Assembly (NCBI RefSeq): GCF_004322855.1
Contig: NZ_CP036402.1
Coordinates: 1,240,001-1,304,000, forward strand
Source: Egibacter rhizosphaerae
Lineage (GTDB): Bacteria; Actinomycetota; Nitriliruptoria; Euzebyales; Egibacteraceae
DNA: 64,000 bases
Reading direction: 5' to 3'
Notes under the pieces: model-generated
The model's input: only the letters and a program-made list of their open reading frames with translations
Told to the model about the DNA's origin: nothing
Databases searched by the model: none
Shown here: piece after piece, positions 1 through 64,000 of the stretch
How the letters are laid out: the number at the start of each line of letters is the position of its first letter
Numbering within the stretch: the first letter of the stretch is position 1
Position numbers and translations under genes: made by a program

Positions 1-299
1 GGTATCCCGGAGAGCTCGGCGACCTCCTCCGCCAGGGCGATCTGGTCCTCGATGAGGTAGAGCGTCGAGCTGTGCATGATCTTGGCGGCCTGCTCCTGGA
101 CCGCCGCCACGACCTCGGGTTGGGCGTGGGAGGTCATCGTCGTGAGGATCCCGCCGAAGAAGTCGAGGTAGGTGTTGCCCTCGGCATCCCAGACGGTCCG
201 GCCCTCGCCGCGCTCGAGCGCGATCGGCTCCTCGTAGTAGAGGGCCATCCAGGACGGCAGCACCTCACGGTGACGGGCGAGCAGCTCCTCGTGAGACAC
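1..299 (-). CDS. Class III (omega/ornithine-type) aminotransferase, N-terminal part
   Basis: Partial gene that runs off the left edge; only about the first 99 residues are present. The start is the GTG at 299, preceded by an AAAGGAA ribosome site. Residues near 30-60 read WDAEGNTYLDFFGGI and TTMTSHAQPEVVAAV, the usual N-terminal pattern of PLP-dependent fold-type I class III aminotransferases (4-aminobutyrate, beta-alanine and related transaminases). The catalytic lysine lies outside the window, so substrate cannot be judged. It begins 26 nt after the stop of alanine dehydrogenase on the same strand; a pyruvate/alanine-linked transaminase working with that enzyme in amine or amino-acid catabolism is a reasonable inference. 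Confidence 0.85.
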   Translation of the reverse strand, partial: MSHEELLARHREVLPSWMALYYEEPIALERGEGRTVWDAEGNTYLDFFGGILTTMTSHAQPEVVAAVQEQAAKIMHSSTLYLIEDQIALAEEVAELSGI

Positions 300-325
300 G
301 TTCGATTCCTTTCGGCCTCCGTCGA

Positions 326-1393
326 TCACTCGCGCCCGCGCGCCGCCTCGACCGCCTCGGCGACCGCGCCGTGCACCACCTCTCCGTCCCGCACGTTACA
401 CGAGCCAGGCAGCCGCCCACCCGGGCCGGCCGAGGCGAGCTCCTCGACGGCCGGGGCCACGGCCGCGGCCAACGCGCGGCTCGCGGTGCGAGGGAACTGG
501 CCGGGCACGTTGGTCACGCAGTAGTGGTGCACGCCCTCCTCCACGTACACCGGATCGGACAACACGGTGGGGCGAGCGGTCTCGATGCATCCGCCCTGGT
601 CGATCGCGAGGTCGACGATCACCGACCCGGGGTGCATGGCGGCGACGTGCTCACGGCGCACCACCGTCGGGGCCCGGGCGCCCGGCACGAGCGCCGCCCC
701 GACCACCACGTCGGCGTCGGCGACGGCCTCGCCCACCGAGTCGGGGGTGGGGGTGCGCGTCGACTCGACGAGCCCCATGAGGCTGTCCTCGCGCATCCGG
801 TCGAGGTCGATGTCCATGCCCGTGACCGTCGCGTCCAGACCCCGCAGACCGCGCGCGGCAAGGCGTCCCGCCGTCCCGAGGCCGACGACGACCGCTCGGC
901 CGGACGGCACCCCCGCCGCGCCCCCGAGCAGCGTGCCGCTCCCGGCCGCGAGCTCCCCCGCAGCGACCACGGCGGCCGCCCGCCCGGCGATCTCGCTCAT
1001 GGGGGCGAGCAGCGGCAGGCGCCCCTGCTGGTCCTCGACCGTCTCGAACGCGTGAGCCTCGACCCCGCGCTCGGCGAGCGCGGCGGCGAGTTCCGGCACG
1101 GCCGCGAGATGCAGGAAGCAGAACAGGCGCAGGCCCGAGCGCAGATGCGCCCACTCGGAGGGTTCGGGCTCCTTCACCTTGACGACGAGATCGGCGCCCC
1201 AGGCGTCCTCGCGCGCGACGGCCTTGACGCCCAGTCGCTCGTAGGCCGGGTCCGGGAACCCCGAGCCCTCGCCGGCCCCGCGCTCCATCACCACCTCGTG
1301 GCCGGCATCGACGAGCAGGCCCGCTCCCGGGGGGTCGAGGGCGACCCGCCGTTCGCCGTCCTTGATCTCCGCGACGATCCCGATGACGGCCAC
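326..1393 (-). CDS. ald: Alanine dehydrogenase
   Basis: NAD-dependent oxidative deamination of L-alanine to pyruvate and ammonia (or the reverse). The 355-residue protein begins at a GTG with GGAGG nine bases upstream. It shows the family pattern: EIKDGERRVAL at 9-19, VKVKEP near 72 with the substrate-binding lysine, FCFLHLA near 91 with the catalytic histidine region, a Rossmann motif VVVGLGTAG near 169, and VIVDLAIDQGGCIE near 260 containing the catalytic aspartate. Length is close to the 370 residues usual for Ald. It is followed closely by the aminotransferase, suggesting a two-gene catabolic operon. Divergent from the acyl-CoA dehydrogenase genes. Confidence 0.92.
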   Translation of the reverse strand: MAVIGIVAEIKDGERRVALDPPGAGLLVDAGHEVVMERGAGEGSGFPDPAYERLGVKAVAREDAWGADLVVKVKEPEPSEWAHLRSGLRLFCFLHLAAVPELAAALAERGVEAHAFETVEDQQGRLPLLAPMSEIAGRAAAVVAAGELAAGSGTLLGGAAGVPSGRAVVVGLGTAGRLAARGLRGLDATVTGMDIDLDRMREDSLMGLVESTRTPTPDSVGEAVADADVVVGAALVPGARAPTVVRREHVAAMHPGSVIVDLAIDQGGCIETARPTVLSDPVYVEEGVHHYCVTNVPGQFPRTASRALAAAVAPAVEELASAGPGGRLPGSCNVRDGEVVHGAVAEAVEAARGRE

Positions 1394-1545
1394 GATCCAC
1401 GACCTCCCTCGCGCCCCGCGGGCGACGGGGCTCGTCGGGTGCTCCGAGTGCAGGCGCTGCGCAGTCTCCGCCTCCGGCCCACGACGGGCAACACCCCGGG
1501 GGGCTCACCCGGGCACCCGATTCTGCGCGGGACGGCCGGGACTCG

Positions 1546-1569
1546 CCTACCTGACCACGGTCAGGTAGG
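1546..1569. promoter_or_regulatory. Perfect 11-bp inverted repeat upstream of the acyl-CoA dehydrogenase pair
   Basis: CCTACCTGACC and GGTCAGGTAGG are exact reverse complements separated by two bases. A second palindrome, GTCGGATCCGAC, begins directly after it at 1570-1581. The pair lies 33-68 bases before the acyl-CoA dehydrogenase start, in the ald/acyl-CoA dehydrogenase divergent spacer. The size and tight spacing fit a homodimeric repressor of TetR or GntR type; which regulator is unknown because none is encoded beside it. Confidence 0.6.
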
Positions 1570-1613
1570 GTCGGATCCGACGTTGGCCGCCAGCGGCAAG
1601 GAGCGTCCGCGCC

Positions 1614-2783
1614 ATGGATCTGCGCCTCACCGACCAACAGCAAGCGTTCCGGGACGAGGTCCGCGAGTGGCTGGCCACCAACGTGCCGGCCGAAGCGCTG
1701 CCGCCCTCCTCCACCGCGGAGGGCCTCGAGGCCCACCGCGCCTGGGAACGCCGTCTCTACGAGGCCGGCTACGCCGCCATCCACTGGCCCACGGCCTACG
1801 GCGGACGCGACGCCGATCTGTTGACGCAGGCGATCTTCAGCGAGGAGTACGCCCGCGCCGGCGCACCCCACCGCATCAACGTCCTCGCGCTCGGCCTGGC
1901 CGGTCCGGTGCTCATCGACTACGGGACCGAGGACCAGAAGCGGCGCTGGCTGCCGGGCATCCTCTCGTGCGACGAGATCTGGTCGCAGGGCTTCAGCGAA
2001 CCCGACGCCGGCAGCGACCTGGCGGCCCTCAAGACGACCGCCGTCCGCGAGGGCGACGAGCTGGTGGTCAACGGGCAGAAGATCTGGACCACGCTGGGCC
2101 GGTTCGCCGACTGGATCTTCGCGCTGGTGCGCACCAACCGGGACGCACCCAAGCACCAGGGGATCACCTTCGTGATGATCCCGATGGACTCCCCGGGCAT
2201 CGAGGTGCGCCCGATCATGCAGATCAACGAGGATCCCGGCTTCAGCGAGGTCTTCTTCAGCGACGTGCGGGTACCGGTCGACCACGTCGTCGGTGAGATC
2301 GACGACGGCTGGCGGATCGCGATGGCCACGCTCGGCTACGAGCGCGGCACCGGCCTCGGCAACCACGTGCGGTTCTCGCAGAACGTCGACGAGCTGATCG
2401 CCCTCGCCCGGGCCGAGGGTGCCGACCGCGACCCGCTCGTCCGCGACCGGATCGCGCAACGTTTCGTCGAGACCGAGGTCTTCCGCCACCACACCTACCG
2501 GGGTCTCACCCGAATGGCGTCGGGGGAGGGCCTCGGGCCGGAGGCGAGCCTCAACAAGCTGTACTGGTCCGAGATGGAGACGCGCATCTTCGAGGACGGC
2601 CTCGACCTGATGGGGGCGAGCGCGCAGCTCTCGGACGAGGCGGACACACCGTCCGCGGTGGACGAATGGCACAAGCGGTACTGGTACGCGCGCGCCTCGA
2701 GGATCTACGCCGGCACCAGCGAGATCCAGAAGAACATCATCGCTGAGCGAGTGCTCGGCCTTCCCAAGGAGCCACGCGGCTGA
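1614..2783 (+). CDS. Acyl-CoA dehydrogenase, large (catalytic-type) subunit
   Basis: FAD enzyme that introduces an alpha,beta double bond in an acyl-CoA. 389 residues, ATG with AAGGAG ten bases upstream. The middle domain has GFSEPDAGSD near 126-135 and VVNGQKIWTT near 151, both standard flavin/substrate motifs; the C-terminal helical domain ends IYAGTSEIQKNIIAERVLG. The residue before GTSEIQ is alanine where medium-chain enzymes carry the catalytic Glu, so the base is probably Glu243 in LGYERGTG, the position used by isovaleryl- and steroid-side-chain-type dehydrogenases. The next gene, 59 bases on, is a shorter paralogue; such pairs form alpha2beta2 enzymes in actinobacterial steroid catabolism, which I infer here. 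Confidence 0.9.
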   Translation: MDLRLTDQQQAFRDEVREWLATNVPAEALPPSSTAEGLEAHRAWERRLYEAGYAAIHWPTAYGGRDADLLTQAIFSEEYARAGAPHRINVLALGLAGPVLIDYGTEDQKRRWLPGILSCDEIWSQGFSEPDAGSDLAALKTTAVREGDELVVNGQKIWTTLGRFADWIFALVRTNRDAPKHQGITFVMIPMDSPGIEVRPIMQINEDPGFSEVFFSDVRVPVDHVVGEIDDGWRIAMATLGYERGTGLGNHVRFSQNVDELIALARAEGADRDPLVRDRIAQRFVETEVFRHHTYRGLTRMASGEGLGPEASLNKLYWSEMETRIFEDGLDLMGASAQLSDEADTPSAVDEWHKRYWYARASRIYAGTSEIQKNIIAERVLGLPKEPRG

Positions 2784-2842
2784 CGCGGGCACGCGAGAGC
2801 GCCTCGGCGCGGGCGACCCGGAGCGACGCAGAGGAGGATCCG

Positions 2843-3859
2843 GTGCGGTTCGACTTCACCGACGACCAGTACGCGCTGCGCGACGGCGCGCGCGAGTTCT
2901 TCGAGGGCGAGTGCACGCCCGAACACGTGCGGGCGATGTGGGAGCACGAGACCGGGGTCAGCGAGGCGCGCTGGAAGCAGCTGGCCGACACCGGCTTCGT
3001 CGGTCTGACCATCCCCGAGGAGTACGGCGGGCTCGGGTTGGGGGCGGTCGACCTGGTGCTCCTGCTGGAGGAGGCCGGGTACGCCGGTCTGCCCGAGCCG
3101 TTGCTCGAGACCGCCGCCGTCGTCGCGCCCGTGCTGGCGGCCCACGCCTCCGAGGCCACCAAGGACGAGTGGCTCTCGCGTCTGGCCACCGGCGAGGCGC
3201 TCGCCACGGTCGCGTACGACCGGGCCGGCGACGGCCGCTGGCTCGCCGCCCAGGGTCACGTCGTCGACCTGGTGCTGGTCCTCGACGGCGAGGCCTGCCA
3301 CCTGGTGGCCGCCGAGGAGTGCACGGTGGAGCCGCAGGCGACGCTCGACCGGGGCCGCCGCGTCGCCGCCCTCTCGATCGACACGGGCGACGCGACACGC
3401 CTCGGGGACGCGGAGGCCGCCGCGGAGACACGTGATCGGGTCGCCGCCGGCGCGGCGGCCGTGTTGAACGGGGTGTCGCGGCGGCTACTGGACCTGACCA
3501 TCGCCCACGTCAGCGAGCGGGAGCAGTTCGGCCGTCCCGTCGGGTCGTTCCAGGCGGTCAAGCACAAGCTCGCGGAGACCAAGCTGCTGGTGGAGAGCGC
3601 GCGCCCGGCCACCTGGTACGCCGCCTACGCGATCGACGAGGGCCGGATCGACCGGGCACGGGCAGCCAGCGTCGCCAAGGCCTACGCCAGCGACGCGGCC
3701 GCCAAGGCCAACCACGAGTCGCTCCAGTGTCACGGGGGCATCGGCTTCACGTGGGAGCACGACCTGCACCTCTGGCTCAAGCGCGCGAGCGCGTTGCAGC
3801 GCGCCTACGGCAGCGCGAGCAACCACCGCGCCCGGCTCGCCGCGGCCCTGCTCGACTAG
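2843..3859 (+). CDS. Acyl-CoA dehydrogenase, small partner subunit
   Basis: 338 residues, GTG start with GAGGAGGA four bases upstream. N-terminal helical domain contains GFVGLTIPEEYGGLGLG; the C-terminal domain has REQFGRPVGSFQAVKH and CHGGIGFTWEHDLH, strong acyl-CoA dehydrogenase signatures. The beta-barrel middle domain is degenerate: the GxSEPDAGSD-type flavin motif of the larger partner is missing. Shortness, loss of that motif and tandem position after a full-length paralogue all fit the FAD-poor partner in a heterotetrameric acyl-CoA dehydrogenase. The substrate class (steroid side chain, branched or long fatty acid) is not decided by the sequence. Confidence 0.88.
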   Translation: MRFDFTDDQYALRDGAREFFEGECTPEHVRAMWEHETGVSEARWKQLADTGFVGLTIPEEYGGLGLGAVDLVLLLEEAGYAGLPEPLLETAAVVAPVLAAHASEATKDEWLSRLATGEALATVAYDRAGDGRWLAAQGHVVDLVLVLDGEACHLVAAEECTVEPQATLDRGRRVAALSIDTGDATRLGDAEAAAETRDRVAAGAAAVLNGVSRRLLDLTIAHVSEREQFGRPVGSFQAVKHKLAETKLLVESARPATWYAAYAIDEGRIDRARAASVAKAYASDAAAKANHESLQCHGGIGFTWEHDLHLWLKRASALQRAYGSASNHRARLAAALLD

Positions 3860-3951
3860 GCCGAACCGCCGCACGCCTCGCCACCCCAGCCCCCACCCTC
3901 GTCACTCCCTCGCCGGGCCATCGGCCCCCCTCCGCCGGTACGATCACGGGC

Positions 3952-4506
3952 GTGATCACGCTCTACCACGACTACACGTCCCCGACCTCCGCCGTCGCGG
4001 TCGCACGAGCCCACCGGCTCGCGGCCGAGGGTCTGCCGATCCAACTCGTGGGGTTCGAAGCCATCGGGGTGGACATGACCCTGCCGGTGACCGTTGACGT
4101 GCTCGGCGAGCTCGACGCGGTGTCCGAGGCCGCACGAGCCGAAGGGCTCGCCCTCTCGCGCCCGGACACGCTGCCGGTGACCGGCCTCGCCCACGTCGCC
4201 GAAGACGTCGCGCAGGCGGCTGGTCGGGGCGACGCGTGGCGCGCCGCCGCGTACCGCGCCTACTGGGAACAGGCCGCCGACCTGGCCGACCGGTCCGTGC
4301 TGCTGACGCTGGCGGCCGAGATCGGCCTCGACACGGAGCGGACCACGGCCGCCCTCGACGACCGCCTCGCCCTCGCAGCGGTGCGCCAGCGCACCGGGGA
4401 GCTGCGCCGCGAGGGGATCGGAGGCGTTCCGACGCTGCTGGCCCACCGCACCCTGGTCCCCGGCCTCCTGCCCGAGGACGACCTGCGCGCGCTCGCCGGC
4501 CCATAG
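3952..4506 (+). CDS. DsbA/kappa-GST-like thioredoxin-fold protein without CxxC
   Basis: 184 residues from the GTG at 3952; longer reading to the left would run into the acyl-CoA dehydrogenase gene. It begins ITLYHDYTSPTSAVAVARA, the strand-loop-helix of the DsbA/2-hydroxychromene-2-carboxylate isomerase family, with SPTS in place of the redox CPxC. Near the C-terminus GIGGVPTLL supplies the cis-proline loop. The absence of both cysteines argues against disulfide exchange and for a glutathione- or mycothiol-type transferase/isomerase or FrnE-like role. It could form a unit with the upstream dehydrogenases, being on the same strand with a 92-bp gap. Confidence 0.72.
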   Translation: MITLYHDYTSPTSAVAVARAHRLAAEGLPIQLVGFEAIGVDMTLPVTVDVLGELDAVSEAARAEGLALSRPDTLPVTGLAHVAEDVAQAAGRGDAWRAAAYRAYWEQAADLADRSVLLTLAAEIGLDTERTTAALDDRLALAAVRQRTGELRREGIGGVPTLLAHRTLVPGLLPEDDLRALAGP

Positions 4507-4646
4507 CATCACTGGGCCTGCACCGGGACGGTGGTCGACGGCCGATGGTCGGGGATCACGGGCTCGCGGATCGCTAGCATTCACATCGTGCGACGCGAAA
4601 CCGTGAAGAATCGCATCCTCGACGTGCGTGGGCCCGGGGAGCGGTC

Positions 4647-6257
4647 GTGAGCCAGGTGCTCGTCGACCGCTACGAGCTGGGCGCACCGCTCGGCTCAGGT
4701 GGCATGGCGACGGTGGTCGCCGCGTACGACCGGCGTCTGCAACGCCAGGTCGCGGTCAAGCTACTGCGCGACGACGTCGCGGCGAGCGGTCAGGACCGCT
4801 TCCTGCGCGAGGCGCGCAACGCCGCCAGCTTCTCGCATCCGCACGCGGTGGCGGTCTACGACACCGGCCGGGACGGTGACGTGCCGTTCATCGTGATGGA
4901 GCTCATCGACGGCGCCTCGCTGTCCGAGGTGCTCACACAGCGCGGAGCCCTCGAACAACACGAGACGATCGCGGTCGCCCGGCAGGTACTGAGCGCACTC
5001 GGCGCAGCACATCGACGGGGGCTCGTCCATCGCGACATCAAGCCCGGCAACATCCTGCTGCCCGACGCCCACGTGCCCCAGCACCCCGCGGACGAGCCCG
5101 GTGCGAAGCTCGCGGACTTCGGCATCGCCAAGGGCATCGAGGACGCCGGGGCGGGCCTCACCGTGACCGGCCAGGTGCTCGGCACACCCCGCTACGTCGC
5201 GCCCGAGCAGGTCGCGGGGGACGTGGCCACCCCCCGCTCGGACGTCTACAGCCTCGGGGTCGTGCTCTACGAGGCCCTGGCCGGGGAGCCTCCGTTCACT
5301 GGCGAGAATCCCATCGCCGTCGCGCTCGCCCACCGCGAGGACCCTGTCCCGAGACTCGATCGCAAGCGGCGCGGCCTCGACCCGGGACTCGTCGCGGTCG
5401 TCAACCGCGCGCTCGAGAAGGATCCGCAGCGCCGCTTCGCCGACGCCGACGACCTGCGGGAGGCACTCCGCAACCCGTCCGGCACGGCCACGGTGCCGCT
5501 GACCGGTGCCGGAGGGCAGGCGAAGACCCAGCGCCTCGACGCCGCCGGGAGCCCCGATCCCGGGGCCGGCCACCAGCGCACCGCGGTGATGGATCCGGAT
5601 TCGCCCGCACGGGTGCGTCGACGCTGGCCGTGGGCCCTGCTGACGGTGCTCCTCATCGCGGCCGTCGCGGCCGCCATCATCGGGGTCATCGGGCTCGGCA
5701 ACCTGCTCGGTGGCCTGTTCGACCTGGACGTCGGGGAGGACACCGAGGACGAGCCTGACGACGAGCCAGAGGAGGCCCCCGAGGCCCCCGAGGCCCCCGA
5801 GGCCCCCGACGACGAGCCTGACGCCCCGGAGGAGGCCCCCGACGGGCCACCAGAGGACGAGCCCGGCGACGAGCCACCCGACGAGGACGAGCCCGGCGAC
5901 GAGCCACCCGACGAGGACGAGCCGGGCAACCAGGGCGCCCCCGAGGACCCACCCGGCCAGGAATCCCCCGGGGATCCACCCAACCAGGGCGCCCCCGAGG
6001 ACCCACCCGGCCAGGGCGCCCCCGGGGACCCACCCGGCCAGGGTGAGAACGGCGGGGCGGACCCGCCCCCCGATGCGGAGAATCCCGGGCAGGACGCCGA
6101 CGACGACCCCGGCAACTCCGCGCCGGCCGACGGCAACGCGGATCGATCGACGGGGGCCAACTCACGATCCCCGAACGTCGGCAACGACGGAACCCAGGAG
6201 GCCAACCCGCCCCCGCGGGATGCCCCGCCCCGCTGGATCCCCGGGGTCCGCGCGTGA
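4647..6257 (+). CDS. Membrane Ser/Thr protein kinase with Pro/Asp-rich extracellular tail
   Basis: 536 residues, GTG with GGGGAG five bases upstream. Residues 1-275 are a complete PknB-type kinase: glycine loop GSGGMATVV at 16, VAVKLL with Lys38, catalytic HRDIKPGN at 128, DFG at 157-159, GTPRYVAPEQ activation segment near 180. A juxtamembrane linker leads to one transmembrane helix at about 329-351, then an extracellular tail of about 180 residues made of Pro/Glu/Asp/Gly repeats, without PASTA modules. The kinase should autophosphorylate in the cytoplasm; the disordered acidic tail may span or sense the cell wall. The stop overlaps the start of the next gene by four bases, so the two are translationally coupled. 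Confidence 0.93.
   Translation: MSQVLVDRYELGAPLGSGGMATVVAAYDRRLQRQVAVKLLRDDVAASGQDRFLREARNAASFSHPHAVAVYDTGRDGDVPFIVMELIDGASLSEVLTQRGALEQHETIAVARQVLSALGAAHRRGLVHRDIKPGNILLPDAHVPQHPADEPGAKLADFGIAKGIEDAGAGLTVTGQVLGTPRYVAPEQVAGDVATPRSDVYSLGVVLYEALAGEPPFTGENPIAVALAHREDPVPRLDRKRRGLDPGLVAVVNRALEKDPQRRFADADDLREALRNPSGTATVPLTGAGGQAKTQRLDAAGSPDPGAGHQRTAVMDPDSPARVRRRWPWALLTVLLIAAVAAAIIGVIGLGNLLGGLFDLDVGEDTEDEPDDEPEEAPEAPEAPEAPDDEPDAPEEAPDGPPEDEPGDEPPDEDEPGDEPPDEDEPGNQGAPEDPPGQESPGDPPNQGAPEDPPGQGAPGDPPGQGENGGADPPPDAENPGQDADDDPGNSAPADGNADRSTGANSRSPNVGNDGTQEANPPPRDAPPRWIPGVRA
5772..6038 (+). repeat. Nested in-frame tandem repeats in the kinase tail
   Basis: Three repeat families follow one another: four copies of a 9-bp unit (GAGGCCCCC, 5772-5807), two and a half copies of a 30-bp unit (5853-5912 and on) encoding EDEPGDEPPD, and four copies of a 27-bp unit (5931-6038) encoding QGAPEDPPG-like nonapeptides. 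All preserve frame, so copy number can change without breaking the gene. Confidence 0.85.
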
Positions 6258-7300
6258 CGGCGGGCAGCCCGACGCCGCTGCGGCTCGGCGCACGGACGCT
6301 TCACGAGGAGGAGCACGGGCCGTCCGCGAGTCCGACGGCGCTCGTCGACCTCTCGCCGGACGGGACGGTGACACGCGAACTGGCCGCCGACCCGGTCGGC
6401 TGGCTCGGGAAGGCCCATTGGCAGCGGTACGGCGCCGACCCCGCGCTGCGGGTCACTTTGCGCTCCGGTCCGACGGTGGGTCTGCACGCGCATCCCGACC
6501 GCCGAGTCGCGCGCGCCCACTTCGACAGCGCCTGGGGGGCCACCGCCACGTGGCTCGTCCTCGGCATCGATCACGCCGGGGCACAGGTGCGACTCGGCTT
6601 CGCCGAGGACCTCGACGCCGGCCGTCTCGCCGACACCATCGCGTCGCCCCGGGAACAGGGATTGCTCGAGGCCACGAACGCGGTGCCGGTGACCCCGGGC
6701 GACGGGCTGCTCGTCCCCGCCGGCGTGCCGCACGCCGCAGGGCCCGACGTGCACGTGCTCACGGTCCACGAGCCCGGGGAGACGACCGTGCCCCTGGACG
6801 GCACGTGGGCCGACGGCTCGGGGGGAGGCACGGCCGCGTCCGCGCGCGGGAACACGGCCGATCTCGACCCGATCGCAGCAGCGGCCTGCGTCGACCGCTC
6901 CGCGTGGAGTCCCGCGCGTCTCCGCTCCGTGCACACCACGCGCCGGAACGCTCGACGGGAGGGTGGTGGCACCCGCCGAGCCCTGCCCCCCGCCGCCGAT
7001 CCCTTCTTCACCGCCCGGTGGGTGACCCCGGATCCACTGGCCTGGCTACCCGCCTCGTTCGGCCTCCTGGTGGTGCTGTCCGGCGAGGGCACGCTCGCGA
7101 CCCAGCAAGGGCACGAGCACCCCCTGTCCCGGGGAGAGGCCTGGCTCGTCCCCCACACCGCGGGTCGGGTGACGGTCTCCGGTGGGCTCGAGGGGGTGCA
7201 CGTCGCGCCTCCCGACTCGGCCGCCGAGCGCCCCGACGCGCCCGCGGTCGAGCGCCCTCTCGACCTGCCTGGGCTCGACGACCCGCACGGCTCCGGGTAG
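6254..7300 (+). CDS. Class I mannose-6-phosphate isomerase-like cupin protein
   Basis: 348 residues. The GTG at 6254 overlaps the kinase stop as GTGA. Resemblance to type I phosphomannose isomerase is partial: GLHAHPDRRVAR near 76 corresponds to the zinc-binding QxHP motif, and LLVPAGVPHAAG near 155 to the second cupin motif; a second cupin-like half with VVLSGEGTLATQQG and GEAWLVPHTAG follows after 270. The lysine/glutamate ligands of the canonical enzyme are not obvious. It may interconvert mannose-6-P and fructose-6-P or be a sugar-binding relative. Coupling to a membrane kinase is odd for a housekeeping isomerase and suggests regulation by, or a common role with, that kinase. Confidence 0.65.
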   Translation: MTAGSPTPLRLGARTLHEEEHGPSASPTALVDLSPDGTVTRELAADPVGWLGKAHWQRYGADPALRVTLRSGPTVGLHAHPDRRVARAHFDSAWGATATWLVLGIDHAGAQVRLGFAEDLDAGRLADTIASPREQGLLEATNAVPVTPGDGLLVPAGVPHAAGPDVHVLTVHEPGETTVPLDGTWADGSGGGTAASARGNTADLDPIAAAACVDRSAWSPARLRSVHTTRRNARREGGGTRRALPPAADPFFTARWVTPDPLAWLPASFGLLVVLSGEGTLATQQGHEHPLSRGEAWLVPHTAGRVTVSGGLEGVHVAPPDSAAERPDAPAVERPLDLPGLDDPHGSG

Positions 7301-7309
7301 CGGCGGGCG

Positions 7310-8257
7310 CTACCCCTCCAAGGCCTCGACGAGGCGATCGGCAGCGGTGTACGGGTCGACCTCGCGTCGCTCGACACGATCGATCAGCTCGTCGAAGAGC
7401 GTCCCGCCGGCTGCTGCGGCGAACCGCTCGCGCACGACCCCGAGCGCGAGTTCACGGACCTGCATCCGCGCACGGGAGCGGCGCCGCTCGGTGAGCCGCC
7501 CGTCCTCGTGCAACGCGTCGCGATGCTCCCCGATCGCATCCGCGAGCTCGACGATGCCCTCGCCCTTCGCCGCGACCGTGCGATGAATCGGGATCTCCGG
7601 TAGACCGGGGAGCAGGCGCTGCATGTCGGAGAGTTCGCGCACGGTGCGGTCCGCCCCGTCCCGATCGGCCTTGTTGACGCAGAAGAGGTCCGCGATCTCC
7701 AGGATCCCCGCCTTGGCCGCCTGAACCGCGTCGCCCATCCCCGGGGCCACGGTCACGACTGTGGTGTCGGCCACGCTCGCCACCTCGACCTCGGCCTGGC
7801 CGACGCCCACCGTCTCGAGCAGCACGACGTCGAAGCCGGCCGCGTCGAGCGCGAGCAGTGCCTGCGGGGTCGCCCACGCGAGCCCTCCGAGGTGCCCGCG
7901 GCTGGCCATCGATCGGACATACACGCCGGGGTCGAGGGCGTGCTCCTGCATCCGTACCCGGTCGCCGAGGAGCGCGCCCCCGCTGAACGGCGACGAGGGG
8001 TCCACGGCCAGCACGGCGACCTGCCGGCCACGCGCACGCCACTCGGTCACGAGCTGCGACGACAGCGTCGACTTCCCCACCCCGGGCGAGCCCGTCATGC
8101 CGACGAGGTGGGCGTGACCGCTCGCACGGTGCAGGCGCGCGACGACGTCGCGCACGAGCGGCTCGGCGCCGTCCTCCAGCCAGGAGAGCACCCGCGCGAG
8201 CGCGCGGCGGTCCCCGTCGAGCAGTCGGCCGGTGAGCCCGGCGACGTCCACCGACAT
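7310..8257 (-). CDS. meaB: Methylmalonyl-CoA mutase-associated GTPase (MeaB/ArgK family)
   Basis: G3E-family GTPase that loads and protects adenosylcobalamin in methylmalonyl-CoA mutase. The ATG at 8257 gives 315 residues, normal for MeaB, and starts four bases after the thiolase stop. Visible motifs: P-loop GSPGVGKSTL near 55, DPSSPFSGGALLGDR, ETVGVGQAEVEVA (switch II region) and NKADRDGA for guanine recognition. The mutase itself is not in the window, but methylmalonyl-CoA epimerase is at 11982-12419, so a propionyl-CoA route is likely encoded nearby. Likely co-transcribed with the thiolase. Confidence 0.9.
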   Translation of the reverse strand: MSVDVAGLTGRLLDGDRRALARVLSWLEDGAEPLVRDVVARLHRASGHAHLVGMTGSPGVGKSTLSSQLVTEWRARGRQVAVLAVDPSSPFSGGALLGDRVRMQEHALDPGVYVRSMASRGHLGGLAWATPQALLALDAAGFDVVLLETVGVGQAEVEVASVADTTVVTVAPGMGDAVQAAKAGILEIADLFCVNKADRDGADRTVRELSDMQRLLPGLPEIPIHRTVAAKGEGIVELADAIGEHRDALHEDGRLTERRRSRARMQVRELALGVVRERFAAAAGGTLFDELIDRVERREVDPYTAADRLVEALEG

Positions 8258-8261
8258 CCGG

Positions 8262-9473
8262 CTAGCCGACCTCGAGGAGCAGGGCGTCGCCCTGACCGCC
8301 GCCGCCGCAGAGCGCCGCAGCCCCGAACCCACCTCCGCGCGCGGCGAGCTGGTGCAGCACCGCGGCGGTGATCCGGGCCCCGGACGCACCGATCGGGTGA
8401 CCAACCGCCACGGCGCCCCCGTGGGGATTCACGCGCGCCTCGTCGACCCCCAGCAGGTCCGTCGAGTGCTTGGCGACCGCGGCGAACGCCTCGTTGATCT
8501 CGTAGACCTCCAGACCGTCGGGAGCCACCCCGGCCTTCTCCGCCGCGAGCCGGATCGCCTCCGCCGGCTGGTGGTGCAACGACGGGTCCGGCCCCGCGAC
8601 CGTGCCGTAGCCACGGATCCGCCCCACGGGCGTCGCGCCGAGCTCCTCGGCCACCGCCCGGCTCGCGACCACCAGTGCGGCGGCGCCGTCGGAGATCTGG
8701 CTCGCGTTGCCCGCGGTGATCGTGCCGTCGGCCGCGAACGCGGGCTTCAGCTTTCCGAGCGACTCCGTCGTGGTGCCCGGCCGAACACCCTCGTCCTCGG
8801 TGACGATCTCGGGCTCGCCGCGGCGCTGGGGAATCTCGACGGGTACGACCTCGCCCTCGAAGCGGCCCTCCTTCGTCGCGGTTGCCGCCCGCTCGTGGCT
8901 GCGCGCGGCCCATTCGTCCTGGACCGCCCGGTCGATGCCGTAGCGGGCGTTCATGGCGTCGCTCGTCGCGCCCATGTGGGCGTCGTCGAACGCGCACCAG
9001 AGCCCGTCGTGCACCATCGCATCGACCAGTTTCCCGTCGCCCATCCGATAGCCGAACCGGGCGTCGGGCAGCAGGTAGGGCGCCTGCGACATCGATTCCA
9101 TCCCCCCGGCCACGACCACCGAGGCCTCGCCGAGGCGGATCTGCTGATCGGCGAGCGCCACCGCGCTCATGCCCGACAGGCAGACCTTGTTGATGGTCGT
9201 GGCCGGCACGTTCATGCCGATCCCGCCCTGCTGGGCGGCCTGGCGCGCGGTGATCTGCCCCTGACCGGCCTGCAGGACGTGCCCCATGAGCACCTGGTCG
9301 ACGCGATCGGCGGGCACTCCGGCGCGCTCGAGAGCCGACGCGATCGCGCGCCCACCGAGATCGACCGCGGCCAGGCCCGCGAAGGCGCCGCCGAGGCGGC
9401 CGATCGGGGTGCGGGCGTATCCCAGGAGCACCGGCTCGCGGCGAGGATCGACGGCAGGATGGTCAGCGGTCAT
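8262..9473 (-). CDS. Thiolase (acetyl-CoA C-acetyltransferase)
   Basis: Condenses or cleaves acyl-CoA. The ATG at 9473 was chosen over one at 9506 because GGAGGAGGA lies seven bases upstream of it; this gives 403 residues, close to the usual 390-400. Catalytic residues are present: Cys in NKVCLSGMSA near 95, His in VAVGHPIGASGAR and Cys in AALCGGGGQGDAL near the C-terminus. The pattern fits the biosynthetic (acetoacetyl-CoA) thiolase branch. Forms an operon with meaB, linking acetyl-/propionyl-CoA metabolism. Confidence 0.92.
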   Translation of the reverse strand: MTADHPAVDPRREPVLLGYARTPIGRLGGAFAGLAAVDLGGRAIASALERAGVPADRVDQVLMGHVLQAGQGQITARQAAQQGGIGMNVPATTINKVCLSGMSAVALADQQIRLGEASVVVAGGMESMSQAPYLLPDARFGYRMGDGKLVDAMVHDGLWCAFDDAHMGATSDAMNARYGIDRAVQDEWAARSHERAATATKEGRFEGEVVPVEIPQRRGEPEIVTEDEGVRPGTTTESLGKLKPAFAADGTITAGNASQISDGAAALVVASRAVAEELGATPVGRIRGYGTVAGPDPSLHHQPAEAIRLAAEKAGVAPDGLEVYEINEAFAAVAKHSTDLLGVDEARVNPHGGAVAVGHPIGASGARITAAVLHQLAARGGGFGAAALCGGGGQGDALLLEVG

Positions 9474-9637
9474 GAGGCACTCCTCCTCCGGGGATGACGT
9501 GCCCATGATCGCAGACGCTCGACCTCCCGCTACGAGCGCGGCGGCGCCGGGCGGCGTTCGGCCTCGCCCGCCCGGGCCCCGGCCACCACCGCGCCACCAA
9601 CCTGCCGAGTCCGCCCGCGGATGCGATCATCGCCGCC

Positions 9638-11725
9638 ATGAGCAACCACGACACTCCCCACTTCGATCTCGAGACGTTCCTCGCGATGCCCCGTGTCTCC
9701 GGGCTCGCCGTCCACCCCGAGGGGCACCGCCTCGTCGTCGGGGTCGCCGAGCCCGACCCCGACGGCACGCGCTTTCGCACCGCCCTCTGGACCCTCGACC
9801 CCGACGGGGCGGCCCCGAGGCGGCTAACCCGCTCGGTGCCCGGGGAGGCCGCACCGACCCTCCTGCCCGACGGCCGACTGCTCTTCACCTCGAAACGGGT
9901 GGACCCGGACGTCCCCTCGTCCGAGCGCGACGACGACGTCGCCGGCCTGTGGGAGCTGCCCCTCGACGGAGGGGAGCCGCGGCTGCTCGCCGACCCGCCG
10001 GGGGGTGTCGGCAGCGTAGCGGTCGCCCGCGATGCCGGGCGCGTGCTGCTGAGCAGCCCCCTTCACGAAGGCACCGCGGACTTCGAGGCGGATGCCGAGC
10101 GGGGGAAGGCCCGCAAGGACGCGAAGGTGTCGGCCCAACTCGTCGAGCGCTACCCGGCTCGGTTCTGGGACCGCTGGCTCGGGCCTCGCTCCCCTCAGCT
10201 GTTCACCGGCGACGCGGTCGATCCCAGAAACGAAGCGCGCCCCGAGTGGACGGCTGCGACACCGGGGGTCCACGGTCCCCTGGAGCTCGCGACGGCGACC
10301 CTCGACCCACAGGGCCGCACCATCGTGACGACCTGGTCGGAGGATCCCGACGATCTGCGCTCGCGCGTGACCGACCTCGTCGCGATCGACCTCGACAGCA
10401 ACGGCGAGCCCCGAGGGCGACGCACGCTGCTCGCCGAGCCGCGCGTGCGCTATGGATCGCCCGCGGTCTCGCCGGACGGGGGCTGGGTCGCCTGCGTGCG
10501 CGCCCCGATCGGCATGCCCGACGCGCCCCACGACATGACCCTGGCCATCGTCCCTCTCGATGGAGGCACCGGTGCGGTCGATCTGCTGCCCGGGTTCGAT
10601 CGGTGGCCACAGGCGCCGGTGTGGACCCCCGACGGGGACGCGGTGCTGTTCACCGCCGACGACGACGGCCGCACCCTGCCGTTCCGCGTGGAGATCGAGG
10701 CGGACGGGGCCGGTGGCCGTCGCGGCGGCGCGGTCACCCGCCTCGCCGCCGAAGGAGCCTTCAGCGACCTCGCGCCCACGCGTGACGGTCGAACGTTGTA
10801 CGCCCTGCGCTCGCAGGTCTCCGATCCCCACCGTGTCGTCGCACTCGATCCCGTGACCCCCGATCAGGTGCCGGGCGCCGTGCCGACCCCCGGCGACGCG
10901 ACGCGTCCGGAGGCCACCGTGCCCCCGGGCCGGGTCGAGCGCGTCGACGCCACCGCCGATGACGGCGTGCGGATCCCCGGCTGGCTCGTGCGTCCACCCG
11001 AGGAGGTCGCCGACGGCCCTGCGCCACTCGCGGTGTTCATCCACGGGGGCCCGCTGTCCTCGTGGAGCGGGTGGCACTGGCGGTGGTGTCCACACGTGCT
11101 CGCGGCCCGCGGCTGGGCGGTCCTGTTGCCCGATCCAGCACTCTCGACCGGCTACGGCTACGACTACATCGCCCGCGGATGGGGCCGGTGGGGCGCCGAG
11201 CCGTACACCGACCTCATGGCCCTCGTCGAGGAGGTCGCCGCCCGCGACGACGTCGACGCGGCGCGCACGGCCGCCATGGGGGGCTCGTTCGGCGGCTACA
11301 TGGCCAACTGGATCGCCGGCCACACCAACCGATTCGACGCGATCGTCACGCACGCGAGCCTCTGGAACCTGGAGGCGTTCCACGGCACGACCGACAACGG
11401 CCCGCTGTGGGAGAACGAGTTCGGCGACCGCTACACCGAACCGGAGCGGTACCGCGAGTGGTCGCCGCACCGCTTCGTGGACCGGATCACCACGCCGATG
11501 CTCGTGATCCACGGCGAGCGGGACTTCCGGGTCCCGGTCAGCGAGGGTCTCACGCTTTGGACCGACCTGCGGCGACACGGCGTCGAGAGCCAGTACCTGC
11601 ACTTCCCCGACGAGAACCACTGGGTGCTGACCCCACAGCACGCCCGCATCTGGTACGAGACCGTGCTCGCGTTCCTCGACCACCACGTCCTCGGCGAACC
11701 GTTCGAGCGTCCCGAGCTCCTGTAG
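9638..11725 (+). CDS. S9 prolyl-oligopeptidase/acylaminoacyl-peptidase family
   Basis: 695 residues, cytoplasmic (no signal peptide). The N-terminal 400 residues contain repeated beta-propeller blades of TolB/PD40 type (VSPDGGWVACVRAP, WTPDGDAVLFTAD), which gate access to the active site. The C-terminal alpha/beta-hydrolase domain has HGGP oxyanion loop, nucleophile Ser in GGSFGGYMANW, Asp in HGERDFRVP and His in DENHWVL. It should cleave short oligopeptides or acylated peptides. Single gene, with a large hairpin 160 bp downstream. Confidence 0.93.
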   Translation: MSNHDTPHFDLETFLAMPRVSGLAVHPEGHRLVVGVAEPDPDGTRFRTALWTLDPDGAAPRRLTRSVPGEAAPTLLPDGRLLFTSKRVDPDVPSSERDDDVAGLWELPLDGGEPRLLADPPGGVGSVAVARDAGRVLLSSPLHEGTADFEADAERGKARKDAKVSAQLVERYPARFWDRWLGPRSPQLFTGDAVDPRNEARPEWTAATPGVHGPLELATATLDPQGRTIVTTWSEDPDDLRSRVTDLVAIDLDSNGEPRGRRTLLAEPRVRYGSPAVSPDGGWVACVRAPIGMPDAPHDMTLAIVPLDGGTGAVDLLPGFDRWPQAPVWTPDGDAVLFTADDDGRTLPFRVEIEADGAGGRRGGAVTRLAAEGAFSDLAPTRDGRTLYALRSQVSDPHRVVALDPVTPDQVPGAVPTPGDATRPEATVPPGRVERVDATADDGVRIPGWLVRPPEEVADGPAPLAVFIHGGPLSSWSGWHWRWCPHVLAARGWAVLLPDPALSTGYGYDYIARGWGRWGAEPYTDLMALVEEVAARDDVDAARTAAMGGSFGGYMANWIAGHTNRFDAIVTHASLWNLEAFHGTTDNGPLWENEFGDRYTEPERYREWSPHRFVDRITTPMLVIHGERDFRVPVSEGLTLWTDLRRHGVESQYLHFPDENHWVLTPQHARIWYETVLAFLDHHVLGEPFERPELL

Positions 11726-11885
11726 GCCGCCGGGATGTTGACCTCGCGGCCGTACCGCTGATGTCCCGACCCGGGGACGTGCGGTGGCCGCGCGCTCGTC
11801 GCTGCGCCCGGCTGTTGAGGACAGTTCAATGCAGGATGTTGCGCGTGGATGCGGAGGTCTCGACGCCTCCGCCCTGCAGCAGATT

Positions 11886-11931
11886 GACGTCGTCGTTCTC
11901 GCGCAGGATTCCGCGCGAGAATGACGACGTC
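11886..11931. other. Long near-perfect hairpin (19-bp arms, 8-nt loop)
   Basis: GACGTCGTCGTTCTCGCGC at 11886-11904 pairs with GCGCGAGAATGACGACGTC at 11913-11931 with a single mismatch that is a G-T in one strand. A smaller hairpin (GCGGAGG/CCTCCGC) sits at 11851-11872. They lie between the S9 peptidase stop and the epimerase start, both on the plus strand. There is no U tract, so an intrinsic terminator is only one option; a leader structure or a remnant of a small palindromic element is also possible. Confidence 0.6.
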
Positions 11932-11981
11932 GTTCCGGCGCAATCGGCCCAGTGCGATGGTCGCACGGGAAGGAGCTTGCC

Positions 11982-12419
11982 GTGATCCTGAAACGCCTCG
12001 ACCACGTCGGCTACGCGGTACCCGACCTGGAGGAGGCCATCCGCTATCACGCCGACCTCTACGGCGCCGAGGTGAGCCACCGGGAGGAGCTGCCTGACGA
12101 CGGGGTGCGGGAGGCGCTCCTCGCGGTGGGCGAGAGCTTCATCCAGCTCCTCGAGCCGACCCGCGAGGACTCCCCCGTCGCACGCTGGATGGCCCGCAAC
12201 GGAGGGCCGGGTGTCCACCACGTCGGTTACGGGGTCGAAGACGTCGCGTCGACCCTCGCGGACCTGAAGGAGCACGGCGTACGCGTCGTCGACGAGCACC
12301 CCCGCACCGGATCGCGTGGCTGCACCGTGGCGTTCCTCCATCCCAAGGGCGCGATGGGCGTGCTCATCGAGCTCGTCGAGGACCCACGCCGCGACGGGCT
12401 CGCTACACTCGACTCGTGA
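11982..12419 (+). CDS. mce: Methylmalonyl-CoA epimerase
   Basis: Interconverts (S)- and (R)-methylmalonyl-CoA in propionate catabolism. 145 residues from the GTG at 11982, chosen because GGAAGGAG lies six bases upstream. The glyoxalase-fold metal ligands are visible: LDHVGYAV at the N-terminus, VHHVGYGV in the middle and LIELVED at the C-terminus; HPKGAMG is also typical. Overlaps the following unknown gene by four bases. MeaB at 7310-8257 belongs to the same pathway. Confidence 0.92.
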   Translation: MILKRLDHVGYAVPDLEEAIRYHADLYGAEVSHREELPDDGVREALLAVGESFIQLLEPTREDSPVARWMARNGGPGVHHVGYGVEDVASTLADLKEHGVRVVDEHPRTGSRGCTVAFLHPKGAMGVLIELVEDPRRDGLATLDS

Positions 12420-12835
12420 GCTTCTTCGACCGGTTCCGGCGCCGCCAGCGCGGCAGCGAGGGTCCCCAGACCGCCGGCCCTTCGGCCCAAGCGGTGAGCG
12501 ACCTGAAGGAGTTCCTCGGCAGCCGCAGGGGCGTCGAGGCCTACGTGGAGCCACCCACCGCGGTCTACGCGATGACCTTGGTACTCGTCGCCGGCGACGG
12601 CGAGTACATCCGGCGGCCCGTAAAGCACGCGAAGCAGGCCCACCAGATCGCGGACGACGCCGGCATCCCGATCTACGACGCGCGCATCGTCGGCTATCCA
12701 CAGCGCATGCGCGACTACGACCGCGGAGTCCGTCGGGACCCGATCGCCCTCGACGACCTGCCACCGCTCGAGACCACCGACGAGGCCGAGGCGGGACGGG
12801 ACGACGGGGCCGACCCGCCTCCCGCCGAGCGGTAG
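12416..12835 (+). CDS. Conserved small protein of unknown function downstream of mce
   Basis: 139 residues; its GTG overlaps the epimerase stop (GTGA), so it is translationally coupled to mce. Residues 1-30 are basic and probably flexible; 35-115 look globular, with LKEFLGSRRGVEAYVEPP, a beta-rich segment around YAMTLVLVAGDGEYIRRP and AKQAHQIADDAGIPIYDA. The tail is acidic and proline-rich. No catalytic motif or membrane segment is seen. I do not recognise the family; coupling to mce suggests a part in or control of propionyl-CoA metabolism. The stop lies inside the first copy of a 21-bp tandem repeat. Confidence 0.75.
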   Translation: MSFFDRFRRRQRGSEGPQTAGPSAQAVSDLKEFLGSRRGVEAYVEPPTAVYAMTLVLVAGDGEYIRRPVKHAKQAHQIADDAGIPIYDARIVGYPQRMRDYDRGVRRDPIALDDLPPLETTDEAEAGRDDGADPPPAER

Positions 12836-12941
12836 GCCCGACCACCGAGGTAGGCCCCTCCCGCCGAGCGGTAGGCCCGACCCGCCGAGCGGTAGGCCCG
12901 ACCCGCCGAGCGGTAGGCCCGACTCACCGAGGGTAAGCCCA
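12821..12941. repeat. 21-bp tandem repeat overlapping the 3' end of the preceding gene
   Basis: Four near-identical copies of CCCGCCGAGCGGTAGGCCCGA (12821, 12860, 12881, 12902) plus two degenerate copies (12842-12859 and 12923-12941). Each intact copy carries an in-frame TAG, and the upstream gene ends at the first one. Confidence 0.85.
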
Positions 12942-12958
12942 CCGGGGCCCACACGACG

Positions 12959-12990
12959 GCGCCCCTTCGCCGGGGGAAACGAAGGGGCGC
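12959..12990. terminator. Bidirectional terminator-like hairpin
   Basis: GCGCCCCTTCG and CGAAGGGGCGC form a perfect 11-bp stem with a 10-nt loop, between two convergent genes (stops at 12835 and 13020). No U run follows on either side, common in GC-rich actinobacteria. Confidence 0.7.
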
Positions 12991-13019
12991 GTCGGTCGGG
13001 GTGGGTCTCGTCGGGCCCG

Positions 13020-13577
13020 TCAGCTGTCGATTTCGACGGTTGCCGCTTCCAGGAAGACGTGTTGTTGCGGCTGCTCGCCGTTCAGCGGCACCGCGGCGAT
13101 CCGGTCGACCGCGTCCATTCCCGAGGTCACGAGCCCGAAGACCGCGTAGTCGGGCGGCAGTCCGACGTCCTCGAGGGTGATGAAGAACTGGCTGCCGTTG
13201 GTGTCGGGCCCGGCGTTGGCCATCGCGAGGGTGCCGCGCGGGTACCCGCGGGTCCGCGCCGCGTCCAACTCGTCAGCGAACGCGTAGCCGGGGCCACCGG
13301 TACCGGTGGCGGTGGGATCACCCATCTGCACGACGAAGCCCGGCACGACCCGGTGCACCTCGGTCGCGTCGTAGAAGCCCTCGCGGGTGAGGAAGGCGAA
13401 GTTGTTCGCGGTCACGGGTGCCTCGTCGGCGAGCAACTCGAAGGAGATCTCCCCACAGGAGGTCCGCAGGCTCCCGCGGTAGCGGGACCCACCACCCAGG
13501 ACCTGCGCGGGACCGTCATAGCGGTCCTTCGGTTGCCCGGCTTCGGGCGGCACGCTGCCGCCGCACGCCACATCCAT
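13020..13577 (-). CDS. Cyclophilin-type peptidyl-prolyl isomerase, no membrane anchor
   Basis: 185 residues from the ATG at 13577, which has GGGAGG about five bases upstream; an ATG at 13604 is the alternative. The isomerase core is intact: TANNFAFLTREGFY, VHRVVPGFVVQMGDPT with the catalytic Arg, GTGGPGYAF, and ANAGPDTNGSQFFITL. The first 45 residues (ACGGS...DGPAQVLGGGSRYRGSL) match the extracytoplasmic linker of the neighbouring membrane-anchored paralogue at 13682-14548, yet no signal or membrane helix is present at this start. Either it is cytoplasmic or its export signal was lost. Confidence 0.88.
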   Translation of the reverse strand: MDVACGGSVPPEAGQPKDRYDGPAQVLGGGSRYRGSLRTSCGEISFELLADEAPVTANNFAFLTREGFYDATEVHRVVPGFVVQMGDPTATGTGGPGYAFADELDAARTRGYPRGTLAMANAGPDTNGSQFFITLEDVGLPPDYAVFGLVTSGMDAVDRIAAVPLNGEQPQQHVFLEAATVEIDS

Positions 13578-13681
13578 CACACCCTCCCACAGGTCCCCCT
13601 GCATCGGTTCGGTCCGCGTCCTCGATGAGCCTCCCGCACGCTCGGACCACGCGACAGCCTGCCAGTCCCGGCCGGATAACG

Positions 13682-14548
13682 CTAGTCGGCCCCTTCCACC
13701 GAGACCGATTCGATGTAGACCCGCTCAGCCGGGGCCGGCCCGTCGGGCGCCAGGAGCTCGCCGATGGCGCCCAAGTCGACGATCTCGTCGAGCACCTCGC
13801 GGCCGTCGACGACCTCGCCGAAGTTCGTGAACATCAGCTCGTCCTGCTGTCCGGCGAGTTCCTCGAAGGCCTCCCCGTAGACGAGGAAGAACTGGCTCCC
13901 CCCGCTGTCGGGACCCCCGAAGCTCGCGAGGGCGACGCTGCCCGACGGATAGCCCTCCTCCTCGGCCCGCGCGGTCTCGCTCGGGAGCTCGAAGCCGACA
14001 TCGCCGTCGAGCGCGTCGTTCGGTGAGCCTGCTTGCAACACCTCGAGGCTCTCGTCGTGACGGAACACCTCCCGACCGTCGTAGAACCCGTCCTCGGCGA
14101 GGAACACGAAGGCGTTCACGGTCTCCGGTGCGGCCTCGGCGTCGAGATCGATGACGAGCTCGCCACAGCTGGTCTCGATCGTCGCGCGGTAGTCCGCGCC
14201 CTCGTCGAGAACGTCGGGTGGCGCCTCGTCGTAGGGTTCGCGTTCGTCGCCCGCGCCTGCGGGTGCCTCGGCGCCGCACGCGACCGGGCGGTCCGCGACG
14301 GCCTCCTCCTGCTCCTCGATCTCGGCGAGGAGCTCCTCCTGCTCCGCCCGGGCCTCGGCTTCCTCCTGGCGCTGTTCGTAGATCGTGAAGCCGATCAGCG
14401 CGCCCCCGAGGAGCAGGATCCCCGCGATGACCGCGAGCGTGATGCGCTGCTGACGCCGCTCCGCGCGGCGCGCCTCTTCGCGCGCGGCCTCCTTGGCCGC
14501 ACGACGCTCACGTCTGGTTTGCTTGGCCTGTTGCTTCCGCGTTCCCAC
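13682..14548 (-). CDS. Membrane-anchored cyclophilin-like protein with altered active site
   Basis: 288 residues. A very basic N-terminus with KR repeats (1-35) precedes one transmembrane helix (about 36-56), an acidic coiled-coil-like stretch (57-85) and a cyclophilin domain facing outside. The fold-defining segments SCGELVIDLDAEAAPETV and GSQFFLVYG are kept, but the catalytic strand FHRVxPGFxxQ is replaced by VFRHDESLEVLQAG, so isomerase activity is doubtful and a binding role is plausible. Lies upstream of the soluble paralogue on the same strand, 104 bp apart. Confidence 0.88.
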   Translation of the reverse strand: MGTRKQQAKQTRRERRAAKEAAREEARRAERRQQRITLAVIAGILLLGGALIGFTIYEQRQEEAEARAEQEELLAEIEEQEEAVADRPVACGAEAPAGAGDEREPYDEAPPDVLDEGADYRATIETSCGELVIDLDAEAAPETVNAFVFLAEDGFYDGREVFRHDESLEVLQAGSPNDALDGDVGFELPSETARAEEEGYPSGSVALASFGGPDSGGSQFFLVYGEAFEELAGQQDELMFTNFGEVVDGREVLDEIVDLGAIGELLAPDGPAPAERVYIESVSVEGAD

Positions 14549-14575
14549 GGTCCCCTCGCGCTCGTCGGTCGCGGA

Positions 14576-14884
14576 CTAGCTCGCGCCGCGGGAGCGGCGC
14601 ACCTCGAGGCGCCAGCAGTGTTGGTGCCAGTGGCGCCGCAGGTCGTTGTCGTGCTCGGGCCACACCACGACGTGGCTCTCGCCCCGCTCGACGGCGTTGC
14701 CGCAGTCCGGACAGACGTACTCCTTGGTCGTGCGGGACCCGTCGATGCGGCGCACCTCGTAGCCGTCGAGCTCGAGGTCGTCGTCGAGGCGTGCCGGCAG
14801 GCCATCGAGGCCCCTCAGGTCGCGCAGGGCCTGCGGGTCCTGCCACGGCCGGGTGGCGCGCTTGCGGCGGCTGCCCTTGCTCAC
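14576..14884 (-). CDS. Small actinobacterial zinc-finger-like protein
   Basis: 102 residues from the GTG at 14884 (GGGAG seven bases upstream). The N-terminus is basic (SKGSRRKRATRPW); the C-terminal half holds YVCPDCGNAV followed by HVVVWPEHD and RRHWHQHCW, giving CxxC plus His/Cys ligands for one zinc. I recall similar short proteins across Actinobacteria, often labelled only as ATP/GTP-binding without proof. No function is assigned. It lies 27 bases upstream of the membrane cyclophilin on the same strand. Confidence 0.75.
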   Translation of the reverse strand: MSKGSRRKRATRPWQDPQALRDLRGLDGLPARLDDDLELDGYEVRRIDGSRTTKEYVCPDCGNAVERGESHVVVWPEHDNDLRRHWHQHCWRLEVRRSRGAS

Positions 14885-15041
14885 TTCCTCGCTCCCGTCC
14901 CGGAGTTGATCGACACCCGCGAGCGACCTCGGCCCGGCCGCGGCAACGGCGCGTTCCGGCGAGCCCGCAGTGCGCCAGCCTACGTCATCGCAGACGGGTG
15001 GCAGCAGGGAACCGCTGCGCGGCGCAGGCGCCCGCGCTCGG

Positions 15042-15866
15042 TCACCACATGCCCGCAACGCCCAGCATCGCGGTCACGCCGATCGCGTTGAAGACGAGGT
15101 GGCCGAGGAAGGGGACGAGGAGGGTGCCCGACCGCTCGTAGGCCCATGCGAGCAACGCGCCGAAGGGCAGGAGCGTCGCCGCGAGGATCGTGTAGCCGAG
15201 CAGATCTGCGGCGGGATGTGCCAGCGCGAACACGATCGCCGAGACCCAGATGGCGGCGCCCCGCGGCAGCCTTCGGGCCAGCGCGGGATAGAGCATGCCC
15301 CGGAACGCGAGTTCCTCGCCGATCGGGGCGAGGACGGCAGCCCCGAGCACGAGGAAGGGCACCGCCGTCGGATCACCCGCCGCGGCCTGGAACTCCTGCT
15401 GCACCGCGGGCGGCTCCTGTTCGAGCAGCGTGAAGATCGCCGTGATCAACCCGCCGACGACGAGGTTCGAGAGGAGGAAACCCCCGACGCCGAGACCGAT
15501 GCCGCCGGCCACGTGCCGCAGTCCCGGACGGCGGCTGCCCATCAGCCGTCCGAAGGCTTGGGGATGGCGGAGGCCGACCACGCCGAACACCGCGACGATG
15601 TAGGCGATCGGCTGGGCGAGGAGGACGGGCGCGAACTCGCCTGCGTCGTCACCTGCGAGGTCCGCACCGTCGGGCAGCAGCGCGAATCCCAGGATCGTCC
15701 CGAGGACGGTCCCGAGAACCAGCACCGCGATCGAGTCAGGCAGGGTCCACGGCACATCGGCGAACCGCGAGCGGCCCTTGGATCCCGGCCGGGATCCGGT
15801 CGAGCCGGCGGATCCCGTCGACCCGGTCGGGTCGGTCGGCCCGGTGGGATCGGCGGGGTCGCTCAC
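15042..15866 (-). CDS. CPBP-family intramembrane metalloprotease
   Basis: 274 residues from the GTG at 15866, 22 bases after the murA stop. A Pro/Thr/Gly/Ser-rich soluble N-terminus (about 1-35) is followed by about eight hydrophobic helices. The CAAX-protease/bacteriocin-processing (Abi) motifs are present: EELAFRGMLYPAL (EExxxR), FALAHPAADL (FxxxH) and GHLVFNAIG (HxxxN/D). Members of this family cleave within membranes or handle prenyl or toxin peptides; substrate unknown here. Probably co-transcribed with murA. Confidence 0.87.
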   Translation of the reverse strand: MSDPADPTGPTDPTGSTGSAGSTGSRPGSKGRSRFADVPWTLPDSIAVLVLGTVLGTILGFALLPDGADLAGDDAGEFAPVLLAQPIAYIVAVFGVVGLRHPQAFGRLMGSRRPGLRHVAGGIGLGVGGFLLSNLVVGGLITAIFTLLEQEPPAVQQEFQAAAGDPTAVPFLVLGAAVLAPIGEELAFRGMLYPALARRLPRGAAIWVSAIVFALAHPAADLLGYTILAATLLPFGALLAWAYERSGTLLVPFLGHLVFNAIGVTAMLGVAGMW

Positions 15867-15888
15867 TGCTGGACAGCGTACGAGGGGG

Positions 15889-17175
15889 TCACGACGACAC
15901 AGCGACCCGGTCGTCCACGCGCCGCTCGACATCGGCCCCGAGCGCGGTCAGGCGTGCCGCGAGGTCCGCGTAACCGCGGTCGACGTGGCGGGCCTCCTGC
16001 ACGACCGTGGTGCCCTCGGCGGCCAGACCGGCGAGGACGAGCGCCGCTCCGGCGCGCAGGTCGGTCGCCGCGACGATCGCCCCCGAGAGGGCCCTCGGCC
16101 CCCGGACGACGGCGTGGTGGGCTTGGAGCTCGATCTCGGCACCCAGGCGCTCGAGTTCGGACACGATCGAGAATCGCCCGTCGAAGACGTTCTCGGTGAC
16201 GATCGCGGTGCCCTGCGCCTGACTCAGCAGCGCGAGGAACTGCGGTTGCAGGTCGGTCGGGAAGCCGGGGTACGGCAGCGTCACGATGTCGAGCGCGCGC
16301 AGGCCGCCCGTGCCCCGGACCCGGAAGCCCCGGTCGGTGGCGAACACGTCGGCGCCCATCTGACTGAGCTTCTCGAGGGGGAGATGCAGGTGGCTGGGAT
16401 CGACGTCGGTGATGTGCACGTCCCCGCCGGTCAACGCGGCGCCGACGGCGAAGGTCCCGGCCTCGATCCGGTCGCCGATGACCCGGTGGTGGGCCGGCGC
16501 CAGTGCATCGACCCCGCGTACCACGATCTCGCTGGTGCCGTCCCCCTGGATGTCACCACCCATCGCGCGCAGGAAGGCGGCGAGATCGCTGATCTCGGGC
16601 TCCCTCGCCGCGTTCGAGATCCGCGTGACGCCGCGCGCGGTCACCGCTGCCTGCAGCAGGTTCTCCGTGGCGCCCACGCTCGCGAACGGCAGCTCGATGT
16701 CCGCCCCGCGCAGTCGCCCGTCGACCCGCGCCTCGATGGCGTCGGCGCCGTAGGAGATCTCGGCGCCGAGCTTCGCGAGCCCCGCGAGGTGCAGGTCGAT
16801 CGAGCGGTTGCCGAGGTTGCAGCCACCCGGCATCGCCAGGCGTGCGCGTCCCTCCCGCGCCAAGAGCGGTCCGAGCACCACGATCGAGGCGCGCAGCCGG
16901 CCGACCAGGTTCGGGTGCGTCACGACCTCGAGGCGGGGCGGCACGTCCAGAACGATCGTGTGCGGCTCCGGGCGGCTGACCTCCGCGCCCAGGGCGACGG
17001 CCACGTCCGCCATGGCCGCGATGTCGTCGATCTCCGGGACGTTCTCGATCACGGAGCGGCCCTCCGCGAGCAGCGCGGCCGCCACGAGCTTGAGCGCGGA
17101 GTTCTTGGCGCCCCCGGTCACCACCTCCCCGTGGAGCGGCCCACTGTCGCGGACGAGAAAGGCGTCAGAAGTCAT
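15889..17175 (-). CDS. murA: UDP-N-acetylglucosamine 1-carboxyvinyltransferase
   Basis: First committed step of peptidoglycan synthesis, transferring enolpyruvate from PEP to UDP-GlcNAc in the cytoplasm. 428 residues, normal length. GGAKNSALK has the catalytic Lys24; the loop MPGGCNLGNRSIDLH carries Cys119, the residue alkylated by fosfomycin, so the enzyme should be fosfomycin-sensitive. Placement after the ATP synthase genes is common in Actinobacteria. Confidence 0.95.
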   Translation of the reverse strand: MTSDAFLVRDSGPLHGEVVTGGAKNSALKLVAAALLAEGRSVIENVPEIDDIAAMADVAVALGAEVSRPEPHTIVLDVPPRLEVVTHPNLVGRLRASIVVLGPLLAREGRARLAMPGGCNLGNRSIDLHLAGLAKLGAEISYGADAIEARVDGRLRGADIELPFASVGATENLLQAAVTARGVTRISNAAREPEISDLAAFLRAMGGDIQGDGTSEIVVRGVDALAPAHHRVIGDRIEAGTFAVGAALTGGDVHITDVDPSHLHLPLEKLSQMGADVFATDRGFRVRGTGGLRALDIVTLPYPGFPTDLQPQFLALLSQAQGTAIVTENVFDGRFSIVSELERLGAEIELQAHHAVVRGPRALSGAIVAATDLRAGAALVLAGLAAEGTTVVQEARHVDRGYADLAARLTALGADVERRVDDRVAVSS

Positions 17176-17295
17176 GAGCGCATGCTATCCATCGCAAGGC
17201 GACCTGCCTGTCGGGCCGCGAGGAGCTATCGGGACATTCGGGACACCCGACGCGAGACGCGGGAGAGTGCGCGACCGCGTGGGTGGTGAGGCCGA

Positions 17296-17703
17296 TCACG
17301 CGGCCGCGCCACCAACCTGGCCGCGGACGCAGCGCAGCCGCGTCTCGGCCCGAGCGATGAGTTGGCGCACGTGCGCGGAGTCAGGTTCCTCGCGGAGCCG
17401 TTGCTGGGCGCGCTCGAGCGCGGCCTCGGCCCGCGGCAGGTCGATCTCGTCCGCCAGCTCGGCGACCTCGGCGAGCACGGTCAGCCGGTCGTCGCGGAGC
17501 TCCAGCACACCCCCGTGCACCGCCACGACGAGGTCGTCCTCGTCGGGGAACCGCAGCCGCAACGGCGAGATGTCGAGGGCGAGCAGAACCGGCTCGTGGC
17601 CCTTCAGCAGACCGATCTCGCCGGCCACCGACCGGGCGTAGACCTCGCTGGCGTGCCCCTGGAAGAGGCGCCGCTCCGCGCTGACGACGTCGACGTCGAA
17701 CAC
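17296..17703 (-). CDS. atpC: ATP synthase F1 epsilon subunit
   Basis: 135 residues. N-terminal beta-sandwich (FDVDVVSAERRLFQGHAS, GEIGLLKGHEPVL, VAVHGGVLEL) followed by the C-terminal helical hairpin (EIDLPRAEAALERAQQRL). Couples rotation and can inhibit ATP hydrolysis. Begins two bases after the atpD stop; last gene of the operon. Confidence 0.95.
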   Translation of the reverse strand: MFDVDVVSAERRLFQGHASEVYARSVAGEIGLLKGHEPVLLALDISPLRLRFPDEDDLVVAVHGGVLELRDDRLTVLAEVAELADEIDLPRAEAALERAQQRLREEPDSAHVRQLIARAETRLRCVRGQVGGAAA

Positions 17704-17705
17704 GC

Positions 17706-20064
<2,359 letters not shown>

Positions 20065-20136
20065 ATCGCGCCTCGTCCCTCGCTCGTCGTGGTGCTGGCG
20101 GCCGCCCGGGCCGCGCAGCCAGGCCCGTACCGGCGG

Positions 20137-21792
<1,656 letters not shown>

Positions 21793-21892
21793 GTGGGCTC
21801 CCTCTCCAACGGGTGCGCCCCGGTCAGGGGTGGGCTTGCTGACCCGATGTGGTTCTGTGGGACGGATATCACGGTCTGCGGGTGCGGGCAGC

Positions 21893-22429
21893 TCAGCCGG
21901 TCACACGGGTACGGACATCGGCGAGGCGCTTGGCCACGGTGCCATCGATCACGGTGTCGCCGACGCGCGCGACGAGTCCGCCCACGACCTCGGGATCGAC
22001 GATGACCTTCAGATCGACAGTCTTCCCCGTTGCACGCTCCAGCGCGTTGGTGAGCCGCTCGCGCTGGTCGGCCGATAGCTCGGTCGCGGTGCGCACCTCG
22101 GCGAGCTCGCGGTTGCTCTCCTCGGCCGCGAGCCGCGCGGCTTCCTCGCTGACGGCGGCCAGCTCGCGCGCGTGACCCGATTGGACCACCAACAGCACGC
22201 ATCCGACCGTCACGGGGTGCGCGCGGCCTTCGAGCAGGCGTTCGACGCTCGCCAGACGCTCGCCGACGCCCACGCCGGGGTTCATGAGCGCGTCAGCGAG
22301 TTCCGGGGACTGCTGGACGGTGCGAGCGAACCGGAACAGTTCGTCCGCGACGCGCTCGAGCTCGCCCTCGGCCTGCGCGGCGGCAACCAGGGCCCGGGCG
22401 TAGCCCGACACGGTGTCACGTGCGGCCAT
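21893..22429 (-). CDS. atpH: ATP synthase F1 delta subunit
   Basis: 178 residues linking F1 to the peripheral stalk. [18 protein letters not shown] at the N-terminus and the C-terminal [19 protein letters not shown] are family signatures. A 100-bp gap separates it from atpA. Encoded as a separate protein, not fused to b as in mycobacteria. Confidence 0.94.
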
Positions 22430-22489
22430 CGGTATTGTCTCCCTCGGTGGTGCGGGACCGGTCGACCGGCAACCGGCAGTGCACAGTAG

Positions 22490-23026
22490 CTAGTTGGACC
22501 CCACGAGCTCGTCGATGTAGCGGTCCACGAGCTCGGTGTGGCGGTCGGCGTCGATCTCCTTCTCCACGATCCTGCCCGCCAGGTCGACGGCCAGCGTGGC
22601 GACCTGCCCGCGCAGTTCACTCACAAGGCGGCTGCGCTCGGCCTCGATGTCCTCGCGGGCACGCTCGACGATCTGACGCGCCTCCTCCTCGCCGCGGCTC
22701 GCGGCCTCACGGCGGACCTCTTCAGCCTGCTCGCGGGCTTCCTGCAGAATGCGGTCGGCCTCCTGGCGCGCCTCGTCGATGCGTGCCTGGTACTCGCGCC
22801 GGGCCTCCTCGGCCTCGTGCTTGGCCCGCTCGGCGTCCTCGAGGCTCGACTGCACGGCCTGCTGCCGCGTCTCGAGCCCCTGGTTGAGGCGCGGGAAGAC
22901 GAACCACGACATGAACGCCATCAGGATGGCGAAGGCGACGACGCCCCAGATCAGCTCTGCGGTGTCCGGGAGCAGGACGAGGCCCTCGTCCTGGGCCAGC
23001 ACGGGCATTGCGTGGATCGCGAACAT
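22490..23026 (-). CDS. atpF: ATP synthase Fo b subunit
   Basis: 178 residues: an N-terminal membrane helix (LIWGVVAFAILMAFMSWFV, about 25-43), then a long charged coiled coil rich in Ala/Glu/Arg that forms the peripheral stalk. AGGAG lies seven bases before the ATG. Only one b-type gene is present in the operon. Confidence 0.95.
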   Translation of the reverse strand: MFAIHAMPVLAQDEGLVLLPDTAELIWGVVAFAILMAFMSWFVFPRLNQGLETRQQAVQSSLEDAERAKHEAEEARREYQARIDEARQEADRILQEAREQAEEVRREAASRGEEEARQIVERAREDIEAERSRLVSELRGQVATLAVDLAGRIVEKEIDADRHTELVDRYIDELVGSN

Positions 23027-23062
23027 CAGCGGCTCCTCTCGGGCAACGTGGGTCGTCGGTCG

Positions 23063-23278
<216 letters not shown>

Positions 23279-23327
23279 TCAGTGCGTCGCATCATTCACG
23301 GTCGGACTGGGGGCACGTGACCCGGGG

Positions 23328-24152
23328 TCAGTGCGCTTCCAAGGAACTGTCGATGTACACCGCTGTCAGCAGGGTGAAAATGTAGGCCTGCAGGCTGATG
23401 ATCAAGAGCTCGAAGGCGAACACCACCGGGGAGGCGGCGAGCGCGAACACGCCGATGCCGATCCCGAAGCCCTGCGCCGGGTGCAGGAAGACGTGGATGG
23501 CCACCAGGGTCAGCACGACCAGGATGTGGCCGGCCACCATGTTCGCAAAGAGTCGGATCGCCAGGGTGAACGGGCGCAGGACGATGACCGTCAGCAGCTC
23601 GATCGGCGTGATGAGCACGTACGCGACCTTCGGTACGCCCTCGGGGAAGGCGTTCTGCTTGAGATAACCCAGCACGCCGTGCTCGCGGAACCCCACCACC
23701 AGGTAGATGACCCAGGCCAGCAACGCGAAGAAGAAGGGCCAGGCCATCCGGGAGGTGGGCGGCATCATGATGAACGGCGTGATCTTCGCCAGGTTCAGCA
23801 GGAAGATCGTGACGAGCATCGTGGTCAGCAAGGGCACGAACTTGAGCCCCCGCTGGCCGATGATCTCCAGCGCGATCCCGTTGCGGACGAAGTCCACGAT
23901 CGCTTCGCAGGCGGCCTGAAGCTTGCCGGGAACGATCTCGGGCTTGCGGAACGCCAGTCCGAACAGCACCGCGACCACGAGCGTCATGAACCACGCGATC
24001 AGGATCGTGCGGTTGATCGACAGGTCGAGGCCCGCGATCGAGAGCTCGATGACCGGCGGGAAGTCGAAGAGCGCGTTGATGTCGTCGAGCGCGCCCTCGA
24101 ACTCCCCGCCCCACTCGGCAGCCGCCAGGACCGGCAGGGACGTGAACGTCAC
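23328..24152 (-). CDS. atpB: ATP synthase Fo a subunit
   Basis: 274 residues from the GTG at 24152, which overlaps the stop of the upstream atpI-like gene (GTGA) and has AAGGAG eight bases upstream. Membrane protein with the key arginine in RPFTLAIRLFANMVAGH and the C-terminal segment FELLIISLQAYIFTLLTAVYI that lines the proton path. Order a-c-b follows the normal operon. Confidence 0.95.
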   Translation of the reverse strand: MTFTSLPVLAAAEWGGEFEGALDDINALFDFPPVIELSIAGLDLSINRTILIAWFMTLVVAVLFGLAFRKPEIVPGKLQAACEAIVDFVRNGIALEIIGQRGLKFVPLLTTMLVTIFLLNLAKITPFIMMPPTSRMAWPFFFALLAWVIYLVVGFREHGVLGYLKQNAFPEGVPKVAYVLITPIELLTVIVLRPFTLAIRLFANMVAGHILVVLTLVAIHVFLHPAQGFGIGIGVFALAASPVVFAFELLIISLQAYIFTLLTAVYIDSSLEAH

Positions 24153-24679
24153 CTGGTCTGCTCCTTCTCGCTTGCGTGGCTCGGGCTCGAGGCCGCTTCG
24201 TGCGAGGCCTCGTCGGGGTTCGGATTCCGCGCAGGGGTCGTGCCGGGCTCGCTCGACGCCTTGACCCCGAACAGCTTCGGGTTCGTCGAGAGCACCCGCA
24301 ACTCGATGGCGAGGAGCACCGCGAACGCGACCAGTGTGGAGATCGCCAGCGCAGGCCGATCGATCCCCTCCACCCCTGAGAGGGCGGCCAGCGCCAGAGC
24401 ATAGACGATGAGCCGCGCAACAGCACCTCCGCCGAGGACCGCGGCGGCTCGGTGGGGCGCGCGGACGGCCACCCAGACCAGCCCGAGCGCCGCGAGGCCG
24501 AAGGTCGCAGCGACCATGCCGGCCCCGATCGCGCCGGCGACGAGCCCCGCCGAGCCGCGCAGGAGGCCCGCACCCAGGGCCACCAGCGCCACGACGACCA
24601 CCCCGGCGACCAAGGTGATCAACGCGAGGCGGACCTCGGGGGTCACGCCCACGCTCCGTTGCGCGGTGCTGCCGGCCAC
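24149..24679 (-). CDS. atpI: AtpI-like ATP synthase accessory membrane protein
   Basis: 176 residues from the GTG at 24679 (GGAG four bases upstream; other GTGs nearby are possible). Four hydrophobic helices lie at about 17-40, 45-65, 80-100 and 110-130, followed by a hydrophilic tail rich in Pro, Ser and Glu. Position directly before atpB, with a four-base overlap, and topology match AtpI, which helps assemble the c ring. Sequence similarity to the family is weak by eye; the name rests largely on context. Confidence 0.72.
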   Translation of the reverse strand: MAGSTAQRSVGVTPEVRLALITLVAGVVVVALVALGAGLLRGSAGLVAGAIGAGMVAATFGLAALGLVWVAVRAPHRAAAVLGGGAVARLIVYALALAALSGVEGIDRPALAISTLVAFAVLLAIELRVLSTNPKLFGVKASSEPGTTPARNPNPDEASHEAASSPSHASEKEQTR

Positions 24680-24817
24680 GTCGCTCCTGTTCGTCGATCG
24701 TCCACCCGTCGGGGACGCAGCGAGCGAGCACGCGCTCGCTGGGGCGTCCCACGGGTGCGTTCCCACGCTGATGTCGGCTCGGCAGTGCCCGGGGGCGTGG
24801 ACCCCGGAACCGCCGAT

Positions 24818-24831
24818 GTGAATTGTTTCAC
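24818..24831. promoter_or_regulatory. AT-rich palindrome upstream of the ATP synthase genes
   Basis: GTGAA-TTGT-TTCAC is a perfect inverted repeat with a four-base centre, and the only clearly A/T-rich spot in the spacer between the AtpZ-like gene and atpI. It is about 140 bases before the atpI start. It may be an operator or part of a promoter; no clear -35/-10 pair accompanies it. Confidence 0.4.
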
Positions 24832-24874
24832 GATCTCGTGTCGCACGCCAACCGGGCCGCCCGCGCCGCCCTGC

Positions 24875-25309
24875 TCACGCTCGCCGACCCCAGCACACGC
24901 GGGTCAGGGCCCGTCGCAGGGGAGAGCGCCCCGCCGCAGCGTCCGCTCCTGGCGGGATCGTCGGCGCCCCCGTTCGTCCTTCACCGCCGTCGCGACCGGT
25001 ACCCGCGGCCGCGGGCGTGTGCGTGCTGCGCCACCACATCAGCCACAGCCCCGTGCCGTTTCCGACCAGGGCACCGATCACGAAGAGCCACGGGCCCGTG
25101 CCGAGCCACGAGTCCAGCAGCCAGCCGACCCCGCCCCAGATGAGCAGGCCGGACAGCAGCTCGCCGGACATCACGGAGCCCTGGTCGACACCGCGCCAGT
25201 CGGCCCCCCGGCTGGTGTCGTCGCGGGCGTGCCCGTCCCCGCCGGCGTCACCGGCGGGGACGACCGTCCCGGCGGACCCGGCAGAGCCGGCTTCGGTGGA
25301 ATGGGACAT
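24875..25309 (-). CDS. AtpZ/AtpR-like small membrane protein of the ATP synthase locus
   Basis: 144 residues if the ATG at 25309 is used; no good ribosome site is visible, so a later start is possible. The hydrophilic, Gly/Ala/Asp-rich first 45 residues are followed by two closely spaced helices: LLSGLLIWGGVGWLLDSWLG and GPWLFVIGALVGNGTGLWLM, the double-helix hairpin of the AtpZ family (putative F1Fo assembly/Mg2+ accessory protein). The tail is Pro/Gly/Arg-rich. Upstream of atpI on the same strand. Assignment rests on the hairpin and context. Confidence 0.65.
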   Translation of the reverse strand: MSHSTEAGSAGSAGTVVPAGDAGGDGHARDDTSRGADWRGVDQGSVMSGELLSGLLIWGGVGWLLDSWLGTGPWLFVIGALVGNGTGLWLMWWRSTHTPAAAGTGRDGGEGRTGAPTIPPGADAAAGRSPLRRALTRVCWGRRA

Positions 25310-25400
25310 CGGTCGAAAGGCTACGGGCCGCGCCGTACCGGCGCCATTCCCGCAACGGGGTGCGTCCGCCGTGAGCACACTGCCCGATGCTCACGCCCGC

Positions 25401-25503
25401 AGCGTCACCCCGTTGCCCGGACCCGGAGCGTCGCCCCGTTGCTCGCGCCCGGAGCGTCGCTCCGTTGCTCGTGCCCGGGCGTCACCCCGTTGCCCGGGCC
25501 GGG
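25401..25503. repeat. Four 26-bp direct repeats between glyA and the ATP synthase locus
   Basis: Units start at 25401, 25427, 25453 and 25479, each containing GCGTCxCCCCGTTGC followed by a variable CCGGxCCCGG-like segment. An inverted copy of the core (GCAACGGGGTG) is at 25352-25362. The array fills the spacer downstream of glyA and upstream of the AtpZ-like gene, which are both on the minus strand, so it is in the path of any glyA-atp read-through transcript. Confidence 0.8.
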
Positions 25504-25507
25504 CGCC

Positions 25508-26779
25508 TCAGACGTAGACCGGGAACCGGCCCGTGAGCTTGGTGACCTCCTCGCGGACCGCACCGACCTCGCCCTCGTCTTGCAGGACCCGCGCGATCAG
25601 CGTGGCGATCTCCCGCATCTCGGCGGTCTGCATCCCCTGGGTGGTGACGCTCGGCACACCGACCCGGACGCCGCTGGCGACCATCGGGGGCTTGGGATCG
25701 AACGGGATCGCGTTCTTGTTGAGGGTGATACCGGCCTGGTCGAGCCGCTGCTCGGCGACCTTCCCGGTGATCTCCACCCCGTTGTCGTCCTCGCCGACCG
25801 CGCTCACGTCGGCGAGGAGGTAGTGGATGTCGGTGCCGCCGGCGACGATCCGCACGCCGTGGCCCTCGAGGGCCTCGGCCAGCGCGCGGGCGTTCGTCAC
25901 GACCTGGTGCGCGTAGTCCCGGAACTCCGGCTGGGCGGCCTGCTTGAAGGCGACCGCCTTCGCGGCGATCGAGTGCATCTGGGGCCCTCCCTGCAGGAAC
26001 GGGAAGACCGCCTTGTCCACCGCCTTGGCGTACTCCTGCCCGCAGAGGATCGCGCCGCCGCGGGGCCCGCGCATCGTCTTGTGGGTCGTGAACGTGACCA
26101 TGTCGGCGTACGGCACCGGGTCCGGGTGCGCCCCGCCGGCGACCAGCCCGCAGAAGTGCGCAGCGTCGACGTGGAGCTTCGCGCCGACCTCGTCGGCGAT
26201 CTCACGGAACGCCGCGAAGTCGATCGCCCGGGGGTAGGCGGTGTAGCCGGTGAGGATCACCTTGGGTCGGTGCTCGCGGGCGAGCCGGCGGACCTCGTCG
26301 TAGTCGATCTGCTCGGAGGCGGGATCGACGCCGTACGCCGCGATCTCGTACCACTTGCCGCTGAAGTTGACCTTCGCGCCGTGGGTCAGGTGGCCACCGT
26401 GGTCGAGCGACATCGCCATGAGGGTGTCGCCGTGCTCCAGGCCGAGCGCCGTGAACGCGGCCATGTTCGCCTGCGCCCCCGAGTGCGGCTGCACGTTGGC
26501 GTGCTCGGCCCCGAAGAGCGCGGTCAGCCGGTCCCGGGCGAGCTCCTCGGCCACGTCGACGTGTTCGCAGCCGCCGTAGTAGCGGCGCCCCGGATACCCC
26601 TCGGCGTACTTGTTCGTGAGCACGCTGCCCTGCGCCGCGAGCACCTCCGGCGTGGTGAAGTTCTCGCTCGCGATCAGCTGCAGGTACGTCCGCTGCCGGT
26701 GCAGTTCGTCACCGATCGCGGCCGCGAGCTCGGGGTCGGTCCGCTCGAGCGCGTCGTAGTCGGGTCCCCAGGTGGTCAT
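25508..26779 (-). CDS. glyA: Serine hydroxymethyltransferase
   Basis: PLP enzyme making glycine and 5,10-methylene-THF from serine and THF. 423 residues, normal length. [17 protein letters not shown], the PLP lysine in [12 protein letters not shown] and [15 protein letters not shown] are visible; the last has Phe-Cys where most have Ile-Ala. Ends YV after TGRFPVY. Overlaps the rpiB stop by four bases, so glyA is translationally coupled to rpiB. Confidence 0.95.
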
Positions 26780-27231
26780 CTCGTCTCCTCGGCTTCGATG
26801 TCGTGGATCTGCTCGACGCGTCGCGTGTGACGTCCACCCTCGAACGGGGTGGTGAGCCAGCGCTCGACGATCTCCTCGGCGAGCCCCGTGCCGACCACAC
26901 GCGCGCCGACGGCGAGCACGTTCGCGTCATTGTGCGCCCGCGCCAAGCGGGCGGTGTACAGGTCGTTGCAGAGCGCGGCCCGGACGCCGCGAACCTTGTT
27001 CGCGGCCAACTGCTCTCCTTGGCCGCTGCCTCCGATCACGATGCCACGATCCGCCTCGCCGGCCACAACCGAACGGGCAACACCCGCCATGACCGGTGGG
27101 TAATCGACGGACTCGGAGCCGTGGGTACCGTGATCGATCGGCTCGTAGCCGGCCTCGCGCAGCCAGGCCACGAGGTGATCCTTCAGCTCCACGCCCGCGT
27201 GGTCGCTGCCGATCGCAATCCGTGCGGTCAT
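26776..27231 (-). CDS. rpiB: Ribose-5-phosphate isomerase B
   Basis: 151 residues. [26 protein letters not shown] and [16 protein letters not shown] follow the actinobacterial RpiB type, which uses a glutamate rather than a cysteine as base. Interconverts ribose-5-P and ribulose-5-P. Its ATG overlaps the upstream Sua5-like gene (27228-27231), and its stop overlaps glyA. Confidence 0.93.
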
Positions 27232-28052
27232 CGCTCATCTTCCTCGGCGTTCGACGCCTCGTCTGCCACCGGGTCCTCGGAGGCACTCGGCGTGCGCTCG
27301 GTGGCGCCATCGGGCGCCGCTGGGTCCGCCGTGCGCTCGGTGGCGCCATCGCGCGCCGGTGGGTCGTCGGGCGCCGGTAGGTCCGCGGCGCCCTGCTCGC
27401 CGGTGGCTGGCGCCCTGGCGGGCGCCACGAGTCGGTCGGCGCCCACAACGTCGCGCACGGCATCGGTGTCGAGCTCACCCTCGCGCAGGACCGCGACCCG
27501 GTCACCGCGCGCATCGACGATCGTGGACAGCGGACCCTCGCGCGGACCGCCGTCAGCATAGACGGCGGCGCTGTCACCGAGCTCCTCGCGGGCTTCCTCC
27601 ACGGTGCTCGGCCGGGCACGACCCCTGCGGTGCGCGCCGGTGAGCGCCAGTGGCCCGAGCTCAGCGATGAGCTCGTCGAGCAGGGGCTCAGACGGCATGC
27701 GGACCTGGATCGTGCCGCGGGCGTTGCCGAGGTCGACGCCCAGCCCCGGGACCGCCCGCAGGACCAGGGTCAGCGGGCCCGGCCAGAACGCGTCCATCAG
27801 CGCCCGGGCCGCGTCACCCACGTCCTGTGCGACCGCCGTGATCTGGTAGGGCGTCCGGATGGCGACCGGCACGGGACGGTTGCGGCCGGCCCCGCGGGCC
27901 CGCAGCAGACGACGCGTCGCGGTCGGGGTAAACCCGTCCGCGATGACCGCGTACGTGTGCTCCGCGGGCGCCACGACGAGCAGGCCGGCCCGCAGCTCGG
28001 CGGTCAGCCGTTCGGTGGTCGCGGGATCGTCCGCCGGCAGCACATCGCTCAC
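27228..28052 (-). CDS. Sua5/YciO/YrdC-family protein with altered active-site motifs
   Basis: 274 residues. The family makes threonylcarbamoyl-AMP for the t6A37 modification of tRNA. The fold is recognisable (DAFWPGPLTLVLRA, IQVRMPSEPLLDEL, YADGGPREGPLSTIVD), but several signature residues differ: PTETVYGL is PAEHTYAVI, KGR...KP is ARGAGRNRPV, and TSANLSG is TGAHRRG. The C-terminal 65 residues are low complexity with repeated DGATERT units. It sits where sua5 is normally found, overlapping prmC and rpiB by four bases each. It may be a diverged or inactive copy, or have another nucleotide-binding role. Confidence 0.8.
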   Translation of the reverse strand: MSDVLPADDPATTERLTAELRAGLLVVAPAEHTYAVIADGFTPTATRRLLRARGAGRNRPVPVAIRTPYQITAVAQDVGDAARALMDAFWPGPLTLVLRAVPGLGVDLGNARGTIQVRMPSEPLLDELIAELGPLALTGAHRRGRARPSTVEEAREELGDSAAVYADGGPREGPLSTIVDARGDRVAVLREGELDTDAVRDVVGADRLVAPARAPATGEQGAADLPAPDDPPARDGATERTADPAAPDGATERTPSASEDPVADEASNAEEDER

Positions 28053-28924
28053 GCGCCCGATGCTACGCGTGCCGGTCCCGACCGCCGAGCCAGCACCACG
28101 CGGTCACGCCCGGCGAGGTCGCGGACCACGTCCGCCTCGACCAACCCGATTCGCTCCGCCCGCGCCGCGGTCTGCGCGGCGCGGTGCTCCGCGACCTCCA
28201 GCAGCACCCAACCACCGGGCGTGAGCCACTCCCCCGCGAGGGCGAGGAGGCGGTCGCTCACCTCGTGGCCGGTCGGACCCGCCACGAGCGCGGAGCGCGG
28301 GTCCCAGCCGGCGACCTCGGGCGGGAGCTGCCCGGTCTCGCCCTCCGCGACGTAGGGAGGGTTCGCCACGAGGACGTCGACCGAGCCACAGAGCCGGAGC
28401 GGCAACGGATCGAGCAGGTCGCCGCGCGCCACCGACACGGCCGCACCGCAGCGACGGGCGTTGTGGCGGGCCAGATCCACCGCGGCGGCCTCCCGGTCGG
28501 TCGCGTGCACCTCGCCGGGCCGGGCCTCGGTGGCGACCGCGATCGCCACAGCGCCGGTGCCCGTGCAGGGCTCGACGACCACGCCGCCCTCGGGTGTGCG
28601 CGCGATGGCCTCACCGGCGAGGATCTCGGTCTCGGGCCGGGGGACGAAGACGCCGGGGCCGACCATGAGGTCGACGTGGCGAAATCCGGTCGTGCCCAGC
28701 ACCAGCTGCAGCGGCTCGCGGGCGGCGCGGCGATCGACGAGCTCGCCCAGGCGTTCGGTGGCGGGCGCGGGCAGCGCCGCATCGGCGCGCGTGGCGAGCT
28801 CGGACCCCCGCCAGTCCAGGACGGCGCAGAGCAGCGCATCCGCGTCGACGGTGGGGCTCGGCACCCCGGCCGCGGCGAGCGTCGCCGCCGTACGCGCACG
28901 CACGTCGCGCACGGTCGGGCTCAT
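28049..28924 (-). CDS. prmC: Peptide chain release factor N5-glutamine methyltransferase
   Basis: SAM-dependent methylation of the GGQ glutamine of release factors, the first of which is encoded just upstream. 291 residues from the ATG at 28924, which overlaps the prfA stop (ATGA). SAM-binding [16 protein letters not shown] near 115 and the NPPY catalytic motif in [13 protein letters not shown] near 185 are present. The N-terminal five-helix domain covers about 1-80. Confidence 0.94.
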
Positions 28925-30024
28925 GATCCTGCCGCCGCCGGTTCCTCGCCGTCGGACAGGGCCTCCAGGCGGCGCCGCTGCTCCTCCTGTGACAACGCCT
29001 CGACGATCTCGTCGAGCTGCCCGCCCAGGACGTCCTCCAAGTTGTGGACGGTCACTCCGATGCGGTGGTCGGTGATCCGCGTCTGCGGGAAGTTGTAGGT
29101 GCGGATCTTCTCCGACCGGTCGCCGGAACCGATCTGCGCGGCGCGCTGGTCGGCGCGCTCCTGGGCCTGACGCTCCTGCTCGGCCTGCAACAGCCGCGCA
29201 CGCAGCACCCGCATCGCCTTCTCGCGGTTCTGCAACTGGGACTTCTCGTCCTGCATCGACACGACGACGCCGGTCGGCAAGTGGGTGATCCGCACCGCCG
29301 AGTCCGTCGTGTTGACGGACTGGCCCCCCGGCCCGGACGCCCGATAGGTGTCGACCTTCAACTCGTGCTCCGCGACCTGGACGTCCACGTCCTCCGCCTC
29401 GGGCATGACCGCCACCGAGGCGGTCGAGGTGTGGATGCGCCCCTGGGACTCCGTCTGCGGGACCCGCTGCACGCGGTGCACCCCCGACTCGTGCTTGAGC
29501 CGCGGCCACACCCCGTCGCCGGACACCTGGAACACGACCTCCTTGACGCCCCCCACGCTGCCCTCGGAGGCCGACAGGTCCTCGACGCGCCAGCCCTGGC
29601 GCTCGGCGAAACGGGTGTACATCCGGTGCAGCTCACCGGCGAACAGGGCGGCCTCGTCGCCCCCGGCGCCGGCGCGGATCTCGACGATCACGTCCTTGTC
29701 GTCGTTCGGGTCCTTCGGCAACAGCAGCACCCGCAGGCGCTGACCGAGCTCCTCCGCCCGCGCCTCGTTCTGCTCCGCCTCGGCGCGGAACGCGTCGCGG
29801 TCCTCGCCCTCGCTCTCCTTCGCGAGCTCCCGAGCGGCCGCGGCGTCCTCGACCGCCTGCGTGTACGAGTCGTACACGCGCACCACCTCGGTCAGGTCCG
29901 CGTGACGCTTCGCGGTCTCGCGGTAGCGCTTGTGGTCCCCGAGGACCTCGGGGTCGGCGAGCGCGGCCTCCAGCTCGGCGTGGGTGCGCACGAGCTCCTC
30001 GAGGCGTGGTCGCAGATCCTCCAT
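28921..30024 (-). CDS. prfA: Peptide chain release factor 1
   Basis: Recognises UAA and UAG stop codons. 367 residues from the ATG at 30024, six bases after GGAG; the adjacent ATG at 30027 is too close to it. GPGGQSVN carries the GGQ peptidyl-hydrolysis motif; VPQTES holds the RF1-type PxT anticodon-mimic with Gln in the middle; [11 protein letters not shown] is also typical. Followed by its modifying enzyme prmC. Confidence 0.95.
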
Positions 30025-30070
30025 CATGCTCTCCGGTCTGGCGGGTGGCGGGCCGTCGGGCTGCCACCCG

Positions 30071-31258
30071 CTAGCGACCGGAGCGCGGCTCCCGCCCAGC
30101 CGGGTCCGTCGCGTCGTCGAGACCGTCGGAGCCGTCGGCTGCCGTCGTGGTCGTCCCGGAGGAGTCCGTGGCGGGCAGGCCCGTGGCCTCCTCCCCCGGG
30201 GAGACCTCGTGGGCCTCATCGGGCGGGCCCCCGCGGTCAGGCTTGTGGTCGGGCGCCAGCGCGTAGACCGTCTCGGGATCGGCCTCGTCCGGGCCCCAGG
30301 ACAGCGTCGAGGGCAGCGCTTCGGCTCGCGGGGGCTGGCGCTCGTACTCGCTGCGGGGCACGACGGCCTCGAAAGAGCGGATCGCGACCTCGATCATGTC
30401 GCGCTCCGGCGGCTTCGTCGTGATCTTCTGCAGCCACTGGCCGGGCGCCATGAGCGCGCGCACGAACACGTTGCGGTGCCCGGCGCCGAGCCGCAGGCCC
30501 TCGTAGGCCAGTCCGGCGATGACGGGCAGGAGGACGATCCGCAGCACGATGTGATACGTCATCGTCGCCAGGAGGCCCGCCTCGGGGGCCGGCACGATCG
30601 CGCCGGCCACCGAGTAGACGAGGATGGCGAGCAGGAAGACCATGACGAGGAAGTTCGTGCCGCAGCGCACGTGCACCGTCGAGTAGTGATCCACTCGATC
30701 GGGCTCGAGCGGCTCGCCGTGTTCCCACGCCGCGATCGTCTTGTGCTCGGCCCCGTGGTAGGCGAACACGCGTCGAATGTCGGGCAGGAAGCTGATCCCG
30801 ACGAGGTAGGCGAGGAACAGGGCGATCCGAACGAGCCCCTCGACGAAGTGGTACAGGGTCCCGCCACCGAGCCAGTCGGTCGCGAACGCCAGGCCGACGT
30901 TCGGCAGGACGACGAAGACCCCGATCACCAGCGCCAGCGCGACGAACAGGCTGCCGCCGAGCTCCTTGCCGGAGAGCTGCTCCTCCTCCTCGACCGACTG
31001 GTTCGCGCTGATCGTCAGCGCCCGGGTCCCGATCTTGAGCGCGTCGACGAGCGCGTAGGTCCCGCGAATGAACGGCCGCTTGAACAGGGGATGGCGCTCG
31101 GGGAAGTCGCCCACGGGATGTCGTTCGACATGGATATCACCCCGCGGACGGCGCACCGCGCAGGCCCACACCGACTGCCCGCGCATCATCACGCCTTCGA
31201 TGAGCGCCTGCCCACCGTAGTAGTGGGGCCGCTTCCCGCTGCTCTCGTCGCTACTCAC
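30071..31258 (-). CDS. DUF1385 (YqhQ-like) membrane protein
   Basis: 395 residues. [16 protein letters not shown] at the N-terminus and [18 protein letters not shown] with [12 protein letters not shown] are hallmarks of DUF1385. Four or five transmembrane segments are seen at about 105-125, 140-160, 205-230 and 240-265; the C-terminal 110 residues are hydrophilic, acidic and repeat-like. Function of the family is unknown; it is commonly found beside rpmE and prfA in Actinobacteria and Firmicutes, as here. Confidence 0.88.
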
Positions 31259-31300
31259 GCCGCCTCGGTCGTCGGAGGGCTCGCTTGCTCGATGGGGCGC

Positions 31301-31522
31301 CTAGCCCTTGCCGCCGCGCCGCGGGCGGTCGCCGTAGCGCTGACGGAAGCGCTCGACTCGCCCGCCGCTGTCGACCAGCTTCTGCCGGCCCGTGTAGAAG
31401 GGGTGGCACTCGTTGCACAGCTCGACGCGGATCTCGGACTGCGTGCTGCGCGTCGTGAACTCGTTGCCGCACGAGCACCGCACGGACGCGGTCACGTACT
31501 CGGGGTGGATCTCGGACTTCAT
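31301..31522 (-). CDS. rpmE: 50S ribosomal protein L31, zinc-binding form
   Basis: 73 residues from the ATG at 31522 (KSEIHPEYV follows). Cys residues in RCSCGNEF and [11 protein letters not shown] make up the zinc site of the C+ form of L31. [20 protein letters not shown] is the usual core. Lies between rho and the DUF1385 gene. Confidence 0.95.
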
Positions 31523-31616
31523 CTCGAACGCCTCGCTCGTCGGTCGACGCGTGCGGATCCCGGCCCGCACGCGGATGGAAAGGGTAACGCGACCGGGGCC
31601 GATGCGGCCCGCCGGG

Positions 31617-33503
31617 TCAGGTCTGCAGGTTCGACTTCTGGATCTGCACGAGGAACTGGTTGTTCGACCGCGTCTGCTTCATCTTGTCGATGAGCAGCTC
31701 GAGCGCGCTCGGCCCCTCGAGGGCGTGCAGCACGCGGCGGAGCTTCCAGATGATCTCGAGCTCCTCGCGGTCGAGCAGCAACTCCTCCTTGCGGGTGCCC
31801 GACCCCTCGATGTCGATGGCGGGGAAGATCCGCTTCTGCTCGAGCCGACGGTCGAGGCGCAGCTCCATGTTCCCGGTGCCCTTGAACTCCTCGAAGATGA
31901 CCTCGTCCATCTTGGAGCCGGTCTCGATCAGCGCGCTCGCGATGATCGTGAGGCTGCCGCCGCCCTCGATGTTGCGGGCCGCCCCGAAGAAGCGCTTCGG
32001 TGGGTAGAGGGCGGTCGAGTCGACACCACCGGACATGATCCGCCCGCTGGCCGGCGCGGCCAGGTTGTAGGCGCGGGCCAGCCGGGTGATCGAGTCGAGC
32101 AGCACGACGACGTCCTGGCCGGCCTCGACGAGCCGCTTGGCCCGTTCCATCGACAGCTCGGCGATCTGGGTGTGGTCGTCGGCCGGCCGGTCGAACGTCG
32201 AGGCGATGATCTCGCCCGGCACCGACCGGCGCATGTCGGTGACCTCCTCGGGACGCTCGTCGACCAGGACGACCATGACGTGGCACTCGGGGTTGTTGTA
32301 GCTGATCGCCTGCCCGAGCTCCTTGAGTATCGTCGTCTTGCCCGCCTTCGGGGGACTCACGATGAGGCCGCGCTGGCCCTTGCCGATCGGGCTCATGAGG
32401 TCGACGATCCGCATCGAGATCGGCCCGTCGGGCGTCTCGAGCGGGAGACGCTCGGTCGGGAACAGCGGCGTCATGTCCTTGAAGTCGGGACGGTGTCCGA
32501 CCCGGCCCTGGTCGTCGAGGGGCTGGCCGTTGACGTCCTCGATGTGGGCGATCGCCGGAACCTTCTCCTGGTTCTTCTGCGGCCGCGTCGGGCCGCTCAC
32601 GACGTCACCGCGGCGCAGGCCCGCCTTCTTGATCATGCCCTGGCTGACGTAGGCGTCCTTGTCGCCGGGCAGGAGTCCCTCCGCACGCAGGAACCCGTAC
32701 CCCTCGGGCAGGATGTCGAGCACCCCGCCGCGCACCTCGCCGAGCTCCTGCTGTTGCGGCTGGCCCTGGGGACCGCCACCGGGCTGGTCCCCGCCCTGCC
32801 CCTTGTTGCGGCGCTTCTGGCGGTTGCGCCGGCGGCGCCGGTTGCTCCCGCCCTCCTCGTCGTCGCCCTCGCGGGACCGCCCGTCGCCGCCCTGGCTGTC
32901 CTGGCGCCCCTGGCCGCCCTGGTTGTCCTGACCGGCCTGGCTGTCCTGGCCGGCCTGGCCGTCCTGACCGCCCCGGCCGTCCTCGCGAGCCTGGCCTCCA
33001 TCGCGTGACCGCTCCTCACGGCCGGGGGAGCCGGCGTCCTGCTCCTGCTCGCCGCCCGCACCGCCGCGGTCGTCCGACTCCTGTTTCCCTTGGCCGGGGC
33101 GGTCGGCCGACGCGCCAGAAGGATCGTCGTCCCGTCCGCCGCCGTCCTGCTGACCTTCGTCGTCGGCGGGGACGCTGCGGCTGCGGGTGCGTACCCGGGT
33201 CCGGGCCGCTCCCTCGCGGCTCTGGCCGTTCGCTCCGGAGCGGTCGGCGTCGCCGTCGCCCTCGCGGCGCGCGGGCTGCTGCTCATCGTCACGCGTCGCG
33301 GCCCTGCTCGACGTGGCGGCACCTTCGCCCGCCTCCCCGGACCCGGACGACCAGCCGGCGGGTTCCCCCTGCTCGTTGGCCGTCTTCACGATCGCGTCGA
33401 TGAGGTCCGCCTTCCGCAGGCGCTGATAACCGCGCATGTTGAGTTCCGCGGCGATCCCCTTCAGCTCTGTGAGGGGCTTGCGAGCGAGGACACTGGGGTC
33501 CAT
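31617..33503 (-). CDS. rho: Transcription termination factor Rho with long insertion domain
   Basis: RNA-dependent hexameric ATPase. 628 residues against about 420 in E. coli. Residues 1-45 are the N-terminal helical domain ([25 protein letters not shown]); about 45-250 form an insertion very rich in Gly, Asp, Gln and Arg with QAGQD/GGQD repeats and an [11 protein letters not shown] patch, expected to be disordered and RNA-binding; then the OSB fold with [13 protein letters not shown], Walker A PPKAGKTT at 384-391, [13 protein letters not shown], and the R-loop region [20 protein letters not shown] (arginine finger region). Actinobacterial Rho proteins carry such insertions. Has a long leader (see promoter). 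Confidence 0.95.
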
Positions 33504-33911
33504 TGAGGCTGCACTCCTGTTCAGAACGCTCCCGGTGCGCCGGTGACCGACCTCGTTGGCTCGTGCGCCGAGGACACGGGCGGGGCCCGACTCCGGGCGG
33601 CGCTCAAGAGGGTGTTCACCGGCTTCAGCTGATGCTCTCCCGTCGGCCAGAACTCCGAACGTGAGGCTTTACGCGGAACCTCCGGCCGGGCGAGGACTCG
33701 ACACGCCACGCGAAACCGCAAGAGCGGCGAACGGAGGAATTCCAAGAGGTGTCTCGGCCGGAAGCGCCGCAACAGTTCACCCCGGCCCGACATCAGCAAG
33801 GATAGCCCACGTACACGGGGAGGGCAACGAACCCGGCCGGAACCGCACCGTCACCCTACACTCGGGAGTCCAGCGCGCCCGACCGAGCGCACCCGTCACG
33901 AGGTCGAGGAC
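33504..33911. other. Divergent spacer between rho and the accessory island
   Basis: About 408 bases without a gene. It holds the rho promoter candidate at 33799-33827 and therefore an untranslated rho leader of nearly 290 nt. On the plus strand a TACACT at 33857-33862 could be a -10 box for the next gene, but no matching -35 is seen. Local G+C is lower than in the flanking genes. No tRNA or further ORF with coding character was recognised. Confidence 0.6.
33799..33827 (-). promoter_or_regulatory. Candidate sigma-70-type promoter for rho
   Basis: On the minus strand TTGCCC (33827-33822) and TATCCT (33804-33799) are separated by 17 bases, a good fit to the housekeeping consensus. Transcription would start about 290 bases before the rho start codon. 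Confidence 0.5.
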
Positions 33912-34664
33912 GTGGATCCACGCCGCCGCATCGTGATCGCCTCGGGCATCGGCACCTTCGCCCTCGGTGCCGGTATCGCCGCGGTCGTCGCCCTTGCTGG
34001 CCCCGGGTCCGGGACCGGTGCCGACGAGGCCGGCGAGGACGATGGCCCGCGCGAGCTCGCCGAATCCGACGCCCCGCCCGAAGCCGAGGAGGAGGCGCCA
34101 CCCGGTGACGAGGACTCCACCGAGGGGGACACCCTCGATGGCGAGGATGTCGTGCGCCCACCGCCCGAGGAGCCGGGCCCGATCGAGAGCGAGGGCCCCT
34201 CGCCGGTCACCCCCGAGGGCGAGGGACCCGGTGACGAACACGAGCCCGACCGCGCCGCGGCCGCCGAGCTGGAACGCGCCGAGGTGACCCGTGGCGACGA
34301 CGGCGTGCTCGCGCGGCTCGATCTCGGTGGTCCGCCACCCGACGACACCGAAGGGCTGCTGCTCTGGTCGGTCGAGCTCGCGGTCGACGGGGAGCCACAG
34401 GCCCTCGTGTCCGTGCAACAGGAGGGCGAGGGCTTCGTCACGGGGGTGCTGGACTGGTCGACGGGCGAACAGGAGCCGCTGCCGGACGATGCGGTCACCA
34501 TCGACGGCCCGACGCTCGAGTTGCGGGTGCCCGAGGAGGAGCTGCCCGAGCTCACCGGTGACGTCGGCTGGGCCGCCACGACGCAACTCGACGGCGCGTG
34601 GGGCGCACGCATTCCGGGCAATCCACACGATACGGACCCGGAGTTCGCCCCATTGGACGAGTAG
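33912..34664 (+). CDS. Secreted or membrane-anchored acidic protein of unknown function
   Basis: 250 residues from a GTG. Residues 6-30 form a single hydrophobic helix preceded by RRR, either a signal anchor or a signal peptide. Residues 35-115 are a Glu/Asp/Pro/Gly-rich linker. The C-terminal 130 residues look like a compact beta-rich domain (VLARLDLGGPPPDDTEGL, LLLWSVELAVDGEPQAL, LELRVPEEELPELTGDVGW). No catalytic motif is evident, and I do not recognise the family. First gene of the plus-strand island; 116 bp before the CWB2 gene, so perhaps functionally linked to the cell surface. Confidence 0.75.
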   Translation: MDPRRRIVIASGIGTFALGAGIAAVVALAGPGSGTGADEAGEDDGPRELAESDAPPEAEEEAPPGDEDSTEGDTLDGEDVVRPPPEEPGPIESEGPSPVTPEGEGPGDEHEPDRAAAAELERAEVTRGDDGVLARLDLGGPPPDDTEGLLLWSVELAVDGEPQALVSVQQEGEGFVTGVLDWSTGEQEPLPDDAVTIDGPTLELRVPEEELPELTGDVGWAATTQLDGAWGARIPGNPHDTDPEFAPLDE

Positions 34665-34780
34665 CCAGGGGGCACCGCGATGTCGTGCCACGCAGCGCAA
34701 CGCTCTAGGCTGCACCCGTAATCGACGCCGGCCCGGATGGTCGGCCCGGCACCCTCTCCCCCACGGAGGCACGGCGAGCC

Positions 34781-36049
34781 TTGGACCCCACCCCGCCCCG
34801 CAGGATCGCCCCGGCCGGCCCCCTCACGGCCATCGCACTCCTCGCGCTGGCACTCGTGCTGCTCGACGTCGCGAACGTGCGCGCCGACGAGCACGACGAG
34901 GACGAGACACCGGCGCCGGAGGTCGGCGAGACCCTCGAGATCGAGCGACTCGGAGGCGACGACCGCTTCGCCACCGCCATCCTGGCCGCGGAGCGCGCCC
35001 ACCCCGACGGCTCGGAGCAGGCCGTGATGGCGACGGGTCGGGACTTCGCCGACGCGCTGGTGGCGACGGTGCGGTCGGCGAGCCTCGACGCACCGCTGCT
35101 GCTGCTCCCGGACCGCCTCCGCGACGACGACCGCGACGCCCTCGACGGGCTGGGGATCGAGCGCGCGGTCGTCGCCGGCGGCGTCACCCCGGTCCCCTAC
35201 ATCACCGAGGTCGATCTCGCCCGCGCGGACGTCGAGCTCACTCGCGTCGCGGGAGTGACCCGTTACGACACCGCGGCTCGTCTCGCGACCGAGGACGCCA
35301 CGGCGGGCGAGGGTGGGGCGCAGGTCGTGATCGCGTCCGGCGAGGACTTCGCCGATGCGGTGACCGGGTCCGCCATCGCCGCCGCCGACCAGACACCGCT
35401 GTTGCTCACGCGCCGCGACGCGTTGCCCGACGACACGGCCGCTGCGATCGACCGGCTCGGGCCGGACGGCACCGTCGTGGTGGGTGGCACCGCGGCGGTC
35501 GCCGACGGCGTCATGGACCAGTTGCCGGATGCCAGACGGGTCGCGGGCGACGACCGGGTCGCGACGTCCGTGGCGGCCGCGCGAGAGCGGCTCGACGAGG
35601 GCACGGACCCCAGCGAAGTGGTGGTCGCCAGCGGACGCTCGTTCCCCGATGCGCTCTCGGCCGGGGCACTGGCCGCGTCCGCCGACGCCCCGCTCCTCCT
35701 GGTCGAGCCCGCGGCCGACCCCGGAGGGGCCGCGGTGGAGTTCGTGCGCGAGCACGCCGCCGCCATCGAGAGGCTCGTCGTCGTCGGCGGGCCGAGCGCC
35801 GTGCCCGAGCAGGCCCTCGGGGCGCTCGAGGAGGCGGCCGGCGACGGGGCCGCGGCCGAGGCCCGGCACGACGAGACGGATGCGAACGGCCAGACCGACG
35901 GCGACGCCGAGGGCGACGAGGAGAGCGGGAACACCGAGGACACCGGGAACGCCGAGCACGAGGAGGGCGACGAGGAGAGCGGGAACACCGGGGACACCGG
36001 GGACACCGGGGAACGCGAGCCGGGAGCGGAGGAGCAGGCCGATGAGTGA
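34781..36049 (+). CDS. Secreted protein with three cell-wall-binding type 2 repeats
   Basis: 422 residues from a TTG with GGAGG eleven bases upstream. Signal peptide: hydrophobic LTAIALLALALVLLDVA then a likely cleavage site at VRA-DE near residue 38. Three CWB2 repeats follow: IERLGGDDRFATA near 50, LTRVAGVTRYDTA near 150 and ARRVAGDDRVATS near 250, each with the GRDFADAL/GEDFADAV/GRSFPDAL loop and a VVAGG or VVVGG strand. CWB2 modules bind anionic wall polymers non-covalently. The tail (about 370-422) has repeats of GDEESGNT and GDTGDTG. Its last eight bases overlap the mauE-like gene. Confidence 0.92.
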   Translation: MDPTPPRRIAPAGPLTAIALLALALVLLDVANVRADEHDEDETPAPEVGETLEIERLGGDDRFATAILAAERAHPDGSEQAVMATGRDFADALVATVRSASLDAPLLLLPDRLRDDDRDALDGLGIERAVVAGGVTPVPYITEVDLARADVELTRVAGVTRYDTAARLATEDATAGEGGAQVVIASGEDFADAVTGSAIAAADQTPLLLTRRDALPDDTAAAIDRLGPDGTVVVGGTAAVADGVMDQLPDARRVAGDDRVATSVAAARERLDEGTDPSEVVVASGRSFPDALSAGALAASADAPLLLVEPAADPGGAAVEFVREHAAAIERLVVVGGPSAVPEQALGALEEAAGDGAAAEARHDETDANGQTDGDAEGDEESGNTEDTGNAEHEEGDEESGNTGDTGDTGEREPGAEEQADE

Positions 36050-36662
36050 GCTCGGACTGGCCGCCGCCTGGGGCCTGGCGGCGGTCTTCCTCTGGAGCGC
36101 AGCGGCCAAGGGCCGCACCCTGCCCGCGACCGTCGAGGCACTCCGCGGGCTGCGCCTACCCGCCCCCCGACTGCTCGCTCCCGCGCTCGTCGCCGGCGAG
36201 GCCCTGCTCGCGCTCCTGCTCCTGGCCACGCCCGCGATCGGGGCCGCGGCCGCGCTCCTGGCGCTCGGCGGCTTCTCCGCGGTCCTCGCCCTGCTGCTGC
36301 GCCGCGGCATCACCTCCCCCTGCGCCTGCCTCGGCGGCGACGCGCGGCAACCCCTGTCGTGGCGGGCCGTCGCGCGGAACGGCCTCCTCGCGCTCTTCGC
36401 CGCAGCTGCGCTGGCCGCCCCCGAGCCCGCGGTACCCGGGATCGCCGGGCTCGTCGCCGTCACCGCCGCCGGGCTCGTCGGCGCCACGCTGTTGGCCCTG
36501 GCCGAACTGCGTGCCCGCACGGGGCACCTGCTCTCCCTGGGCCCCCTGCCCCCCGCGCCCCCGGGAAGCGCGGACGAACCGCTCGGGGCCACACTGCCGC
36601 TCGTGTCCGCGGGCCATCCCGGCGCGACACCAACAGGAGAGACCCCGGAGCAACGGCGATGA
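36042..36662 (+). CDS. MauE/DoxX-like redox-associated membrane protein
   Basis: 206 residues. The ATG at 36042 lies inside the last codons of the CWB2 gene and has GGAGGAG about seven bases upstream. Four or five membrane helices; an exposed SPCACLGGD motif with Cys94 and Cys96 follows helix 3, as in MauE proteins that work with MauD to form disulfides in methylamine dehydrogenase. The C-terminal 40 residues are hydrophilic. Its stop marks the left junction of an IS110 element; without that element the stop would overlap the start of the MauD-like gene as ATGA. Confidence 0.85.
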   Translation: MSELGLAAAWGLAAVFLWSAAAKGRTLPATVEALRGLRLPAPRLLAPALVAGEALLALLLLATPAIGAAAALLALGGFSAVLALLLRRGITSPCACLGGDARQPLSWRAVARNGLLALFAAAALAAPEPAVPGIAGLVAVTAAGLVGATLLALAELRARTGHLLSLGPLPPAPPGSADEPLGATLPLVSAGHPGATPTGETPEQRR

Positions 36663-36673
36663 GATGCCCTGTG

Positions 36674-37909
36674 TCAAGCTACCGCTGGAAGTTCTTGGCT
36701 GGGGGGCAGGAACGGTTGGTTGCCGCCGTGTCGGGTGGGGTCGTAGGCGGTGTGGTCTTGCCAGCAGCGCCAGATGATGCGCAGCCAGGCGCGGGCGAGG
36801 ATGCGGGTGGCGTGTTGGTGGGTCTTGCCGGCGGCGCGGTGGCGGTCGTAGATGGCGGCGGCCCAGGGGCTGGCGTGGCGGCTGTCGGCGGCGAAGTCGG
36901 TGACGGCGTCGCGGAGCTTGTGGTCGCAGGCCCAGCGGAACGACACGACGTGGTGGCGTCCGGACTGTCGGGTGGAGGGTGCGGCGCCGGCGAGCGCGGC
37001 CAGCGACGCGTCGGTGGGGAAGCGGCCGCGGGCGTCGCCGATCTCGACCAGCAGCTTGGCGGCGCGGACCTGCCCCGAGCGGGGCAGGCTCGTGAAGATC
37101 GCCGCGTCGGGGTGGCCGGCGAGCTGCTCGCGGATCTGGGTCTCGAGCGCGCTGATCTGTGTGCGCAGCGCCTGCAGGGTTTTGACGTAGGCGAGGGTGG
37201 TGTGGGCTGCGGCAGCGGCCACCTGGCCGGTGAGCCCTTCGGGGCCGGCGTCGAGCCGGTCGAGCAGCGTCTGGGTGGGGGTGCGCCCGCTGTAGCCGTG
37301 CTTGGCCAGCCACGAGCCCAGCCGCTTGTGAGACAACCACGCGGCCTTGTCGACGTTGGGGAAGCGGGACAAAAACGCCAGGCTCACGGCCGAGTCGAGG
37401 TCAGCGAACAGGCCGACGGCGGCGGGGAACACCGTGCGCAGGTGAGCGCGCAGCTGGTTGCAGATCGCCACCCGCGCTTCGACCAGGTCGGTGCGGGCGC
37501 GCACGGCCGAGCGCAGCGCGAGGGTCTGCGCGCTGTCGGGGGTCAGGCAGACGAGCCGGTGGCTGTCGGTGCGCAGCACATCGGCGAGGACGTAGGCGTC
37601 GAAGCGGTCGTCCTTGTTGCCCGCGGCGCCGTAGCGGTCCCGCAAGTTCTTCACCTGCCGCGGCGTCACGACGACAACCTCGACTCCGGCGGCGATCAGC
37701 GCGTCGACGACCGGCCCGTCGGGCCGTTCGATCGCGACCCGGTCGACCCCGTGCTCGAGGAAGGCGCTGACCAGCCGGCGGATCCCGGCAGCGTCATGGG
37801 TGGTGTTCGCGCGCAGCAGCACCGCGCCGTCAGCGGCGATGACGCACTGCTCGTTGGTGTCGGTCGCCCAGTCGACTCCTCCGGTGGACGCGGTCATGTC
37901 ATGCTGCAT
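36674..37909 (-). CDS. IS110-family transposase (DEDD recombinase)
   Basis: 411 residues from the ATG at 37909, with AGGAGG six bases upstream. The N-terminal RuvC-like DEDD domain shows GGVDWATDTNEQ (first Asp), VAIERPDGPVV (Glu) and DDRFDAYVLADVLRTD (paired Asp). A helical linker spans about 150-260. The C-terminal Transposase_20 domain contains SLPRSGQVRAAKLLVEIGD and LAALAGAAPSTRQSGRH with the conserved serine. Uses a bridge RNA to join element and target; that RNA is encoded directly upstream on the same strand. Confidence 0.95.
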   Translation of the reverse strand: MQHDMTASTGGVDWATDTNEQCVIAADGAVLLRANTTHDAAGIRRLVSAFLEHGVDRVAIERPDGPVVDALIAAGVEVVVVTPRQVKNLRDRYGAAGNKDDRFDAYVLADVLRTDSHRLVCLTPDSAQTLALRSAVRARTDLVEARVAICNQLRAHLRTVFPAAVGLFADLDSAVSLAFLSRFPNVDKAAWLSHKRLGSWLAKHGYSGRTPTQTLLDRLDAGPEGLTGQVAAAAAHTTLAYVKTLQALRTQISALETQIREQLAGHPDAAIFTSLPRSGQVRAAKLLVEIGDARGRFPTDASLAALAGAAPSTRQSGRHHVVSFRWACDHKLRDAVTDFAADSRHASPWAAAIYDRHRAAGKTHQHATRILARAWLRIIWRCWQDHTAYDPTRHGGNQPFLPPSQELPAVA

Positions 37910-37965
37910 GTGTGCCTCCTGGCTGTTCGCCCAGCTGGTAGGCACCCGGCGGTGCTGGGACGTGC

Positions 37966-38112
37966 TCGTCGGTCGCTCACTGATCGGCGCTCTGCGGCGC
38001 TCAGCCCTGTAGCCGCTTGGCACGTCCCGGGCCGCCGGACCCCGCGAAACTCATCGTGGCCCTCGAAGGGCCAGCGACCCAGGCGGTGGTCCGGCAGGCA
38101 CCCGGGGTGCAT
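37966..38112 (-). ncRNA. Bridge RNA of the IS110 element
   Basis: Read on the minus strand from about 38112: a 5' hairpin (GCACC-CCG-GGTGC, 38110-38098); a target-binding loop with left guide GGTCGCT (38079-38073), a stem GGCCCT-TCG-AGGGCC (38072-38058) and right guide CGATGAG (38056-38050); then a donor-binding loop with ACAGGGC (38010-38004) and CAGTGAG (37982-37976). CGATGAG is exactly complementary to the right target plus core (CTCATCG); GTCGCT pairs with the left target AGCGGC through one G-U. ACAGGGC equals the element's right end and CAGTGAG is complementary to its left end (CTCACTG). Ends are approximate. Confidence 0.78.
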
Positions 38113-38151
38113 CGGCAGTCCCATGACCACCGACACGAGGATGGTGCACCA

Positions 38152-38637
38152 GTGAGCGGCACCGCCTGGATCGCGTCGTACGTCCTCCTCTGGATCGCCG
38201 TGCTCGTGCTCGGGTTGGCGGTCGTGGTCCTGCTGCGACACATCGGGGTGCTGCACGCGCGCCTCGGGCCCCAGGGCGTCCACCACGGGAACGAGGGCCC
38301 GACCGTCGGCGATCCGGCCCCCGCCGCCGGGTGGTTCGATTACGCGGGCGCCGAACTCACGCTGGTCACCTTCACCGCACCGGGGTGCCCCCTGTGCGCC
38401 GAGCTCGTGCCCTCGCTCGAGCGGCTCGCCCGCGTCGATCGCACGGTACAGCTGCAACTCGTCGACCACGGGCGTGACGAGGTGGGAGTCTTCGCCGCGT
38501 GGAACGTGAGTCAAACGCCCTACGTGGTGGCCGTCGACCGGGATGGCATCGTCCGGGGCGGGGGGATCGCGAACAGCCTCGAACAGGTCGAGACGTTGAT
38601 CGACAGCATCCAAGGAGAGCAGCGGGATGCAGCCTGA
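38152..38637 (+). CDS. MauD-like membrane-anchored thioredoxin
   Basis: 161 residues. One N-terminal helix (about 6-29) anchors a periplasm-side thioredoxin domain. LLRHIGVLHARLGPQG after the helix is a MauD trademark. Redox motif CPLC at 79-82 in TAPGCPLCAEL, and cis-proline in SQTPYVV. In methylotrophs MauD is needed for disulfide formation in the methylamine dehydrogenase light chain; here the next gene encodes a light-chain-like Cys-rich domain. The present start GTG is created by the IS110 end joined to TGAGC; the ancestral start was probably ATG overlapping the mauE stop. Overlaps the next gene by 11 bases. Confidence 0.85.
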   Translation: MSGTAWIASYVLLWIAVLVLGLAVVVLLRHIGVLHARLGPQGVHHGNEGPTVGDPAPAAGWFDYAGAELTLVTFTAPGCPLCAELVPSLERLARVDRTVQLQLVDHGRDEVGVFAAWNVSQTPYVVAVDRDGIVRGGGIANSLEQVETLIDSIQGEQRDAA

Positions 38638-39994
38638 CCACGACGCCGTCGACCGCGCCGGGACCGTCGACCGGCTCGTCGAGCGCACCAGCCGAGCCAC
38701 GCGCGACCGCATCAGCCGACGTTCGTTCCTGGGACGGGCGAGCCGGACCGCCATGGTGATCGCGGGGGGATCGGCGCTCGTCCCGTACCTCGCCGGGCCG
38801 GCCGGAGCCCGCGTCTGCGGTCAGTCCGGGGTCGCCCCGAAGTGTCCCACGTTCGACTGCGATCGAGAGTGGGGTTGGTGCTGGTACGCGTCGGGATGCT
38901 GCGCGGACGGTGCGCTCAAGAAGATCTGCGACTGCTGCGCGCCCAACACGCCGCATCCGGTCGGTTACTGCCCCTCGGGCACCCGCGTCTACTGCATCGT
39001 CGAGTCCTGCGGCGCCGACCCGCGCCTGCAAACCGTCGAGCACCGCCGGCTCACCGAGGCCGCCCCGAGCGCGATCTCGGTCGCTGCCAGCCGGCACCGG
39101 TTCGACCGCGCGGATGCGGTGGTGGTGGGCGACGGGGGCCGTTTGCTGCGCGCCGCGCAGGCGATGAGCCTCGGCGGCGTCGTCGCGGGTCCGGTGCTCT
39201 TGACGCAGGAGGGCCTCGACGCCGCGGTCGCCGAGGAGATCGAGCGGCTCGGCGCGGAGGCCGCCGTGGTCGTTGGCAGGGACATGGGTGAGGTCGCGTC
39301 GGATCTCGAGGGACGCGGCCTGCACGTCGACCAAGTGGGCACCTCGACCGACAACTCCACGGGCGCCACGCAGGTCGCGAGGTGGCACCGGGAGCGCACC
39401 GGCCAGCGCCGCGCCGTGATCGTGCTGGACGACGCTCCCTCCACCGTGCTCGCGTCGGCCGCCGCGTTCGCGCACGCGGTGCGGGTTCCGCTGCTGCTCG
39501 GCGACAACGGCACCACCCGCGACGCGCTGGAGGACATCCGTCCGATCCGCGAGACCTGGGTGGTCGGACCGGGCGCTGCCGACCGCGACTTCCCGGGGAT
39601 GCGGGCGCTCTCGGGGGGCGACGCGGCGGAGGCGGCAGCGGCGGTCGGCGACGCGGCCGACACCGAGGGCGTGCCGCTCGGGGAGGTCGTCCTCGCGCCG
39701 GAGGCCGAGGCCTGGACCGCCATGGCGGGCGCGGCCTACGCGGCCCCGTTGCTGCTCCACCAGTCGAGCACGATCGACGGGGCCACGTTCGACTGGCTGC
39801 TCAGCGCCCGCTCGCTGATGAACCGCGTGACGGTGGTCGGAGGCGACGGGACGCTGAGCGACCAGGGCCAGTGGGAGCTGCAGGGCCTCGTCAACGAGTT
39901 CGAGGTGCACCAGCTCACCGGCAGCGCCGGCGAGGGGCTGCCGGTGATCCCGCAGCCACCGGACGAGCGCCCGATCGGGGAGGCACGACGGTGA
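38627..39994 (+). CDS. Tat-exported fusion: methylamine-dehydrogenase-light-chain-like Cys-rich domain plus CWB2-like repeats
   Basis: 455 residues. Twin-arginine signal SRRSFLGRAS at 30-39 with a hydrophobic stretch to about 62. Residues 64-128 contain 12 cysteines (64, 73, 78, 85, 91, 92, 101, 103, 104, 115, 123, 128) in a pattern like MauA, including GWCWYASGCC, ICDCCAPNTP, YCPSGTRVYCIVESCG. The mature MauA has six disulfides, matching 12 Cys, but I do not see the two tryptophans that form tryptophan tryptophylquinone after the CPSGT strand, so catalysis is unproven. Residues 140-450 resemble diverged CWB2 repeats (AVVVGDG, AVVVGRDMG, TWVVGPGAA, VTVVGGDGT) and would hold it in the wall. 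Last gene before the UGA-containing membrane protein, with which it shares one base. Confidence 0.82.
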   Translation: MQPDHDAVDRAGTVDRLVERTSRATRDRISRRSFLGRASRTAMVIAGGSALVPYLAGPAGARVCGQSGVAPKCPTFDCDREWGWCWYASGCCADGALKKICDCCAPNTPHPVGYCPSGTRVYCIVESCGADPRLQTVEHRRLTEAAPSAISVAASRHRFDRADAVVVGDGGRLLRAAQAMSLGGVVAGPVLLTQEGLDAAVAEEIERLGAEAAVVVGRDMGEVASDLEGRGLHVDQVGTSTDNSTGATQVARWHRERTGQRRAVIVLDDAPSTVLASAAAFAHAVRVPLLLGDNGTTRDALEDIRPIRETWVVGPGAADRDFPGMRALSGGDAAEAAAAVGDAADTEGVPLGEVVLAPEAEAWTAMAGAAYAAPLLLHQSSTIDGATFDWLLSARSLMNRVTVVGGDGTLSDQGQWELQGLVNEFEVHQLTGSAGEGLPVIPQPPDERPIGEARR

Positions 39995-40635
39995 TGGAGC
40001 CCGCAGCCCTCGCGCTGGCCGCCCTCGCGGGCGTCCACGCGCTCTGGTCGCCCTGAGGCCTGTCGGTCACCGAGACGGTGACGCCCCCGGTCCGGGGGTG
40101 GCAGAAGGTCAGGGTGATCGCCCTCCTCGTCGGGTCGGGTGTCGCCGCTGCAGCCGTCGCCGGCTTCGCGCTCGGCTTCGCGTGGTCGCTCCTGCCGGTG
40201 GGGCCGATCGGCCCGCCGGCGGCCGCCGCCCTGGTGCTCGCGGCCGTCGCCGGTGATGTCGCCGCCCGGCGGTGGCGGGTCGCCCGTCCCCTGTCGGTGA
40301 ACCGCCAGGTCCCGACCGCGTGGTCGCAGGTCTTCTCACGCGAGGCCGTGGCGGTGCTCTACGGCGCCCGACTCGGGATCGGCCCGCTGACGATCCTCTC
40401 GTCGTGGCTGTGGTGGGCGGCGATCCTGATCGGCGTCGCCACGGGCCCGTGGGTGGCCGCCGGGGCCGCGGGCGCGTTCGCCCTCGCTCGCGCCGTCACC
40501 GTCGTGGTCACCGCCGAGGCGATCCGCGCCGACGCACCCCCGCGCATGGCCCGGGTCCGCCGGGCCGGCCCAGTCGCCGGCCTCGTCCTCGTGGCGACCT
40601 CCGCGCTCGTGGCGGGCTGGCCCCTGGTGACGTGA
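39994..40635 (+). CDS. Membrane protein with in-frame UGA at residue 21; candidate selenoprotein
   Basis: The ATG at 39994 shares its A with the stop of the upstream gene (TGATG), with GGGGAGG ten bases before. Twenty codons encode a hydrophobic segment ending ALAGVHALWSP, then TGA (40054-40056), then the same frame continues GLSVTETVTPPVRGW and five or six membrane helices to a TGA at 40635 (213 residues in all). From memory, related actinobacterial proteins carry SPCGLS at this point, so UGA replaces a cysteine. A GTG at 40078 has no ribosome site and would drop the conserved segment. Either selenocysteine or a nonsense mutation; the hairpin after the UGA favours the first. Selenocysteine machinery is not in the window. 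Confidence 0.7.
40066..40082 (+). other. SECIS-like hairpin 9 nt after the in-frame UGA
   Basis: GTCACC (40066-40071), loop GAGAC (40072-40076), GGTGAC (40077-40082): a perfect 6-bp stem with a five-base loop starting with G. Size (17 nt) and distance from the UGA are like the minimal bacterial SECIS as I remember it from E. coli formate dehydrogenase. A second hairpin (CCCCCG-GTC-CGGGGG) follows at 40084-40098. Confidence 0.5.
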
Positions 40636-40717
40636 ACGGCGTCCCCCCAGCGCCGCGAGGGACACCGACCCGGTCCCAGGAGAGGGCCACGCCCCGCGCA
40701 ACACGGCCCCAGCAGGC

Positions 40718-40797
40718 GTCAGGCCCCCGCGGGCAGCACCGTCGACGGGCAGGCCAGGGGTCAGGCCTCCGCGGGCAGCACCGTCGGTGGGCAGGCC
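40718..40797. repeat. Direct repeat duplicating the 3' end of thrB
   Basis: A 38-bp segment (40718-40755) repeats at 40760-40797 with three mismatches and a 42-bp period. The second copy contains the last codons and stop of thrB; the first lies beyond the stop. Confidence 0.8.
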
Positions 40798-41666
40798 GCC
40801 GCCCCCGACCGATCCCACCCGCTGACACGAACCTCCCACTCCGGGCCGGCCAGCTCGGCCACGCTCGCCGGAGCACTCTCGTCTCTCGCGCCGACGATGG
40901 CGAGCACGGTCGGTCCCGCCCCGGAGAGGCACGCCGCGATCCCGGTGTCCCGCAGCCGCCGCACCAGCGCGCCGGTGGGGCCCATCGCCTCGAGCCGCGC
41001 CGGCTCGTGAAGCTCGTCGGTGAACGTGCGCGGGTCGAGCGCCGCCAGACCCGTCAAACCGGCGAGCGCGAGGGCCGTCCGACCCCCGTTCGCGGCCGCC
41101 GTCGCGAGCGGCACCCGGGCCGGCAGGATCGCCCGTGCCGCCTGCGTGGCCTGGCGCTCCGAGGGGATGCAGACCAGCGGCCGCAGCCCCGGAGCGGGGT
41201 CGAACCGCCGCGCGACGCCGTCGACCGCCACGACGATGCCGCCGAGCACCGCGGCGGCCGCGTTGTCGGCGTGTCCCTCGATGGCGGCCGCGAGGTCGAT
41301 CAGATCCTGGTCGCTGCCACCGGCGCGCGTGACGGCCCGCCCCAGCGCGACCCCCGCGACCGCGGCCGCCGCCGACGAGCCGAGCCCGCGCTCGAGCGGG
41401 ATGTCGCTGCGCACCCGCAAGCCCACGTCGGGGACCTCCGCGCCGAACCGCTCGCAGTACCCGACGAACGCGCGCCACACGAGGTTGCCGTCGTCGCCGG
41501 GGAGCTCGTCGGCCCCCTGTCCCTCGACGGTCACCCGCCTCGGGCCGGGCGCGGCGGTCGCGGCGACCAGGTGCAGGTCGAGCGCGGCCGCGAGCACATC
41601 GAACCCCGGACCGAGGTTCGCGCTCGTCCCGGGCACTTCGACGCGGACGACGTCATCCGGTTCCAT
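40761..41666 (-). CDS. thrB: Homoserine kinase
   Basis: GHMP kinase making O-phosphohomoserine for threonine synthesis. 301 residues from the ATG at 41666, six bases from AGAGG; a GTG two codons earlier overlaps that site. PGTSANLGPGFDVLAAALD at the N-terminus, the ATP loop LERGLGSSAAAAVAG near 95 and CLSGAGPTVLAIVG near 255 are diagnostic. Follows thrC by 51 bp. Confidence 0.94.
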   Translation of the reverse strand: MEPDDVVRVEVPGTSANLGPGFDVLAAALDLHLVAATAAPGPRRVTVEGQGADELPGDDGNLVWRAFVGYCERFGAEVPDVGLRVRSDIPLERGLGSSAAAAVAGVALGRAVTRAGGSDQDLIDLAAAIEGHADNAAAAVLGGIVVAVDGVARRFDPAPGLRPLVCIPSERQATQAARAILPARVPLATAAANGGRTALALAGLTGLAALDPRTFTDELHEPARLEAMGPTGALVRRLRDTGIAACLSGAGPTVLAIVGARDESAPASVAELAGPEWEVRVSGWDRSGAAACPPTVLPAEA

Positions 41667-41717
41667 CGACACCTCTGCAAGCCGTCGCGGCCATGGCGTC
41701 CCGATCTTGCATCGGGG

Positions 41718-42890
<1,173 letters not shown>

Positions 42891-42945
42891 GGGGGCAGTG
42901 TAGGGCCCGTGCGCCCGGATCGGTGACGGAGGCGCGCCTCGGCGA

Positions 42946-43989
42946 CTAGACGTGTTCCGCATTCGGGGACGCGGCGCCGAGGGCGCCCTTGATCCGGTCG
43001 AGGGGTCCGGTCGACGTCGGGTCCCGGCCGAGGGCCAGCGCCGCGTAGACGCTGGCGAGATCGACGGTCGCGACCAGGGAGGCCACCCGCGCGAGGGGAC
43101 TCCGGCCCGAGGCGCGGAACTCGGCCCGCCACCACCCCTCCGGCACGACGTCGGCCTCCGCGGCGGCGTGGTAGCGGCGGTGCAGCACGTCGGGCTCCCC
43201 CCGCGGGTCGCGCAACTCGACCAGGCCACCCGAGAGCGGGGAGCGCTCCAGCGACACGACGAGGTTGTGGTGCGCCTCGGGCACCGTGGCGTGGATGGCC
43301 ATCAGCTTCGCGTTCTCGGCCAGCTGGTTGACGTAGCGCAGGGCCACGGCCGATGCCAGCCCCTCGCTGCCGATCGCGACGCTCACGTCGGTGGTAGCGA
43401 CGCGGCTCGCGAGCTGCTTCACGGGGTTCTCCGCCCACGGCACGGCGGGCCCGTAGCGGTCGGCGATGTCCTCCAGCACCTCGATCGCCTCCCCCTCCCC
43501 CTGGTCCAGGCCGAGCGCGCGGAGGACCGGGACGAGCAGCGCAGCGATCGCGTGCCGGGGCGGGCCTGACTGGGTCACCGGGACGAGGGGGACGTCGTCG
43601 CCCACCCCGAGCCGCCCCGGGCCGGCGACCGCCAGGCGGGCGCACCCGCGAGCGCCCGCGGCCTCGAGGACGGCGCGCGTCTCCTCGGTGCTGCCCGAGT
43701 GCGACACGCCGACCACGAGGGTCCGGGAGCGGGCGAAGGCGGGCAGCTCGTAGCCCTTGAGCGCCAAGACCGGCACGGCGAGGGTGGCCCGCGCGAGGGC
43801 GACCGCCACCTCGGCCACGAAGCCCGACCCGCCCATCCCCGCAACGACGATGGCGTCGACCCCCGCGAGCTCGGGACGGACCGGGGCCTCGGCGATGGCC
43901 TCGCGCCACCGGCTCGCGGGGTCCGCGACATCGGTGAGCGTGCCGCACGGGTCGATGCGTGCGCGCGCCCCCGCCTCGTCGAGATCCAT
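42946..43989 (-). CDS. SIS-domain glucose/mannose-6-phosphate isomerase
   Basis: 347 residues with two SIS domains: [17 protein letters not shown] near 50 and [17 protein letters not shown] near 92. The C-terminal half has [23 protein letters not shown], the motif with catalytic Glu/His of bifunctional phosphoglucose/phosphomannose isomerases (archaeal/actinobacterial type). It inserts between hom and thrC, which are usually adjacent. Could serve glycolysis, mannosylation or wall precursor supply. Confidence 0.88.
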
Positions 43990-44070
43990 GGTCCCCCCGT
44001 CGCCAGGCCCGCCCTCCCCGCCACGTCCCGACGAGACGGCGGAGAGCCGTCACGACGTTCGGCGAGGAGC

Positions 44071-45354
44071 CTAGAGCTCCTCGCCCTCGACCCGCATCAC
44101 GCTCGCGATGTCGCGCACGGAACCGAGACCGCGCAGGTCGGTGAGCGTGGCCTGCAGCGCGGCCTCCCGCGCGCGGTGGGTGATGAGCAACAGCTGCGCG
44201 TGGTCGGCGCGACCCTCCTGCCACACGGACTTGATGGAGACGCCGTGGGCCCCGAACGTCGAGGCCACCTCGGCGAGCACGCCCGGGGCGTCGGCGACGT
44301 CGAGGAGCACGTAGGACTGGACGTCCACCTCCTCGAAGGGGCGAATCGGCTTCGTCGTCACGGTCTGCCCGTTGGGGCGCTCACCGGCCCGCAGGGCGCG
44401 GGCGGCCGTCACGATGTCGCCGAGCATGGCGCTCGCCGTCGGCAGGCTGCCGGCACCCCGCCCGTAGAACATCAGCTCGCCGGACGCGTCGCCCTCGGTG
44501 AACACCGCGTTGAACGACTCGCGCACGCTCGCGAGCGGGTGCGTCCGCGGCACGAGGGCGGGATGCACGCGCGCGTTGATCGAGCCGTCGACCTCCTCGG
44601 CGATGCCCAGCAGTTTCACCGCGTACCCCATCCGGGCAGCGTGGTCGATGTCGGTCGACGTGACGGCACGGATGCCCTCGCGGTGGACGTGCTCGGCGAG
44701 CACCTCCGCGTCGAACGCGAGCGAGGCGAGGATCGCCGCCTTGCTGGCCGCGTCGTGGCCGTCGACATCCGCGGACGGGTCCGCCTCCGCGTAGCCGAGG
44801 CCCTGGGCCTCGGCCAGCGCGTCCTGGAACGACATCTGCTCCTCGGCCATGCGGGTGAGGATGAAGTTCGTCGTCCCGTTGAGGATCCCGAGCACCCGTC
44901 GGATCCGGTCGCCGGCGAGCGACTCCCGGAGCGGCTTGATGATCGGGATGCCGCCCGCCACGGCGGCCTCGTACTCCAGGCGCGCGCCCTTCTCGCCCGC
45001 GAGCGCCTTCAGCTCGGGCCCGTGGTTCGCGATCAGCTCCTTGTTCGCCGTGACCACGGACCGTCCGCTGTCGATCGCACGATGGACGAGGGTGCGGGCC
45101 GGCTCGATGCCGCCGATCACCTCGACCACGACGTCGACCTCGGGGTCGGCGATGACCGCGAAGGGGTCGTCGGTCAGCTGTTCCAGATCGACGTCGCGGG
45201 CGCGCTGGGGGTCGCGGACGGCTACCGGGCCCAGGCGCACCGGGGCGCCGACGCGGGTGGCGATGGCCTCGGCGTGCTCGGTCAACAGCTGGACGACGCC
45301 GGAGCCGACGACGCCGCAGCCGAGCAGGCCAACAGTGATGGGACGTTCATTCAT
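44071..45354 (-). CDS. hom: Homoserine dehydrogenase
   Basis: 427 residues from the ATG at 45354. N-terminal Rossmann motif VGLLGCGVVGSGVV; VTANKELIANHG; the catalytic region LNGTTNFILTRM, GYAEADPSADVDGHDAASKAAILA. The C-terminal ACT domain (about 345-427, VLLDVADAPGVLAEVASTFG) gives threonine feedback control. Starts 10 bases after lysA; shared aspartate-family operon. Confidence 0.95.
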   Translation of the reverse strand: MNERPITVGLLGCGVVGSGVVQLLTEHAEAIATRVGAPVRLGPVAVRDPQRARDVDLEQLTDDPFAVIADPEVDVVVEVIGGIEPARTLVHRAIDSGRSVVTANKELIANHGPELKALAGEKGARLEYEAAVAGGIPIIKPLRESLAGDRIRRVLGILNGTTNFILTRMAEEQMSFQDALAEAQGLGYAEADPSADVDGHDAASKAAILASLAFDAEVLAEHVHREGIRAVTSTDIDHAARMGYAVKLLGIAEEVDGSINARVHPALVPRTHPLASVRESFNAVFTEGDASGELMFYGRGAGSLPTASAMLGDIVTAARALRAGERPNGQTVTTKPIRPFEEVDVQSYVLLDVADAPGVLAEVASTFGAHGVSIKSVWQEGRADHAQLLLITHRAREAALQATLTDLRGLGSVRDIASVMRVEGEEL

Positions 45355-45364
45355 GAGCGCAAGT

Positions 45365-46744
45365 CTAGGGCCGTGGGACGGGGGGCCGCGCATCGCGGAG
45401 CGACGGTTCGCGTGCGAGCAGGTCCTCCACGGTCTCGCGGCGGACGAGCTCGACGGCCCACCCCTCGCCGACGAGGACCATCGCGGGCCTCGGCAGGCGG
45501 TTGTAGTTCGAGGCCATCGCGTGGTTGTACGCGCCAGTGGCGGCCACCGCGAGCAGGTCGCCCTCGGCGAGGTCGCTGGGCAGCGACACGCCCTCGCCGA
45601 GCACATCGCCGGTCTCGCAGTGCTTGCCGACGACCGTGACCGGACGCGGCGTCCCGTCGCGCGCGACCGCTCCCGCCGGCGCGAACGTGTGCGGAGCCTG
45701 GTACAGGGGGTAGCGGGGGTTGTCGCTCATGCCCCCGTCCACGGCCACGTACGTCGACAGGCCGGGCAGCTCCTTGATCGTGCCGACCCGGTAGAGCGTC
45801 ACCCCGGCCGGACCGGCGATCGAGCGTCCCGGCTCGACGAACAGGTGAGGACGCGCCGTCAGGCCGTGCGCGTCAGCCGCCTCCGCGACCGCGGCGGTCA
45901 GGTCGGCGGCGTACGTCGGAAGCTCGGGGGGCACGTCCCCGGGCACCGCGCTGATACCCAGGCCGCCCCCGAGGTTCAACTCACCGACCTCGGCCCCGTG
46001 GGTCGCTCGCACCTCGGCCAGGAAGCGAACCATCACGTCGGCGGCGGCGTGGTAGGGGTCGAGGCGCAGGATGTCGCTCCCGACGTGGCAGTGGACGCCC
46101 ACGAGATCGAGCCAGCGGCTCGCGACGAGCCGGGCGGCCCCCTCGTGCGCCAGGCCCAGGGAGAGCGTGAGCCCGAACTTCGTGTCGTCGTGGCCGGTGG
46201 CAACGAACTCGTGGGTGTGCGCGTCCACTCCCGGTGTCACACGCAGGTGGCACGGCACCACGCGCCCCGCCGCCTCGGCGATCCCCTCCAGCCGCGCGAG
46301 CTCGGACAGGGAGTCGATCACGATGCGCCCCACCCCCGCGTCGACCGCGTCGCGCAGCTCCGCCACCGACTTGTTGTTGCCGTGCAGCACGATCCGACGA
46401 GGGTCGATGCCGGCCGCCCTGGCCGTCGCGAGCTCGCCCCCGCTGGCGCAGTCGACCCACAAGCCGCAGTCGTCCGCGAGCTCGAGCACCCCGCGGACAC
46501 AGAGGGCCTTCGCGGCATAGACCACCGTCGTGGTCGCCCCGAGCACGGCCTCCTGCGCCGCGAACGCCTCGCGGTACGCGCGCATCCTGCCCTCGAGCGT
46601 CGCCCGATCCACGAGCCACAGGGGGGTGCCGAAGCGCTCCGCCAGCTCCTCCACCGCGATCCCGCCGAGCGTCCGCAAACGCCCGTCCTGGATCTCCGCG
46701 GTGTCGGGGAACGGCTCGGCCACCTCCGCACGACCGCGGGTCAC
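45365..46744 (-). CDS. lysA: Diaminopimelate decarboxylase
   Basis: Final step of lysine synthesis from meso-DAP. 459 residues from the GTG at 46744, overlapping the argS stop (GTGA). PLP lysine in VVYAAKAL near 84; HVGSDI and LNLGGGLGI in the alanine-racemase-like barrel; EPGRSIAGPAG and CETGD in the C-terminal domain. The argS-lysA-hom order is typical for Actinobacteria. Confidence 0.95.
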   Translation of the reverse strand: MTRGRAEVAEPFPDTAEIQDGRLRTLGGIAVEELAERFGTPLWLVDRATLEGRMRAYREAFAAQEAVLGATTTVVYAAKALCVRGVLELADDCGLWVDCASGGELATARAAGIDPRRIVLHGNNKSVAELRDAVDAGVGRIVIDSLSELARLEGIAEAAGRVVPCHLRVTPGVDAHTHEFVATGHDDTKFGLTLSLGLAHEGAARLVASRWLDLVGVHCHVGSDILRLDPYHAAADVMVRFLAEVRATHGAEVGELNLGGGLGISAVPGDVPPELPTYAADLTAAVAEAADAHGLTARPHLFVEPGRSIAGPAGVTLYRVGTIKELPGLSTYVAVDGGMSDNPRYPLYQAPHTFAPAGAVARDGTPRPVTVVGKHCETGDVLGEGVSLPSDLAEGDLLAVAATGAYNHAMASNYNRLPRPAMVLVGEGWAVELVRRETVEDLLAREPSLRDARPPVPRP

Positions 46745-48348
46745 ATGCGCTCCGGTGCGGTCACGCCGAGGAGCCCGAGGGCGTTGGTGAGCGCCTGCCG
46801 CGCCGCGACGACGAGCCAGTAACGGGCACGCGTGAGGTCCGGGTCGTCCGAGACGACCTGGCACTCGGTGTAGAACTTGTGGAACGCCTCGGCGGTCGTC
46901 TCGGCGTGGCGGGCGACCTTGTAGGGGGCGCGCTCCTCGGCCGCGGTCGCCAGGACCTCGGGGTACCGACCGATCTGGCGCACGAGCTCACGCTCGCTCG
47001 AGTGGGTGAGCAGGTCGAGCGGCGCCTCGTCGACCGTGCCCGGCTCCACGCCCCGCTCGGCCGCCGTGCGCAGGATCCCGGCGATCCGCGCCGACGAGTA
47101 CTGCACGTAGTACACGGGGTTCTCGCGCTCGGCCTTCACGACCTCGGCGAGGTCGAACTCGAGCGGCTGGTCGATCGAGGTGCGCAGCAGCGTGTAGCGC
47201 GCGGCGTCGACACCGACCTCGTCGAGCAGGTCGTCGAACCAGACCATGTCGCCCGCGCGCTTGCTCATGCGCACCGGGTCGCCGTGCCGCAGGAACGTGA
47301 CGAGTTGGCCGATGATGACCTCGACGGCCCGGTTCGTTCCCGAGAGCGCCTGCTCGGCGGCCTCGAGCCGCTTGACGTACCCGTGGTGGTCCGCGCCGAG
47401 CAGGTAGATGCAGCGATCGAAGCCGCGCGCGAGCTTGTCGGCGAGGTAGGCGCAGTCGGCGGCGAAGTACGTGGGCACCCCGTCGGCCTTGACGAGCACC
47501 CGGTCCTTGTCGTCGCCGAAGGCGGTGGTGCGCAGCCACGTGGCGCCCTCGGCCTCGTAGGCGTGGCCGGTTTCCCGCACCTGCGCGACGACCGCCGCGA
47601 TCCCGTCGGGACCGTGCAGGGCCCGCTCGCCGAAGAACACGTCGAAGGTCACGCCGAACCGCTCGAGCGTCGCGGTGATGCGCGAGAGCATGCGCTGGTA
47701 GGCGGCCTCGGCGACGTCCTGAGTCTCCCCGCCGTCGCGGATCTCCGCGGCGAGCTCGGTGATGTACTCACCCTGATAGCCGTCCTCGGGCGGCTCCTGC
47801 CCCGCGAGCGCGGCCTCCACCGAGGCCCCGAACTTGCGCATCTGCTCGCCCGCGTCGTTGAAGTAGTACTCGCGGGTCACGTCGGCCCCGCGCGCCTCGA
47901 GCACGCTCGCGATCCCGTCGCCGACCGCCGCCCACCGCCCGGCACCGAGGTGCAGCGGCCCCGTGGGATTGGCGGACACGAACTCCACGTTGACGTGCTG
48001 ACCGTCCAGCTCGTCGCCACGACCGAAGGCCTCGCCCGCGTGCACCGCGGCGCGCACCGTCTCGGCGAACGCGTCGGCGGCCAACCGGAAGTTGATGAAG
48101 CCCGGACCGGCGATCTCGACGGCCGCGACACCGGTCGGCGTGCCGAGCGCCTCCACGATCCGCTGCGCGATCTCCCGCGGCGACGCGTCGACCTCCCGGG
48201 CGAGCGTCATGGCGACGTTCGTCGCCCAGTCCCCGTGCTCACGCTGCCGAGGGCGCTCGAGCTCGGGCTCGCGGTCGGGCAGCCCGGCACTGGCGAGCGC
48301 GGCCCTGATCGCGTCGGCGAGGTGGGCGGTCTCCTGTGCGGCGCTCAC
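46741..48348 (-). CDS. argS: Arginyl-tRNA synthetase
   Basis: Class Ia synthetase of 535 residues. N-terminal Add1 domain (1-90), SANPTGPLHLGAGR with HLGAG as the HIGH motif near 133, VRMSKRAGD as the KMSKS equivalent, and a C-terminal helical anticodon-binding domain ending TNALGLLGVTAPERM. Overlaps lysA downstream and the receiver gene upstream by four bases each. Confidence 0.95.
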   Translation of the reverse strand: MSAAQETAHLADAIRAALASAGLPDREPELERPRQREHGDWATNVAMTLAREVDASPREIAQRIVEALGTPTGVAAVEIAGPGFINFRLAADAFAETVRAAVHAGEAFGRGDELDGQHVNVEFVSANPTGPLHLGAGRWAAVGDGIASVLEARGADVTREYYFNDAGEQMRKFGASVEAALAGQEPPEDGYQGEYITELAAEIRDGGETQDVAEAAYQRMLSRITATLERFGVTFDVFFGERALHGPDGIAAVVAQVRETGHAYEAEGATWLRTTAFGDDKDRVLVKADGVPTYFAADCAYLADKLARGFDRCIYLLGADHHGYVKRLEAAEQALSGTNRAVEVIIGQLVTFLRHGDPVRMSKRAGDMVWFDDLLDEVGVDAARYTLLRTSIDQPLEFDLAEVVKAERENPVYYVQYSSARIAGILRTAAERGVEPGTVDEAPLDLLTHSSERELVRQIGRYPEVLATAAEERAPYKVARHAETTAEAFHKFYTECQVVSDDPDLTRARYWLVVAARQALTNALGLLGVTAPERM

Positions 48349-48722
48349 GCTGGCTCCTGGCGGCTGAGCAATTCGTTGACGAGGTTCATCAGATCGATCG
48401 GGTCGAAGGGCTTGGTGACGTAGTGCTCGACCCCCAGTTCATGCCCGCGGCGGACGTCGGCCTCCATCGCCCGAGCGGTCAGGAACACGATCGGGATCGA
48501 GCTCGTCGCGGGGTCGCCGAGAAGCTCCTCGGCCACCTGCCACCCCGACAGCTCCGGCATCATCACGTCGAGGAGCACGAGGTCGGGCGGCTCGGCGCGA
48601 GCGGACTCGAGGCCGGCCCGGCCGTCGGCGGCGAGCACGGCGTCGTGGCCCTCCATCTCGAGGTTGACCTCGAGGAGGCCACGGATCACCTGATCGTCAT
48701 CGACAACGAGGACTCGCGCCAC
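48345..48722 (-). CDS. Stand-alone response-regulator receiver protein
   Basis: 125 residues from the GTG at 48722 (AGGAG six bases upstream). Only a CheY-like receiver: acidic triad in LVVDDDQV, phospho-acceptor Asp in LVLLDVMMPELSGWQ, Thr in IVFLTARA, Lys in YVTKPFDPIDL. No output domain. Its stop overlaps the argS start, so it is the first gene of the argS-lysA-hom operon, an odd place for a signalling protein. Partner kinase unknown. Confidence 0.9.
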   Translation of the reverse strand: MARVLVVDDDQVIRGLLEVNLEMEGHDAVLAADGRAGLESARAEPPDLVLLDVMMPELSGWQVAEELLGDPATSSIPIVFLTARAMEADVRRGHELGVEHYVTKPFDPIDLMNLVNELLSRQEPA

Positions 48723-48973
48723 CACTGGCTCCTGACCGCTCGCGTGGGAACAGCACGCATCGTAGTGCCCCGTGGAGTCCCGCTCAGGTCCGTCCCGCCG
48801 CCCGGAAGGCCGAAATCGTCGGACCGCGAGCGTCGAGCCGTCCGGACGTCGGGCGCTCGCCACCCGGGTTCGCGAGCGCGCTACCCTGCGCGGCGGATCC
48901 CTCGCGTGCGGAGCCGCCCGAGACATCGGGCTCGGCCCCGCGGACCCCGACCGCTGCGGACCCAGAGGTCAGC

Positions 48974-49954
48974 ATGGAACCGACGGTCGTCGAGACCGAC
49001 CTGCTCATCGCCGGCGCCGGCCCGGCGGGTCTGTACGGCGCGTACTACGCGGGCTTTCGCGACCTGCACGTGACACTCGTCGACTCGCTCACCGAGCCCG
49101 GCGGGCAGATCGCCGCGCTCTACCCCGTCAAGCAGATCTACGACGTCGCCGGCTTTCCCGCGGTCAAGGGCCAGACGCTCGTCGATGCGCTGGTCGAGCA
49201 AGCGGCGCAGTACAGCCCGACGTACCTCCTGGGCCACCGCGCCGAGACCCTGACCGACACCGGGGAGGGCCTCGAGGTCGCCACCCACGAAGGCACCCTG
49301 ATCCGGGCCGGTGCGCTCGTCATCACCGGTGGGATCGGGACGTTCACCCCGCGCAAGCTGCCGGGAGCCGACGACTACGAGGCCCGCGGCCTCGAGTACT
49401 TCGTGCGTGACTTCACACCCTATGCCGACCGGGACGTGCTCATCGTCGGCGGTGGCGATTCGGCGTTCGACTGGGCGCACAACCTCGAATCGGTCAGCAG
49501 CTCGGTGACGCTGATCCACCGCCGCGATCGATTCCGCGCGCACGAACGGACCGTGCGCGACGTGTTCGCCTCGTCGGTGGATGTCCGCACGTTCACCGAG
49601 GTCACCGAGATTCGCGGCGACGACTGGGTCGAGGAGGTCGAGGTCGAGCACACGCAGTCCGGCGAACGCGACCAGCTCAAGGTGCAACAGGTGATCGCCG
49701 CACTGGGGTTCACGGCCAGCCTCGGCCCCATCTCGACCTGGGACCTCGAGCTCGACCGCCGCAAGGTCCTCGTGGACACCCGCATGCAGACGAACCGCGA
49801 CCGCGTCTTCGCCGCCGGCGACATCACCAGCTACCCGGGCAAGGTCGAGCTGATCTCGGTGGGTTTCGGGGAGGCAGCGACCGCGGTCAACAACGCCGTC
49901 GTGCGAATGAACCCGAACGCGAAGCTCTTCCCCGGCCACTCCTCGGAGATGTAG
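48974..49954 (+). CDS. Ferredoxin-NADP reductase type 2 (thioredoxin-reductase-like)
   Basis: 326 residues. FAD-binding LLIAGAGPAGLYGAYYAGF, PGGQIAALYPVKQIYDVAGFP, NAD(P)-binding VLIVGGGDSAFDWAHNLE and C-terminal FAAGDITSYPGKVELISVGFGEAA. The thioredoxin-reductase CxxC is absent, and the KQIYDVAGFP pattern is typical of YumC-like ferredoxin/flavodoxin-NADP reductases. Transfers electrons between NADPH and ferredoxin in the cytoplasm. Monocistronic; the next gene is 223 bp away. Confidence 0.9.
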   Translation: MEPTVVETDLLIAGAGPAGLYGAYYAGFRDLHVTLVDSLTEPGGQIAALYPVKQIYDVAGFPAVKGQTLVDALVEQAAQYSPTYLLGHRAETLTDTGEGLEVATHEGTLIRAGALVITGGIGTFTPRKLPGADDYEARGLEYFVRDFTPYADRDVLIVGGGDSAFDWAHNLESVSSSVTLIHRRDRFRAHERTVRDVFASSVDVRTFTEVTEIRGDDWVEEVEVEHTQSGERDQLKVQQVIAALGFTASLGPISTWDLELDRRKVLVDTRMQTNRDRVFAAGDITSYPGKVELISVGFGEAATAVNNAVVRMNPNAKLFPGHSSEM

Positions 49955-50083
49955 CCGGCTCACGCCCGGACGACCCACCCGCCGCGCCTCCGGGACGAAG
50001 GTCCCCACCGCGCACCGACCCTTGGCCCGCGCAGGGACCCGTGCGCGCCCGCAAGGTGGAACCCTGCGAGCGATCCCTCGTCG

Positions 50084-50103
50084 GGACCGTCGCAGAACGG
50101 TCC
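50084..50103. promoter_or_regulatory. Inverted repeat in the spacer before the 50178 gene
   Basis: GGACCGT and ACGGTCC (7 bp, 6-base spacer) are located 75-94 bases upstream of the start at 50178. A further GGGCCGGACC lies just after. Possible operator; no known regulator consensus is assigned. Confidence 0.35.
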
Positions 50104-50177
50104 GATCACCCGGGCCGGACCATCCACGACAAGAGGCCTCGCCGGCACCACGCGACCGGCGAGATGCGGAGGAAGCA

Positions 50178-50636
50178 ATGGGCCGACACGTGTTCCAGAC
50201 CTGTCCCGTGCTGGGCGACACCACCCAGGTGCAGCACGCGTTCACCAGCGACCCGGGCACCTGGCTGCCCGCACCCGCCGACGCCGTCGACCACGACACC
50301 TGGACCATCCGGCTGACCGCCGGACCCGCCACCCAATCGGTCCACGCCACCGTCGGTGCGCCCTTCGACCTCGGCGAGGTCACCTGGCGCACGATCCGCT
50401 GGCAACCCCCCGAGGACGCCACCCTGCACCGATTCCTGCCCGCCTTCACCGGCGAGATCGGACTCCGCGCCGCCGACACCGGCACCCTGGTCGTGCAGGG
50501 CCACTACGCCCCACCCGGCGGCACCGTGGGCAGCGCCATCGACACGCTCGCGCTGCACCGCGTCGCCGACGCCACCATCCACACGCTCGTGGCCAGCGTC
50601 GCCGAGCGCCTCCAGGTCCCCACATCGGTGGCGTAG
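50178..50636 (+). CDS. Small protein of unknown function
   Basis: 152 residues from an ATG with GGAGGAAG upstream. No signal or membrane segment. Residues 35-150 alternate beta strands (TWTIRLTAGPATQSVHATVG, TLVVQGHYAPP) and end with a long helix (ATIHTLVASVAERLQVP), an order like SRPBCC/START lipid-binding folds. Thr and Asp rich. Function not assigned. Co-directional with the membrane protein 73 bases downstream. Confidence 0.75.
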   Translation: MGRHVFQTCPVLGDTTQVQHAFTSDPGTWLPAPADAVDHDTWTIRLTAGPATQSVHATVGAPFDLGEVTWRTIRWQPPEDATLHRFLPAFTGEIGLRAADTGTLVVQGHYAPPGGTVGSAIDTLALHRVADATIHTLVASVAERLQVPTSVA

Positions 50637-50709
50637 ACGGGCCGGGGCCGATCCGGCGCTCGGGCTGGCGAACCATGGGACGCACTCCCCGAGACGAGGA
50701 GCGCATGCT

Positions 50710-52050
50710 GTGAGCGCACCCTCGCCCCGCCGACGCGCCGCACGCGTCCGCGAGGGCGCCCGGGAAGACGGCGACGGCCCGACGGAGGCGCAGCAGGGCA
50801 GCGGGCGCCCGCCGTTCCGCCACCTGCAACCGGTCGTGGGGGTCGCGGCCGCGTACGCCCTCGCCGCGCTGCTGTGGGCGATCGTCGGCGATCCGCTGCC
50901 CGGCGGCCGGTGGCTCGCGGTGCACCTGTTCACCCTCGGCACGATCACCAACCTGATCGTGGTCATGACCGACCACTTCAGCCGCACCATCACCCGCGTG
51001 CCGGGCGACGAGCGCCGTGGCTGGCGGGTGCTCACGCTCAACGTCGGCGTGCTGCTGGTCGTTCTCGGTCTCCCGAACGGCTGGACGATCGCGTTCGCGC
51101 TCGGTGCCACCGTCGCGACCGTCGCGGTTATGTGGCTGTACGTCGCACTGCGACGGATGCGGCGCCGCGCGCTGGGTCCCCGGTTCGGCTACGTCGTTCG
51201 CGCCTACGAACGCGCGTGCGGTGCCTTCTTGCACGGCGCGATCCTGGGCGCGCTGCTCGGGATCGGCGTGCTGCCCGGAGACTGGTACGGGGGCGTGCGG
51301 CTCGCGCACCTCGCGGCGAACGTCCTTGGCTGGGCCGGGCTCGTGCTGCTCGCCACCGTCGTGTTCTTCGGCCCCACGCTGATGCGCACCCGGATCGCTC
51401 CTCACGCCGAACGGCTCGCCGTCCCGGCGCTGCGCCACGGCGCGACCGCCCTGACGGTGAGCGTGGTGGGGCTCGTCCTCCTCGGTGCCCCGGGCATCGT
51501 CGGCGGGATCGGGCGCGGCGTGGCGGTGCTGGGGCTCGCCGGCTACGCGGCGGCCACGGTCGCCGTCTGCGGGCCGGTCCTGCAGGTCGCTCGCCGAGCG
51601 GTGCGCTCCCCCCAGGCGGCCATGATCGCCGCGGCCTGCACATGGTTCCCGATCGCGGTGGTCCTCGGCACCGCGGCGGTCGCCGTGGGGCACGCGCCCG
51701 TGATCGACGCGATCGGCCTGCTCCTACTGGCCGGCGTCCTGGGACAGGCGATCGTCGCGACGGTCACCTACCTGCTGCCGATGGTCACCGGTCCCGGGCC
51801 CGGCGCACGCAGTGCCCAGCGCGCCACGCTCGATACCTGGGCCCGTTCCCGCGTCGCGGCGTTCAACGCCGGCGTGGCCGCGCTCACCGCCGCCGTCGCG
51901 CTGCGCGGCACCGCGCTGGGTGCCGGGTGGCTCGCCCCGGCCGGGTGGGCGCTGCTCGGCGGCGCGCTCGCCGTCACGCTGCTCGTGGCGGTCACCGCGA
52001 TCGTCCGGGGGCGGCTCGCGGCGACCACGGCGCCGCAGCGGGCCACGTGA
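50710..52050 (+). CDS. Polytopic membrane protein resembling the membrane part of actinobacterial copper oxidases/nitrite reductases
   Basis: 446 residues from the GTG at 50710 (GAGGAG eight bases upstream). A charged 40-residue N-terminus precedes about 12 hydrophobic helices. Conserved-looking histidines occur in AVHLFTLGTITNLIVVMTDHF, FLHGAILGALLGIG, RLAHLAANVLGWAGL and a YLLPMVTGPGP loop. From memory, the same pattern occurs in NnrS-like proteins and in the membrane region fused N-terminal to copper nitrite reductases; the cupredoxin domains are absent here. It may bind heme or copper; role unknown. Confidence 0.7.
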   Translation: MSAPSPRRRAARVREGAREDGDGPTEAQQGSGRPPFRHLQPVVGVAAAYALAALLWAIVGDPLPGGRWLAVHLFTLGTITNLIVVMTDHFSRTITRVPGDERRGWRVLTLNVGVLLVVLGLPNGWTIAFALGATVATVAVMWLYVALRRMRRRALGPRFGYVVRAYERACGAFLHGAILGALLGIGVLPGDWYGGVRLAHLAANVLGWAGLVLLATVVFFGPTLMRTRIAPHAERLAVPALRHGATALTVSVVGLVLLGAPGIVGGIGRGVAVLGLAGYAAATVAVCGPVLQVARRAVRSPQAAMIAAACTWFPIAVVLGTAAVAVGHAPVIDAIGLLLLAGVLGQAIVATVTYLLPMVTGPGPGARSAQRATLDTWARSRVAAFNAGVAALTAAVALRGTALGAGWLAPAGWALLGGALAVTLLVAVTAIVRGRLAATTAPQRAT

Positions 52051-52113
52051 CGCCCACGGCGGTCACCCCACCGTGCGCCGCGCCCCTCGAGCAGCGCACG
52101 TAGGCTGCCGCCC

Positions 52114-53283
52114 ATGCACGCGCCCCGCGCCGACCAGCCGAACACCGAGCTCGCGCACGGGATACGCGGGCTCCTGGAGCGACACGTCGGCCACCACGAC
52201 GGCGCGCTCTCCCCGGGTGCCGTGGTCCTCGTCGTGCGCGACGGCGCGACGGCGGCGGCCCATGCAGCGGGCCTCACCAGGGGTTCCGACGACGCGTCGG
52301 CTCGCGCGGTCACGCCCGCCACCCGCTACGACGTCGCCTCGATCACCAAGGTCATGGCCACCACGGCACTGCTGATGCACCTCCACGACACCGGCGACCT
52401 GCCGTTCGGGACGCCACTGGGCGACCTGCTTCCGGAGTTCGGCGGCCCGGGCAAGGAGGAGGTCACGCTCGCCGCCCTGCTCGCGCACGAGGCCGGGCTC
52501 GCGCCCTGGGAGCCCGTCTACGTGCACGCGACCGAGCGCGACGCCGCCCTCGCGTGGGTGGCCCGCCGCGGTCTCATCGCACCCCCCGGTCAGCGTCACA
52601 GCTACTCCGACCTCGGCTTCATGCTGCTCGGCGGCGCGCTGGAGCGGTGGTCGCGCCAGCGGCTCGACCGCCTCACCGAGCGGACGATCCACGAGCCGCT
52701 CGGCCTCACGGCGACGGGGTTCCGCCCCGCCACCCCCGACGACCCGCGCCGGCCGGACCCGGCTCCCGACATCGCCGCGACCGCTCCCGGCGACCTGCAC
52801 GAACGGCGGATGATCGAGACAGGGGACCCCTACCCGGTCGACGCCGACCCGGGCGCCTTCGGGGGATGGCGCACCCACACGCTCTGCGGCGAGGTGGCCG
52901 ACGGCAACGCGTTCCACGCCTTCGGCGGCGTCGCCGGTCACGCCGGCGTGTTCACCACCGCCGCGGATCTGGCGCGGTTCGCCTCCGCCGTGCTCGACGG
53001 GGTCCAGGGTCGCGACAACCCGCTGGCCTCACCCCCGACCGTGCGCAGGTTCCTGCAACCGACCGGCTGGCCCCGCCAGGCACTGGGCTGGTGGGTCGAT
53101 CCGGCCGGCGCCGCGACCGGCGGGCGGCTGATCGGTCACAGCGGCTTCACCGGCGCGCGGTTCGGCATCGTCCCCGATCGCGAGACCGTCCTGGTCCTGC
53201 TCGCCAACCGCCAACAACTCGGCCCCCCGGCGCCGGACATCACGCCGCTGTGGCGGGAGCTGACCGCGCTCGTCACCGTTTGA
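52114..53283 (+). CDS. Serine beta-lactamase-family hydrolase (class C/esterase, AmpC-like)
   Basis: 389 residues, no signal peptide, so probably cytoplasmic. Catalytic SxxK in VASITKVMATT near 85; YSD in RHSYSDLGFMLLGG replaces YxN; LIGHSGFTGARFG is the HSG/KTG motif. Convergent with anmK and next to the MurNAc cluster, resembling YbbE-type proteins beside MurNAc genes in bacilli; a role on muropeptides is inferred. Could also be a general esterase or D-aminopeptidase. Confidence 0.85.
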   Translation: MHAPRADQPNTELAHGIRGLLERHVGHHDGALSPGAVVLVVRDGATAAAHAAGLTRGSDDASARAVTPATRYDVASITKVMATTALLMHLHDTGDLPFGTPLGDLLPEFGGPGKEEVTLAALLAHEAGLAPWEPVYVHATERDAALAWVARRGLIAPPGQRHSYSDLGFMLLGGALERWSRQRLDRLTERTIHEPLGLTATGFRPATPDDPRRPDPAPDIAATAPGDLHERRMIETGDPYPVDADPGAFGGWRTHTLCGEVADGNAFHAFGGVAGHAGVFTTAADLARFASAVLDGVQGRDNPLASPPTVRRFLQPTGWPRQALGWWVDPAGAATGGRLIGHSGFTGARFGIVPDRETVLVLLANRQQLGPPAPDITPLWRELTALVTV

Positions 53284-53314
53284 CCCTGAGGCGAGCGGCG
53301 TCGAAGCCCGGGGC

Positions 53315-54592
53315 TCACCGGGACGGCGCGGCCTCGACGCGCAGCCTCCGGGGCGTCCGCTCGACGGGTCGGATACGCGGGAACCCGTTCGCCCCGGGGC
53401 TCAGGTGGCCCAGCACCGACGCGTGGGTCGCGCCGGTGCACGAGGGCAGCGCCCCCGGGAGGTTGTGCAGGCTCAGGAACCCCAGCACCGCGAACCAGTA
53501 CGCCTCCTTGCCGTCGCTGGGGATCCCGAGCCGGTCGATCGTCCGGACCGCGACCCCCGGTGCCCTCGCGGCCAGCTCCTCCATCAGCGTGGGGTTGCGG
53601 GTCCCGCCACCGCTCGCGATCAGCTCGCCCACCCCGTGCGCCCGGGCCGCCCGGGCGATCGTCTCCGCCGTGAGCGCCGTCAGCGTCGCGACGAGGTCGT
53701 CACCCTCGATCGAGCCCCGCGTGTCACCTGCCCTGGACGGGGTCGGGGCCTCGAGGTCTGCCACCGCGAGGCGGTCGGCGAGGTAGTCCTGGTGGAAGTG
53801 CTCCTTCCCGGTCGACTTCGGCGGCGGGGCCGCGTAGTAGGGGTCGTCGAGCAGCACGTCCAGAAGGCGCGGATGCACCTGTCCGCGCCGGCCACGACGC
53901 CCGCCGGCATCGAACCGCTCGCGACCCCCGGTGAGCTCGGCGACGCTCGCGTCGATGAGCGCGTTCCCGGGGCCGCTGTCGAACGCGAGCGCCGACCCGT
54001 CGGCGCGGCGCAACGTGAGGTTCGCGATGCCGCCGATGTTCAGCAGCGCCTGCGAGGACGCCGTCGGCGATGCCGGCTCGCCCTCGTCGCCCCCCGCCGC
54101 CGCGTCGTCCTCGGCCAGGCCCGCGAGCAGCAGCACGTCGGGGTACGCGGCCAGCGGCGCCCCGTGCCCTCCTGCGGCGATGTCGCGATTGCGCAGGTCC
54201 GCGATGGTCGGCAGGCCGGTGGCGTGGGCGATGCGGGCGGGCTGGCCCAGCTGCAGGGTGCCGCGTGCCTGCCCGTCCTCGACCCAGTGGAACACCGTCT
54301 GACCGTGGCTGGCGACGAGCGCGGCCTGCCCGCCGGCCAGTGCCGCGTTCGCCTCGTCGGCGGCCGCGCCGAACGCGTCCCCGAGCGCGGCATCCACGCG
54401 GCACACCGCGTCGGGACCCGCGTCCGTCGGGGGCAGCAAGGCGTCGACCTCGCCTTGCACCTCCGGCGGGTAGGCGACCTCCAGGCACCCGAGCGGCCGC
54501 AGCACCAACTCGTCGTCGCGCAACTCGAGGTCGGCCGCTGCCACGTCGATCCCGTCGGCCGACGTGCCCGAGATGAGGCCCAGGACGATCAC
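53315..54592 (-). CDS. anmK: 1,6-anhydro-N-acetylmuramic acid kinase
   Basis: Hydrolyses and phosphorylates anhydroMurNAc to MurNAc-6-P, the substrate of MurQ. 425 residues, longer than the usual 370 because of an acidic insertion near 160-185. LGLISGTSADGIDVAAADLE, SHGQTVFHW, NIGGIANLT, FDSGPGNALID with the catalytic Asp and SGGGTRNPTL are present. Its GTG overlaps the oppF stop. Last gene of the murR-murQ-opp-anmK operon. Confidence 0.92.
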   Translation of the reverse strand: MIVLGLISGTSADGIDVAAADLELRDDELVLRPLGCLEVAYPPEVQGEVDALLPPTDAGPDAVCRVDAALGDAFGAAADEANAALAGGQAALVASHGQTVFHWVEDGQARGTLQLGQPARIAHATGLPTIADLRNRDIAAGGHGAPLAAYPDVLLLAGLAEDDAAAGGDEGEPASPTASSQALLNIGGIANLTLRRADGSALAFDSGPGNALIDASVAELTGGRERFDAGGRRGRRGQVHPRLLDVLLDDPYYAAPPPKSTGKEHFHQDYLADRLAVADLEAPTPSRAGDTRGSIEGDDLVATLTALTAETIARAARAHGVGELIASGGGTRNPTLMEELAARAPGVAVRTIDRLGIPSDGKEAYWFAVLGFLSLHNLPGALPSCTGATHASVLGHLSPGANGFPRIRPVERTPRRLRVEAAPSR

Positions 54593-55587
54593 TCGACACC
54601 CCCGCTTCCTGGTGTGGCCGCCACGCCACCACGCTCACGGGAGACCACGTGGCACGCGACGTCGTGCGCGGGGGCGAGCCTCTCGAGCGCAGGGTCGAGG
54701 GTCCGACACCCGGGCTCCGCGAGCGGGCACCGGGTGTGGAAGCGGCACCCCGCGGGCGGATTCGCGGGATCCGGGAGCTCGCCGGGGACGGCGTCGAGCT
54801 CCTGCGTCTGCTCCCGCTCGGGATCGGCGACCGGCACGGCCGCCTGCAACGCTTGCGTGTAGGGGTGCAGGGGCGCGTCGGAGACCGCGCGCCAGGGTCC
54901 CTGCTCCACGATCCGCCCGAGGTACATCACCGCGATCCGGTCGCTCAGGTGGCGCACCATGCCGAGGTCGTGCGAGATGAACACGTAGGTCAGGCCGAGC
55001 TCGGCGCGCAGGCGCCCGAGGAGGTTGACGATGCCGGCTTGCACCGAGACGTCGAGCGCCGACAGGGGCTCGTCGAGCACGAGCACCTCGGGCTCGACGG
55101 CCAGGGCGCGGGCGATCCCGACCCGCTGCCGTTGGCCTCCCGAGAGCTCGTGCGGGTAGCGGCGCGCGAACTCCCCGGCGAGTCCGACCATCTCGAGCAG
55201 CTCGGCGACCCGCGCGCGGGTCGGTTGCCCGCGTGCGGTGCGACCGTGCACCCGCAGCACCTCCGCCAGTGCGGAGCCCACCCGCAACCGCGGGTTCAGC
55301 GACGCGTAGGGGTCCTGGAACACGAGCTGCACGGTGCGGTGCACCTGCTCCAGCTGGCTACCCCGCGCCGCCGTGATGTCCCGGCCGTCGAGCTCGATCC
55401 GGCCCGAGGTGGGCTCCTCGAGCCGCACGAGCAGCCTCGCGGTGGTCGACTTCCCGCAGCCGCTCTCGCCGACGATGCCCAGGATCCCGCCGCGCTCGAC
55501 CTCGAACGAGATCCCGTCGACGGCCCGTAGATCCGCACCGGTCTCCCGCAGCCGGTACGTCTTGTGCAGGTTCTCGACGCGCAGCAT
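54589..55587 (-). CDS. Oligopeptide/muropeptide ABC transporter ATPase, OppF/DppF type
   Basis: 332 residues from the ATG at 55587, overlapping the oppD stop by one base (TGATG). Walker A GESGCGKSTT, Q-loop FQDPYASLNPR, signature LSGGQRQRVGIARAL, Walker B VLVLDEPLSALD. The C-terminal iron-sulfur-type cysteine region of OppF proteins is seen as GCRFHTRCPLAEPGC...VACH. Energises import of the substrate bound by the OppA lipoprotein of this operon. Confidence 0.93.
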   Translation of the reverse strand: MLRVENLHKTYRLRETGADLRAVDGISFEVERGGILGIVGESGCGKSTTARLLVRLEEPTSGRIELDGRDITAARGSQLEQVHRTVQLVFQDPYASLNPRLRVGSALAEVLRVHGRTARGQPTRARVAELLEMVGLAGEFARRYPHELSGGQRQRVGIARALAVEPEVLVLDEPLSALDVSVQAGIVNLLGRLRAELGLTYVFISHDLGMVRHLSDRIAVMYLGRIVEQGPWRAVSDAPLHPYTQALQAAVPVADPEREQTQELDAVPGELPDPANPPAGCRFHTRCPLAEPGCRTLDPALERLAPAHDVACHVVSRERGGVAATPGSGGVE

Positions 55588-56684
55588 CACGGAGCTCCCT
55601 CCCGGAAGGCCCACTGGTCGGGCGGCACCCAACAGGCGGCGCGGACCGCGTGGCCTCGATCGGTGAGTTCCGGGGGGTCGTGTCGGCAACGATCGATCGC
55701 CTGCGGGCAGCGCGGGTGGAACAGGCAGCCGACCGGGAGGGCCCCGGGCTGTGGGGGTGCACCCGCCACCTGGGCGAGCGGGCCCCGTTCGCGGTCCCCG
55801 GTGGGGCGGGGCAACGCGCCGAGCAGGCCGTGGGTGTACGGGTGGTGGGGCTGGCGGAACAGCTCCCGTGTGGGGCCGCCCTCGACCACGCCGCCCGCGT
55901 ACATCACGAGCGTGCGTTCGGCGACGCGGGCGACGATCCCGAGGTCGTGGGTCACCCAGACGACCGCCATGCCGCGGTCACGCTGTAGACGCCGCACGAG
56001 GTTGACGACCTGCTGCTGGATCGTCGGGTCGAGCGCGGTCGTGGGCTCGTCGGCGATGAGGACGTCGGGGTCGAGAACCAGGGCCGCGGCGATGACCGCC
56101 CGTTGGCGCATCCCACCCGAGAACTCGTGGGGATAGGCCCGCGCCGCACGTCCTGGCTCGGGGATCCCGACCTCCCCGAGGCCCTCGACCGCCCGCTCGC
56201 GCGCCGCACGGCGGGACCAGCCGTGCGCTCGCAGACCCTCGGCGATCTGCTCGCCGATGCGCATGAGCGGATTCAGCGACGTCATCGGGTCCTGGTAGAT
56301 CATGGCGAGACGATCCCCGCGGATGCGCCGCAACGCGGTCTCGGGCGCACCGGCCAGCTCGGTCCGGCCATCGAGGCGCACCTCGCCCCCGGCGATCTCC
56401 GCGCCCGGCGGCAGCAGCCGCATCACCGACAGCATCGTGAGGCTCTTGCCGCACCCGCTCTCGCCCACCACCCCGAGCGTCTCGCCCGCGTGCAGGTCGA
56501 ACGACACGCCGCGGACCGCGTGCGCGCCGCCGGGCAGGGCCACCCGCAGGTCGCGCACCGACAACAGCGGCGCGCCCACCGCGTCCTCGGCGCGCTGTCC
56601 CCGCTCGGCGCGCTGTCCCCGCTCGGCGCGCTGTCCCGCCTCGGCGCGCTGTCCCCGGTCGGCGTTCGTCGCGTGCTCGCTCAT
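55587..56684 (-). CDS. Oligopeptide/muropeptide ABC transporter ATPase, OppD/DppD type
   Basis: 365 residues. An unusual hydrophilic N-terminus carries four RGQRAE-like hexapeptides (about 10-32), encoded by 18-bp repeats. Then Walker A GESGCGKSLT, YQDPMTSLNPLMR, signature FSGGMRQRAVIAAAL, Walker B VLIADEPTTALD and the C-terminal cysteine motif GCLFHPRCP. Overlaps oppC by four bases upstream. Confidence 0.93.
   Translation of the reverse strand: MSEHATNADRGQRAEAGQRAERGQRAERGQRAEDAVGAPLLSVRDLRVALPGGAHAVRGVSFDLHAGETLGVVGESGCGKSLTMLSVMRLLPPGAEIAGGEVRLDGRTELAGAPETALRRIRGDRLAMIYQDPMTSLNPLMRIGEQIAEGLRAHGWSRRAARERAVEGLGEVGIPEPGRAARAYPHEFSGGMRQRAVIAAALVLDPDVLIADEPTTALDPTIQQQVVNLVRRLQRDRGMAVVWVTHDLGIVARVAERTLVMYAGGVVEGGPTRELFRQPHHPYTHGLLGALPRPTGDRERGPLAQVAGAPPQPGALPVGCLFHPRCPQAIDRCRHDPPELTDRGHAVRAACWVPPDQWAFREGAP
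56587..56658. repeat. Four 18-bp tandem repeats in the oppD N-terminus
   Basis: Units of TCGGCGCGCTGTCCCCGC at 56587, 56605, 56623 and 56641, in frame, encoding RGQRAE or AGQRAE hexapeptides on the minus strand. Confidence 0.88.
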
Positions 56685-57586
56685 CGACCGCTCCGGGGGT
56701 CGAGCGCGTCACGCAACGCGTCGCCGAGCAGGTTGAGGCCCACGACCGCGAGCACCACGGCCACCGATGGGGCGATCAGCATCCACGGCGCCTGCGACGC
56801 GAGGCTTCTGCCCTCGCTCACCATCGAGCCGAGCGACGGCATCGGGGGCTGCGTCCCGAGACCCAGGAACGACAGGCTCGACTCGGTGATGATCGCCCAG
56901 CTGAACGCGAGCGCGATCTGCACGAGGACCGGCGAGGCCACGTTCGGCAGCAAGTGGCGCAGCAGGATCCGCGTGCGCGAGAACCCCAGCACACGGGTCG
57001 CCTGGACGAACTCGACGTCGCGCAGCGCGAGGACCGGTCCGCGCGCGACGCGGACGAACAGCGGGGTGAAGACGATCCCGATCGCCAGCGCCGTGTTCCG
57101 GGCCCCGGGCCCCAGCGCGGACACGATCGCCAGCGCCAGCAGGATCGCCGGGAACGCGAAGAACACGTCGTTGACCCGCATGATCGTGCGATCCACCCAC
57201 GACCCGAGGTAGCCCGCCAGCAACCCCACGAACGTCCCGAGGCTCGCGGCGAGCGCGACCGAGAGCGTCGCGACCTGCAGGGAGGACCAGATCCCGAACA
57301 TGACCCGCGAGGCGATGTCGCGACCGAACTGATCGGTGCCGAGCAGGTGCGCCGCCGACGGTCCTTCCAGGCGCACCAGCGAGTCCTGGGCGGTCGGGTC
57401 GTACATGGTCAGCCCGAGCGCCGCGAGGCCGCCCGTCACGACCATCGTGACGGTCAGCAGCACGCCGACGAGCCCCGAAGCGCTCTGCCACAACCGGCGG
57501 ATGCGGGCGGGGCCGCCGCCGGTCGCCGCAGGCGCGTCGCCGCCCTCGGCGGGCGAGGCGACCGCGGCGGACCGTGTGTCGCTCAT
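56681..57586 (-). CDS. ABC transporter permease, OppC/DppC type
   Basis: 301 residues, six membrane helices. LLGTDQFGRDIASRVMFG is the OppC signature; the EAA loop is VQATRVLGFSRTRILLRHLL; a cytoplasmic N-terminus of 30 residues precedes helix 1. Start lies 16 bases after the oppB stop; overlaps oppD. Confidence 0.93.
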   Translation of the reverse strand: MSDTRSAAVASPAEGGDAPAATGGGPARIRRLWQSASGLVGVLLTVTMVVTGGLAALGLTMYDPTAQDSLVRLEGPSAAHLLGTDQFGRDIASRVMFGIWSSLQVATLSVALAASLGTFVGLLAGYLGSWVDRTIMRVNDVFFAFPAILLALAIVSALGPGARNTALAIGIVFTPLFVRVARGPVLALRDVEFVQATRVLGFSRTRILLRHLLPNVASPVLVQIALAFSWAIITESSLSFLGLGTQPPMPSLGSMVSEGRSLASQAPWMLIAPSVAVVLAVVGLNLLGDALRDALDPRSGR

Positions 57587-57602
57587 GGGTCCCCTCCCCT
57601 CC

Positions 57603-58571
57603 TCACGAGAGCTTCACGCGCGGGTCGATGAGCGCGTACAACAGGTCGACGAGGAAGTTGACGAGCACGAACAGCGCAGCGATCACGAGCACGGTGCTCT
57701 GCACGACGGCGAAATCGCGCTGCACGATACCGGTGAGGACCAGGCGGCCGAGGCCCGGCAGCGAGAAGATCTCCTCGACGACGACGGTGCCGCCGAGCAG
57801 GTAACCGAACTGGATTCCGGTGATCGTCACGATCGGGATCAGGGCGTTGTGCAGCACGTGACGCCAGCGCACGCGCTGCGGGTGTACACCCTTGCCCACC
57901 GCCGTGCGGGCGAAGTCCTGCTGCCACATGTCCAGGTAGGACCCCCGGGTGGTGCGCATCACGATCGCCGCGAGCGCGGTCCCGAGCGTGATCGCGGGGA
58001 AGATCTGCTGGCCGACGTTCGCCGCCGGCGACTCGAAGAAGCCGACGTAGTCGCCGGCGCTCGGGAAGTAGCCGAACTGGGTCGAGAGCACCGCGATGAG
58101 CACCGCGCCGACCACGAAGTTCGGGGTGCCGAGCCCGAGCAGTCCGAACCCCTGGGCGGTCGCGTCACGCAACCCCCCGGGGCGCGAGGCGGCGAGCATG
58201 CCGAACGCGAGCCCGAGCGCGACGCCGATGATCGTGGCCATCACCGCGAGCTGGACGGTGATCGGCAGGGCGTTGGCGATCAACCCGCCGACGGGCTGGC
58301 CGCTGCGCAGGGAAACCCCGAGGTTGCCGGTCAGCACGTTGCCCAGCCAGCCGAAGTACTGCACGACGAGCGGGTCCCCGAGGCCGTAGTAGGCCTCGAG
58401 CGACGCCCGCTGCGCGTCCGTCAGGCCCGCGGCCTCGGTGCCCAGCATCACGGTGATCTCGTCGCCGGGGATGACGCGCAGCACGACGAACACGACGACC
58501 GACACGCCGAGGAGCGTGAGCACGGCGCCGACCAGGCGCCGCACGAGGAACCTCCAGTGCGTCGCTCGCAT
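57603..58571 (-). CDS. ABC transporter permease, OppB/DppB type
   Basis: 322 residues from the ATG at 58571 (GAGAGG five bases upstream). Six helices; the first, VGAVLTLLGVSVVVFVVLRVIPGD, is typical of OppB, and the EAA loop is DFARTAVGKGVHPQRVRWRHVL. Partner of OppC in the membrane pore. 62 bases after the binding protein gene. Confidence 0.93.
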   Translation of the reverse strand: MRATHWRFLVRRLVGAVLTLLGVSVVVFVVLRVIPGDEITVMLGTEAAGLTDAQRASLEAYYGLGDPLVVQYFGWLGNVLTGNLGVSLRSGQPVGGLIANALPITVQLAVMATIIGVALGLAFGMLAASRPGGLRDATAQGFGLLGLGTPNFVVGAVLIAVLSTQFGYFPSAGDYVGFFESPAANVGQQIFPAITLGTALAAIVMRTTRGSYLDMWQQDFARTAVGKGVHPQRVRWRHVLHNALIPIVTITGIQFGYLLGGTVVVEEIFSLPGLGRLVLTGIVQRDFAVVQSTVLVIAALFVLVNFLVDLLYALIDPRVKLS

Positions 58572-58633
58572 CACGACCTCTCGTCGGGGAGGGCGGGTCG
58601 ACGCGCGGGCGCCGACCCGCCGGCTCGGGCGGC

Positions 58634-60310
58634 CTACTGCCCGATCGACACGTCGCGCAGGGACCGCATGGAGCCGTCGGAGAACGGGACGAAGCCGTCC
58701 ACGTCGGGCTGGGTGATCCGGTACTCGAAACCGGTGTAGAGCCACGCCCACGGCGCATCCGCGTTCAACTGCTCGGAGATCTCCCGGTAGATGTCCTGGC
58801 GCGCCTCGACGTCGTCCTCCGCGAGCCCATCGGCGATCAACGAGTCGATCTCCTCGCTCTCGTGAGTGGCCACGTCGTTGAGGTCGCCATCCAGACCGAA
58901 GTACCGGGCGTACATGTTGTGCGGATCCGGGCGGCCGCCGTTCAGGGCGACGGCGACGTCGAAGTCGGGCTCGATCCACCGGTCGACGTAGACGCCGGAC
59001 TCGAGCACCTCGAGCTCGAGGTCGATGCCGACCTCGGCGAGCTGGGCCTGCAGCACCTGTCCCTCGTCGACCGCGGTGGCGTACCCGTCGGAGTTGATGA
59101 TCGCCGACGCCTCGAAGCCGTCCTCGTGGCCGGCCTCGGCGAGCAGGTCCATCGCATGGTCGGGGTCGGGCGGGTCGCAGTCGAGCCCCCCGTAGGGATC
59201 GAACTGCCACTCCGGCGCGGTGAACGGCCCGGTCACGCGTCCTTCACCGAGTGCAGCGGACTCGAGGACCTCCTCACGGTCGATCGCGCACGTGATGGCC
59301 TCACGCACCTCCTCCTGGTCGAAGGGCTCGCGCTCCTGGTTCATCATCAGGGTGCGGTAGGCGAGCGCGTCCGGGCGGTGGATGTCGACCTCCTCCTCGG
59401 GCAGGGTGAGAACGATGCTCGGGTCCTCGAGGACGCCGATGTCGAACTCGCCGGCCTGCAGGCCCGCGGCGATCGACGACTGCTCGGGCACGACCCGGAT
59501 GTTGACGGCGTCGACGAAGGGACCGTCACGCCAGTAGCCGTCGTTCGCGGACAGCCGGAACACCGAGCCCGGGTCCCACTCGTCGAACTCGAACGCGCCC
59601 GTGCCGTTCGGGTCGTCGTCGAAGGTCTCCGCCTCGATCGCCTCCTCGGGCACGATCGCGGCGTTCGCGTCCGCGAAGGCCGCGGGCAGGGTCTGGTCGG
59701 CCGCCGACAAGGAGAGCTCCACCGTGTGGTCGTCGGTGGCCTCGGCCGATTCGATCGTGCCGAAGTTGATCCCCGCCACCGCGCCGCTGTCGGGGTCGGT
59801 CAGCCGCTCGACGGTCGCCACCACGTCGTCGGCGGTGAGCGCGCCGCCGTCGTGGAACTCGACTCCGTCGCGCAGGTGGAACACCAGCGTTTCGTCGTCG
59901 GTGTACTCCCAGTCCTCGGCCAAGCCTTCGACGACGTTCAGATCCTGATCGAACTCGACGAGGGTCTCGTAGATCAGCTCCAGCGCCTCGCGGCTCTGGA
60001 ACGCGGTCGCCAGGTGCGGGTCCAGGTTGTCGACGTCCGCCGAGCGGGCCACCTCGAGCGTGCCGCCCTCGGCGGGAGCCTCGTCCGGCTCCTCGTCGGG
60101 GTCGTCGTCGGGATCGTCGGCCTCGTCGGGGTCGTCGGGGTCGTCGGCCTCCTCGGGGTCGTCGGCCTCCTCGGGGTCGTCGGCCTCCTCGGGGCCATCG
60201 TCGGGATCCTCGGGATCCTCCGCCTCGTCCGCCTCACAGGCGGCGAGGAGCACCGCCATCAGGCCCACGATGGCCAGCACCAACCAGGCTCTCGGTGTCG
60301 TCGCTCGCAT
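58634..60310 (-). CDS. Substrate-binding lipoprotein, family 5 (OppA/DppA type)
   Basis: 558 residues from an ATG seven bases after AAGGAG. Lipoprotein signal with LAAC lipobox at about 22-25, then a 55-residue Asp/Glu/Pro spacer made of DDPEEADDP-type repeats, then the SBP_bac_5 domain: DNLDPHLATAF, VFHLRDGVEFHDGGALTADDV, NGTGAFEFDEW, and REAITCAIDREEVL. Family members bind peptides, nickel, or muropeptides; the neighbours murQ and anmK point to muropeptides or MurNAc-peptides. Confidence 0.92.
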   Translation of the reverse strand: MRATTPRAWLVLAIVGLMAVLLAACEADEAEDPEDPDDGPEEADDPEEADDPEEADDPDDPDEADDPDDDPDEEPDEAPAEGGTLEVARSADVDNLDPHLATAFQSREALELIYETLVEFDQDLNVVEGLAEDWEYTDDETLVFHLRDGVEFHDGGALTADDVVATVERLTDPDSGAVAGINFGTIESAEATDDHTVELSLSAADQTLPAAFADANAAIVPEEAIEAETFDDDPNGTGAFEFDEWDPGSVFRLSANDGYWRDGPFVDAVNIRVVPEQSSIAAGLQAGEFDIGVLEDPSIVLTLPEEEVDIHRPDALAYRTLMMNQEREPFDQEEVREAITCAIDREEVLESAALGEGRVTGPFTAPEWQFDPYGGLDCDPPDPDHAMDLLAEAGHEDGFEASAIINSDGYATAVDEGQVLQAQLAEVGIDLELEVLESGVYVDRWIEPDFDVAVALNGGRPDPHNMYARYFGLDGDLNDVATHESEEIDSLIADGLAEDDVEARQDIYREISEQLNADAPWAWLYTGFEYRITQPDVDGFVPFSDGSMRSLRDVSIGQ

Positions 60311-60454
60311 CGATTCGGCTCCTTCCAGCTACCGGGCTTCGGGACGGACGGACACCGCGGCATCGCGTGCCGTGAGTCCGGGACCGGGCAACGGAGACAG
60401 CTCGCGCACGTGGGCGGCGATCCGCAGGGCGCGCGCGGCTGCGACCACGGACGC

Positions 60455-61414
60455 TCATCCCCGACCCCCGTCCTGCCCGCCGGCGGACGTCGCGCGACCC
60501 ACCCCGAGCGCGTCCAACGCCCCGCGGACCTTGCCCGACGCCTCTTCGAGGGCTCTGGTGGCGGGGGCGGAGGCGACCCCGGCGAGCAACATGACGAGGG
60601 CGACCTTGAGCGATCCGCCGGCGGCCTCGAGGGTGGCCCGGCACGTCGCCTCGTCCGCGCCGGAGGCCTCCCCCAGGATGGTCAGGGTGCGGCGTCGCAG
60701 CTTCTCGTTGCTCGCCGACAGGTCGACCATCAGGTTCGAGTAGGTCTTGCCGAGCCGCACCATCACCGCGGTGGAGAACGTGTTGAGCAGGAGCTTCTGC
60801 GCGGTCCCGGCCTTCAGGCGGGTCGAGCCGGCCACCGCCTCGGGTCCCGTGTCGGCGGCGACGTGCCAGTCGGCCAGCGGCGCCAGCGGAGCGGTGGGGT
60901 TCGCGCTGATGAGGGCCGTGGCCGCCCCGTTCCGGCGCGCCGCCTGCAGCACGCCGGACACGTAGGGCGTACGCCCACTCGCGGCCAGTCCCAACGCCAA
61001 GTCCCCGGGCCGGAGAACGGCTGCCGCCGCCTCCCCGTCCTCGACTCGGTCCTCGGCGCCCTCGATCGCGCTGGTCAGCGCCGTCGCGCCACCCGCCTGG
61101 TGGGCGACGACCCGGTCGGGTTCGAGGGAGAACGTCGGGGGCAGCTCCGCGGCGTCGAGCGCCGCGATCCGGCCCGACGTGCCCGCACCGAAGTAGTGGA
61201 TCCGCGCGCCTCGGCCCAGGCAGGCGACGCCCTCCTCGACCACCTCGGCCAGGACCGGCAAGGCCGCGGCCACGGCGTCGGGCACCCTCGCGTCCTCCTG
61301 GTTGATGCGCGCGAGGAGCTCGCGGGTCGTGAGCAGGTCGAGGTCGGTGGTGCGCGGGTTGCGGGCCTCGGTCGGCAATCCGGTGAGCGCGATCCCGTCG
61401 GAGTCCTCGGTCAC
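60455..61414 (-). CDS. murQ: N-acetylmuramic acid 6-phosphate etherase
   Basis: Cleaves MurNAc-6-P to GlcNAc-6-P and D-lactate. 319 residues from a GTG overlapping the murR stop. TEARNPRTTDLDLLTTRELL, SIS motif YFGAGTSGRIAALDAAELPPTF with the catalytic Glu, GLAASGRTPYVSG, ISANPTAPL and STRLKAGTAQKLLLNTFSTA are all typical. The preceding regulator and downstream anmK and transporter make a MurNAc salvage operon. Confidence 0.95.
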   Translation of the reverse strand: MTEDSDGIALTGLPTEARNPRTTDLDLLTTRELLARINQEDARVPDAVAAALPVLAEVVEEGVACLGRGARIHYFGAGTSGRIAALDAAELPPTFSLEPDRVVAHQAGGATALTSAIEGAEDRVEDGEAAAAVLRPGDLALGLAASGRTPYVSGVLQAARRNGAATALISANPTAPLAPLADWHVAADTGPEAVAGSTRLKAGTAQKLLLNTFSTAVMVRLGKTYSNLMVDLSASNEKLRRRTLTILGEASGADEATCRATLEAAGGSLKVALVMLLAGVASAPATRALEEASGKVRGALDALGVGRATSAGGQDGGRG

Positions 61415-62307
61415 GTTCCCCCCTCACGTCGATCGCGCACGGCCTCGAAGGTCACCGACAGCGCGGCCAGCGTGTCCTCGTACGTGTGCTGGGCGACCCC
61501 GACGAAGAGGGAGTCGACGACCACGAGCTGCGCGATCCGGCTCGACATGGCCCCCGACCGGAACGTCGTCTCGACCGCCGCGGTCGTGAGCACGTGCGCT
61601 GCGGCCCGCGCCAGCGGTGCACGCGAGGCGTTCGTGATCGCGATGGTCGTCGCGCCGTGTTGGGCCGCCACGCGCAGCGGGTCGATCGTGTCGCGGGTCT
61701 TGCCCGTGTGCGAGATGCCGATCGCCGCGTCACCCGGCTCGAGGAGCGCCGCCGAGGTGAGCGCGGCGTGGGGGTCACGCGACACGAAGGCGGCGCGGCC
61801 GATGCGGTGCAGCTTCTGCTGCAGATCCTCGGCGACCAGACCGGAGGCACCGACCCCGAACACCTCGAGACGCGGGGCGGCCACGAGCGCGGCGACCACG
61901 GCCTCGAGCGTCCCGGTGTCGAGTTGGGCGACGGTGTCCTCGACCGCACGGACCTCGGACGCACCGACCTTCTTCACGACCGTGCGCAGCGGGTCGTCCC
62001 GGCCGATGTCGCTGCCGAGGTCCCGGTCGGTCGGGTGTGTGCCCTGCGCCGCGGCCGCCGCCAGCGCGAGCCGGAAGCGGCGGTAGCCGTCGAACCCGAC
62101 CCGGCGACAGAAGCGCACGATGGTGGTCTCGGAGGCGCCGCACTCCCCGGCCAGATCGGTAATGCTGCGCTGCGACGCGGCGGCCGGGTCCGCGAGCAGC
62201 TGATCGGCGACCCGCTGCTCGACCGTCGAGAGGTCACCGCGCAGCCCGCGGATGCGCGCGATCAACTCCCCCGGATCTGGGGCGCGCGGCGGCACGTCGG
62301 TCGGCAC
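61411..62307 (-). CDS. RpiR-family regulator, MurR-like
   Basis: 298 residues from a GTG. N-terminal helix-turn-helix (about 28-85: LAGECGASETTIVRFCRRVGF) and C-terminal SIS domain (about 125-260: VFGVGASGLVAEDL, GISHTGKTRDTI) that should bind a sugar phosphate, by analogy MurNAc-6-P. First gene of the operon, preceded by a palindrome overlapping its promoter, so auto-repression relieved by ligand is likely. Confidence 0.93.
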   Translation of the reverse strand: MPTDVPPRAPDPGELIARIRGLRGDLSTVEQRVADQLLADPAAASQRSITDLAGECGASETTIVRFCRRVGFDGYRRFRLALAAAAAQGTHPTDRDLGSDIGRDDPLRTVVKKVGASEVRAVEDTVAQLDTGTLEAVVAALVAAPRLEVFGVGASGLVAEDLQQKLHRIGRAAFVSRDPHAALTSAALLEPGDAAIGISHTGKTRDTIDPLRVAAQHGATTIAITNASRAPLARAAAHVLTTAAVETTFRSGAMSSRIAQLVVVDSLFVGVAQHTYEDTLAALSVTFEAVRDRREGGT

Positions 62308-62317
62308 TCGGTACTTT

Positions 62318-62346
62318 CTTTCTTCGAACGTCGATCACGAAGAAAG
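62318..62346. promoter_or_regulatory. Operator-like palindrome for the murR-murQ operon
   Basis: CTTTCTTCG (62318-62326) and CGAAGAAAG (62338-62346) form a perfect 9-bp inverted repeat with an 11-base spacer, 11-39 bases before the murR start. The A/T-rich half-sites and spacing match what RpiR-family regulators commonly bind. Confidence 0.7.
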
Positions 62347-62373
62347 TTACTACCTACCGCTCCCACGACCCAA
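62344..62373 (-). promoter_or_regulatory. Candidate promoter of the murR operon
   Basis: On the minus strand TTGGGT (62373-62368) and TAACTT (62349-62344) are 18 bases apart. The -10 overlaps the proximal arm of the palindrome, so a bound regulator would block polymerase. Confidence 0.5.
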
Positions 62374-62413
62374 ACGGGTTCCCCCTGACCGCCGACCCCG
62401 GCCGCCCGGCCCC

Positions 62414-62452
62414 GGCCGGTCCCCGCGACCGGTGGGGCCGCGGGGACGGGCC
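62414..62452 (-). terminator. Strong hairpin after the CHRD/CWB2 gene
   Basis: GGCCGGTCCCCGCG (62414-62427) and CGCGGGGACGGGCC (62439-62452) make a 14-bp stem with one mismatch and an 11-base loop, 22 bases beyond the stop of the rightmost gene. It would separate that gene from the murR promoter. No U tract. Confidence 0.65.
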
Positions 62453-62474
62453 GGATCGGGTCCTGCCCCGAGGA

Positions 62475-64000
62475 TCAGTAGTCGCCGTTGTCGTCCTCGC
62501 CGCCGTCGTCATCGCCGCTGGCGGTCAGTTCAGCGATGCGATCGGCGCCACCGTCGGGCAGCTGTCCGCGGGCCACGCCGGGCGGAAACGCCTCGCTGTG
62601 GACGTTCACGTAGAAGCGGCTCGGGTCGCGCAGGATGTCGGCAACCGTGAGGTCGGCGAAGTCGTCCTGGAACTCGTCCTCGGCCACGGTGCCCGAGACC
62701 TCGCCGTCGCCGGCCTCGAGTTCCTCGCCGGTGGCGAAGAAGAACGCGATCGGGCCGTTCTCGGCGATGCGCCCCTCGTGCAGGTGTGCGCCGGGGGCCT
62801 CCGCGAACGCGTCGTCGTCGGGCAGGCCGACGGCGATGTCGAAGTCCACCTCGCCGTCGCCGGGCCGGAACGTGACCGTGGCCTCGCCCTCGGCGTCGCT
62901 GTCGACGCCGAAGCTCACCCCGTCGTCGTCCTCGACGACCTCGTGGTCGGCCGACAGCTCGACCTCGAATGTGGCGTCCCGGCTCGCGATATCGTCCTGG
63001 CCGCCGAACGGGAGCTGGCCGCGCACCGCACCGGCCGGGAAGCCGTTGCTGTGCAGGTCGACGTAGTACTCGTCGAGATCCGCAACGATCCCGTCCACGG
63101 TGAGGTCGCCGGCGTCGTCGGAGAAGTCGTCCTCGGTGACGGTGCCCGAGACCGCACCCCCGCCGGTCTGCAGACCATCGCCGTCGGCGAAGCCCACCAT
63201 GATCGGGCCGCTGGTCTCCAGATCGCCGGCGTGCAGGTGCACCCCGGGACCCTCGTCGAAGTCGTCGAACTCATCCACGTTGCTGGTGATGTCGAAGTCG
63301 ATCGAGCCCTCCGCGCGGTTCATCGTGAGCGCGGCCTCCCCCTCGCCGTCCGGAAGGCCCGCGAAGAGGTCGGGCGTCTCGCCCTCGGGCGCCTCGGGGT
63401 CGGGCTCGTTGATCCACGACAGCTCGATGCGGTAGGTCGGGTTGGACACCGCGGTGCGCGCCGCCTCCACGGTCTCCGCACTCACCGCGGCGGTGCCGCC
63501 GAAGACGTGCAGGGTGCTCACCTCCGCGGCGTGCTCGGCGAGGAAGTCCGCCGTGGCTCGTGGCAACGATCCGGTGAGCGTCAGCGGAGCGAGCGCCTCG
63601 CCGAGGTAGGGCGCGCTCGCGAGCGCGTCCGCACCGCCGAGGTCGTCGACCCCGGTCGCGAGACCGGTGTTCGCGGGGTCGAAGCCGAGCTCGTCGACGA
63701 AGAAGCCCGACACGGCCGCTGCCGTCTCGTCGCGGTCCGCGCCGGCGAGCCGGACGACGTCGTACTCCTCCGCCAGCGCCGCCTCGACCTCGTCACCGAT
63801 CGCCGCCGAGCCGCCCAGGATCGCGACCTGCTCCACCTCCAGGCCCTCGAGCGCGTCGACGGTGTCGTCGGGCAGCTCGTCGGTCTCGGTGAGCAGGATC
63901 GGGTGGATGCCGGCGTACGCGCCCGGCCCGCCGGCGAGCGCGTCGGGGAAGTTCCGGCCGTCGGCAAGCAGAGCGGTCGCACTGCCGCCCACCTCGCCGA
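62475..64000 (-). CDS. Surface protein with CWB2 repeats and two CHRD domains, 5' end outside window
   Basis: At least 508 residues; the frame is open to the window edge, so the N-terminus and signal peptide are missing. The first part shows CWB2 repeats (LLADGRNFPDALAGG, VEQVAILGGSAAIG, LHVFGGTAAVS). Two CHRD (chordin-type) domains follow, at about 195-330 and 335-485, each with a HLHxGxxxxxGPI motif and a YVxxHSxxFPxGxxRGQL end. The extreme C-terminus is acidic. CWB2 should hold it on the wall; CHRD function in bacteria is unclear. Confidence 0.88.
   Translation of the reverse strand, partial: GEVGGSATALLADGRNFPDALAGGPGAYAGIHPILLTETDELPDDTVDALEGLEVEQVAILGGSAAIGDEVEAALAEEYDVVRLAGADRDETAAAVSGFFVDELGFDPANTGLATGVDDLGGADALASAPYLGEALAPLTLTGSLPRATADFLAEHAAEVSTLHVFGGTAAVSAETVEAARTAVSNPTYRIELSWINEPDPEAPEGETPDLFAGLPDGEGEAALTMNRAEGSIDFDITSNVDEFDDFDEGPGVHLHAGDLETSGPIMVGFADGDGLQTGGGAVSGTVTEDDFSDDAGDLTVDGIVADLDEYYVDLHSNGFPAGAVRGQLPFGGQDDIASRDATFEVELSADHEVVEDDDGVSFGVDSDAEGEATVTFRPGDGEVDFDIAVGLPDDDAFAEAPGAHLHEGRIAENGPIAFFFATGEELEAGDGEVSGTVAEDEFQDDFADLTVADILRDPSRFYVNVHSEAFPPGVARGQLPDGGADRIAELTASGDDDGGEDDNGDY

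What the first reader, a model, noticed from the sequence alone, without database searches (positions are those of the whole stretch)
37966..38112. Readable IS110 bridge RNA whose guides match this very insertion site
The 5' non-coding end of the IS110 element encodes, in the known order, a 5' hairpin, a target-binding loop and a donor-binding loop. Right target guide CGATGAG is exactly complementary to CTCATCG at the mauE side of the junction; left guide GTCGCT pairs with AGCGGC at the mauD side with one G-U. Donor guides ACAGGGC and CAGTGAG match the two element ends. Four independent guide matches from one sequence make the RNA and the element limits nearly certain.
Basis: partly seen in the sequence, partly recalled or inferred. 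Interest (0 to 1): 0.85.

Follow-up and report, generated by a model that had tools for sequence, protein, structure and literature searches.

The report
Start-codon-seeking IS110 with bridge RNA
A small jumping DNA element carries a guide RNA that sends it to the first codons of bacterial genes, and its family appears selected so that ribosomes can read through it and restart the gene beyond, which would let it settle in genes without switching them off.

Summary
A 1,493-bp IS110-group element (36664-38156, minus strand) lies between mauE and mauD. Its 5' non-coding end encodes a bridge RNA (about 38113-37951) whose four guides match both halves of the insertion site and both element ends. 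In relatives, the right target guide tracks its own site far beyond shuffled pairing (179/188 vs 108±6). The stems covary.

The element goes beyond a routine bridge RNA. In this clade most targets (42 of 49 complete elements) read ATGAG/GTGAG on the opposite strand and have strong upstream Shine-Dalgarno signals: they are mostly start codons. An antisense frame opening at the host ATG runs through transposase gene and bridge RNA in 30/42 such elements. It ends in GTGA, where the element tip supplies a new GTG start. This frame is under selection: lengths held in register mod 3, TTA/CTA/TCA codons avoided. Relatives aimed elsewhere lack it (0/7). IS900's 'hed' frame and translation-start targeting are known precedents; the link to guides and the family-wide selection were not found in the papers searched.

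The parts
36664..38156 (-). Complete IS110-group element, 1,493 bp counting the left CT core
   Evidence: Ends fixed by comparison with the second copy L092, the shared LE/RE consensus in about 60 relatives and the direct read
36674..37909 (-). IS110 recombinase (411 aa), DEDD (D13, E61, D101, D104) and candidate catalytic Ser316
   Evidence: Pfam DEDD_Tnp_IS110 4.9e-33 and Transposase_20 2.5e-14; residues located; catalytic roles by analogy with IS621
37951..38113 (-). Bridge RNA: 5' hairpin, target-binding loop, donor-binding loop
   Evidence: MFE -85.7, z -2.63; consensus fold with covariation
38073..38078 (-). Left target guide GTCGCT (C to U at one position relative to copy 2; G-U with the target)
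38050..38056 (-). Right target guide CGATGAG, 7 nt including core
38004..38010 (-). Left donor guide ACAGGGC
   Evidence: LDG ATAGGGCT goes with RE ATAGGGCT in relatives
37976..37982 (-). Right donor guide CAGTGAG
   Evidence: near-invariant in family
38155..38156 (-). Left core CT
36662..36663 (-). Right core CT
36659..36661 (+). Original mauD start codon ATG; overlaps mauE stop TGA (36660-36662); GGAG at 36647-36650 upstream
   Evidence: uninterrupted relative L154 has a 4-nt GTGA mauE/mauD overlap
36659..38155 (+). Antisense hed-like ORF, 498 codons from host ATG, stop TGA 38153-38155
38137..38154 (+). Element tip GAGGATGGTGCACCAGTG: Shine-Dalgarno-like stretch and GTG (38152-38154) in frame with mauD
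   Evidence: (no family)
38152..38637 (+). mauD-like thioredoxin-fold gene, now opening with GTG AGC from the element tip
   Evidence: weak sub-threshold Thioredoxin match 5e-4; homologue L154

Best explanation
This is an active-looking IS110-group element whose bridge RNA directs recombination into a CT core lying inside a gene's start codon context (ATG-AG-C on the opposite strand). Shown by sequence: the guides, the matching targets in both genomic copies, guide-target and stem covariation in relatives, and targets that are mostly real gene starts. Inferred: insertion leaves the host Shine-Dalgarno and ATG at the element's right end, and the left end hands the gene a replacement GTG with its own Shine-Dalgarno. 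Ribosomes starting at the host ATG translate an antisense frame (the hed frame of IS900) through the whole element, including the bridge RNA gene, and stop at a TGA overlapping that GTG, so downstream translation is re-initiated and transcription is shielded from polarity. The element is thus selected to be translationally transparent, which explains why start-codon guides and the open frame are kept together and lost together.
For: Bridge RNA: guides and targets; RTG-RT 179/188 Watson-Crick pairs at positions 4-7 versus 108±5.6 shuffled, falling to chance at position 8; LTG-LT 184/329 versus 141.6±6.4; stem covariation 0.407 versus 0.195 shuffled and at most 0.115 slid. Start codons: 41 of 60 sites have an ATG/GTG triplet with a measurable upstream; Shine-Dalgarno energy -6.3 versus -3.3 at 603 control RTGAG sites, P = 4e-8; several downstream proteins match Pfam profiles from their first residues, e.g. 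NIF3, HAD hydrolase, SDR, sulfotransferase, FGGY kinase, LMW phosphatase. Relay: hed frame complete in 30/42 start-site elements versus 0/7 at other sites, Fisher P = 6e-4; 35/42 non-coding ends in register mod 3, with 17 of 21 distinct lengths agreeing, P = 1e-5; other antisense and sense frames of that end carry stops; TTA+CTA+TCA 0.30 per transposase versus 3.6 expected, whereas the stop-codon clade shows 3.9 observed versus 4.3 expected; element tip Shine-Dalgarno energy -8.7 versus -2.4 shuffled; elements at other sites arise repeatedly on the tree; held-out L127 fits every rule.
Against: No transcript, protein or transposition data. 12 of 42 start-site elements have a broken frame; several of these also have frameshifted transposases. 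Most of the 20 examined exact target matches in this genome do not look like gene starts, so guide specificity alone does not yield start codons; selection among insertions must contribute. At least one start-like site is internal to a gene (L084). Silent-site divergence in the transposase is somewhat lower in the start clade (0.81 of random expectation versus 0.92), so a functional Hed protein is not excluded. LDG does not reach the core.
Confidence: 0.78

Rival explanations
1. Bridge RNA as above, but the conserved antisense frame encodes a functional protein (Hed) that the element expresses by borrowing host translation signals, as proposed for IS900 in 1997; the benefit to the downstream gene is incidental.
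For: IS900 hed spans that element and lacks its own RBS and start codon (PMC8141618); transposase silent sites are mildly over-conserved in the start clade; the frame is kept open.
Against: No codon-position bias in substitutions of the non-coding end in the hed frame (158:126:164 at positions 1:2:3); a terminal GTGA with a strong Shine-Dalgarno and an in-frame GTG for the host gene is not needed for a protein.
Confidence: 0.2
2. Bridge RNA is real, but the antisense frame is only a by-product of high G+C codon usage and carries no selection.
For: Codon-aligned antisense frames are often open in high-GC genes (general knowledge).
Against: The sister clade at stop codons, with similar GC3 (0.86 vs 0.885), has about 4 TTA/CTA/TCA codons per transposase as expected, whereas the start clade has 0.3; register mod 3 is kept in the non-coding end.
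Confidence: 0.03
3. The guide matches are coincidence or the wrong RNA; target choice is set by the protein.
For: None beyond the lack of expression data.
Against: Guide-target covariation, stem covariation, second copy.
Confidence: 0.02

Closest known systems
IS621 bridge RNA system (IS110 group; Durrant et al. 2024 PMC11208160, Hiraizumi et al. 2024 PMC11208158)
   Same: DEDD/Ser recombinase, RNA in the left end with 5' hairpin, target loop and donor loop, LTG/RTG/LDG/RDG layout, CT core
   Different: Targets start codons; RTG pairs 7 nt including core rather than 4; LDG stops short of the core; conserved antisense frame through the element
IS900 of Mycobacterium avium subsp. paratuberculosis
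   Same: IS110-family element at translation initiation signals with an antisense 'hed' frame spanning the element and lacking its own start (PMC8141618; Doran et al. 1997 known from citation only)
   Different: IS900 motif CATGNNNNNNTCTCCTT (PMC8141618) as against a core inside ATG-AG here; a GTGA hand-over with an element-supplied Shine-Dalgarno, selection on openness and guide-based targeting were not reported in the text read
seekRNA of IS1111 and IS110 elements (PMC11187229)
   Same: Guide RNA selects the target
   Different: IS1111 members have subterminal inverted repeats and RNA in the right end

Membership tests
IS110 family, IS110 group | Recombinase with DEDD RuvC-like and Transposase_20 domains | tested here: met
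   residues
IS110 family, IS110 group | Left end longer than right end and holding the RNA | tested here: met
   left end about 247 nt, right end about 10 nt
IS110 family, IS110 group | CT core shared by target and donor | tested here: met
Bridge RNA | 5' hairpin, target loop, donor loop with covarying stems | tested here: met
   the 5' hairpin is visible in the window fold but was not counted for covariation
Bridge RNA | Target guides covary with insertion sites | tested here: met
Bridge RNA | Donor guides match element ends | tested here: met
   core not covered by LDG
Bridge RNA | Expressed, bound by recombinase, reprogrammable | not testable with these tools
   needs experiments
IS1111 group | RNA in the right end with long right end | tested here: not met
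   right end about 10 nt
IS900-type hed elements | Antisense frame spanning element, start borrowed from host | tested here: met
IS900-type hed elements | IS900 target motif CATGN6TCTCCTT | tested here: not met
   target here is GCCGCT/CATCG around the core

The most novel reading that the evidence does not exclude
A widespread actinobacterial IS110 clade is built as a translational relay: bridge-RNA guides are kept on start codons, the whole element including the RNA gene is kept readable in one antisense frame, and its tip restarts the host gene, making insertion nearly neutral. A sister clade does the equivalent at convergent stop codons. Guide evolution thus follows gene-boundary codons.
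Probability: 0.6. Interest if true: 0.82.

Novelty: new variant of a known kind. Interest (0 to 1): 0.66.

Why it matters
It links the targeting half of an RNA-guided recombinase to a strategy for harmless insertion, gives a testable function for the enigmatic hed frame of IS900-like elements, and supplies about 60 natural guide-target pairs with 7-nt right guides that broaden the known design rules for bridge recombinases.

Tried and rejected
Rfam scan: no match at gathering score, uninformative. Sampling more relatives through the genome search gave few new elements; the only clean held-out start-site element was L127. Plasmid copies were unannotated, cut by an IS3 or too distant. Protein-level constraint on Hed: no codon periodicity in the non-coding end, a mild silent-site effect in the transposase, inconclusive. 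The idea that the guide motif alone marks gene starts was rejected: most of the 20 other exact matches examined in this genome do not look like gene starts. The idea that the register of the non-coding end reflects an upstream extension of the transposase was rejected because the sense frames there usually carry stops.

Full report
What is there. The minus strand of 36664-38156 is a complete IS110-group insertion sequence of 1,493 bp. Its recombinase (36674-37909) has the DEDD_Tnp_IS110 and Transposase_20 domains, with D13, E61, D101, D104 and a TRQSG serine at 316. The 247-nt left end folds as a 5' hairpin followed by two long stems with internal loops.

Is it chance? A second copy of the element, 99% identical, lies 1.8 Mb away at the start codon of a GAF/histidine-kinase gene. 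Its flanks share with the mau site essentially only GGTGCCGCT on the left and CTCATCG on the right. The exact 11-bp target occurs 35 times in the genome, about 4e-6 per position. Copy 2 has a perfect left guide (GCCGCT); the window copy carries one C-to-U change that gives a G-U pair with the same target.

Relatives. I collected 80 related loci, located both ends in about 60 and aligned their left ends. In the 47 elements usable for the pairing test, the right target guide pairs with its own site at 179 of 188 variable positions, against 108±5.6 after shuffling. Pairing falls to chance at the eighth base, so the right guide is 7 nt including the core. The left guide also exceeds shuffling (184/329 versus 141.6±6.4). 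Where the right end is ATAGGGCT the left donor guide is ATAGGGCT as well. The stems show 97.8% paired cells and 19 pairs with compensatory change, against 3-8 when partners are slid. The RNA and its guide assignment are therefore well established by comparison. Expression is not tested.

Where it inserts. Read on the opposite strand, the commonest targets are ATGAG and GTGAG. In 41 sites with a start triplet and measurable upstream, the Shine-Dalgarno energy averages -6.3 against -3.3 at 603 control RTGAG sites in the same flanks, P = 4e-8. Several downstream proteins match Pfam profiles from the first residues. At the mau site the original junction was ATGA, the mauE stop overlapping the mauD start. 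A relative without the element has the equivalent GTGA overlap.

The antisense frame. From the host ATG an open frame of 498 codons crosses the whole element, bridge RNA gene included, and ends CAC CAG TGA. That TGA overlaps a GTG that is in frame with mauD and preceded by GAGGATGGTG. So mauE/ATGA/hed/GTGA/mauD remains a chain of overlapping cistrons. In relatives at start codons, 30 of 42 have the complete frame; in those at other sites, 0 of 7 (Fisher P = 6e-4). Non-coding ends range from 246 to 346 nt, yet 35 of 42 keep one register mod 3, and 17 of 21 distinct lengths agree (P = 1e-5). The other frames on both strands usually carry stops. Transposases of the start clade hold 0.30 TTA/CTA/TCA codons each where 3.6 are expected, while the stop-codon clade holds 3.9 where 4.3 are expected. 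The tip Shine-Dalgarno energy is -8.7 versus -2.4 for shuffles. On a recombinase tree the elements at other sites fall in eight separate places, so loss of start targeting and loss of the frame probably recurred. L127, found after these rules were set, fits them all.

Mechanism. Shown by sequence: guide-directed target, start-codon context, selection for an open antisense frame, a restart signal at the exit. Inferred: insertion is tolerated because host ribosomes pass through and restart, which also protects the transcript from polarity. Most of the 20 other exact target matches examined in this genome do not look like gene starts, so the bias towards starts must partly reflect survival of harmless insertions. 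Substitutions in the non-coding end show no codon periodicity, which favours relay over a conserved peptide. A mild silent-site constraint in the transposase leaves a functional Hed protein possible.

Known versus new. Bridge RNAs of the IS110 group are known (PMC11208160, PMC11208158, PMC11187229), and this RNA is a new member. IS900 is known to favour translation starts and to carry an antisense hed frame (PMC8141618, citing Doran et al. 1997, which I could not read). In the papers searched I found no statement of the guide basis, the GTGA hand-over, the register constraint, or its loss on retargeting; the library lacks most subscription journals and all preprints.

Noticed in passing
L060, L065, L069, L072, L074, L077-L079, L081: A sister clade (right end ATAGGGCT, or ACAGGGCT in L060) inserts where two convergent genes end, typically TGAG-N2-TCA, with long high-GC3 open frames meeting from both sides. 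It shows no constraint on the antisense frame.
   Followed up: partly
L093 (own genome C1:534495-534819): A third, degenerate copy with most of the transposase and the donor loop deleted; it keeps CCGCT at the left junction.
   Followed up: partly
window 38073-38078 versus L092: The two own-genome copies differ by one base in the left target guide, C in copy 2 and U in the window copy: perhaps a guide drifting within G-U tolerance.
   Followed up: no
L055 2200-2260 and 3717-3790: An element copy inserted inside a short direct-repeat array (GGGCGGCTCACGCCTGCACCTCAGTCGCC units) that contains the guide target.
   Followed up: no
window 38627-39994: A cysteine-rich protein with a twin-arginine-like leader, placed next to mauE/mauD-like genes, carries a sub-threshold cell-wall-binding repeat 2 match: possibly a methylamine-dehydrogenase-light-chain-like domain fused to CWB2.
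   Followed up: no
own genome, 35 sites: GCCGCTCATCG is 3.5 times commoner than its reversed control (35 versus 10), yet most of the 20 examined do not look like gene starts.
   Followed up: partly

What the first reader, a model, noticed from the sequence alone, without database searches (positions are those of the whole stretch)
39994..40635. In-frame UGA at a probable cysteine position followed by a SECIS-type hairpin: candidate new selenoprotein
A 20-codon frame ending ...HALWSP stops at TGA, and the identical frame continues GLSVTETVTPP into a multi-helix membrane protein. The segment between the TGA and the first downstream GTG (40078) reads as protein but that GTG has no ribosome site. 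I remember related actinobacterial membrane proteins with SPCGLS here, i.e. Cys at the UGA. Nine bases after the UGA is a perfect 6-bp stem with a five-base loop beginning in G (40066-40082), of the size and spacing of a bacterial SECIS. The neighbours are all thiol-redox genes.
Basis: partly seen in the sequence, partly recalled or inferred. Interest (0 to 1): 0.9.

Follow-up and report, generated by a model that had tools for sequence, protein, structure and literature searches.

The report
New CcdA-like membrane selenoprotein family
A stop codon early in a bacterial membrane-protein gene is almost certainly read as the rare selenium amino acid selenocysteine, and the same is true in dozens of related actinobacteria, revealing what appears to be an undescribed family of membrane selenoproteins.

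Summary
The in-frame UGA at 40054-40056 is conserved: of 75 homologous gene copies in Actinomycetota in which the site is covered, 67 have UGA and 8 have TGC, and no other codon occurs. A codon-based scan gave 53 more homologues with TGC or TGT. The genome has selA, selB, tRNA-Sec and a UGA-containing selD. SelA occurs in 52 of 55 genomes with the UGA form and in 0 of 7 with only the Cys form. Two tandem hairpins follow the UGA. The protein is a remote CcdA/DsbD relative; Sec aligns with CcdA's first catalytic Cys and no second Cys is conserved. It sits in a MauE / MauD-like / Cys-rich exported protein cluster. A 2026 catalogue of 119 selenoprotein families and NCBIfam 20.0 lack it. Sec insertion is near certain; the redox function is inferred.

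The parts
39994..40635 (+). Selenoprotein gene (213 aa, Sec at residue 21), CcdA/DsbD-like polytopic membrane protein
40054..40056 (+). In-frame UGA read as selenocysteine (WSP-U-G motif)
   Evidence: 67 UGA / 8 TGC / 0 other in aligned homologues; 53 further TGC/TGT homologues
40083..40099 (+). Probable SECIS hairpin (HP2): 7-bp stem, apical loop GUC at 40090-40092, 33 nt between UGA and loop
   Evidence: bSECIS rules from PMC13188914
40066..40082 (+).
38627..39994 (+). Tat-exported Cys-rich (12 Cys) MauA-like domain fused to CWB2 repeats; candidate redox client
   Evidence: TIGR02659 1.1e-5, TAT signal 0.016, CWB2 4.9e-5; conserved neighbour
38152..38637 (+). MauD-like membrane-anchored thioredoxin-fold protein (CPLC motif)
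   Evidence: MauD TIGR02661 2e-23, below its cut-off
36042..36662 (+). MauE family membrane protein (CxC motif SPCACLG)
   Evidence: PF07291 7.6e-21
34781..36049 (+). Exported CWB2-repeat protein at the head of the cluster
   Evidence: ORF; match to the same neighbour region in L125

Best explanation
The gene at 39994-40635 encodes a selenoprotein. When the ribosome reaches the UGA at codon 21, SelB carrying Sec-tRNA(UCA) and bound to the apical loop of the downstream hairpin (HP2, loop GUC) inserts selenocysteine instead of terminating, giving a 213-residue membrane protein. The protein is a remote relative of the CcdA/DsbD transmembrane electron carriers in which the first catalytic Cys is Sec and the second is gone. 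Its most likely job, by inference from the fold family and the conserved cluster, is thiol-disulfide (selenenyl-sulfide) exchange through or at the membrane with the neighbouring MauD-like thioredoxin-fold protein and MauE, to form or correct disulfides in the Tat-exported Cys-rich MauA-like protein of the same operon. Shown by computation: conserved UGA/Cys pairing, Sec machinery, co-occurrence, SECIS conservation, CcdA relationship, gene cluster. Inferred: actual Sec insertion, the electron-transfer role and the partners.
For: UGA or Cys only at the site, 67 UGA / 8 TGC plus 53 TGC/TGT homologues. selA, selB, tRNA-Sec and UGA-selD in the genome. SelA in 52/55 UGA genomes and 0/7 Cys-only genomes, Fisher p 2e-7. 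SECIS-model hairpin in 58/67 UGA genes against 16.8 expected, 0/8 Cys genes; a further 53 Cys homologues 3 against 3.4 expected. Covariation in HP2: 6 of 8 pairs with double changes; whole-structure score 0.391 against 0.127 shuffled and at most 0.139 slid. The selD of the same genome and of 19 relatives carries the same tandem-hairpin layout with the second loop 32-33 nt from the UGA. CcdA relation: DsbD_2 in 11/21 and DsbD_TM in 4/21 members, hhalign E 2e-6 with the Sec column on CcdA's first Cys, Foldseek top hit CcdA 5vkv, E 0.036, prob 0.92. Conserved MauE / MauD-like / Cys-rich neighbours.
Against: No experiment shows Se incorporation. Three UGA-bearing draft genomes lack a detectable SelA (G243, G281, G294), probably assembly gaps, though G243 is rated 94% complete. 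Nine of 67 UGA genes fail my strict hairpin scan. Sequence similarity to CcdA is weak: the window protein itself does not reach Pfam, and VIA-align does not single out CcdA. Only one redox-active residue is conserved, so a CcdA-type internal disulfide is impossible and the function is inferred. An IS110-type insertion lies between mauE and mauD in this genome and may alter expression.
Confidence: 0.9

Rival explanations
1. The UGA is an ordinary stop: the gene makes a 20-residue peptide and translation restarts at GTG 40078 to give a shorter membrane protein, or the gene is a pseudogene or a sequencing error.
For: Standard gene callers would annotate the 185-aa ORF from 40078.
Against: UGA at the same column in 67 gene copies from independent genomes; conservation of WSP-x-GxSM on both sides of it; Cys replaces UGA precisely where SelA is missing. 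GTG 40078 lies inside HP1 with no Shine-Dalgarno sequence.
Confidence: 0.03
2. UGA is read by a near-cognate tRNA (for example as Trp) or by general read-through rather than as Sec.
For: Would also give a full-length protein.
Against: Homologues have Cys, never Trp, at the site; co-occurrence with SelA; SECIS shared with selD; the genes of this family end in ordinary TGA stops.
Confidence: 0.02
3. It is a selenoprotein, but not an electron carrier: the lone Sec binds a metal or another small ligand, or the protein is a transporter of the wider LysE/CcdA superfamily.
For: Only one chalcogen residue is conserved; many transport-fold matches at middling Z.
Against: Cluster with MauE, a thioredoxin-fold protein and a 12-Cys exported protein; Sec aligned with the redox Cys of CcdA.
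Confidence: 0.3
4. The SECIS is the first hairpin (40066-40082).
For: HP1 is conserved and covaries too (helix 1, 91.7% of cells paired).
Against: Its loop is 15 nt from the UGA (rule: 16-37), begins G-A rather than G-G/U, varies in sequence, and shifts register between subfamilies; HP2 meets every rule and matches selD.
Confidence: 0.1

Closest known systems
CcdA / DsbD transmembrane domain (PF02683, PF13386; structure 5vkv)
   Same: Polytopic membrane protein; SP-C/U motif in the first helix aligned with CcdA's first catalytic Cys; best structural match.
   Different: Sec (or Cys) alone: the second catalytic Cys (WTPC) is not conserved; a separate RQVxxxW motif is conserved; full-length similarity is remote.
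Bacterial selenoproteins with a bSECIS element, e.g. SelD of the same genome
   Same: UGA decoded by SelA/B/C/D; SECIS directly downstream; same tandem-hairpin geometry and GUC loop.
   Different: Unrelated, membrane-embedded protein; Sec at residue 21 in the first membrane helix.
TsoB, rhodanese/DsbD fusion-like selenoprotein (NF045694) in the 2026 catalogue PMC13188914
   Same: Another selenoprotein with a DsbD-like label.
   Different: TsoB is listed with a UxxxxU motif and two Sec; no family member scores against NF045694 or any NCBIfam selenoprotein model. The primary paper (Haft and Tolstoy 2025) could not be read.
Methylamine-utilisation maturation genes mauE / mauD / mauA
   Same: MauE family (PF07291), MauD-like, and a Cys-rich exported protein with weak MauA (TIGR02659) similarity in one cluster.
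   Different: No methylamine dehydrogenase large subunit was recognised; the Cys-rich domain is fused to CWB2 repeats or, in relatives, to short repeats of the form GYWxVASDGGIFSFGDAxFYGS.

Membership tests
Selenoprotein (bacterial) | In-frame UGA aligned with Cys in homologues | tested here: met
   67 UGA, 8 TGC, no other codon; 53 TGC/TGT
Selenoprotein (bacterial) | selA, selB, selC, selD in the genome | tested here: met
Selenoprotein (bacterial) | bSECIS: loop 3-9 nt, G in first two loop positions, 16-37 nt from UGA, energy at most -7.5 | tested here: met
   HP2 loop GUC, 33 nt, -12.2 kcal/mol; 58/67 family members pass; rules
Selenoprotein (bacterial) | Selenium incorporated in the protein | not testable with these tools
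   needs 75Se labelling or mass spectrometry
CcdA / DsbD_TM family | Profile similarity | tested here: inconclusive
   DsbD_2 best 4.6e-7 and DsbD_TM best 3.8e-6 in other members; L028 and L025 fall just under the Pfam cut-off; window protein not matched; hhalign E 2e-6
CcdA / DsbD_TM family | Two catalytic Cys in helices 1 and 4 | tested here: not met
   Only the first position is Sec/Cys; no other Cys column in A1 or A6
CcdA / DsbD_TM family | CcdA fold | tested here: inconclusive
   Top Foldseek hit 5vkv, prob 0.92, but E 0.036 and TM 0.32; not singled out by VIA-align
Known selenoprotein families (NCBIfam 20.0 / 2026 catalogue) | Match to a listed family | tested here: not met
   No NCBIfam selenoprotein model at E<=1; no matching entry in the table of 119 families
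Methylamine dehydrogenase (mau) cluster | MauA small subunit with tryptophan tryptophylquinone | tested here: inconclusive
   Weak TIGR02659 hit, 25.4 against cut-off 196.85; quinone tryptophans not aligned

The most novel reading that the evidence does not exclude
A widespread actinobacterial membrane selenoprotein that works like CcdA but with a single selenium atom instead of two cysteines, completing its redox couple with a partner protein (MauE or the MauD-like protein), and dedicated to oxidative maturation of an exported Cys-rich surface protein; its mRNA uses a tandem-hairpin SECIS shared with selD.
Probability: 0.4. Interest if true: 0.85.

Novelty: new variant of a known kind. Interest (0 to 1): 0.77.

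Why it matters
The family was found in 67 of 396 sampled Actinomycetota genomes, mostly in its UGA form; gene callers would cut such genes at codon 20 or start them late, so the reactive residue would be missing from annotations. It adds a membrane-embedded, CcdA-like protein to the selenoproteome, suggests one reason why these actinobacteria keep the costly Sec system, gives a natural Sec/Cys pair set for studying what selenium adds in membrane thiol chemistry, and offers a clear, testable tandem-hairpin SECIS.

Tried and rejected
Single-sequence search for related loci found nothing. Rfam: only sub-threshold DnaX-like hits upstream. RNA folding energy of the single sequence is not significant, and neither are most whole 48-nt energy z-scores; covariation and the model-based scan were needed. 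PDB sequence search gave nothing. VIA-align gave generic transporter folds at Z 5-7 with no stand-out and did not list CcdA. No viral or plasmid homologues. Literature searches for a Sec-containing CcdA/MauE/actinobacterial family found none; Haft and Tolstoy 2025 is not held.

Full report
What is in the sequence. The window is bases 1240001-1304000 of a single-contig 4.64-Mb genome. At 39994 an ATG overlaps the stop of the preceding gene (ATGA) and opens a frame of 20 codons ending HALWSP; TGA follows at 40054-40056, and the same frame runs on to 40635 as a hydrophobic, helical protein. Directly behind it lies a second hairpin, 40083-40099, GCCCCCG-GUC-CGGGGGU, -12.2 kcal/mol alone against -9.2 for the first.

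The genome reads UGA as selenocysteine. SelA (5e-127), SelB (9e-88, over cut-off), a tRNA-Sec over the Rfam threshold with anticodon UCA, and SelD over cut-off are all present. SelD itself contains one in-frame UGA in the motif HGAG-U-ACK.

The UGA is conserved and pairs with Cys. A search of 60 relatives found 21 homologues including the query, each with one UGA at WSP-UGA-G, and one partial match (L043) that does not cover the site. A profile search of 396 Actinomycetota genomes found 67 with a homologue. With the codon at the aligned site read directly, 67 gene copies have TGA, 8 have TGC and none has anything else; six matches do not cover the site. A scan that by design sees only Cys codons found 55 Cys-form loci in named organisms (Acidimicrobiia, Microthrix, Aquihabitans, Nakamurella, Jatrophihabitans, Solirubrobacterales); 53 could be read in full, 36 TGC and 17 TGT. 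The recalled 'SPCGLS' is therefore real.

Co-occurrence. Of 55 genomes with the UGA form in the phylum sample, 52 have SelA; of the 7 genomes with only the Cys form, none does; the background is 231 of 396 (Fisher p = 2e-7 against the Cys genomes and 2e-10 against all others). The three exceptions are draft assemblies. These counts do not correct for relatedness, but the UGA form spans many families.

The SECIS. By the published bacterial model (loop of 3-9 nt, G among the first two loop bases, 16-37 nt from the UGA, at most -7.5 kcal/mol; PMC13188914), the second hairpin qualifies fully (loop GUC, 33 nt). The first is marginal (15 nt, loop beginning G-A). A strict scan finds a qualifying hairpin in 58 of 67 UGA genes, against 16.8 expected when the same peptides are recoded synonymously with the family's codon usage, and in 0 of 8 Cys genes; in 53 further Cys genes 3 pass against 3.4 expected. 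In 34 UGA genes the two hairpins together are 91.6% paired; 9 of 14 pairs show changes on both sides; the covariation score is 0.391 against 0.127 in shuffles and at most 0.139 with the partner slid. RNAalifold finds both hairpins unaided. In HP2 whole pairs flip between subfamilies (G-C in 10 sequences against C-G in 23 at columns 30/40). Another subfamily uses CUCCCC-GGUC-GGGGAG with the loop 29 nt from the UGA.

Internal control. The selD gene of the same genome, an established selenoprotein family, has the same two tandem hairpins, the second at +27 to +43 with loop GUC, the same positions and loop as in the window gene. All 20 UGA-containing selD genes examined (this genome and 19 relatives) share this layout, with the second loop 32-33 nt from the UGA. 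The likely reading is that SelB of this lineage recognises this element in both genes.

What the protein is. Pfam finds DsbD_2 in 11 and DsbD_TM in 4 of 21 members (best 4.6e-7 and 3.8e-6). Profile comparison with CcdA proteins of related organisms gives E = 2e-6 and puts the Sec column on the first catalytic Cys of CcdA. A model from 37 sequences (pLDDT 80, pTM 0.78) has CcdA 5vkv as its best Foldseek match, but weakly (E 0.036), and VIA-align does not single it out. No other Cys is conserved. So it works plausibly like CcdA but fails the two-cysteine criterion, and I do not file it as a CcdA.

Neighbours. In the window the order is CWB2-repeat protein, MauE (PF07291, 7.6e-21), an IS110-type insertion, a MauD-like thioredoxin-fold protein (2e-23 to TIGR02661, below its cut-off), a Tat-exported protein with a 12-Cys MauA-like domain plus CWB2 repeats, and the selenoprotein. 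In L125 and L139 the MauD-like and MauA-like genes are neighbours as in the window, and in L125 mauE and mauD abut without an insertion. Similarity clustering of ORFs shows MauE-like, MauD-like, a small conserved unknown protein and a Tat, Cys-rich protein beside the gene in about 40 of 76 loci, Sec and Cys forms alike; some of those ORF boundaries are rough. This points to disulfide chemistry on an exported Cys-rich protein; that role is inference.

Known or new. The 2026 review lists 119 prokaryotic selenoprotein families and subfamilies; none is a single-Sec CcdA-like protein with WSP-U-G. The nearest label, TsoB (rhodanese/DsbD fusion-like, two Sec), has an NCBIfam model that no member matches at E <= 1. 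deep-Sep's nine new families are different. Haft and Tolstoy 2025 could not be read. I conclude that it is a new selenoprotein family and a new single-chalcogen variant of the CcdA kind; I put Sec insertion at about 0.95 and the redox role at about 0.6.

Noticed in passing
window 36663-38151 (transposase 36674-38023, minus strand): An IS110-type transposase gene sits exactly between mauE and the mauD-like gene, which abut in the uninterrupted relative L125; it splits the operon in this genome. The IS110 label is from the protein's appearance, not from a family search.
   Followed up: partly
L018 (selD, genome C1:795781-796701, minus strand): selD is itself a UGA selenoprotein with the same tandem-hairpin SECIS (loop GUC, 33 nt from the UGA); 19 relatives share the layout.
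   Followed up: yes
genome G045 contig C35 (L127 region): selD (20490-21428, plus) and the UGA membrane protein gene (18298-18942, minus) lie about 1.5 kb apart in this genome.
   Followed up: no
L117, L118, L115, L116: Very divergent UGA homologues with the sites LPUGPNAIYGIASS and GUGxSMN; the Sec and hairpin persist although the flanking motif has changed, perhaps separate subfamilies.
   Followed up: partly
genome G152 (L099 and L115): One genome carries both a Cys copy and a UGA copy of the family.
   Followed up: no
L172 -2608 to -2113 relative to the gene, and equivalents in about 39 loci: A conserved protein of about 160 aa without any Pfam or NCBIfam match travels with the cluster (PTVGDEETYPVAHFATFALPAEVGDFGSGAVNLMG...).
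   Followed up: partly
L187 -1513 to -109 relative to the gene, and equivalents: The Tat Cys-rich protein is fused in many relatives to repeats GYWxVASDGGIFSFGDAxFYGSMGG, in the window instead to CWB2 repeats: a similar head, an exchanged surface domain.
   Followed up: partly
genomes G028, G029, G024, G026: These have a selD without UGA but keep the UGA membrane protein, so that protein may be one of few reasons they retain the Sec system.
   Followed up: no
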